From positions 1-39,782 of the forward strand of contig PUMA01000159.1 of assembly GCA_003551155.1 (NCBI GenBank): DNA of 39,782 nt, in the 5' to 3' direction. The notes under the pieces were generated by a model. That model was not told the origin of the DNA, did not search any database, and worked only from the letters and a program-made list of their open reading frames with translations. Made by a program: the position numbers and the translations under genes. This document shows positions 1 through 39,782 of this stretch, piece after piece (position 1 is the stretch's first letter; each line of letters starts with the position of its first letter). This DNA comes from Desulfonatronospira sp. (GTDB taxonomy: Bacteria > Desulfobacterota > Desulfovibrionia > Desulfovibrionales > Desulfonatronovibrionaceae).

Positions 1-95
1 AGATATCAGCCATTAGTCGGGGGCTTGCTCAGGAGTCGGCTGAAAAGGCTGGGAAGCTTATTTTATCTTAAGTGTTGCTTGACTTTGAAGGTTAA

Positions 96-187
96 ATTTC
101 CTCAACTTTTGCTGTGGATTAGTATAGCATTCTGGATCAATCTCTTTATTACGTGGATGTAAAATCCACACGTTGCGTCGAGGAGCC
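96..187 (+). mobile_element. MITE-like dispersed repeat, copy A
   Basis: Right end GGATGTAAAATCCACACGTTGCGTCGAGGAGCC is nearly identical to copy B (one 1-nt indel and one substitution over 34 nt). The left end shares TTTGCTGTGGA with B. Non-coding. Confidence 0.75.
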
Positions 188-210
188 AAATTTAAAAAAG
201 CGATCTGGAC

Positions 211-246
211 CTAAAAGACCCCTTCACGAGTGAAGGGGTCTTTTAG
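211..246. terminator. Perfect 17-bp inverted-repeat terminator, potentially bidirectional
   Basis: CTAAAAGACCCCTTCAC-GA-GTGAAGGGGTCTTTTAG; perfect stem with A/T-rich outer ends, overlapping the stop codon of the minus-strand CDS. Confidence 0.85.
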
Positions 247-779
247 CTAATGGCTATATATTCCTCTTCCTGAATGCTCTGCTGTACCTGGCGCATCAAT
301 TCCCGGGCCTGTTTCAGCTTTTCCTGCTGTTCGGGGGAAACCTGGGTGCCTACATAGTCGGCCTTCTGGGACATTTCTTCCAGCATACCTCCCAGGACCA
401 TGTTTCTGACCACTCCAGGCAGATTCTCCAGTTCAGCGATCCTGGCATCCATTGCGGCCACTTCTTGAGTTGCCTGCTCCACCTTCTGAGTTGCCTGCTC
501 CACTTTCTGGGTTACATCTCCCAGGCTTTTGTCCATCCTGTCATCCATATCTTGGACCATGGACCTTGTTTCCTCAATCAGGCCAACCTGCTCGGAAACC
601 TCATTGACCTTGGAATTAACAGTGTAATAAAAAATGACCAACAGGAACACGGCCAGCACTGAAATTACAAGAGCCACCTTGCCCATATCCTGTTTGACTC
701 CACCTACCTCATCCGCGGAAAAACTGGGATTGCCGTCGCTCTGTTCTTCGCCGACGGGCTTTATTTTCTCCTGGGACAT
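243..779 (-). CDS. Single-pass membrane protein with long coiled-coil, uncharacterised
   Basis: 178-aa ORF with strong RBS (AAAGGAGG). One TM segment (VALVISVLAVFLLVIFYYTV) followed by heptad-rich coiled coil. Confidence 0.8.
   Translation of the reverse strand: MSQEKIKPVGEEQSDGNPSFSADEVGGVKQDMGKVALVISVLAVFLLVIFYYTVNSKVNEVSEQVGLIEETRSMVQDMDDRMDKSLGDVTQKVEQATQKVEQATQEVAAMDARIAELENLPGVVRNMVLGGMLEEMSQKADYVGTQVSPEQQEKLKQARELMRQVQQSIQEEEYIAIS
467..508. repeat. 21-bp tandem duplication (2 units) in the coiled-coil coding region
   Basis: GAGTTGCCTGCTCCACCTTCT / GAGTTGCCTGCTCCACTTTCT, one mismatch; encodes two consecutive heptads KVEQATQ. Confidence 0.8.
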
Positions 780-842
780 TACCTGAAAACCTCCTTTAAT
801 GATTTTCCTGCTTTAAGATCTGTGCCCTTTTCTGTTGCCGCT

Positions 843-892
843 GAAAGTCCAGGATTATCCGGAGACATAACCGATAGTCCTGCAAGACTTTC
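843..892. other. Long nested stem-loop in the leader of the 243..779 gene
   Basis: GAAAGTC:GACTTTC, then CAGGA:TCCTG, then TATCCGG:CCGATA (1-nt bulge), with an 8-nt loop AGACATAA. Confidence 0.7.
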
Positions 893-979
893 CTACCTGG
901 TCTTTGCTCAAATGCCTCTACCCGAAAACCCGGGCTATAGCAAGTTTAAAATGCAGGCTTTTCAGAAGGAGGAAAGAGC

Positions 980-1007
980 ATCATAACTTTCTGAGATAAA
1001 TCAACAA
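980..1007 (-). promoter_or_regulatory. Candidate sigma70-like promoter for the 243..779 gene
   Basis: On minus strand: TTGTTG - 16 nt - TATGAT. Implies a leader of roughly 190 nt. Confidence 0.4.
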
Positions 1008-1318
1008 CATTAATATTTACTGGTTGGGTTCCAGGCCAGGACCTTCAAAAAAAGGTTTTTTTTCAGGTTCAGGTCCAAGGCGGATGCAGGCTGGCATGAA
1101 AAAGCTCCGTCTGAATGTCAGAAATGTTCAGGATTATAAAGATTTCTTGTGCTCCCCCCTTTTTTCAGAAATGATTTGTCCCACGGTCAAAGCATATCCG
1201 GTCTTGATTTTTTGGTCAGGATAATTAAGATCCTCTCTGTACCTTGAGCAGGCTGAACGCGTCTCGGGGGTTTTATTCCCTGCACATTATCCTGCAGTTT
1301 AACCATAATGAGGATGTT

Positions 1319-2632
1319 ATGGCCATAAGAATGAAAAAAGGATTCTGGATATTCCTGGTCCTGGTGCTGGCCGCCGGACTGGGCTATGTTTACGTGTTTC
1401 ATGTGGACCAGGAAAAACCAGTTGTACAGGCTTTTCCTGAAGAAACCCATACCAACGGTGACGAACCTCTTGAGATCCGTGTTCATGATCCCGGCCTGGG
1501 CCTTAGAAGCGTGGAAATATCCGTTATCCAGGGCCAGGAAGTCAAAAAGACCGTCCTGGAGGAACTGGGTGCAGGTGTACACGACTGGTCATCCTTCATT
1601 GACCTGCCCGATCTGGTCCAGGGAGAATTTACTCTGCAGATCAGAGCAGTGGACCGTTCTATTCTCAACTGGGGGCGGGGCAATGTTTCCGAGCTTTCCC
1701 GGACCATGGTCTTTGACAGCATACCACCGTCCATTTCCATGGTGAGCAATGTACACAATCTGAACCAGGGTGGAGCAGGGCTGGTTATATATTCCCTGTC
1801 CAAGGAAGCACAACACACCGGGGTAAGAATTGGAGACTATTTTTTTCCGGCCCTGAAACAACCGGATGGAAATTACTATTGTCTTTTCGCCTTTCCCTAT
1901 GACGCTGATCCGACAGGGGATATTCCCCGTATCGAGGCCAGGGACAGGGCGGGAAATGAACAGGTATCAGGTTTCAATTATCACGTAAATCCCCGTTCTT
2001 TCAGACAGGCCCGGCTGAACATCAGCGACAACTTCCTGCGCTCCCAGATGCCCCAGTTTGAGAGCCATTTTCCTGATGAGAACGATTTCTTCGAGGTTTT
2101 TCTGCTGGTCAACCGGGACCTGAGAGAAAAGAACCGCGCCAGGATCAAGGAAATAGCCGCCAGGACCTCTGCAGATCTGAGTCTGGACAGCCCGATGCTG
2201 CGTAAGCCCAATTCCGCACAGATGGCCGGGTTCGCTGATCACAGGACATACTACTATAACGACGAAGAAGTGGACCGCCAGGTGCACATGGGCGTGGATC
2301 TGGCTTCCACAGCCCAGGCCCCTGTACCGGCAGCGGGTGGTGGACGCGTGGTATTTACCGGAGATCTGGGCATTTACGGACAGACTGTAGTCCTGGATCA
2401 CGGTCTGGGTCTCCAGACCCTGTACGCTCATCTGAGCAGCGTCCACGTCCAGGAGGAAGAGGAAGTCGAGCGGGGACAGAACCTCGGCCGGACAGGGACC
2501 ACGGGCCTGGCTGTGGGAGATCATCTGCACTTCGAGGTTCTGGTTTCCGGAGTTTCAGTCAACCCGGTGGAGTGGTGGGACCCCAGCTGGCTGGAAAACA
2601 ATATTTTCAGTAAACTGAAGCCTAAGGATTAA
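1319..2632 (+). CDS. M23 family (LytM-type) metallopeptidase, membrane-anchored
   Basis: N-terminal TM. HMGVDL and GDHLHFEV motifs of peptidase M23. Start refined to ATG 1319 after GAGG RBS. Confidence 0.88.
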   Translation: MAIRMKKGFWIFLVLVLAAGLGYVYVFHVDQEKPVVQAFPEETHTNGDEPLEIRVHDPGLGLRSVEISVIQGQEVKKTVLEELGAGVHDWSSFIDLPDLVQGEFTLQIRAVDRSILNWGRGNVSELSRTMVFDSIPPSISMVSNVHNLNQGGAGLVIYSLSKEAQHTGVRIGDYFFPALKQPDGNYYCLFAFPYDADPTGDIPRIEARDRAGNEQVSGFNYHVNPRSFRQARLNISDNFLRSQMPQFESHFPDENDFFEVFLLVNRDLREKNRARIKEIAARTSADLSLDSPMLRKPNSAQMAGFADHRTYYYNDEEVDRQVHMGVDLASTAQAPVPAAGGGRVVFTGDLGIYGQTVVLDHGLGLQTLYAHLSSVHVQEEEEVERGQNLGRTGTTGLAVGDHLHFEVLVSGVSVNPVEWWDPSWLENNIFSKLKPKD

Positions 2633-2658
2633 CCGGAGTTTTTCGGCTGGGGGGTTTC

Positions 2659-2720
2659 CCTTACGTAAGGCATGGCCTTTCTCCCCGGTTCCTTATCAAT
2701 GCATGTTAGTGATGCATCAC
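2659..2720. repeat. Two perfect 12-bp palindromes in a convergent gene gap
   Basis: CCTTACGTAAGG (2659-2670) and GTGATGCATCAC (2709-2720). Confidence 0.7.
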
Positions 2721-5632
2721 AGCAGCCTGAACCTGTTTTCCAGATTCAGCTCATGAGCATGCTGTTCAATCTGTTCCTGGGCTCCCAGGATGCAAATGAC
2801 ACCCTGACCCTGCTTCAGAGCTTTATCCAGGGACATGCCGAAATCCCTGAAATCTTCAGCCCATGCATCAAGTACCTGATCCCTTATGCTCTGGCGGTAT
2901 TCATCAGTTATTCTTGTCAGATATCTAACCATTGAAGAAAGACCCTTGGCATCGGGCAGCTGATAACTGTCCATTTCCCCGATGGCACCGATGACAGCTT
3001 TTTCCACTTCATCAGGGTCCAGCTCCTCCCGGGCAAGGTACCTGCCTGATTCTTGGAAAGCCTGCAGTGTTTCCAGAATATTGGGATCCCTGTAAGATGA
3101 GAAAGCCATAACATTGCAGAAATGGTCGTAACTGCCAAAGGCCCCGTATGCTCCGCCCTGGACACGGATTTTGTCCCACAGCCAGCTGGCCCGCAAAAAT
3201 CTGGCAGCTGCCATGGCTGCTCCGTCAAACCGGTATCCGGCTGATTCAAGGTCCACTGCCCGGCCCACATAGTTGACCATGGCAGGAATATACATGGCTT
3301 CGTTGCCCGGGGCGCAACTCCACTTCCATTTGCTCCTGGAAATGTCAGGATCGGGAAACGGGGCTAAAAAGCCGTCAACAGCAGCAAGGTACTGGGTCAA
3401 AAGTTTCTGTTCAGCAGTCAGATTGAGCAGGAGAGCCTTTCTTTGCAGCAATAGTTCCTTGATTTGGTGCAGATCCCTGAGTACCAGGTTCCATTTTTTG
3501 TCAATTTTTTCAATAAGATGTCTTAAAAAGAGCAGGTAGCTCACCCCGGACATATGTTCCTGGGCCCAGTCAGCTTCGGAATATCTGGCCTTGAGGCGCA
3601 TGCCCACCACCCGGTGACCGGATGGTATCAGAGCCTGCTCCATTCCGGCCTTTTCCTCCAGGACCAGCTGCCTGAAGCGCTCCTTATTGTCCAGATGGAC
3701 GGAAAAGAGTATTTCCCTGAGAATGTCCAGCATGTCAGGAACCCTGTCCTGAAGGGATTTTCCCCTTAAAAAAAGACAGCAGACACAGTCCTTTTCTTCC
3801 AGCACTGAATGGGCAAAAGGCACAGGGACAATGCCTCCGGTGAGCCGCCTGATCCTTGTGGTCAACCGGACATAATCCTCGCGTTCAGTGCCCATCTCCA
3901 GGAGAGCGCGACCGAACAGGGGCACGTAAGACAGGTATTTCTGAGGCAGAAAATGCAGGTCAAGGCCCAGATCCAGATAAAAAATGCCGGCAGTGGGCTG
4001 AGGATGCAGCAGCAGGCGTACTCCGTGCATGTCCCGCTCCTGCCTGGGAATGCTAGTGATCTTGGGCTCCAGGTCGACCCTCTTCAGCCTGGGGATTTTG
4101 GCAAGTTCCCCGGGGTCGTCATGCTTCTGCTGCCAGCGCAGAATATTGCGGGTTTCCTGCACCAGTTTTTCAGTTTCCTCCAGATCCAGAGTTTGCCTGA
4201 TCTTCTCCAGCCTGCGGGTTTCCATGTCCTGGATTCTGCGTTCCATATCCGGATCAGGCTTGAGAACTACAACGGTTCTGTGCTGGTTATCCAGTAAATG
4301 CGTCTGGATCAGATCTTCAAAGACCTTTTCTCCCCGGTCGACCCTCTGTTTCAGTTGATCCAGGATTTCAGAGAACTCCAGGAGAATGAAAGGGCTTTGA
4401 TCATAGAGCCAGGTGCTCAAAGCCCTGAACATGACCGCCAGACCCCTGGGAAAGGACCCGGTGTTGTTTTCCCGCAGGGCGAATTCAACACTGCTCAGAG
4501 AGGCTCTGACCACTTCAGGGTCAATGCCGTCCCGGGCCAGCTTATGCAGGGTATCCTGTATCAATCGCTCCAGCCGGTCCAGATTCTCAGAAAGCACCCC
4601 CTTCATGCCCGTGGAATAGTACATCTGCCGGATGTCGTTTTCCAGGCCTACCCCGGCCAGATCTTCGCCGAGGCCGGATTCTATAAGTGTTTGGCGCAGG
4701 GGGGAAGCAGGCATACCGGTGAGAATAAAGTCCAGGATGCGTAAACCAAGGTTCAGCCCGGGGTCAAAAGTTTCCGGGAGCAGCCAGTTCATGGTCAGGA
4801 AGCATTTGGGATTGCTTTCCAGAGAAGCGCTGTAGCCGCTCTCAACCCGCAGGCCCAGATTTTTTGGTGCCTGGATCCTGATTTCCGAGTTCACGTCCAG
4901 GGGTTCAAAAAGGTCCAGGTAGGCTGCAAGTCTGTACAGTCTTTCTGTTTCAGGATCATCGCCGTAAAAAAAGATCCAGGCGTTGGAAGGATGGTAGTAG
5001 CGCCGGTGAAAATCCAGGAAATTGTCATAAGTGAGCTCAGGAATTTCCTCGGGCCGCCCACCTGAGTCCAGGCCGTAGGTGGAGTCAGGGAAAATGGACT
5101 GCTGGGAGTATTCAGCCAGCAGACTGTCAGGAGAGGAATAGGCGCCTTTCATTTCATTATACACCACCCCCTTGAACTTAAGAGGGGCATCCGGTGATTT
5201 AAGCTCCAGATGCCATCCCTCCTGGGCAAAAATCTGTCTGGATATCCTGGGGAAAAACACTGCATCCAGGTATACGTCCATGAGGTTGTACAGGTCCTGC
5301 CTGTTCTGACTGGCCACTGGATAACAGGTCTTGTCCGGAAAGGTCATGGCGTTGAGAAAGGTCTGCAGCGAGCTTTTCAGAAGCTCCACAAAGGGCTCTT
5401 TGACCTTGTACTTGCGTGAACCACACAGTACCGAATGCTCCAGGATATGGGGCAGTCCTGTGTTGTCCCTGGGCGGGGTCCTGAAATTGATGCTGAAGAC
5501 CTTGTTTTCATCCTGATTGGTCAAGGACAGTATCCTGGCACCGGTTTTTGTGTGAGAAAAAAGCCTGGCCAGTGAATTGATTTCCGCAATCTTTCTTTCT
5601 TCAATGAGCATGAATTTTTTATTGCAATTCAC
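2717..5632 (-). CDS. Insulinase-like peptidase, M16C (presequence protease-type)
   Basis: HILEH (HxxEH) zinc motif, ~970 aa. Likely GTG start at 5632 preceded by GGAGGAAAA. Confidence 0.9.
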   Translation of the reverse strand: MNCNKKFMLIEERKIAEINSLARLFSHTKTGARILSLTNQDENKVFSINFRTPPRDNTGLPHILEHSVLCGSRKYKVKEPFVELLKSSLQTFLNAMTFPDKTCYPVASQNRQDLYNLMDVYLDAVFFPRISRQIFAQEGWHLELKSPDAPLKFKGVVYNEMKGAYSSPDSLLAEYSQQSIFPDSTYGLDSGGRPEEIPELTYDNFLDFHRRYYHPSNAWIFFYGDDPETERLYRLAAYLDLFEPLDVNSEIRIQAPKNLGLRVESGYSASLESNPKCFLTMNWLLPETFDPGLNLGLRILDFILTGMPASPLRQTLIESGLGEDLAGVGLENDIRQMYYSTGMKGVLSENLDRLERLIQDTLHKLARDGIDPEVVRASLSSVEFALRENNTGSFPRGLAVMFRALSTWLYDQSPFILLEFSEILDQLKQRVDRGEKVFEDLIQTHLLDNQHRTVVVLKPDPDMERRIQDMETRRLEKIRQTLDLEETEKLVQETRNILRWQQKHDDPGELAKIPRLKRVDLEPKITSIPRQERDMHGVRLLLHPQPTAGIFYLDLGLDLHFLPQKYLSYVPLFGRALLEMGTEREDYVRLTTRIRRLTGGIVPVPFAHSVLEEKDCVCCLFLRGKSLQDRVPDMLDILREILFSVHLDNKERFRQLVLEEKAGMEQALIPSGHRVVGMRLKARYSEADWAQEHMSGVSYLLFLRHLIEKIDKKWNLVLRDLHQIKELLLQRKALLLNLTAEQKLLTQYLAAVDGFLAPFPDPDISRSKWKWSCAPGNEAMYIPAMVNYVGRAVDLESAGYRFDGAAMAAARFLRASWLWDKIRVQGGAYGAFGSYDHFCNVMAFSSYRDPNILETLQAFQESGRYLAREELDPDEVEKAVIGAIGEMDSYQLPDAKGLSSMVRYLTRITDEYRQSIRDQVLDAWAEDFRDFGMSLDKALKQGQGVICILGAQEQIEQHAHELNLENRFRLL

Positions 5633-5953
5633 TTTTCCTCCAGTTCGCAAAAAATGGTTCTTTTCGTGCCGGCCTGCTGCTATGCGCTTAACTGGACCAG
5701 CCGGGCAGTCTAAAAGGCCGCCCTTGCCGGAAAGTAAGGGTTTACCGGCAATGACCGGCTTGAAGGGCCAGATTATGGACATGTCCCAAGGCGGTCTTTA
5801 TTGTCAAATGCTCTGGAATCAGGCATACATAGTTGTATTCGACCTTAAACACAACCAGTCCGAGCCACTGTTTTTTACATGCAGGCTCTGTCTTCTGGCC
5901 GTAAGACTTGACTTCACTGTTTTAATAAGACAAAATTTTTGTTTATCTTCTGA

Positions 5954-5959
5954 TATAAT
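5954..5959 (+). promoter_or_regulatory. Candidate extended -10 promoter for ileS
   Basis: TGATATAAT (TGnTATAAT) 31 bp upstream of the ileS ATG. Confidence 0.45.
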
Positions 5960-5990
5960 GTAATTGAATAGCTACACTAAAGGTAAGTTC

Positions 5991-8819
5991 ATGTCTAATT
6001 TCAAAAAAACCCTGAACCTTCCCAGGACTACTTTCCCCATGAGGGCCAGCCTGACGTCCAACGAGCCCCGCATACTTGATTTCTGGCAGGAAGCAGACGC
6101 GTATCAGGAAATGGTTCAGGCCGGCAGAGACTGTCCCCGCTACGTGCTCCATGACGGGCCGCCTTATGCCAACGGGCATATTCACATGGGTACCGCCATG
6201 AACAAGGTGCTCAAGGATATGATCGTCAAGTCCAAAAATTTCCAGGGTTTTCGCGCTGAATATGTACCCGGCTGGGACTGTCACGGCCTGCCCATAGAGC
6301 ACAAGGTGGATCAGGAATTAAGGGCCAAAGGCAAGCAGGTGCCGCCCCTTACAGTGCGCAGGCTGTGCCGTGAATACGCCAGCAAATATCTGGATATCCA
6401 GCGCAATGAATTCAAGAGGCTGGGAGTATTCGGAAAATGGGACGATCCCTACCTGACCATGCATCCATCCTATGAGGCCTCCATTGCCAGGGAACTGGGT
6501 CGGTTCATGGAAAAGGGTCAGGTGATCCGGGGGAAAAAGCCCATCTACTGGTGCATGGACTGCAGGACAGCCCTGGCTGAAGCGGAGGTGGAATACTCGA
6601 TGCACACCTCTCCTTCAATCCACGTATCCTTTCCCCTTGATGATCCGGGTCTTCACAAGGTATTCCCCCGGGCGGAGCCTGACAGAACCTATGCCCTTAT
6701 CTGGACCACAACCCCGTGGACTCTGCCCGGAAACACTGCTGTCGCAGTTCATCCGGACCTGGAGTACTCCCTTATCCTGGTCAAGGGGGAATATTTCGTT
6801 GTGGCCAGTGAACTGGTGAAAGACAGCGCTTCTGTTCTGCAGTGGCATGATTACTCTGAAGTCGGCAGGGTGCGGGGCCGTGATCTGGAAGGCCTTCTGA
6901 CCCGCCATCCTTTTCTGGAAAGGGTCTCGCCCGTTGTGCTTGCCCAGCATGTTACCCTGGAAAGCGGGACTGGACTGGTGCATACAGCTCCTGGCCACGG
7001 ACGAGAAGATTATGATACGGGACTCAAGTATGGCCTGGAAGTGATCTCTCCTCTGGATGACCAGGGCCGCTTTGATGAGTCCGTGCCTTTGCTGTCCGGA
7101 AAAAACGTGCATGAAGCAAACCCCCTGGTAATCAACAGACTCAAAGAGCTGGGTCTTCTGCCGGCCCAGAAGAAACAGAGCCACTCATATCCCCATTGCT
7201 GGCGCTGCAAGCAGCCTGTGATTTTCAGGGCAACCACCCAGTGGTTCATCGCCATGGAAAGGAACGGTCTCCGCCAGAAGGCCCTGGAGGCCATCAAAAA
7301 CCATGTCAACTGGATTCCGGCCTGGGGACGGGAGCGCATCTACTCCATGGTTGAACAGCGCCCTGACTGGTGCATCTCCAGGCAGAGAAACTGGGGCGTG
7401 CCCATAGTGGCCCTGTTGTGCACCCAATGCGACTTTGCCTATACTGATCCGGACTGGTTTTTCTCCATGGTCGAGCGGTTCGAAAACCACGAACGAGGCT
7501 GTGACTACTGGTTTGAAGCCCAGGTCCGGGATATTGTCCCCCCTGGCCTGGTATGCCCCCGGTGCGGTACTGATAAATGGCAGATGGAGGATGATATCCT
7601 GGATGTCTGGTTCGATTCAGGTACCAGCTTTGCAGCGGTTCTGGAGAAAAGGCCGGAATGCTTTTTCCCCGCGGACATGTACCTGGAAGGGACTGACCAG
7701 CACCGGGGCTGGTTTCACAGCTCCCTGCTGGCTGCTGTGGGCACCAGGGACACGCCTCCGTACAGGACGGTGCTGACTCATGGTTATGTTGTGGACGGAG
7801 AGGGACGCAAGATGTCCAAGTCTCTGGGCAATGTCATTGCTCCCCAGGAAATCATAGACAGGTACGGGGCAGAAATTCTGCGCATCTGGGTGGCTGCCGT
7901 AGACTACCAGGAGGATGTCCGCCTTTCTGATGAGATCCTGACCAGGCTGGTGGATGCATATCGCAGAATCAGAAACACCTGCCGCTTTATCCTGGGCAAT
8001 CTTTATGATTTTGATCCGGTCCGGGACATGGTCAGATACCGGGACATGCACTCTCTGGACCGTTATGCCCTGCACCTGGTCATGGAGAAGGACAGGGCCA
8101 TGTGCAAGGCCTTTGACAGGTTTGAATTTCACAAAGTATACCATAGTCTGCACAACCTTTGCGTGCTGGAGCTTTCTTCTTTTTATCTGGATATAATCAA
8201 GGACCGGCTATATGTTTCAGCCCCGGCCAGTACAGCCCGCAGGTCCGCACAGAGCACCCTGTATTTTATCCTGCAGGTTCTACTGAAAAATATGGCTCCG
8301 GTGCTCAGCTTTACAGCTGAAGAGATCTACCGCCATCTGCCCGATGCTTTAAGAGGTGAGTCCCCGACAGTGTTCGGTTGGCGACCGGTGTTTCCCGGAC
8401 TGGATATCATTGACCAAAAGGAAAAAGAGCTCTGGGACCTGGTAAGCACTGTTAGACAGGAAGTGACCAAGGCCATTGAACCCTGGCGCAAATCCAAGGA
8501 ACTGGGGCACTCTCTGGACAGCCGGGTGGTGCTGTATCTTGACCCGGAAAAGCTTGCATCCCTGCAAACACTGGAATCCCAGCTCAGGGATGTGTTTATT
8601 GTTTCCCGGGCTGATCTGCGTTCCCAGGACCAGGCCGGGAAAGACGCCTTTGTCAGTCAGGAAGTAGAGGGGTTGAGCATTGAAGTATATCGCGCCCCAG
8701 GCGGGAAATGTCCGCGTTGCTGGGTATACAGTGAAAAATTGAATGAATCTTCCGGTGAGAAAGAGGTCTGCCCCAGATGTGCACAGGTTCTGGAGGAACT
8801 GGAAATAGTCACAGAGTGA
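5991..8819 (+). CDS. ileS: Isoleucyl-tRNA synthetase
   Basis: [10 protein letters not shown] (HIGH), KMSKS, C-terminal zinc cysteines CPRCW...CPRC. Confidence 0.97.
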
Positions 8820-8925
8820 AGGTCATCTCATGTTGATCACCGGCATTCGGCCGGTGTATAAGGGCTTGACCGACATTACGGCAACCTGTTTAAAAACCAT
8901 CAGAAATCACAAAGGGAGAAAGAGT

Positions 8926-9420
8926 GTGCCTGCCAAGTATAAACTGGTTCTCGTCCTTTCCGCAGTGGTCCTTTTGCTGGACCAGATAACCAAAATCTGG
9001 ATTGAAAGTAACCTGGCCCTGGGCGAAACCAGAGCAGTGATACCGGGTTTTTTCAACCTGGTCTTTGTCCTGAATAAGGGAGCTGCCTTCGGTTTCCTGG
9101 CCGATCTGGAAGGAGCCCTCAGGACTTATTTTTTCATCGGAGTCACTGGACTGGCAGTGGTTCTGATCATATATCTGCTGAGAACAGTACATCGCCGTGA
9201 TTTTTATCTGTTCACAGCCCTGGGACTTATACTGGGTGGAGCCCTGGGGAACTTGATAGACCGCATCAGGCTGGGCATGGTAATAGATTTCCTGGATTTT
9301 CACCTGGGAAGCCATCACTGGCCTGCATTTAATCTGGCTGATGTTGCCATATCCGTGGGCGCGGTGCTGCTTATAGTCTCCTTTTACAAGAAAAAGCGGT
9401 ATGCAGCCGATTCTGATTGA
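8926..9420 (+). CDS. lspA: Lipoprotein signal peptidase II
   Basis: LLDQITK, NKGAAFGF, GGALGNLIDRI...FNLADVAI motifs. GTG start at 8926 after AAAGGGAGAAAG. Confidence 0.95.
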   Translation: MPAKYKLVLVLSAVVLLLDQITKIWIESNLALGETRAVIPGFFNLVFVLNKGAAFGFLADLEGALRTYFFIGVTGLAVVLIIYLLRTVHRRDFYLFTALGLILGGALGNLIDRIRLGMVIDFLDFHLGSHHWPAFNLADVAISVGAVLLIVSFYKKKRYAADSD

Positions 9421-10156
9421 AATAGGCGGCATAAGCATCTTTGCCTTTGGTTTTTTCATAGCCACCGCCTATCTTCTGGGCATGGCCTGGACCATGCGCG
9501 AAGCAGGGCAGAAAGGACTGGACCCCGGACTTGTACTTGAGTTCGGCTTCTATGTCCTGCTGGCTGGACTCTTGGGAGCCAGGGTGCTGCATGTGCTTGT
9601 TCACCCGGGGAACATCTCTGCTGAACCATGGAGCATCTTCAGGTTCTGGGATGGAGGTCTTGATTTTCTGGGCGGGGCCTTGCTGGGCTCAGGGGTTCTG
9701 ATTATTTACCTGCTGGGAAAAAAACAGGATGTTCTGGCCTGGCTTGACGCGCTGGCTCCCGGTGTGGCTCTGGGTCTTATTCTGGGGTGGACCGGGTGTT
9801 TTTTTGCCGGCTGTGGTTTCGGAAGCCCCACAGATCTGCCCTGGGGTGTGACCTACACACATCCCGGCTCCCTGGCCCCGCTCTTTGTGCAGGTGCACCC
9901 CATTCAGATTTATTATGCCCTGGGGTCCCTGGCAATATTTACAGTGCTTGTTCTTTTCAAGAACAGGCCGAATATGACCGGCCAGCTTGCACTTCTTTTT
10001 TTAATCCTGTATGCTGTATTAAATACAGGGGTTGATTTTTTCCGGGATGGTCATCAGGAACTGGTCTGGCTTTTCAGTTTTAACCAGATCATATATCTGA
10101 CGTTTTTTTTCACTGGCATGGGGCTTTTTTTGGGGAGGAAAAAGGGAGCAGGCTGA
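9401..10156 (+). CDS. lgt: Prolipoprotein diacylglyceryl transferase
   Basis: Lgt topology and motifs (GLLGARVLHVL, GGLDFLGG, GRxGCFxAGCGFG-like, HPIQIYYALG). Overlaps lspA by 20 nt. Confidence 0.93.
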   Translation: MQPILIEIGGISIFAFGFFIATAYLLGMAWTMREAGQKGLDPGLVLEFGFYVLLAGLLGARVLHVLVHPGNISAEPWSIFRFWDGGLDFLGGALLGSGVLIIYLLGKKQDVLAWLDALAPGVALGLILGWTGCFFAGCGFGSPTDLPWGVTYTHPGSLAPLFVQVHPIQIYYALGSLAIFTVLVLFKNRPNMTGQLALLFLILYAVLNTGVDFFRDGHQELVWLFSFNQIIYLTFFFTGMGLFLGRKKGAG

Positions 10157-10215
10157 CTGCTCTGTCTGTCAAGCCCCGCCTCTGAAAGCCTGAAATGGAA
10201 ACAGCCGGTCAGAAC

Positions 10216-10245
10216 TTGAACCATTCCTTTTGAGCAGGTTATAAT
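10216..10245 (+). promoter_or_regulatory. Candidate sigma70 promoter
   Basis: TTGAAC - 18 nt - TATAAT, 22 bp upstream of the ATG at 10267. Confidence 0.5.
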
Positions 10246-10266
10246 AGTTTAAAAAGACATAAAATC

Positions 10267-10494
10267 ATGTTTGAAATCCCTTTAATCGAGGCCTTAAGGA
10301 CCAGTCCGTGGGCTTTGTTAATTTTAATTCTCCCGATACTGCCCAATTTGTGGGCTATTCTGCATATTTTCCGCTGTGATTTTAACACGGCCCAGGAAAA
10401 AATGGTTTGGCTGGCGGTGGCAGTGTTTATCCCTTTTCTGGGGGGTATGTTGTATATTTTCTGGGGGCGAAGGCGAGGCGTTAAAGTATGTTGA
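10267..10494 (+). CDS. Small PLDc_N-type membrane protein
   Basis: 75 aa, two TM segments; pattern PILPNLWAILHIFRCDF...WLAVAVFIPFLGGMLYIFWGR. Confidence 0.75.
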   Translation: MFEIPLIEALRTSPWALLILILPILPNLWAILHIFRCDFNTAQEKMVWLAVAVFIPFLGGMLYIFWGRRRGVKVC

Positions 10495-11369
10495 AAATCA
10501 AGTCAGTCTTGTGTTTTTTGCTGGCACTCGGACTGAGTGCCTGTATCACTGCTCAGGGAGATGTGGACCGGCTCCAGATGCAGCTCAGGACTCTGGAAAG
10601 ACAGCATTATCTCGACAAACAGCGCATGGAGCAGCAGCTTGAGACATACCGGGAGCAACTGGCAGCCCACATAGAATCTGTAGAAGGGAAGATTTCTGAA
10701 ACAGGCGGGCCGGTTCAGACTACCCAGGCTCATTTATGGGCTGAAATGGAATCCCTAAGGTTCCAGGTGGCCACCATGAGCGGCAACCTGGGTGCCCTGG
10801 AAAGAAGGGGTGCCGGGCTTCAGGATGAAGATTTCGACTGGTCCAGAGAGGTTGAGAGTCTTCAGAAGAAAACCATAAGGCTGGACCGGGCCCTGAAGAC
10901 CCTGGCCAGCAGGCTGGACATTGACATAAGCGAGGAAATGGAAGCTGTCATTGCTCAGGACAGACCTGCCCCCGGAATGGAAGAAGGGGTGGAAACTGCT
11001 CAGGCTCTTTATCAGCGGGCACTGGATTCCTTTTATGATCGCAGGTACGATCAGGCCCAGTCATTGTGGGAGGAGTTTGCAGAAAACTTTCCTGAACACG
11101 ATCTTATATCCAATGCATATTTCTGGCAGGGAGAGTGCTTTTATCAGCTCCAGGACTACGCCCAGGCTGTAGTGGCATATCAGGAAGTGCTGGAAAATTA
11201 TCCCGAGAGCAACAAGATTACTGCCAGCATGCTCAAGCAGGGCATGTCATTTATAAATCTCGGCCGGAAAGATGCCGGGAAGCTGGTTCTGGACGAACTG
11301 ATTCAGAAGTATCCCCAAACTGCCGAAGCCAGACGGGCAAAGGCTTTTCTTTCCGAACACGGACTATGA
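10488..11369 (+). CDS. TPR lipoprotein, YbgF/CpoB-like cell division coordinator
   Basis: Lipobox LSAC, N-terminal coiled coil, C-terminal TPRs (ALDSFYDRRYDQAQSLWEEF...AYFWQGECFYQLQDYAQAVVAYQEVL). Confidence 0.85.
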   Translation: MLKIKSVLCFLLALGLSACITAQGDVDRLQMQLRTLERQHYLDKQRMEQQLETYREQLAAHIESVEGKISETGGPVQTTQAHLWAEMESLRFQVATMSGNLGALERRGAGLQDEDFDWSREVESLQKKTIRLDRALKTLASRLDIDISEEMEAVIAQDRPAPGMEEGVETAQALYQRALDSFYDRRYDQAQSLWEEFAENFPEHDLISNAYFWQGECFYQLQDYAQAVVAYQEVLENYPESNKITASMLKQGMSFINLGRKDAGKLVLDELIQKYPQTAEARRAKAFLSEHGL

Positions 11370-11388
11370 TCTTTCAGGATAACCCGTC

Positions 11389-11823
11389 ATGCACACAACT
11401 GAAGAATATTCCAGGATAATTGCCCTGCATTTCTCGCCTGAAGTGGTCCGCAAGCCCATGATGTACAATCTGGCCAAGAAATTCGACCTGACATTCAATA
11501 TTCTCAAGGCCAGAATCAGTCCCAGGGAAGAGGGGCATATGATCCTGGAGCTCTCCGGAAACAGGGAGGACTTCAAAAAAGGAATATCATACCTGCAGAA
11601 GCACGGGATCAGCATTCAGGATGTGGCCCAGTCCATAACCAGGGATGAAAGCATTTGCACTCATTGCGGATTGTGCACTGCGCTTTGTTTTAATAAGGCC
11701 CTCAGCCTGGATCCGGAAACCAGGGTAATCGTGTTTCATGACTCCAGGTGCACAGCCTGCAGCAACTGCACCAGAATTTGTCCAGTTGGGGCCATGCATG
11801 TGGAGACCAACGGGGATTCGTAA
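11389..11823 (+). CDS. NIL-domain plus 2[4Fe-4S] ferredoxin protein
   Basis: N-terminal NIL-like ACT fold, then CTHCGLCTALC and CTACSNCTRICP cluster motifs. Confidence 0.88.
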   Translation: MHTTEEYSRIIALHFSPEVVRKPMMYNLAKKFDLTFNILKARISPREEGHMILELSGNREDFKKGISYLQKHGISIQDVAQSITRDESICTHCGLCTALCFNKALSLDPETRVIVFHDSRCTACSNCTRICPVGAMHVETNGDS

Positions 11824-12199
11824 GGCTGAATTTCAGCCGGCCGGGGGCTCGGATGCCTGTCCCTGCTCAGGAAAGATATATCTGAATAAGAGACGCAACA
11901 GTCATCTTATCATATTCTGGAGTCAGCACTCATTGACCGGCAGTGTGACGCATCAGGGCAGAAGCAGCGTGGTATGCAGAAGCGGATAAGATTCAGGCAC
12001 AAGAATTCATGGCCTGACCAAAATTCAGCAGGCCTTGGTATTCAGGAATTAAGCGCTTTACAGCAGCTTTTTTTCTTGACTCTTTGTCTGGAAAAGGGGA
12101 TAGAAAAATATCTTTCAATTCGTTAAATGGTGTTAAGTGTTTTTCTATTTTTGAAGTACCTCACAAATTTCTTAACCTTTTAAGCTTTAGGAGGCCCGT

Positions 12200-13285
12200 A
12201 TGTTTTGGAAAACGCTTTGGCGCACCAGTTTAATTTTGTTCTGTGCCCTGGTACTCTTGGGAGCGCAGAAGGCCTTGGCCCAAACCCAGACGATCATTGA
12301 GCCCAGGGCGGACAATTTTATCTTTTACGTGGACAACTCAGGTTCCATGATGTTTGACTATGAAGCTGCAGGTGAGGATAAAATAAAGGTCGCCCGCGAC
12401 CTCCTGCTGACCATCAATGATGAGCTGCCCGAACTGGATGCCGATTTCGGAGTCTATACCTATGGTCCGTACAAAGAGTACAGACCGGCGACTCCTTATG
12501 ACCGCCAGGATATGACCCGGGCTTTTGAAGCTATCCCTGACGATTTCGAGATATTCGGGCGCAGGACCCCCATGGGTCAGGATCTGATCAAGGTTGATGA
12601 GCGTATATCCGGGCTGCAGGGAGATATTGCGGTAGTGGTACTGACAGACGGCGAATCCAATATCGGCCCCAGACCGGCCGGAGTTATGCAGGATATGTAC
12701 CAGCGTTACGGGGACCGCATCTGCTTTCATTTTATCAGTGTGGCCCAGACAGCCGGTGAAAAGGCTCTGGTGGAAGAGCTGGCAGGTATTAATCCCTGCA
12801 CGGTAAAGATTGATGCGGCTGACCTGCAGAAGGATTTTGCCCGGGCTGATTTTATCCAGGACGTATTTTACACCACCAGGGAGGTGAGCGTTGCTCCTCC
12901 TGTTGAACCCGAGCCGGAGATCGCTCCGGTAGTTGAACCGGAACCAGAGGAAGTGATCGTTTTCTCCAACGTTCAATTCGATTTTGACCGTGCTGAGATC
13001 AAACCCCAGTATGCTGAAATCCTCAGGGAAGCAGCCAGGCAGATCAGGGACCGTGAAGATCCCAGAGTCATCGTTGAAGGCCATACCTGCAATATCGGAC
13101 CGGCGGAATACAACATGGGTCTCTCTGAAAGAAGAGCCCAGGCAGTGGCAGACTTTCTGGTTGAGCAGAATGTGGATCGCAACACTATTGAGACCCGGGG
13201 CTATGGTTTGACCAGGCCTGCATATGATAATGATACCAGGGAAGGCCGTTCTTTGAACAGGCGCGTGGAAATGCGGCTGGAGTAA
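12200..13285 (+). CDS. Exported von Willebrand factor A domain - OmpA C-terminal domain fusion
   Basis: Signal peptide, MIDAS motif DNSGSM, PEPE-rich linker, OmpA peptidoglycan-binding domain (FDFDRAEIKP...LSERRAQAVADFL...NRRVEMRL). Confidence 0.9.
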   Translation: MFWKTLWRTSLILFCALVLLGAQKALAQTQTIIEPRADNFIFYVDNSGSMMFDYEAAGEDKIKVARDLLLTINDELPELDADFGVYTYGPYKEYRPATPYDRQDMTRAFEAIPDDFEIFGRRTPMGQDLIKVDERISGLQGDIAVVVLTDGESNIGPRPAGVMQDMYQRYGDRICFHFISVAQTAGEKALVEELAGINPCTVKIDAADLQKDFARADFIQDVFYTTREVSVAPPVEPEPEIAPVVEPEPEEVIVFSNVQFDFDRAEIKPQYAEILREAARQIRDREDPRVIVEGHTCNIGPAEYNMGLSERRAQAVADFLVEQNVDRNTIETRGYGLTRPAYDNDTREGRSLNRRVEMRLE

Positions 13286-13294
13286 CTGAATACC

Positions 13295-13330
13295 GGCCCG
13301 GTCAGTCTCAAGGCTGACCGGGCCTTTTTT
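13295..13330 (+). terminator. Rho-independent terminator downstream of the VWA-OmpA gene
   Basis: GGCCCGGTCAG-tctcaag-CTGACCGGGCC followed by TTTTTT. Confidence 0.9.
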
Positions 13331-13335
13331 AAGTT

Positions 13336-13767
13336 ATGAGAAAATTATCTTTTTTTCCCATAATTTTTCTGTGCGTGACCCTTCACGCCGGTACCCTTGC
13401 TCAAGCAGAGCAGGCCAGCATCCTGAATTCAGACCATCATCTGCACGGTCATTTTGGCGAGTTTGCCCAGAATCGGGTCAGTATACTGAACAAACACTAT
13501 GACGGTACCCCTGAAAAGCTCAGGCTGGAAAAGAATGAAAACGGCTATACCGGCAGGTATCAGCAGATTGTTCCAGGTTCCCTGAGAGTTGAGGTGAAAC
13601 AGACCGGATCCAATACTTCACCGTTTATCGGAGTCATGTATTATACCGTCATGACCTACGAAAGTAATGGGAAGTGTTCGGAAAGCGTTTCCAGCGGGCC
13701 ATTCCAGCCGGTGCGCAAACGCAATGTCACCGAGATATTTCGTCTGGTCAGGGGCGAATGGAAGTAA
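13336..13767 (+). CDS. Small exported protein of unknown function
   Basis: 143-aa ORF with signal peptide (MRKLSFFPIIFLCVTLHAGTLAQA). No recognisable family. Confidence 0.65.
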   Translation: MRKLSFFPIIFLCVTLHAGTLAQAEQASILNSDHHLHGHFGEFAQNRVSILNKHYDGTPEKLRLEKNENGYTGRYQQIVPGSLRVEVKQTGSNTSPFIGVMYYTVMTYESNGKCSESVSSGPFQPVRKRNVTEIFRLVRGEWK

Positions 13768-13837
13768 GCAGAGTGTTTTTTTCCGGGTTTTGGCGCAAGG
13801 CAAAGCTTTCCCGGCGGTGTTGAGAGCTGGAGGCCAA

Positions 13838-14833
13838 ATGACCAGAATTGCCGTGCTGGGCGGTGGAAGCTGGGGGACTACCCTGGCCGGCATGCTTTCA
13901 GCCAAGGGTCATGAAACAGGTCTGTGGGTCCGTGAGCCGGAGCTGGTCCGGGAGATAAAGAATACAGGAGAAACCTCCTGGTTTTTACCCGGCTTCAAGC
14001 TGCATGAGAGGTTAATGGTCAGCGCTGAACTGCGCGAAATTATGCAGGGCGCGGATTATTTTCTGCTGGCCATTCCCACCCAGTTTTTGCGCCAAATGCT
14101 GCAAAAAGCCTGGGAGTTTTTTCCTGAAAACCCGGTTGTGATCTGCGCCAGTAAAGGTGTGGAACTGGGTACCCTCAAACCGATGTCCGAGATGGTTGCA
14201 GAGACCCTGCAGGGCAGGAATCCCAGGTATGCTGTCCTTTCCGGGCCTTCCTTTGCAAAAGAGGTATCCAGCAGACTGCCTACCGCGGTGAGCCTGGGAT
14301 GTGAGGACGTCCAGCTGAGCCGCCAACTTCAGGATGTTTTGTCCACGGACTTCTTCCGCGTCTATGCCAATCCGGATTACAGAGGTGTGGAGCTGGGCGG
14401 GGCCTTGAAGAACATCATGGCCATAGCCGCCGGGATTTCGGACGGACTGGAATTCGGACATGACGCCAGGGCAGCCCTGATAACCAGAGGCCTGGTGGAG
14501 ATGGCCAGGTTCGGAGTGGCCCTGGGCGCCAGGGAAAAGACCTTTATGGGCCTGTCCGGCATGGGTGATCTGGTTCTGACCTGTACAGGGGACTTGAGCC
14601 GCAACCGGCAGGTGGGACTCAAGCTCGGCCGCGGCATGACCCTGGAACAGATCCTCTCAGGTACCAGAATGGTGGCTGAAGGGGTTAAGACTACTGAATC
14701 CGTATGGCATCTGGCCCGAAGGATTCATGTGGACATGCCCATTACCCAGCAGGTCTACCAGGTGCTCTTCCAGGACAAGGACCCCAGACAAGGGGTTGAG
14801 GACCTGATGACCAGGGATCTGAAGATGGAGTGA
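13838..14833 (+). CDS. gpsA: Glycerol-3-phosphate dehydrogenase [NAD(P)+]
   Basis: MTRIAVLGGGSWGTTLA Rossmann motif, LSGPSFAKEV, LKNIMAIAAGISDGL, GLSGMGDLVLTCTG. Start refined to 13838. Confidence 0.96.
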   Translation: MTRIAVLGGGSWGTTLAGMLSAKGHETGLWVREPELVREIKNTGETSWFLPGFKLHERLMVSAELREIMQGADYFLLAIPTQFLRQMLQKAWEFFPENPVVICASKGVELGTLKPMSEMVAETLQGRNPRYAVLSGPSFAKEVSSRLPTAVSLGCEDVQLSRQLQDVLSTDFFRVYANPDYRGVELGGALKNIMAIAAGISDGLEFGHDARAALITRGLVEMARFGVALGAREKTFMGLSGMGDLVLTCTGDLSRNRQVGLKLGRGMTLEQILSGTRMVAEGVKTTESVWHLARRIHVDMPITQQVYQVLFQDKDPRQGVEDLMTRDLKME

Positions 14834-16653
14834 TGTTTCAGCACAATTCCGGGACAGCCTTGCCCTCACAACGAACCGAAATTCCCTTTCTTCTCCAGGT
14901 CATTCTCGTGCTCCTGCTGGCCCTGGCCGGGACCGGGTGCAAGGGGGAAATACCGGGTGTTGAACGCCCGGAATATTCCCTTCCCCTGGATGTGGATATA
15001 AGCAGCAATGAGCCCGGGAGATACGGAGGCATATTTGTTACGGCCGAATCACAGCAGCCCAGGACCTTTAATCCCCTGGTGGCCGAGGACGCCTATTCCA
15101 GCGAGGCCATCGGGCGTTTCCTCAACGGATTGACTTTCTATCACCCCCTGAAGGAGGAGGTCGTCCCTGAACTTGCCCGTTCCTGGGAAATTTCCGAGGA
15201 TCAGAAGAGCATAACCATGCACCTGAGGCGCGGTGTGCGCTGGAGCGATGGGGAGCCGTTTACTGCTTCCGATGTGATGTTTACTTTCAAGGCCCTGTTT
15301 GACGAGCGCTACCCCAACCGCTATCAGGGTCAGTACACCATTGCCGGCGAACCCATCGGGTATGAAAAGATTGATCAGTACACGGTGCGTTTCAGTACTG
15401 CCAGACCCTACTCCCCTTTTTTGTACGTCATAGGATTTATCGGCATTCTTCCCAGACACGTTCTATATGATGCCTATGAACAGGGCGAGCTGCTGCAAAA
15501 ATGGAGCATACGCACGGCCATGCACCAGCCCGGGGAACTGGTGGGCACAGGACCGTTCAGTATCCGCTCCTTCAGACCCGGCCAGCGGATACTCTATGAA
15601 CCTAATCCTCACTATTGGAGGGCGGACAGCAAAGGCAGGAGGCTTCCGTACGTGGATTACCTGATAACCAGATACGTTCAGGACCGAAATACTGAGACTG
15701 TGCTCTTTGTCTCGGGTCAGATCGATGTGTCCGCCATAACTCCCGGCGATGTGGTTGGGGTGAACCGCAATTCAGAACTTCATGATTATACCGTGCATCA
15801 TCGCGGTCCGGCCACGGGCATCAGATTTATCTGGTTCAATCAGAAGCCCGGAACCAATGAGCAGGGCCGTCCCTATGTTGAACCCCACAAGCTGGAATGG
15901 TTCACCAACAAGAAGTTCAGGCAGGCTGTTCTGTACGGCTTCAACCGGGAGGGGCTGATTTCAAGCGTATACTTCGGAAGGGCTGAACTTCTGCACTCCA
16001 TAATCAGTCCTGCCAACCAGCGATGGTACAACCCGGATGTGCGCAAATATCCGTATGATCCTGACCGGGCCAGGGAACTGCTGGCCTCCCAGGGCTTCGT
16101 GTACGGTGCCGACGGTAATCTTCTGGATCAGTACGGCAATGCGGTGGTCGTTGATGTGTACGCTTCAGAAGGCGATGATATCACTCCCCAGATCCTGTCC
16201 ACTTTCAGGGAGAACATGCGGGATCTGGGCATCCGGGTCCGGGTACGCTACCTGGATTTCGGCACCCTGGTGGCCCGTATAAGCAGACATTTTGAATATG
16301 AGGCAGCCATGATGGGCTTTACCGGGGGTGCTGACCCCTCGGGAGGACGGGCCATATACTTGAGTTCAGGGAGGCTGCACCTCTGGAATCCGGGCCAGGA
16401 GGAGCCCCATACCGAATGGGAGTCCAGAGTGGATCAGCTGGTATATGCTTCTGAAGAGACCTTTGACCCTGATGAACGTGTTGAGTACGTTCACCGTATG
16501 CAGGAGATCTTTTCCGAGGAGCTGCCCCTGCTCTTCCTGCTCACCCCTCATACTTACGTGGGTCTCAAAAACAAATGGAGAAACGTGCGCATCCCTTCCA
16601 TGGGATCGGTAATCTGGAATATTGATGAACTGTACCTTGAGCCGGAGCATTGA
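14833..16653 (+). CDS. Oligopeptide/dipeptide ABC transporter substrate-binding lipoprotein
   Basis: Lipobox LAGTGC; SBP_bac_5 features (YHPLKEEVVPELARSWEISEDQKSITMHLRRGVRWSDGEPFTASDVMFTF). Confidence 0.92.
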   Translation: MFQHNSGTALPSQRTEIPFLLQVILVLLLALAGTGCKGEIPGVERPEYSLPLDVDISSNEPGRYGGIFVTAESQQPRTFNPLVAEDAYSSEAIGRFLNGLTFYHPLKEEVVPELARSWEISEDQKSITMHLRRGVRWSDGEPFTASDVMFTFKALFDERYPNRYQGQYTIAGEPIGYEKIDQYTVRFSTARPYSPFLYVIGFIGILPRHVLYDAYEQGELLQKWSIRTAMHQPGELVGTGPFSIRSFRPGQRILYEPNPHYWRADSKGRRLPYVDYLITRYVQDRNTETVLFVSGQIDVSAITPGDVVGVNRNSELHDYTVHHRGPATGIRFIWFNQKPGTNEQGRPYVEPHKLEWFTNKKFRQAVLYGFNREGLISSVYFGRAELLHSIISPANQRWYNPDVRKYPYDPDRARELLASQGFVYGADGNLLDQYGNAVVVDVYASEGDDITPQILSTFRENMRDLGIRVRVRYLDFGTLVARISRHFEYEAAMMGFTGGADPSGGRAIYLSSGRLHLWNPGQEEPHTEWESRVDQLVYASEETFDPDERVEYVHRMQEIFSEELPLLFLLTPHTYVGLKNKWRNVRIPSMGSVIWNIDELYLEPEH

Positions 16654-17624
16654 TGGCTGTCTTTTTGATCAGGCGTATCCTGTCCGCTGTTCCGCTTCTG
16701 TTCGGTATTTCAGTGCTGGTGTTCATTCTCATGGCAGTGGCGCCCGGAGATTTTCTGGACGTGGCCAGAAGCCAGGAAGACATCCCTGCAGAGTACATAG
16801 AGCGCATGGAAGAGGAGTTTGCCCTGGGCGAACCCTGGCATACCCGGTATTTTATCTGGCTGGGCAACGTCGTCCGGGGCAATCTGGGTGAATCCTGGAT
16901 CTACAGGGTGCCTGTAACTGAACTTCTGGCACAGCGCGTCCCGGCAACCCTGGTTCTTTCAGCCCTGTCCATTCTTTTTGCCCTGTGTATTGCCATACCC
17001 ATGGGCGTGCTGGCTGCCATTTACAAGGATTCCGTCTTTGACCGCATAAGCTCCTTGTTTGCTTATGCAGCCCTGTCCATCCCGGAGTTTTTTCTGGCCC
17101 TGCTGGCTGTAATGTTTGCCGCGCAGACCGGGCTCTTTCCTATCGGCGGGCTCAGTTCGGTAGAACACGAATTCATGTCTTTCTGGGGACGTATGGCTGA
17201 CTACGCCCACCATCTGGTGCTGCCCACCATTGTCCTGGGCATGGGCAGCGTGGCCAGTTATATGCGCATCATGCGGGCCAATTTTCTGGATTACATCAGG
17301 TCGGATTTCGTGACTACGGCCCGGGCCAAGGGGGTACCCGAGGGCCGGGTGATGTTCGTGCACGTATTGCGCAACGCCATCAATCCCCTGGTCAGCGCTT
17401 CTGGATTCATCCTGGCTACTCTGCTGTCCGGGTCTATCCTGGTGGAAAACGTGATGAACTATCCAGGCCTTGGTCAGCTCATTTTTGAGGCCCTTATGCG
17501 CCAGGATGAATTTGTGGTTGTGGCTGCGGTCATGATGGGCTGTATCATGCTCATGCTGGGCAATCTCATAGCGGATCTGCTCCTGGCCTGGTCTGACCCG
17601 AGAATCAGGCTGGAAAAGAACTGA
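16653..17624 (+). CDS. Peptide ABC transporter permease (DppB/OppB-like)
   Basis: BPD permease; EAA-like loop TTARAKGVPEGRVMFVHVLRNAINPL. TGATG overlap with the SBP gene. Confidence 0.92.
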   Translation: MAVFLIRRILSAVPLLFGISVLVFILMAVAPGDFLDVARSQEDIPAEYIERMEEEFALGEPWHTRYFIWLGNVVRGNLGESWIYRVPVTELLAQRVPATLVLSALSILFALCIAIPMGVLAAIYKDSVFDRISSLFAYAALSIPEFFLALLAVMFAAQTGLFPIGGLSSVEHEFMSFWGRMADYAHHLVLPTIVLGMGSVASYMRIMRANFLDYIRSDFVTTARAKGVPEGRVMFVHVLRNAINPLVSASGFILATLLSGSILVENVMNYPGLGQLIFEALMRQDEFVVVAAVMMGCIMLMLGNLIADLLLAWSDPRIRLEKN

Positions 17625-17628
17625 GGCC

Positions 17629-18681
17629 ATGGTCAAACATCTGCTGCAAGAAATCCTGCGCAGACCCCTGGGAATGCTCTGCCTTTCTGTACTTGGTCTG
17701 CTGTATGCCTGCACCATATTCTCGCAGTTCCTGGCACCCTATCTGCCCACGGATCAGGATCTGGAAAAAGCCTATCATCCCCCCACCAGGATAGTGCTTA
17801 AAGACTGGCGTCCCCACGTTCAAATATATGAACAGGTAGATCCTGCAGCTGCCAGGTATGAGCCTGTGCATGGCGAAACCGCTGCCATAAGCTTTTTTGC
17901 TCCAGGCCGGGAGTACAGATTGTGGGGCCTCATTCCGGCTGAAACGCGCCTGTTTCAGGTGGAAGAGCCTCACAGGATCTACCTTCTGGGCAGCGACGGC
18001 ACAGGCAGAGACGTTTTTTCCAGGCTTCTCTACGGTGCCCAGGTATCTCTGAGCATCGGGTTTATCGGCATCTGCATCACCATGACTCTGGGCTTTCTTT
18101 TAGGTGGAGTGGCCGGGTATTTCGGAGGCCGGGTGGACTTTCTGGCCATGCGCCTGGTGGAGTTTATCATAGCAGTGCCCTCCCTGTATCTGCTTATAGC
18201 CCTGCGGGGCGCCCTGGCCGAGCATTTTGAGCCGGAACAGATGTACCTGGTCATAGTTATAATCCTTTCCCTGATAGGCTGGGCTGGAGCAGCCAGAATA
18301 ATAAGGGGCATGGCTCTGTCCCTCAGGGAGAGACCTTTTATCCTGGCATCCGAAGTCATGGGCCAGAGCAGTATCAAGGTGCTTTTCAGGCATTTTCTGC
18401 CCAATCTGGCCAGTTACCTGTTAGTGGCGGCCACGCTCAGCATTCCGGCCTATATACTTGCCGAAGCGGCCCTCAGTTTTCTGGGTCTGGGCATTCAGGA
18501 GCCAGGTACGTCATGGGGGCTCATGCTCCAGCAGGCCCAGGAGCTCAAGGTATTCACCCTGAACCTGTGGTGGCTTTTAACACCTGGAGCGGCAATTTTT
18601 ATTACAGTTATCACCTTCAACGTGCTGGGTGACGTTCTGCGGGACATTGTTGATCCCCGGCAGCAGATGATCAAGCGTTAA
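17629..18681 (+). CDS. Peptide ABC transporter permease (DppC/OppC-like)
   Basis: HRIYLLGSDGTGRDVFSRLLYGAQVSLSIGF...AALSFLGLGIQEPGTSWG. Confidence 0.92.
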   Translation: MVKHLLQEILRRPLGMLCLSVLGLLYACTIFSQFLAPYLPTDQDLEKAYHPPTRIVLKDWRPHVQIYEQVDPAAARYEPVHGETAAISFFAPGREYRLWGLIPAETRLFQVEEPHRIYLLGSDGTGRDVFSRLLYGAQVSLSIGFIGICITMTLGFLLGGVAGYFGGRVDFLAMRLVEFIIAVPSLYLLIALRGALAEHFEPEQMYLVIVIILSLIGWAGAARIIRGMALSLRERPFILASEVMGQSSIKVLFRHFLPNLASYLLVAATLSIPAYILAEAALSFLGLGIQEPGTSWGLMLQQAQELKVFTLNLWWLLTPGAAIFITVITFNVLGDVLRDIVDPRQQMIKR

Positions 18682-18754
18682 CCGGGCATGAGTCTTGGGC
18701 CAAGTCAGAGGAAGGAGACATTGAGACTATTTATCGGATGTTATTTAACTATGC

Positions 18755-19681
18755 ATGAACATGCAGCAAAGGCCTGACTGGTTTATCAGGTGGCACATGC
18801 AGCATGAGAAAAACAATACAGCCCCTGATTTGCAGGAAGATTCCAGCCTCTTGGATGTCCGCAACCTGTGCATTGATTTCGAGGCCCATGGCGAGGTGCA
18901 CAGGGCAGTGGACATGGTCTCATTTTCCATAAGATCAGGAGAAGTCCTGGCAGTGGTGGGTGAGTCGGGCAGCGGCAAGAGCGTAACCGCCCTTTCCCTG
19001 ACCGGGCTTTTGCCTCCGCCGCCGGGCTGCAGGGTCCAGGGAGAGGTCATGTACCGGGGCAGCAATCTTTTAAAATGTTCAGGCAAAAAAATCAGGCAGT
19101 ACCGGGGAAGGCATCTGGCCTATATTTTTCAGGAACCAGGAACAGCTCTTAATCCGGTCTTTACTGTGGGATATCAGATTGCAGAGGCCATCAGACTGCA
19201 TCGTCCGGAAACGAAGAACGTGCGGGGTGAAATTATCCGGGCACTGGATCTGGTGCGTATCCGCCAGCCTGAAAAGCGTTATCAGGACTATCCCCATCAG
19301 CTCAGCGGCGGTATGCAGCAGAGGGTGATGATCGCCATGGCCCTGGCCTGCCGGCCCAGACTCCTGGTGGCGGATGAGCCCACTACAGCCCTGGACGTAA
19401 CTATCCAGGCCCAGATCATGGATTTATTACGGGAACTCAGGGCAGAACTGGGCATGTCCATCCTGCTCATAACCCACAATTTCGGGATTGTCTCGGGTTT
19501 TGCCCACAAGGTTGCGGTCATGCGCCATGGACGCATAGTGGAACAGGGTGACGCGGAACAGGTTTTAGGAGCCCCGGAACACCCCTATTCCAGAGCTTTG
19601 GTAAGGTGCATTCCTGTGCTGGGCAGGAAACTGCGCAGACTTCCCACTATAGAGACTGAAGAGGAAGGCAGGAACGCCTGA
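18755..19681 (+). CDS. Peptide ABC transporter ATP-binding protein (DppD/OppD-like)
   Basis: Walker [10 protein letters not shown], signature LSGGMQQR, Walker [13 protein letters not shown]. Confidence 0.93.
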
Positions 19682-19784
19682 CACCCTGACCGTGGCAATC
19701 AAGAATTCCGGGAACCTGCCCCAGCCGGTTATTTAAAGTTAAATCAATGGTAAAAACAAACTAAGCTGACAAAAGGCCTGATTC

Positions 19785-20660
19785 ATGGTTGCAGTTGACA
19801 GAAGGATTCAGCCTGCAGGAGAGGAAAAAAAGCAGGATAAGCGCCACTCGGGGGGACTCGCAGCAGCACATGGTTCTTCTCTGCTGGAAGTAAAAAATCT
19901 TAAAGTATATTTTCCGGTTTATTCAGGGCTGTTAAGGCGGGTGAGGGGACACATCAGGGCAGTGGACGATGTATCATTCTCAGTGCTTGCGGGGACTACC
20001 GTAGGTCTGGTGGGCGAGTCCGGCAGCGGTAAGACCACCATTGGCCGGGCTTTGGTGAAACTGATCAAACCCACTTCTGGCAGCATCCGCTACAGGGGAG
20101 TAGACACCGCAAACCTCAGCAAAAGGGCATTTTTCCCTTACCGCAAAAAAATACAGATGATTTTTCAGGATCCTTTCCATTCTCTGAACCCCCGCATGAG
20201 CGTGGGCCAGATCCTGGGAGAACCACTGGGTATTCACTTTCCACACCTGAGCCCGTCCAGCAGAGTTGAGCGGTCTGCTGTTCTGCTTGAGCAGGTGGGT
20301 CTGAAGCCGGAGTATCTGCGGCGCTATCCCCATGAATTCAGCGGTGGACAGAGACAGCGCATCGGGATTGCCAGGGCCCTGGCAGTGGAGCCGGAATTCA
20401 TCATTTGCGATGAACCGGTGAGCGCCCTGGATGTTTCGGTTCAGGCAGCCATTATCAATCTGCTTCAGGATCTTCAGGAACAGCTGGGACTGACGTATCT
20501 GTTCATTGCCCATGATCTGGCTGTGGTGGAGCATATGAGCGATCATGTCCTGGTGATGACCCAGGGCAGGATCGTGGAGCAGGCAAGTGCTGAAGATATT
20601 TATAGTTCTCCGCAGCATCCCTACACCCAAAAGCTGCTTGAAGCAGTGCCAAGGCTGTAA
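19785..20660 (+). CDS. Peptide ABC transporter ATP-binding protein (DppF/OppF-like)
   Basis: Walker [10 protein letters not shown], signature FSGGQRQR, Walker [13 protein letters not shown]. Exact start uncertain. Confidence 0.92.
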
Positions 20661-20845
20661 GGATATTGCAATCCGGATTCTTCAGACCCTGTGTGCAGAT
20701 CCTGAAATAGGTCATTACAGATGGCCAAGAACCCGGATTTCCATGGACAGGAAGGGGGTTTATCCTCTTTGCAACCTGACCCGGTTTGGGTTAGAGAGTT
20801 GATCAAAGATTCATTCGAACAACCCATTGAATTTAGAGAAAATAC

Positions 20846-22435
20846 ATGCTGGAACTTTTAAGAATAAAAAATCTTGCCCTGATCCAGGATATGGAGCTGG
20901 AATTTCATTCAGGCCTGAATGTGCTCACCGGGGAATCAGGTGCGGGTAAGTCCTTTATTCTGAGAGCCCTGGACTTTATCCTCGGGGAGAAAATGTCTTC
21001 TTCCATGGTCCGTCCTGATAAAGAAAAGGCCATGGTAGAGGCGGTTTTTATCCTGGATGGAGAAGAATACATCCTCAAGCGTGAACTGGCTTCCAGTACA
21101 GGGCGGAGCCGTTTTTTCCTCAATGATTCTGTCAGCTCTCAGGACAAAATTCAGGCCCTGAGGGACAGGCTTCTGATTCACACCAGCCAGCACGGACAGC
21201 AGAAACTGTTGAAACCTGCTCAGCATATCCGGATACTGGACGGTTTCCTCGAGGATCCTGGTGTGCTGCGCAAAAGGGACCATATTCTGACTCAGATGCA
21301 CAGCCTGCTGGACAGGAAAAAAGGGATAAATGAAACCCTGGCCAGGCTGGAAGAGAAAAAGGATCTCCTGGAATACCAGAAAGCCAGGATAGATGAGGTT
21401 CAGCCCAAGCCCGGGGAAGAAGAAGAGCTCATGGGGCGGCGGGAAGAGATCAGGTCCAGGGCGGAGCTGACCGGGGACATTCAAAAGGCTCTTGACCTCC
21501 TGCATGCACCAGAAATCAATGTTCTGAGCTCGGTTTATGAACTATGCAGAGCAGTAGATCGACTGGGGAAAAAGTCTCGGATATTTCTGCAGCATGCCAT
21601 GGAGATGGAAAATGTCTCAGCAGCCCTGGAAGATCTGGACCGGACCCTGCAATCCACCAGTGTTCAGGATGAATCACTGGAGCTGGAGGCTGTGGAAGCC
21701 AGGCTCTGGGAACTTGCCCAGCTGAAGAGGAAGCTCAACAGGAGTCTGGAGGAGATCATGGATCTGGAACAGGAGGTGAAAGACCATCTGTCCTTCCTGG
21801 ATCAGGGTCGGCTGGATCTGAAACAGATTGCCCGCCAGGAGGAAGAACTGGCTGGGGAGCTCGCCACGGCGGCAAAAGAATTGAATTCCGCTCGCAGAAA
21901 ATGTGCCGAGGTTCTCAAGGCCGGTCTGGAAGAGGAACTCAGGAGCCTGGGATTTTCCAGACATGTCCGGGTGGAGTTTCAGTTTTCCCCGGACATGATA
22001 TACCCGGGAGTAATTGAGGAAAAACCAAGACTGTTGTGGATCCCGAACCCTGGTCAGCCTCCCCAGCCGCTGGACAGAATCGCCTCCGGAGGAGAGCTGT
22101 CCAGGTTTCTGCTGGCCCTGGCAGGCCTTCGCTCCGAGAGGGACCTTTCTACTCTCCTTTTTGACGAGGTGGACGCCGGCATTGGAGGAACTATCTTAAC
22201 CAGTGTGGGACAGAGGATTTTCAGTCTGGCCGCCAACAGGCAGGTCCTGCTCATTACTCACTGGCCCCAGCTGGCAGCTCTGGCTCACAGGCATTTTCTG
22301 GTCCGGAAAAAGGTCAGTCACGGCCGGACATATACGCTGTGCACTGTCTTAAGTGCTGAAGAGTCCAGAGTTGAGCTGACCCGCATGGCTGGAGGGGAAA
22401 AGACACTGGAGAATGCTGCGGGGTTGCAAGAATAG
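20846..22435 (+). CDS. recN: DNA repair protein RecN
   Basis: MLELLRIKNLALIQDMELEFHSGLNVLTGESGAGKS..., long coiled coil, IASGGELSRFLLAL, TLLFDEVDAGIGG. Confidence 0.95.
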   Translation: MLELLRIKNLALIQDMELEFHSGLNVLTGESGAGKSFILRALDFILGEKMSSSMVRPDKEKAMVEAVFILDGEEYILKRELASSTGRSRFFLNDSVSSQDKIQALRDRLLIHTSQHGQQKLLKPAQHIRILDGFLEDPGVLRKRDHILTQMHSLLDRKKGINETLARLEEKKDLLEYQKARIDEVQPKPGEEEELMGRREEIRSRAELTGDIQKALDLLHAPEINVLSSVYELCRAVDRLGKKSRIFLQHAMEMENVSAALEDLDRTLQSTSVQDESLELEAVEARLWELAQLKRKLNRSLEEIMDLEQEVKDHLSFLDQGRLDLKQIARQEEELAGELATAAKELNSARRKCAEVLKAGLEEELRSLGFSRHVRVEFQFSPDMIYPGVIEEKPRLLWIPNPGQPPQPLDRIASGGELSRFLLALAGLRSERDLSTLLFDEVDAGIGGTILTSVGQRIFSLAANRQVLLITHWPQLAALAHRHFLVRKKVSHGRTYTLCTVLSAEESRVELTRMAGGEKTLENAAGLQE

Positions 22436-22562
22436 TTTTTCTCAATTATTTCAATATGTTAAAAGCTTTATCCTGTCATCCTGGAGCTCAAAGAGTCGGG
22501 CTGTTTTTTAACAGGACACAGACAATGAGTCTCTCTTGATAATGCAAAGCAGACGTGAAGTT

Positions 22563-23351
22563 ATGAGTCAGGAGCGCAAAACAACTATTCCTTCCTGCAG
22601 CAGGATCAGAATGCTTGGAATGGCCTGGGCCGGTTCAAGAGATTTTGTGCATCTCTACCTGGAGCCCCCCGGCTGGGAAGCATCTCCTGGACAGTTCGTC
22701 ATGCTCAGGCCCAGTGCCTGGGGTTTCGATCCTCTCTGGCCCAGACCTTTTTCCATCTGCGAAAAAACACCGGAGTATCTTCGCCTGTTTATTCAAGTGG
22801 TGGGAAGAGGCACCAGCCTGCTTCGTTCTGCAGCACCTGACAGTGAAATTGTCCTGTGGGGACCGCTGGGAAAGGGGTTCAGGATTCCGGTACAACATCC
22901 CCTGCTTATCCTGGCCGGGGGTATGGGGATTGCCCCTTTTGTGGGCATGTGCAAAACCCATCCTCATCCTGAAAGAATAAATCTTCTGTTCGGACATCGT
23001 CTGGGTCTTGAACATTATCCTCTGGATGAGCTTCCAGGAAAAATCCGCAAAGAAAGTATGCATCAATCAACCCCTGAAGACCTGGTGGACTTTTCCGGGG
23101 TCTTGCAGGAGCGGATCCGGGATTTTGCCCCCAGGGGGGAGATTCTGGCCTGCGGACCCATGCCTTTTCTGCGGGTGGGTCAGAGGCATGTGCTGGAATC
23201 CAACGCCCGGGCTCAGCTCTCCGTGGAAACGAGAATGGCCTGCGGTGTCGGTGCATGTCTGGGCTGCGTGATCAAAACCAGAAATGGGGAAATGCTCCAG
23301 ACCTGTGTACACGGTCCGGTATTTGACGCCCGGGAACTGGTGCTGCAATAA
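22563..23351 (+). CDS. pyrK: Dihydroorotate dehydrogenase electron transfer subunit
   Basis: FAD/NAD reductase fold and C-terminal [2Fe-2S] motif CGVGACLGC...C. Directly upstream of and overlapping pyrD. Confidence 0.9.
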   Translation: MSQERKTTIPSCSRIRMLGMAWAGSRDFVHLYLEPPGWEASPGQFVMLRPSAWGFDPLWPRPFSICEKTPEYLRLFIQVVGRGTSLLRSAAPDSEIVLWGPLGKGFRIPVQHPLLILAGGMGIAPFVGMCKTHPHPERINLLFGHRLGLEHYPLDELPGKIRKESMHQSTPEDLVDFSGVLQERIRDFAPRGEILACGPMPFLRVGQRHVLESNARAQLSVETRMACGVGACLGCVIKTRNGEMLQTCVHGPVFDARELVLQ

Positions 23352-24307
23352 TGGATACAAGAGTTGAACTTGGCGGCCTGATTCTTAAGAATCCTGTGAT
23401 GAGCGCTTCAGGCACCTTTGGTTACGGCCTGGAGTTCTCTCTTTACGGGGATCTGCAGGAGCTTGGAGCCATAGTGGTCAAAGGACTGTCCCTGAAGCCC
23501 AGGGCCGGCAACCCGGTCCCCCGCATTGTTGAGACCCCTTGCGGCATGCTCAATGCCATAGGCCTTCAGAACATCGGGGCGGAGCGGTTCTTGAGAGACA
23601 AGCTGCCTCTTTTACCCTGGGACAGGACCCCGGTGGTGGTAAACCTCTATGCCCAGAGCGTGCAGGAATTCGGGCAGCTGGCCGGGTTGCTGGGCCGGGA
23701 ACCAGGAGTGGCCGCTCTGGAAGTAAATATCTCATGTCCCAATGTCCGCCATGGAGGATTCCAGTTCGGCCAGGATCCGGCAGCAGCCGCCGCAGTGACC
23801 CGGGAGGTGAAAAAAAACAGCGGGAGCAGGCCGGTTATTGTCAAACTGAGCCCCAACGTGACCGATGTCCGGACCATTGCCAAGGCTGTACAGGACGCTG
23901 GAGCGGATATGCTTTCCCTGATCAACACCCTGGGTGGAATGGCCGTGGACGTGCACAGCAGAAAGCCCAGACTGGCCGGCATCACCGGAGGTCTGTCAGG
24001 ACCGGCTATCAAGCCGGTGGCTCTGAAGATGGTTTATCAGGTGTGCCGGGTGGTGGACATTCCGGTCATAGGTCTGGGGGGCATCTGCACTGTTGATGAT
24101 GTGCTGGAGTTTATCCTGGTAGGAGCACATGCTGTGCAGGTCGGCACCGCCAATTTCATGCGGCCGGACCTGATTTTTGATCTGATCCGGGATCTGCCCG
24201 AAGCCATGTCCAGAACAGGCATTGTTTCTCTGGATGAAATCAGAGGAGCTCTGGAAACCAGCAGCGACCGGATGGATCCACTTGAAAAAATGCAGAATAT
24301 CAGATAG
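23351..24307 (+). CDS. pyrD: Dihydroorotate dehydrogenase, class 1B catalytic subunit
   Basis: NPVMSASGTFGYG, KGLSLKPRAGNPVPRIVETPCGMLNAIGLQN, NISCPN. Confidence 0.95.
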   Translation: MDTRVELGGLILKNPVMSASGTFGYGLEFSLYGDLQELGAIVVKGLSLKPRAGNPVPRIVETPCGMLNAIGLQNIGAERFLRDKLPLLPWDRTPVVVNLYAQSVQEFGQLAGLLGREPGVAALEVNISCPNVRHGGFQFGQDPAAAAAVTREVKKNSGSRPVIVKLSPNVTDVRTIAKAVQDAGADMLSLINTLGGMAVDVHSRKPRLAGITGGLSGPAIKPVALKMVYQVCRVVDIPVIGLGGICTVDDVLEFILVGAHAVQVGTANFMRPDLIFDLIRDLPEAMSRTGIVSLDEIRGALETSSDRMDPLEKMQNIR

Positions 24308-24381
24308 GATATTACCCGCTGAAATGACCTGCGCGGTTGCCTGTAAAAGTATCTGGAATGTAACAGATATCAGGAGATAAA

Positions 24382-25707
24382 ATGTCTAAACCCATAAAAG
24401 AGGCCGTTGCTCTGTGCAAGACCATTATGCGCAACGGTTATGATGCTTATGTGATAAATGCCCCCTTGCAGGAACGGGCCATGGATGCAGAAAACATGGA
24501 AGTGGACATCTGTACGGAAATGAATTTCACCGGCCTGATCAAGCTGTTTCCCAGTCTGGAGACTTCCGGGGAACTGGATTTTCTGGGCCGTATCAGGCAG
24601 GGGCAGGTCTCCTTGAACTTTTATCCTGCAGATGTCATTGAAAGTTCGTATACTGAGGGTACTATTGCCCGCCTGACTCCAAGGCTGGTCAAAAGGCTGG
24701 AGGCGCTTGGCGGATTTCCCCTGGCCTGGGCCTGTCCCTATATACCAGATTCCCGAGCCATGTATGACGGTTTTGAAAGTCTGGATGCCGGCATAATACG
24801 CCTGGAGGGGCTTCCGGATGAAACCCTGAAAAAGGACTATCTGCGAGCTATCAAGGCTCTGCGCTTTGCTGCAAACTTTCATCTCCCCATTGAAGGCAAT
24901 ACCTGGCTGGCCATTCTCAGAGCATCCAGGAGAGTGCTGGATTACGTGTCAGTGACCGATCTTATGGACGAGTGGCGCAATGTGGAAGCCGAAAACATGC
25001 ACCGTTTTGTGCAGCTTTTATTTGAAAGCATGATACTGCACGGAATTGTTCCTGAACTGGCCTCCCTGAGCCGGGTGATGCAGACCAGGAATCCGGAACA
25101 GGGGGAGGAGAACGTGTGGGAACATACTCTGCAGGTCATGCGCCACTATCCTGAGGAACTTCCCTATGACTGGTACGGAACCGTAGCCTGCCTGTTCCAT
25201 GATGTGGGCAAGCTTTTCGCTGCTGAGTACTTTCAGAACAGGATCACCTTTTATCAGCATCACCGCATCGGGGCCAAGGTCACCAGAAAAATTCTCAAGA
25301 GGCTCAGATTCAATACAGATGAAATTGATCTTGTCTGCCACCTGGTGCGGCACCACATGCGTTTTCATTTCATGCTCACTGACCGGGGAATCCGCAGATT
25401 CATGGCCCTGGACGAGTATCCCAGACTGATGGAAATGGTCCGTGCGGATATCAAGGCCAGGGAAGGCAGTTACAAGGAATTCAACCACAACCTGAAAATG
25501 CTGCAGAAGGCCGAGCTTTCCGAAGAAACCCTGGAGCCTCTGCTCAACGGACATGAAATAATGGATTTTACCGGAATAAAACCCGGACCTGGAGTGGGGG
25601 TGATCCGCGAGGCTCTGCTCCAGGCTCAGGCTGCAGGCGATGTGAGCACGGTGCCGGAAGCCATTGAATTCGTTATGCGTTACAAAGACAAGGAGCATCT
25701 GCAATAA
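24382..25707 (+). CDS. HD-domain protein with degenerate class II CCA-adding/poly(A) polymerase-like head
   Basis: Head aligns ungapped to the family motif but GG/RD/first Asp are substituted. Intact RNA-binding-like segment (DGFESLDAGIIRLEGLPDETLKKDYLRAIKALRFAA) and HD motifs (H...HDVGK...HH). Confidence 0.85.
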   Translation: MSKPIKEAVALCKTIMRNGYDAYVINAPLQERAMDAENMEVDICTEMNFTGLIKLFPSLETSGELDFLGRIRQGQVSLNFYPADVIESSYTEGTIARLTPRLVKRLEALGGFPLAWACPYIPDSRAMYDGFESLDAGIIRLEGLPDETLKKDYLRAIKALRFAANFHLPIEGNTWLAILRASRRVLDYVSVTDLMDEWRNVEAENMHRFVQLLFESMILHGIVPELASLSRVMQTRNPEQGEENVWEHTLQVMRHYPEELPYDWYGTVACLFHDVGKLFAAEYFQNRITFYQHHRIGAKVTRKILKRLRFNTDEIDLVCHLVRHHMRFHFMLTDRGIRRFMALDEYPRLMEMVRADIKAREGSYKEFNHNLKMLQKAELSEETLEPLLNGHEIMDFTGIKPGPGVGVIREALLQAQAAGDVSTVPEAIEFVMRYKDKEHLQ

Positions 25708-26819
25708 AAGAATTGCTGGAACTGGACCGCGGGCAGGTGCAGGTCATGCTCAGGTCCATGGGAGAGCCGGCGTACCGGGCAGATCAACTGTGGCAGTGGG
25801 TCTGGAGCAAAGGAGCGCGGGATTTCCAGGAGATGACCAATATCTCCAAAGCCCTGCGGGCCAGAATGGAACAGGAGTTTTCTCTCGGGCGGCCCCGGAT
25901 TCGTGCGCTGCTGACCAGTGTGGATGGAACCGTCAAGTTTCTGCTGGAGCTGTCCGACCAGGAGCAGATAGAATCCGTACTCATTCCGGAAAAGGGCCAT
26001 TATACTCAATGTCTGTCCACCCAGGCGGGTTGTCCCATGGGCTGTATTTTCTGCAGCACCGGCCGCATGGGGTTCAGGCGCAATCTTTCTTCCGGCGAGA
26101 TTGCTGCCCAGATTCTTACAGCCAGGGACTACCTGCGGGAACAGGGAGCCGATCCGGCCCGGCTGAGAAATATTGTGCTCATGGGCATGGGCGAGCCCCT
26201 GCTCAATTGGGAGGCCGTGCGCAGGGGACTCCTGACGATTACCGACCCCCTGGGTCTTGGCTTTTCCAGGAGAAGAGCCACTCTTTCCACTGTGGGCATA
26301 AGGGGCAGGCTGCAGGAGTTCGGGCGGTCCAGACTGGCCATGCTTGCAGTTTCACTGCATGCTCCGGATCAGGATCTGCGCCGGAGCCTGATGCCCGGAG
26401 CTGCCGCCTGGGAAATAAGAGACCTTGTGGGGGCACTGGAAGAATATCCTCTGGATCCGAGAGAAAGAATAACTGTGGAGTACGTAATGTTCAGGGGCAT
26501 CAATGATTCGCCGGCCCAGGCCAGAGAACTGGTCCGTCTGCTTTCCAGGGTCAAGTGCAAGGTGAACCTGTTGGCCTGTAATCCGGTTGAGGACAGCAGT
26601 TTTCAGCCCCCGGGCCTGGAAAGGATTTCAGATTTTGAGCAGATTCTGCGTTCCAAGGGACTTACGGTTACCCTTCGCAGGAGCAGGGGACAGGATATAA
26701 TGGCCGCCTGCGGACAGCTTTATGTTGAGGTGAAACAGACCAGCCCAGGGGACCGTGGTGATATGCAACAGGTAAAAGATCATGGAAGGATGACAAATGG
26801 CAGTTTAAATAACTGTTGA
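25704..26819 (+). CDS. rlmN: 23S rRNA/tRNA (adenine-C2)-methyltransferase
   Basis: Radical SAM CPMGCIFC, GMGEPLLNW, C-terminal QDIMAACGQL. Best SD spacing points to ATA at 25704; the alternative is TTG 25713. Confidence 0.93.
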   Translation: MKELLELDRGQVQVMLRSMGEPAYRADQLWQWVWSKGARDFQEMTNISKALRARMEQEFSLGRPRIRALLTSVDGTVKFLLELSDQEQIESVLIPEKGHYTQCLSTQAGCPMGCIFCSTGRMGFRRNLSSGEIAAQILTARDYLREQGADPARLRNIVLMGMGEPLLNWEAVRRGLLTITDPLGLGFSRRRATLSTVGIRGRLQEFGRSRLAMLAVSLHAPDQDLRRSLMPGAAAWEIRDLVGALEEYPLDPRERITVEYVMFRGINDSPAQARELVRLLSRVKCKVNLLACNPVEDSSFQPPGLERISDFEQILRSKGLTVTLRRSRGQDIMAACGQLYVEVKQTSPGDRGDMQQVKDHGRMTNGSLNNC

Positions 26820-26844
26820 CATAGGGTGCCGTACTTATGATTTT
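26816..26844 (+). promoter_or_regulatory. Possible ancestral hisI promoter, abutting repeat copy B
   Basis: TTGACA - 17 nt - GATTTT. The -10-position hexamer lies at the end of the left target-site duplication. Confidence 0.3.
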
Positions 26845-26951
26845 GGCTCTTCGACGTTTGCTGTGGAATTATTATGGCCTTATACTGCATTGTGGATAAA
26901 GCTCATTATTTTTAGCTGGATGTAACAATCCACACGTTGCGTCGAGGAACC
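26845..26951 (+). mobile_element. MITE-like element, copy B (107 bp) with 8-bp target-site duplication
   Basis: Ends GGCTCTTCGACG... and ...CGTCGAGGAACC are imperfect TIRs. Flanked by ATGATTTT at 26837-26844 and 26952-26959. Confidence 0.85.
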
Positions 26952-26999
26952 ATGATTTTTCATCCTGTCTCTGAATTCCGGAGTTAAAGGGGTTCTGTT

Positions 27000-27374
27000 T
27001 TGAAGCCTGATTTTGCCAAAGGAAACGGGTTATTGCCGGTAATAGTCCAGGAATGGGGCACGGGCGAGGTGCTCATGCTGGCATATACTGATGAAGAGGC
27101 ATGGGAAAAGACCCTGCAGACGGGCGAGGCCCATTTTTACAGCCGCAGCCGCGGAACTATCTGGCATAAGGGCGGCACTTCAGGCCATGTGCAGAGGATC
27201 AGGGAAATCCGTTTAGACTGCGATCAGGACGCTATTTTGTTCATGGTAGACCTGGTGGGGGGAGCAGCCTGTCACAAGGGATACAGAAGCTGCTTTTTTA
27301 CCCGGCTTCGGGATGGAAAACCTGAAGTTTTTGCTGAAACTGTTTTTGACCCCAAGGAGGTTTACAGTAAATGA
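27000..27374 (+). CDS. hisI: Phosphoribosyl-AMP cyclohydrolase
   Basis: [48 protein letters not shown] start after AAAGGGG. Confidence 0.94.
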
Positions 27375-28252
27375 ACGGTGAGAATATTCTCAAACTGGGC
27401 ATACCCAAGGGGTCCCTTGAAGAAGCCACCGTGCGCCTGTTTGCCAGGGCCGGGTGGAAGATAAAGCCCCACCACCGCAATTATTTTCCAGAGGTCAACG
27501 ACCCGGAGATGGTCTGCTCCCTTTGCCGGGCCCAGGAGATCTCAAGATATGTGGAAAACGGGACTATGGATGCAGGACTCACCGGCAAGGACTGGATCAT
27601 GGAGAATGAATCGGACGTGGTTGTGGTTTCAGACCTTATCTATTCCAAGGTAAGCAACCGCCCGGCCAGATGGGTCCTGGCAGTGGCCGGGGAATCTCCC
27701 TACCGCCGGCCCGAGGATCTGGCCGGGAAAAAAATTGCTACAGAGCTCAGGAACTTCACCCACAACTATTTCCATAATGCCGGTATTAATGTGCAGGTGG
27801 AGTTTTCCTGGGGGGCCACCGAAGCCAAGGTTGTGGAAGGTCTTGCTGATGCAATTGTGGAGGTCACAGAAACCGGAACCACCATCAAGGCCCACGGCCT
27901 GCGGATTATTGCAGAGCTGCTGCAGACCAACACCCAGTTTATAGCCAACAGGGAAGCCTGGAAAGATCCCTGGAAAAGACACAAAATCGAGACCATCAAC
28001 ACCCTTCTTCACGGTGCTTTGCGCGCTGATCGTCTGGTAGGACTGAAAATGAATGTGCCATCTGACAGAATGGCATCAGTCATGGAGCTGCTGCCCAGCA
28101 TGACATCGCCTACAGTGGCCCATCTGTACAATACGGACTGGCTGTCCGTGGAGATTGTGGTAGAGGAGAATCAGGTCCGGAATCTGGTGCCTGAACTGCA
28201 GAAAAAAGGGGCTGAGGCCATTATTGAATATTCTTTGAACAAGGTGATATAG
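27371..28252 (+). CDS. hisG: ATP phosphoribosyltransferase, long form
   Basis: [33 protein letters not shown]-terminal regulatory domain. ATGA overlap with hisI. Confidence 0.95.
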
Positions 28253-28376
28253 CAACCATCAGTTAATGGTTGATGGAAATCTGTTTCAGGCCATATAATC
28301 CGGACAGGCAGGATATTCTGACTGGGCAGGAATGTTCATTATCATTTTGCATAACACTGTCAATAATTGAAAGATC

Positions 28377-29123
28377 ATGCTCAAGCTGATTCCTGTGGTT
28401 CTTGCTGTTTTTGTCCTGGGCTGCGCACATGCCGGACCAGACCGGGCAGCCGGGGAAAAGGCGGAAATCCGCCTTGACCTGGCGGAGAGATATCTTATGG
28501 AGGGAGAAGCCAGGCTGGCCATGGAACAATTGAAGGTGGTGCGTGAAGTATCACCGGAGGACCCCCGACTGCACTTCAACCTGGGTCTGGTGAAGACCTT
28601 TCTGGAGGATTGGGACAGAGCTGCCGGGTCCTTTGAGAAGGTTCTGGAGCTAAGGCCCGGATGCGGCGAAGCCTGGAACAACCTGGGCCAGGTCAGAGAA
28701 GCCCAGGGACGCCTGGCCAGGGCAAGACAGGCCTATGAACAGGCCCTGGCCCAGGATGATTATATGACCCCTGAGTTTGCCGCTCATAACATGGCTTCCC
28801 TGTATAATGAAAAGGGTGATCAGCAGCAGGCCATGGCCTATGCAAAGCTGGCCGTGGATCATAACCGCCGTTTTGTCCCGGGCTATGAACTAGCCGGCAG
28901 CATTTACCAGGACAAGGGACACCACCTGAAGGCCCTGCAGGTTTTTGAAACAGGAGTGAGGGCCAGGCCGGACAGTCTGCAGCTGACGTTTTTGCTGGCT
29001 GAAGAAATGGTCCGTGCCGGCCGTATCAGGGAGGCCAGGCAGTATTTCGAGCGGGTGATCGAGCTGAATGATGCATCCACCGAGGCCCAGAAGGCCCGTT
29101 ATTACCTGGAGGCCCTGCGCTGA
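28377..29123 (+). CDS. TPR lipoprotein (PilF/PilW-like)
   Basis: Lipobox VLGC and several TPR units. Confidence 0.8.
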   Translation: MLKLIPVVLAVFVLGCAHAGPDRAAGEKAEIRLDLAERYLMEGEARLAMEQLKVVREVSPEDPRLHFNLGLVKTFLEDWDRAAGSFEKVLELRPGCGEAWNNLGQVREAQGRLARARQAYEQALAQDDYMTPEFAAHNMASLYNEKGDQQQAMAYAKLAVDHNRRFVPGYELAGSIYQDKGHHLKALQVFETGVRARPDSLQLTFLLAEEMVRAGRIREARQYFERVIELNDASTEAQKARYYLEALR

Positions 29124-30438
29124 TCAGACAGGGCCCCGAGTCCTGGGAATTAATCCCTGGGTGTATGACTTTGCTGCCTACAATCTGTGGTCCAGGCCGG
29201 CCGGTCTTCTGGCCTGTCTGGACATGTTCGCCAGGAGCGGTGCCCGGACAGCACTTCTGGACACCATGGACAGGACCTGGCTGGATCAGCCGTGGCCCGT
29301 GACCAGGGACAACGGGACCGGCCCCTATCCTCGCACCTGTCTGCCCAATCCAGGTATCCTGGGCGGGGTTCCCAGGAGATTCAGCCGTTACGGACTGCCA
29401 CGGGAAACAGTTGCTCAGACTCTGGCCCGCCTGCAGCCCCCGCCGGATCTGATCCTGATCACTTCCAACATGACATACTGGTATCCTGGCGTTATTTCCC
29501 TTGTACAGCTGCTGCGCAGGACATATCCGGGAATTCCTCTGTGTCTAGGTGGCATTTACGCTACACTTTGTCCGGATCACGCCGGAAGCCTGGATGTAGA
29601 CCTGGTGGTGTCAGGCCCCCTTGAAAATGCAGACAACTGGGAAGCGGTGTGGAACCTCCTGGGCACAGGGGCTCCTCCTCTGCCTGAAGACAGCGGTCTC
29701 CGGCTGGATACGTCAAACTATCAGGAACAGGGGTTTTCCGTGGTGCTGGGCTCCAGGGGGTGCCCCTTTCGTTGCGGGTATTGCGCCGGACACAAGCTTT
29801 ATTCAGGATTCAGGCAGGCTGATCCTGAAAAGGTTTTTAAACATATTCAGGAAGAATACATGCGAGGTATTAGAAATTTCGCTTTTTACGACGATGCACT
29901 CCTTTTCAGAGCGGAAAGCATGATTGTTCCTCTACTGGAGAAAATCATAAGCATGGACCTGAAACTGAGGCTGCACACTCCCAATGCCCTGCATGTAAGA
30001 TATCTAAATTTTGAGTTGTGCCTGCTTCTTAAGCGGGCAGGGCTTCATACCGTGCGTTTGGGGTTTGAGACCTCTCAGTTTGATTGCCGCCCGGACAGCA
30101 AGCTCAGGCGCGTAGAGTGGGAAGAGGGTGTGCGTAACCTCCTGCGGGCAGGTTTTGATCCCAGGGGCATTGCCGCTTATGTGCTTTTCGGTCTGCCCGG
30201 TCAGAAGGTCCGGGAACTCAGGCAGAGCATAAAAGATGTGCTTTCCTGGGGCATCAGCCCCGAGCTGACCTACTATTCCCCAATTCCCGGAACCAGTCTT
30301 TTTGAACAGGCCAGAAGAAGCGCCTGGCTTCCGCTGGATGACCCCCTGGCCCACAACAATTCAATCTGGCCATGCGTGCACGGCGGGTTTTCCTGGAAAG
30401 AGCGGCAAAGATGGATTAGAATGACATCAAAACAGTAA
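29068..30438 (+). CDS. Radical SAM protein with B12-binding-like N-terminal region, substrate unknown
   Basis: CPFRCGYC motif. N-terminal region VLGINPWVYDFAAYNLW...ICLGGIYATLCPDH. First available ATG overlaps the upstream gene by 56 nt. Confidence 0.85.
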   Translation: MMHPPRPRRPVITWRPCADQTGPRVLGINPWVYDFAAYNLWSRPAGLLACLDMFARSGARTALLDTMDRTWLDQPWPVTRDNGTGPYPRTCLPNPGILGGVPRRFSRYGLPRETVAQTLARLQPPPDLILITSNMTYWYPGVISLVQLLRRTYPGIPLCLGGIYATLCPDHAGSLDVDLVVSGPLENADNWEAVWNLLGTGAPPLPEDSGLRLDTSNYQEQGFSVVLGSRGCPFRCGYCAGHKLYSGFRQADPEKVFKHIQEEYMRGIRNFAFYDDALLFRAESMIVPLLEKIISMDLKLRLHTPNALHVRYLNFELCLLLKRAGLHTVRLGFETSQFDCRPDSKLRRVEWEEGVRNLLRAGFDPRGIAAYVLFGLPGQKVRELRQSIKDVLSWGISPELTYYSPIPGTSLFEQARRSAWLPLDDPLAHNNSIWPCVHGGFSWKERQRWIRMTSKQ

Positions 30439-30456
30439 ATCAAAGGAGCAGTAATT

Positions 30457-30645
30457 ATGGCTACGATCATGCCGGAGGACAAGAAGATTAGGCAGGCGGT
30501 CAGATGGGTGGACGAAGGCCTGCGCGAAGGAAAAAATCTTGAATCGCTGCTGAACGAGGCAGGCATGCGTTTTAATCTGGGACCCAAGGATGAGCAGTTC
30601 CTGTTCAAGTTTTTTAGAAACAACAGCGGGGATGACCGGGCTTGA
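30457..30645 (+). CDS. Small conserved-looking protein, unknown
   Basis: 62-aa ORF with good RBS (AAAGGAG), translationally coupled to lptF by TGATG. Confidence 0.65.
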   Translation: MATIMPEDKKIRQAVRWVDEGLREGKNLESLLNEAGMRFNLGPKDEQFLFKFFRNNSGDDRA

Positions 30646-31790
30646 TGAAGATTCTGCACAGGCAGATCATTTGTGAAACTGGTCTGATCTTTCTGGTTAC
30701 TCTGTCCTCCATGCTGTCCCTGATAGTGATCGGCAGGATGATCGATCTCAAGGATATCTTTGTGGGTCAGAATATCCAGGTGATGCATGTGGTCCGTGCC
30801 TTTTTCTTTCTGGGGCCGTCCTTTTTGAGCCTGGTCATTCCCATTGCCTGCATGCTGAGCATTTTTCTTTGTTTTTTGCGTATGGCCTCGGACCGGGAGT
30901 TAACTGCCCTGCAGTCCAGCGGTATTTCAATCAGGAACCTGGTTCTGTCTCCGCTGCTTTTTTCCGTGGCCGCCATGATATTTACCCTGTATGTTTCGCT
31001 GCATCTCATATCCTGGGGGATAGACAACTTCCGGGAAACAGCCGTGGAAATGATCCGTGATCAGACTGAAATCTCTTTGCAGCCGGGAGTGTTCAACAGA
31101 CTTGTTCCGGATATGGCCATATATGCACAGAAAAGGGATCCGGCCACGCAGGAGCTTGGCAATGTGTTTATTCACGATGCTACACACAAGGAGACCCCTC
31201 TGACCATTATTGCACCGGTTGGAAGAATTCTCAGCGACACTGAAAGGGGAATGCTCTATTTTATCCTGGAGCAGGGCAGGATTTACCGACAGGATGAACA
31301 GGAGATGAGTGTGGCTTCTTTTGGAGAGTACCGCTTGCGGCTGGATCTTTTTGCCATGCTGGGTGATCCCCGCATGCGGGACAAGGGACCTGAGGAAATG
31401 TCCTGGAGGGAGCTGCAGCAGGCCAAGGCAGAGACCGAGCCCGAAAGCAGGCAGTACCGTCTCCTGGTCCTTGAGGAGCACAAGCGCTTTGCCCTGCCTG
31501 CAGCCTGCCTGATCCTGGGGCTGTTTGCTGTGCCCCTGGGACTGACCCTTCAGGGTGCAGGACGCAATTGGGGCCTTCTGCTGGCTGTGTTCTGTTTCCT
31601 GGTGTATTACAGCCTCTTCACCTCGGCTTACGGTCTGGGTGAACTGGGCCGTGTGCCTCCGAATATGGCCATATGGTCTCCCAACATCATGTTTGCTGTT
31701 TTAACTGTGGCCGGTTTTTATTTTTATTCCCAGGGCCGGGAAATCGATCTTGGTCTGATTTTAAAAAGGATAGTGGGAAGAAATCAGTAG
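30645..31790 (+). CDS. lptF: LPS export ABC transporter permease LptF
   Basis: YjgP/YjgQ fold: six TM with periplasmic domain; ELTALQSSGIS motif. Paired with lptG. Confidence 0.9.
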   Translation: MKILHRQIICETGLIFLVTLSSMLSLIVIGRMIDLKDIFVGQNIQVMHVVRAFFFLGPSFLSLVIPIACMLSIFLCFLRMASDRELTALQSSGISIRNLVLSPLLFSVAAMIFTLYVSLHLISWGIDNFRETAVEMIRDQTEISLQPGVFNRLVPDMAIYAQKRDPATQELGNVFIHDATHKETPLTIIAPVGRILSDTERGMLYFILEQGRIYRQDEQEMSVASFGEYRLRLDLFAMLGDPRMRDKGPEEMSWRELQQAKAETEPESRQYRLLVLEEHKRFALPAACLILGLFAVPLGLTLQGAGRNWGLLLAVFCFLVYYSLFTSAYGLGELGRVPPNMAIWSPNIMFAVLTVAGFYFYSQGREIDLGLILKRIVGRNQ

Positions 31791-31791
31791 C

Positions 31792-32859
31792 ATGTCCATT
31801 TTAAACCGATACCTGCTGCGCCAGAACCTTTATTATACAGCGATTCTGCTTTTCTCCGGGATGATGGTGTATCTCATAGTGGATTTTGTCGGACGCATGA
31901 ATGCCATGGTTGATGCTGGAATAGGTCCGGGCCTGGTTTTGAAATACTTTATCTACAAGGTCCCCCTGATAGTGGCCCAGATTATGCCGGCCATCTTCAT
32001 GCTCGGAGTGCTCATTCAGATAGCTCTGATGTCCCGCAGCAACGAGCTGGTCGCCCTGGAAAGCAGTGCTGTTTCCTTTAAGCGGCCTGCAGGTTTTTTT
32101 ATCCTGTATGCCCTTGTCTTTTTTCTTGTTCTTCTGGTTTTCTCGGAAACCTTGGGGACCAGAGGAGAGCAGGTCACCAGAGAAATCTGGAATGAGGACG
32201 TGCGTCAGAGACAGGCAGACACCCAGGCTCTCAAGGATATCTGGTTCAAGGAGAGAGACTATCTGGTCCATGTAAAGCAGGCGCAACCTGAAGAGGGCAC
32301 GGGTGATGCAGTGACCGTGTACAAAAAAGATTCACCGGGCTCCATCCAGGAGATCATCCAGGCACCAGAATTTGAAATTCAGCCGGACAGGTGGATTCTC
32401 AATGATGCCAAGGTGTTCCAGACCGTTACCCTGGAAAGACAAGTCCTGGACAGACTGGAACTGGACATCAGGACTGATCTGTCCTCCTTTTCCTTTGTGG
32501 CTTCGGATCTGCCCTACCGGGCATGGGCTTTTTTTACATTGAGCGCTCTTATCAGCCAGTTGAAGGAGAGCGGATCCAATGTGGAAAAACTGTCCACTGC
32601 TCTGCACAGCAAGATAGCCTATCCTTTTGCCCTGGTGGTCATGACCCTGCTGGCCCTGGCCATTTTTACCCGGATCAGGAACATATATTCCCTGGTAACC
32701 CTGGCCTTGGTAATTGTGTTTTTTTATTACACGGTTTATGTCTTTGGGGTCAGTTATGCTGAAGAGGGACTGGTAGCTCCTTTTGCGGGGGCATGGGCAG
32801 CCAACATGCTCTTCGGGTCTCTAAGCATTATCCAGATTTTTTTTATGGACAGAAGGTGA
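31792..32859 (+). CDS. lptG: LPS export ABC transporter permease LptG
   Basis: YjgP/YjgQ family: SILNRYLLRQNL, SRSNELVALESSAVS. Confidence 0.9.
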   Translation: MSILNRYLLRQNLYYTAILLFSGMMVYLIVDFVGRMNAMVDAGIGPGLVLKYFIYKVPLIVAQIMPAIFMLGVLIQIALMSRSNELVALESSAVSFKRPAGFFILYALVFFLVLLVFSETLGTRGEQVTREIWNEDVRQRQADTQALKDIWFKERDYLVHVKQAQPEEGTGDAVTVYKKDSPGSIQEIIQAPEFEIQPDRWILNDAKVFQTVTLERQVLDRLELDIRTDLSSFSFVASDLPYRAWAFFTLSALISQLKESGSNVEKLSTALHSKIAYPFALVVMTLLALAIFTRIRNIYSLVTLALVIVFFYYTVYVFGVSYAEEGLVAPFAGAWAANMLFGSLSIIQIFFMDRR

Positions 32860-33444
32860 GCCGGTTTTGATCAAAGTGCGCAGCAGATTTAAGAGTTCAT
32901 CAAGGCCCCTTTTTGTTTTGGCTGAAAAAAGAACCGGTTCCATGTCCTGATCAAGAAGTTTGCGCCACTGATCCAGGACGAGACGGATCTGTTTTTGACT
33001 GCACTTGTCCGTCTTGGTCAGCACGGGCAGGAGCCTGATCTGCAGGGAAGAAACATAGCGGGCCAGTTCCAGGTCCATGGCCTGGGGGGGGACGCGGGCA
33101 TCCAGAAGAAGAACTACTGCCCTCAGGCCGGCATTGTTCATCAGGTAAGCCTGAATAAGCAGAGCCCATTTTTCCCTTTCTTTCTGGGAGCAGCGGGCAT
33201 ACCCGTAGCCGGGCAGGTCCACCAGGTAGAACTTGTCCGGCAGGGCCAGGTAGAAATTGATGCTTCTTGTTTTGCCGGGCGTTGAGCTTGTTCTGGCCAG
33301 TTTTTTCCTTCCAGCCAGACAGTTGATCAATGAGGACTTGCCCACGTTGGAGCGTCCGGCCAGTGCTATCTGGGGCAGATCTTCAGCCTGGAGCTGTCCC
33401 CTGGTGTAGGCTGTCTTTTCCAGTTTCAGAGTTAGGTGCACCAT
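32821..33444 (-). CDS. engB: Ribosome biogenesis GTPase EngB (YihA/YsxC)
   Basis: GRSNVGKSSLIN, TPGKTRSINFY, DLPGYGYA, TKTDK. Confidence 0.95.
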   Translation of the reverse strand: MVHLTLKLEKTAYTRGQLQAEDLPQIALAGRSNVGKSSLINCLAGRKKLARTSSTPGKTRSINFYLALPDKFYLVDLPGYGYARCSQKEREKWALLIQAYLMNNAGLRAVVLLLDARVPPQAMDLELARYVSSLQIRLLPVLTKTDKCSQKQIRLVLDQWRKLLDQDMEPVLFSAKTKRGLDELLNLLRTLIKTGSPSVHKKNLDNA

Positions 33445-33854
33445 GAGATTCCCTGGCCTGCGGCATGATGTTGGGCAACTGTGCTGTAGAATGGCTCCCT
33501 GTTTCTTGAATCCGGTAAGTTTTCACCAGGTGCAGGGGGACCTGGTCGATGATTTCGCAGGACCGCGGCGGAAGCCATATTTTTGCGGTTTGCGGCATAA
33601 GAATTTGCTCTCTTTTTAAGGCAGGGATATAGCTAATCGGATGGATTGTAAATCGTGATCAGCAAAATCTGGTTACACTATAATATCCTTCTGGGGAGCC
33701 GGCCAGTGAATTCATCTACAGCATTTCAGCGTGGCCTGGAAAAGTTTCCGCAGGGAGGATAGCGGCCCCGGCGAGAAAAAAACATGAACAGTCCATGAAT
33801 GCAGCGGCTCCAAAACAGATTCTCAGTAAAAACTTCAAGGGAGACAAAACAGTC

Positions 33855-34337
33855 ATGTCTGCAATGAAAAATTACAGTGTCCTGATTCTCAACGGTCCCA
33901 ACCTGCGATTTGTGGGACAAAGGGATCCTGGCACTTACGGCTCGCAGGCCATGGAGACGCTTTTTTCCATCTTTGAACAGAAACAGCCGGAACTTGCAGC
34001 CCGGGTCAATTGGACATATTTTCAGGCCAACGGAGAAGGAGAGCTTATTGATGAACTGGAAAGGGCCTGGCAGGCCGGGGTCCAGGGGCTGATCATCAAT
34101 CCAGGTGCCTACACCCATACCAGCCTGGCCCTTGCGGACTGCCTGGCCTGGATCGGGATACCCTGCGTAGAGGTCCATCTGAGCAATGTGTGGGGCCGGG
34201 AAGAAATCCGCAGACGCAGCCTGACCGCTGCGCACAGCCTGGGAGTGATTGCCGGTTTCGGCATCATGAGTTATGTCCTGGGTATGGAGGCTCTGGTCTG
34301 GCATCTGGACAGGACACAGACCGGAGAATCAAGTTAA
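33855..34337 (+). CDS. aroQ: 3-dehydroquinate dehydratase, type II
   Basis: LNGPNL, RDPGTYG, ANGEGELID, INPGAYTHTS, EVHLSNVWGREE. Start refined to 33855 or 33864. Confidence 0.9.
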   Translation: MSAMKNYSVLILNGPNLRFVGQRDPGTYGSQAMETLFSIFEQKQPELAARVNWTYFQANGEGELIDELERAWQAGVQGLIINPGAYTHTSLALADCLAWIGIPCVEVHLSNVWGREEIRRRSLTAAHSLGVIAGFGIMSYVLGMEALVWHLDRTQTGESS

Positions 34338-34355
34338 GAGGCCCTGCTAGACTCT

Positions 34356-34407
34356 GGCCTGAAATCAGTCGCCTAAGATTTCAGGCCAAAGACCTCAGGC
34401 TGCCTGA
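34356..34407 (+). promoter_or_regulatory. Candidate efp leader with mutually exclusive hairpins
   Basis: GGCCTGAAATC (34356-34366) pairs with GATTTCAGGCC (34377-34387). TCAGGC also occurs at 34395-34400 and GCCTGA at 34402-34407, so alternative pairings exist. Confidence 0.4.
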
Positions 34408-34420
34408 AAAAGGAGGATAA

Positions 34421-34978
34421 ATGCTTTCCACAACCGATTTCCGCAAAGGACTGAAAATCGAGCTGGAGGACACTCCCTATGAGATCGTTGATTTCCTGCA
34501 TGTCAAGCCAGGCAAGGGAGGCGCCTTTGTGCGCACCAAGCTCAAGAACCTTTTGACCGGGGGGATGCAGGACCAGACCTTCCGTTCCGGGGAAAAGGTG
34601 GGCAAGCCTGACCTGGAATCAAGAGATATGCAGTATCTTTACCATGACGGCAGTTCATACGTATTCATGGATATGGGCACCTATGAGCAGCTTACCATGG
34701 AGGATGAAAGCATGGGAGGGAAGGGTGGCTTTCTCAGGGACGGCCAGACCGTGAAAGCCCTGATCTACAGAGGGAGGCCCATAGGTATTGACCTGCCTGC
34801 GGCTGTTGTTCTGCAGGTAGTGGAAACCGAGCCTGGCATGAAGGGAGATACTGTTTCCGGAGGCTCCAAGCCTGCCAGGCTGGAGACCGGGCTGGTAGCC
34901 AGCGTTCCTCTGTTCATCAGCCAGGGGGATATGATCAAGGTGGACACCCGCTCCGGGGAATATCTGGGCCGGGCATAA
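34421..34978 (+). CDS. efp: Elongation factor P
   Basis: [19 protein letters not shown] with the modifiable-Lys loop; three-domain EF-P length. Strong AAGGAGG RBS. Confidence 0.96.
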
Positions 34979-34998
34979 CCCTGCAAGGGGAGCATATA

Positions 34999-37137
34999 AT
35001 GGACGGCAGCAGGCTTTATCGAGAAATACCCGCGGTAGTCATGCTTTTTGCTGCCCTTTTTCTCGGGGTCAGTCTGGCAGGCTATTCCTCTCTGGATCCC
35101 ACATTTAACCATCAAGTGGGTCCGGAGTATGCTGTACAGAATCCAGCGGGCGCTGCAGGCGCCTATCTTGCCGGGACTTTTGTTGAGCTGTTCGGGTTGG
35201 GAGCGCTTCTTGGTCCTGTGTTTTTTCTTTACCTGGGACTATATCTGTTCCGGCCCTCCTTCGGGCTGGCATGGTGGCGCTGGGTGGGAATAGCTGCATG
35301 TTTTATGTCTCTTCTTGTCTGGCTGGAGTTCCCCCAGCTCAAGAACGGTCCCCTTGTGCTGGATATGCAGGGGGGGGGATTTATCGGAGGAGAACTCTAC
35401 CTGTTGGGTTTTTCCCTCTTTCGCCTTTGGGGGATCATCCTGACCAATGCCTTCATGACCCTTATCGGGCTGCAGCTGGCAACTGGCTTTTCCTGGGGAA
35501 ACTGTATGCTGGGTATGGTCCGGATCATGCCTTCCATGAACAGGGAAAATGATCAGCCGGATTCATTCAGGCGGGGTTCATCAGAAGGGACTGAAAAAAG
35601 GTCCAAAGAAGATTTTTATCCTTCCAAAAAAAAACACAGGACACCGGTGCCGGAACCAAAGCCGGCAGAGCTTGAAAGCCCTGCAAGTTTTGATGTGCAA
35701 GAGCATTCCCGGCCGCCTTTGGAACTCTTGACCACTCCGGCCGGGAACGGCCCCAGTCTGGATCATGAGCGCTTGCAGGAAATGTCAGAGGCGGTCAGGT
35801 CCAGCCTGGAGGATTTTTCCATCCAGGGAGAGGTGCAGCGCATCCAGCCAGGTCCGGTGGTGACCATGCTTGAATACAAGCCGGCCCCGGGAATCAAGAT
35901 CAGCCGCATAGCTAATCTGCATGATGATCTTGCCCTGGCCCTCAAGGCATCTTCAGTCAGGATCGTGGCTCCACTTCCGGGCAAGGACACTGTAGGTGTA
36001 GAAGTTCCCAACCCAAAGCGCCAGACTGTTTATCTGCAGGAAATCCTTGATTCCGGGGAGTTTGCCCAATCCAGGCTTAAGCTTCCCCTGGTCCTGGGCA
36101 AGGACATTCAGGGCCGGCCCAAGGTCGAGGATCTGGCCCGCATGCCCCATCTGCTGGTGGCCGGAGCCACCGGGGCGGGCAAAAGCGTATGTCTGAACAG
36201 CCTGCTTTTGAGCCTGCTCTTCAGGTTCGCACCGGATGAACTGAAACTTCTGCTTATTGACCCCAAGCGCATTGAGCTGGCTGTTTACAATGACCTGCCA
36301 CATCTGGTGCATCCCGTGGTCACGGACATGAGTCTGGCCAAGACCGCCCTGGATTGGGCCGTTTTTGAAATGGAAAACCGCTATGACCGCATGGCCGGGC
36401 TGGGTGTGCGCAATATAGAGGGCTACAACCAGAAGTTGAAGTCCTTTGGCGACAGCCCTCCGGAAGGATATGAAGAACTGGAACCCATGCCCTACCTGGT
36501 TGTGGTCATAGATGAAATGGCTGACCTCATGCTCACCGCGGCCAAGGAGGTGGAGATGGGCATTGTCCGTCTGGCCCAGCTGGCCAGGGCAGCGGGTATC
36601 CATCTTATCCTGGCCACCCAGAGACCCTCCGTGGACGTAGTTACCGGAATAATCAAGGCCAATTTTCCATCCAGGATTGCTTTCCAGGTAAGTTCCAAGC
36701 ACGACTCCAGGACTATCCTGGACAGCATAGGTGCGGAATATCTGCTGGGACACGGGGACATGCTCTTCAAGAGCGGCGGAGGGCAGATGCAACGGGTGCA
36801 TGGAGCGTTTGTCCAGGAAGAGGAGATCGTTTCCGTGGTGGAGTTCTGGAAGGCCAAGTCCAGTGCTGATTTTGAGCTGGATTTCACCCAGTGGAAAAAC
36901 AACGGCAACGAAAAAAACAATCAGGACTTTGGCCACGACCAGATTGTTGATGATCCCAAATATGCCCAGGCAGTAGAGTTCATCCGGGAACAGGGCAAGG
37001 GCTCAATTTCTCTGATTCAGCGCCGCTTCCGCATCGGTTACAACAAGGCTGCCCTGTTTATCGAGCAGATGGAAAAAGACGGTATCCTGGGACCGGCTGA
37101 CGGCAGCAGACCCAGACAGGTGCTCAAGCACAAATAG
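34999..37137 (+). CDS. ftsK: DNA translocase FtsK
   Basis: N-terminal TMs, Walker A GATGAGKSV, VVVIDEMADLM, LATQRPSVDVVTG, C-terminal winged-helix gamma domain. Confidence 0.96.
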   Translation: MDGSRLYREIPAVVMLFAALFLGVSLAGYSSLDPTFNHQVGPEYAVQNPAGAAGAYLAGTFVELFGLGALLGPVFFLYLGLYLFRPSFGLAWWRWVGIAACFMSLLVWLEFPQLKNGPLVLDMQGGGFIGGELYLLGFSLFRLWGIILTNAFMTLIGLQLATGFSWGNCMLGMVRIMPSMNRENDQPDSFRRGSSEGTEKRSKEDFYPSKKKHRTPVPEPKPAELESPASFDVQEHSRPPLELLTTPAGNGPSLDHERLQEMSEAVRSSLEDFSIQGEVQRIQPGPVVTMLEYKPAPGIKISRIANLHDDLALALKASSVRIVAPLPGKDTVGVEVPNPKRQTVYLQEILDSGEFAQSRLKLPLVLGKDIQGRPKVEDLARMPHLLVAGATGAGKSVCLNSLLLSLLFRFAPDELKLLLIDPKRIELAVYNDLPHLVHPVVTDMSLAKTALDWAVFEMENRYDRMAGLGVRNIEGYNQKLKSFGDSPPEGYEELEPMPYLVVVIDEMADLMLTAAKEVEMGIVRLAQLARAAGIHLILATQRPSVDVVTGIIKANFPSRIAFQVSSKHDSRTILDSIGAEYLLGHGDMLFKSGGGQMQRVHGAFVQEEEIVSVVEFWKAKSSADFELDFTQWKNNGNEKNNQDFGHDQIVDDPKYAQAVEFIREQGKGSISLIQRRFRIGYNKAALFIEQMEKDGILGPADGSRPRQVLKHK

Positions 37138-37209
37138 TCCGGTCTTTGGACTGCCGCACGAAAAAGACAGCCTGTTAAACAATAGTAAAGCAATCGCTGA
37201 TTCATCACC

Positions 37210-39675
37210 GTGCATCACCGCCTCCAGACTCTTTCTCCCAGGGGGCTGTTGCCCTGGCAGAAGCTTTTTCTGGGATATATCCTGGGCATATGGACACTAA
37301 AATATCCCTGGGCCGGCGTATGCGGGCTGATCCTGATCCTTTTGTTCCTTCCTTTCAGAGACGTCTGGCGCAATCTTTTGCTGCTCGGGGTGTTTGTGGC
37401 TGCCCTGCTTTCGGCCTGGTTCAGGCTGCCCGAGGCACCTGTCCAGATCCCTGAACCCATTTCTTCCCAGGAGCGGGTCTGGCTCAAGGGACAGGTGGAT
37501 GCTGTAAGCTACCTCCCCGGATACAAGCAGCGCATTATCCTGAAAAATTTGATCATCGAGCCGGACAGAGACCCGGTAAATTTGCCGGGCAGGCTGGTCT
37601 GGACCTGGCAGGAAGCTCCCGAAGACTTGGTGCCGGGCCAGGAGGTGCAGGCCCATGTGCGCATAAGGCCGGTTCACGGCCTGGCCAATTTCGGGGTATG
37701 GAACAGCGAGTTCTTCTGGCGCACCCAGGGAGTTTTCTGGCGAAGCTTTACCCGGGGTGAACATTTCTGGCACAGGCTGGAGGAGACGCAGAACAAGAGT
37801 TTTGCCCTACGCAGCGCCCTCAAGGCCAGGGCATTGGATGGTCTGGATCTGCAGGGACTTGATCCGGAAAGAAAAAACAAGGTCCAGGGGCTGGGTCTGG
37901 CCCTTTTTTTCGGGGACCGCTCCCTGCTGGATCAGGAGCTTCTGGAATCAGTGCGTCTGGCATCCCTGGCCCATACCCTGGCCCTGTCAGGGCTGCACCT
38001 GGGTATTATGGCCGGGATGGGGTTCATGCTGGCCGGGGCCCTGGGATATTTTTTTCCTCGCCTGTATCTGGTTCTGCCCTTTGTCAAGCTGGGCATGCTG
38101 CTGGCTGTGCCCATATGCCTGGTCTATCTCTGGATGGGCCAGTTTCAGCCCACTCTGATCCGGGCAGGAATAATGCTCGCCTGCTGGGGTCTTTATCTAT
38201 TGGCCAATCAGCGCCGGGTTCTTCTGGACGGTCTGTTCATGGCTGCTGCCCTGATCACCCTGTACAATCCCTGGTCTGTATTCGATCTCAGGCTGCAGCT
38301 CTCGGTCATAGCCGTAGCCGGCATTGCCCTGACCCTGCCCTTGATGGAACGTTTGTTGCGGAGTCTGGAAAAAGGCAGGGTTTCAGCGCTGGTCAGGTAC
38401 TTTCTGGCCCTGGCCGCGGTGACTCTGGCCGCCAACCTGGTTCTTTTGCCCATCCAGGCCTGGACCTTCAACTACATGAGCCCCCATCTTTATCTTAACC
38501 TTATCTGGCTGCCGCTTCTGGGACTGCTGGTCCTGCCGGCCGGGTTCGCCGGGCTGTTCATCTCTCTGGTTCCGGGCCTGTCCCTTGCAGGGGATTTTCT
38601 GCTGGGGGTTTCCGGTCACGCCCTGAGCGGATTCATAGCTTTAATGGAGTATCTGCGCGCAAGGGATCTCCTGCATCCCGTGATAACCTATCGCCCGTCT
38701 TTTGCGGAGATACTGGCCTATTACCTGGTTCTGTCGCTGCTTTTGTATATCCGCTGGGTGCCCTGGAGAAAGGAGCGGATCCTTGTGGGCCTGGGGATCA
38801 TGGCCTGCCTGGTTCTTGTTCCCTGGATGGGCAGGGCATGGGACCAGGGCGTAACTCTTCGGGTGCTGGATGTCGGCCAGGGACAGGGACTGGTTCTGGA
38901 TCTCCCCGGAAACAAAAGAATCCTGGTGGACGGGGGCGGCAGCTGGAATCCGGAGTTCGACACGGGCCGGGCAGTGGTCACACCTTCCCTGACCTGGCGC
39001 ACCAGGCCTGAAAGGCTGGACAAGGTAATTTTAAGCCATGCTCATGTGGATCATTACGGCGGGCTTGTTTATCCTCTCAAGTATCTGGGAGCGGAAAAGT
39101 ATATGCACAACGGAATATGGCCGGATGAGCAGGACCGCCAGAGGCTGGAATCCGCCCTGGAGAGACGGGGGGTGCAGGAAGGCGTGCTGGTCAGAGGAGA
39201 CGTCCTGGAGCTGGGCGGCGGTATAAATCTGGAGGTGCTGCACCCGGAAGATCCCCACATATATGATCTGCTCAACGACTCCTCCCTGGTCCTGCGTCTG
39301 GTCTGGAATGACCGGCCCCTGGCCCTGATCCCGGGGGATATCGAGGCAGAGGGTATCCGGGATCTTCTCGAGTCGGGAAAGGATCTGGGTGCGCAGATTC
39401 TCCTGGTACCGCATCACGGCAGCCGAAGCAGTGCTGATCCAGAGTTCTACAGCCGGGTTGATCCGAAAATCGCAGTGGTTTCCAGGGGGTTTATGAACAG
39501 GTTCAGAGTCCCCCATCCGGAGGTGCTGGAAATAATTGAAGACAAAGGTATCCGGCTGTTTGACACGGCTGTGTACGGGGAGACGGTTCTCTCCTGGGAC
39601 AGTCCCGAGAGCGGGCCGCGCATCCGCTGGGCCAGGAGCAGGACAGGTCCGGGTGGAGTACCTTACTGGTATTAG
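37210..39675 (+). CDS. comEC: ComEC/Rec2-type DNA internalisation protein
   Basis: Competence domain (HTLALSGLHLGIMAGMGF) and C-terminal metallo-beta-lactamase-like domain (SHAHVDHYGG, VPHHGSRSS). Confidence 0.92.
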   Translation: MHHRLQTLSPRGLLPWQKLFLGYILGIWTLKYPWAGVCGLILILLFLPFRDVWRNLLLLGVFVAALLSAWFRLPEAPVQIPEPISSQERVWLKGQVDAVSYLPGYKQRIILKNLIIEPDRDPVNLPGRLVWTWQEAPEDLVPGQEVQAHVRIRPVHGLANFGVWNSEFFWRTQGVFWRSFTRGEHFWHRLEETQNKSFALRSALKARALDGLDLQGLDPERKNKVQGLGLALFFGDRSLLDQELLESVRLASLAHTLALSGLHLGIMAGMGFMLAGALGYFFPRLYLVLPFVKLGMLLAVPICLVYLWMGQFQPTLIRAGIMLACWGLYLLANQRRVLLDGLFMAAALITLYNPWSVFDLRLQLSVIAVAGIALTLPLMERLLRSLEKGRVSALVRYFLALAAVTLAANLVLLPIQAWTFNYMSPHLYLNLIWLPLLGLLVLPAGFAGLFISLVPGLSLAGDFLLGVSGHALSGFIALMEYLRARDLLHPVITYRPSFAEILAYYLVLSLLLYIRWVPWRKERILVGLGIMACLVLVPWMGRAWDQGVTLRVLDVGQGQGLVLDLPGNKRILVDGGGSWNPEFDTGRAVVTPSLTWRTRPERLDKVILSHAHVDHYGGLVYPLKYLGAEKYMHNGIWPDEQDRQRLESALERRGVQEGVLVRGDVLELGGGINLEVLHPEDPHIYDLLNDSSLVLRLVWNDRPLALIPGDIEAEGIRDLLESGKDLGAQILLVPHHGSRSSADPEFYSRVDPKIAVVSRGFMNRFRVPHPEVLEIIEDKGIRLFDTAVYGETVLSWDSPESGPRIRWARSRTGPGGVPYWY

Positions 39676-39691
39676 CTTATAAATAGTTCAG

Positions 39692-39782
39692 GGTTCCTCG
39701 ACGCGACGTGTAGATTTTATATACAGTTAAAAATCAAAAGCCTTATACAGAATGCCGGAGCTGGAAAAAAACAATGCAATGC
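39692..39782 (-). mobile_element. MITE-like dispersed repeat, copy C (truncated by window end)
   Basis: GGTTCCTCGACGCGACGTGTAGATT...CTAAAAAT-like core aligns with the reverse complement of copy B for about 65 nt. Confidence 0.7.

Follow-up and report, generated by a model that had tools for sequence, protein, structure and literature searches.

A probable ISL3-type MITE family in Desulfonatronospira, with a putatively internally deleted copy between rlmN and hisI

The non-coding segment between rlmN and hisI in the genome of this soda-lake Desulfonatronospira, named here copy B, is with a probability of about 0.9 a non-autonomous ISL3-type MITE, a member of a family amplified to around 90-100 copies, which would have been mobilised in trans by an ISL3 transposase with an 8-bp target duplication and would have lost its palindromic core by internal deletion. 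The window analysed, 39,782 nucleotides in length, is the entire contig C170 of a 2.01-Mb draft genome, which is distributed in 197 contigs and is 94.5% complete. The window shows the following features:

26837..26844, no strand: left target-site duplication ATGATTTT, read directly from the sequence; the 8-bp duplication is family-wide.
26845..26951, plus strand: MITE copy B, 107 bp, without ORF, most likely an internally deleted derivative.
26845..26870, plus strand: left terminal repeat GGCTCTTCGACGTTTGCTGTGGAATT, which matches the ISL3-type end GGTTCTTCGACGTTTGATGTGGAATT at 24/26 positions.
26876..26892, plus strand: putative scar left by loss of the palindromic core, GGCCTTATACT joined to GCATTG, versus GGCATTATACTATATCTTTCC...CGGAGCCGGCATTCTGG in the long copies.
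26926..26951, minus strand: right terminal repeat, GGTTCCTCGACGCAACGTGTGGATTG in inward reading, whose outer 12 bp match the ISL3-type end at 11/12 positions.
26952..26959, no strand: right target-site duplication ATGATTTT, read directly from the sequence.
about 94..187, plus strand: second window copy, diverged at its left end and intact at its right end.
39692..39782, minus strand: third copy in the window, cut by the contig end; it continues on contig C94 (L194), where it is flanked by CTGAACTAT repeats.

The rlmN stop codon ends at 26819 and hisI starts at 27000; copy B begins 25 bp past the former and its end is 48 bp from the latter, both distances counting the target duplication. The initial annotation had described a non-coding 107-bp segment with imperfect terminal inverted repeats inside a perfect 8-bp duplication, and direct reading of the sequence gives exactly this: the segment at 26845-26951 starts GGCTCTTCGACG and finishes CGTCGAGGAACC, its terminal repeats share 10/12 positions and both show TGTGGA at position 18 from the end, and ATGATTTT lies on either side without a mismatch. 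No ORF of 100 amino acids or more is contained in the 107 bp, and copy B is now probably inert.

The genome contains many related elements, as the initial annotation had anticipated. A BLAST-type search, in which 40 of 101 candidates were scored, shows at least 49 matches to the segment, and a pattern search allowing up to three mismatches finds 59 right ends and 70 left ends, against no match for the reversed-pattern control. Once nearby ends are merged, about 98 places remain outside the window contig, all of which were fetched. Since some of these places hold only one half of a copy that a contig end divides, and a few are divergent, the figure of roughly 90-100 copies is only an estimate; the density is about one copy per 20 kb. 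The end of the window contig and contig C94 overlap inside a MITE copy, with both the element and its right flank matching, and the two contigs are probably adjacent on the chromosome. Many contigs end within the palindromic core of the MITE, so that the family helps to explain where this genome assembly breaks. The same genome also has dozens of copies of another repeat, about 200 bp long and with AGTTTTCATCCGGAAAC...GTTTCCGGATGGAAACTA-type inverted ends (L087:4328-4542 and L268-L277); none of these copies was found within the window.

Outside this genome, the GTDB record carrying the MITE comes from the CSSed set and is a MAG of Desulfonatronospira, and a search of IMG/VR gave no match to the MITE. 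In one further genome (G006) every MITE copy lies on a single contig, C347, which makes the presence of the family in a second species uncertain. Two matches are filed under MAGs of Dehalococcoidia (L088) and Ignavibacteriales (L089). Horizontal transfer was considered and rejected, mis-binned contigs being the simpler explanation: L088 (PWRA01000153.1) is 100% identical to contig C24 of our genome over 865 bp and encodes one protein 99% identical to contig C14 of our genome, and L089 (PWJF01000219.1) does not differ from L087 in the part that was read. Both appear to be mis-binned Desulfonatronospira sequence.

The duplication at the insertion site belongs to the whole family. Among 40 copies with both ends, for which flank lengths of 4 to 12 were compared, the mean flank identity peaks at 8 bp (0.65), with 0.51 at 9 bp, 0.42 at 7 bp and 0.33-0.39 elsewhere. 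Perfect 8-bp repeats are found in 11 of the 40 copies and 7/8 matches in five more, and several of the remaining copies become perfect after a one-base shift of the element end (e.g., L157 and L225); mismatched pairs of left and right flanks, used as control, show perfect 8-bp agreement in 0.06%. The A+T content of the 16 best target sites is 80%, versus 47% for the window, and open frames of 100 codons or more span 35% of the insertion sites, versus 90% of random window sites. Insertions are mostly intergenic, and copy B would have entered an A+T-rich intergenic 8-mer whose duplication would have left the flanking ATGATTTT.

The element is absent upstream of hisI in the six congeners compared (6/6), so their spacers do not retain it as ancestral sequence, a point that the initial annotation had singled out. 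In the two closest congeners, G003 and G004, a short spacer separates hisI from an adjacent rlmN, and in G005 the spacer is occupied by a different palindromic repeat. Divergence of the congener spacers hides the exact unoccupied 8-mer, and a precise empty-site allele was not seen in them. With duplications across the family and congener spacers lacking the sequence, the proposal of non-autonomous transposition in place of a shared regulatory site is upheld. It is very improbable that the segment is instead a conserved structured RNA or a REP-like regulatory palindrome, with a functional hairpin and no history of transposition. It does fold as RNA better than its shuffles (z -2.8) and its copies are mostly intergenic, but this folding is a consequence of the terminal inverted repeats, an Rfam search of the segment gave no credible match (its one snoRNA hit, far under the threshold, is due to chance), and the clean 8-bp target duplications, the orthologous spacers without the element and the match to insertion-sequence ends all speak for transposition.

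The ends of copy B point to the ISL3 family. ISL3 transposase genes (PF01610) are present in 19 of the 61 genomes searched, and two full ISL3 elements were found in the same order, L064 (1341 bp) and L066 (1370 bp), both with GGTTCTTCGACG...GTGGAATT ends on both sides; single ends of the same kind are found in the same family at L071 and L073. The left end of copy B is identical to the ISL3-type end at 24 of 26 positions. Its right end is more diverged and shows 18/26, a value no higher than that of the best unrelated site of the window, and 11/12 in the outer 12 bp. Both ends start GG(C/T)TC(T/C)TCGACG. The assignment to ISL3, only tentative in the initial annotation, is thus strengthened by full elements with near-identical ends, and we infer that an ISL3-family DDE transposase, acting in trans, would bind the GG(C/T)TC(T/C)TCGACG...TGTGGA ends. 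An 8-bp duplication is by itself common to several IS families. Mobilisation by another of these (e.g., of the IS66, ISAs1 or IS4 types) would agree with this and with the lack of an intact ISL3 transposase in the genome itself, but it is improbable given the left end at 24/26 to ISL3 ends of the same order, the shared start of both ends, and the attribution to ISL3 of a MITE with the same ends in Microcystis (PMC11448079).

The full-length IS with matching ends sought since the initial annotation is thus present in the order, but our draft genome (94.5% complete, 197 contigs) shows no intact ISL3 transposase, which may be due to the incompleteness of the draft. Its only ISL3 match is a degenerate fragment on contig C42; a single matching end lies 1.3 kb from it. 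This fragment adjoins a broken transposase-like frame (L054:1700-2650), IS4-like by eye.

Copies with two ends range from 76 to 332 bp, and this adds one correction to the initial annotation: the MITE reading holds, but the 107 bp of copy B do not represent the native size of the family, many copies being longer. In many copies ATGGCATT is followed by ATACTATATCTTTCCAGCTCCGGGGTTTTG, an arm that runs into a long palindrome with the closing sequence ...CCCCGGAGCCGGCATTCTGGAT. Copy B reads GGCCTTATACTGCATTGTGGAT, with the first bases of the arm fused directly to the closing GCATT; for this reason it most likely once held the core, and would descend by internal deletion from a larger, core-bearing family. 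It is about 12 bp longer than the 95-bp short form, and copies of 106-128 bp show other partial core remnants. Long core-bearing copies with perfect 8-bp duplications also exist (e.g., L177, L150 and L193), so forms with the core have transposed, the core moving together with the ends.

The larger members carry a nested palindromic core that copy B would have lost, and this direction of change is our inference, since short and long copies are intermingled in the tree of the outer parts, which gives no order of core gain versus loss. The opposite order within the MITE reading, in which the 95-bp short form came first and one copy subsequently acquired the core, could well apply, with the odds somewhat against it. 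GGCATT stands on each side of the core, the pattern expected of an insertion duplication, and 95-96 bp copies are common and clean; however, GGCATT direct repeats around a palindrome equally allow precise deletion by slippage, and the partial remnants of the 106-128 bp copies look like decay in progress.

The core itself extends beyond the MITE. Used as query, it matches the long copies of this genome and repeats in four congeners, with 78-85% identity over about 57 bp; the version from a congener finds matches in 6/6 congeners and, in our genome, all of the matches listed lie inside the MITE. The core is part of a genus-wide repeat, older than the MITE family and surrounded by different outer arms in other species. 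Several congener core copies sit within CCTGAATCCGTGAA...TTCACGGATTCAGG-type arms. One congener element with CCTGAATCCGTGAA ends, L254, has AACTGAAT on both sides, which suggests that such arms may likewise be part of a mobile element that duplicates 8 bp. A further palindrome, TCCGGCACCTACTTTTAA..., is nested in the core on the contig of L033 and L087 and in a copy of our genome, L049. More speculatively, and rather doubtfully, the core could be a module moving between or into the centres of different mobile shells, the ISL3-type MITE here and the CCTGAATCCGTGAA-ended elements in other Desulfonatronospira, with further palindromes nested in it and exchangeable outer ends. Palindromes layered in this way form a natural series in which to study how bacterial MITEs gain and lose internal sequence.

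Among known systems, the closest in the same order are the ISL3 elements L064 and L066 (PF01610), which share the GGTTCTTCGACG...GTGGAATT ends and, in L066, an 8-bp duplication (ATATTACC). Unlike the MITE, they are 1.34-1.37 kb long and encode a DDE transposase, and comparison of the outermost 70 bp shows no obvious similarity past the terminal 26 bp. In Microcystis aeruginosa PCC 7806, a 187-nt MITE with GGCTCTTCG ends, 8-nt direct repeats and a stem-loop is attributed to ISL3-family transposases having the same ends (PMC11448079). The GGCTCTTCG-type ends, the 8-nt repeats, the stem-loop and the ISL3 attribution are common to both families, so the kind of element is already known; the Microcystis MITE differs in being cyanobacterial, in its length and in having its partner ISL3 elements within the same genome, and the accessible part of its description mentions no nested genus-wide palindrome (PMC11448079). 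The Chunjie MITE of Geobacter uraniireducens, according to a published summary, likewise has tens of copies, mostly intergenic and many of them partial, and is also variable in length with conserved ends and direct repeats (PMC10969869). It differs in size, at 178-235 bp (PMC10969869). The Desulfonatronospira elements form a new family of ISL3-type MITEs; the kind is known and the bacterial lineage is new for it, and a well-defined family of this type is now available from sulfate-reducing bacteria.
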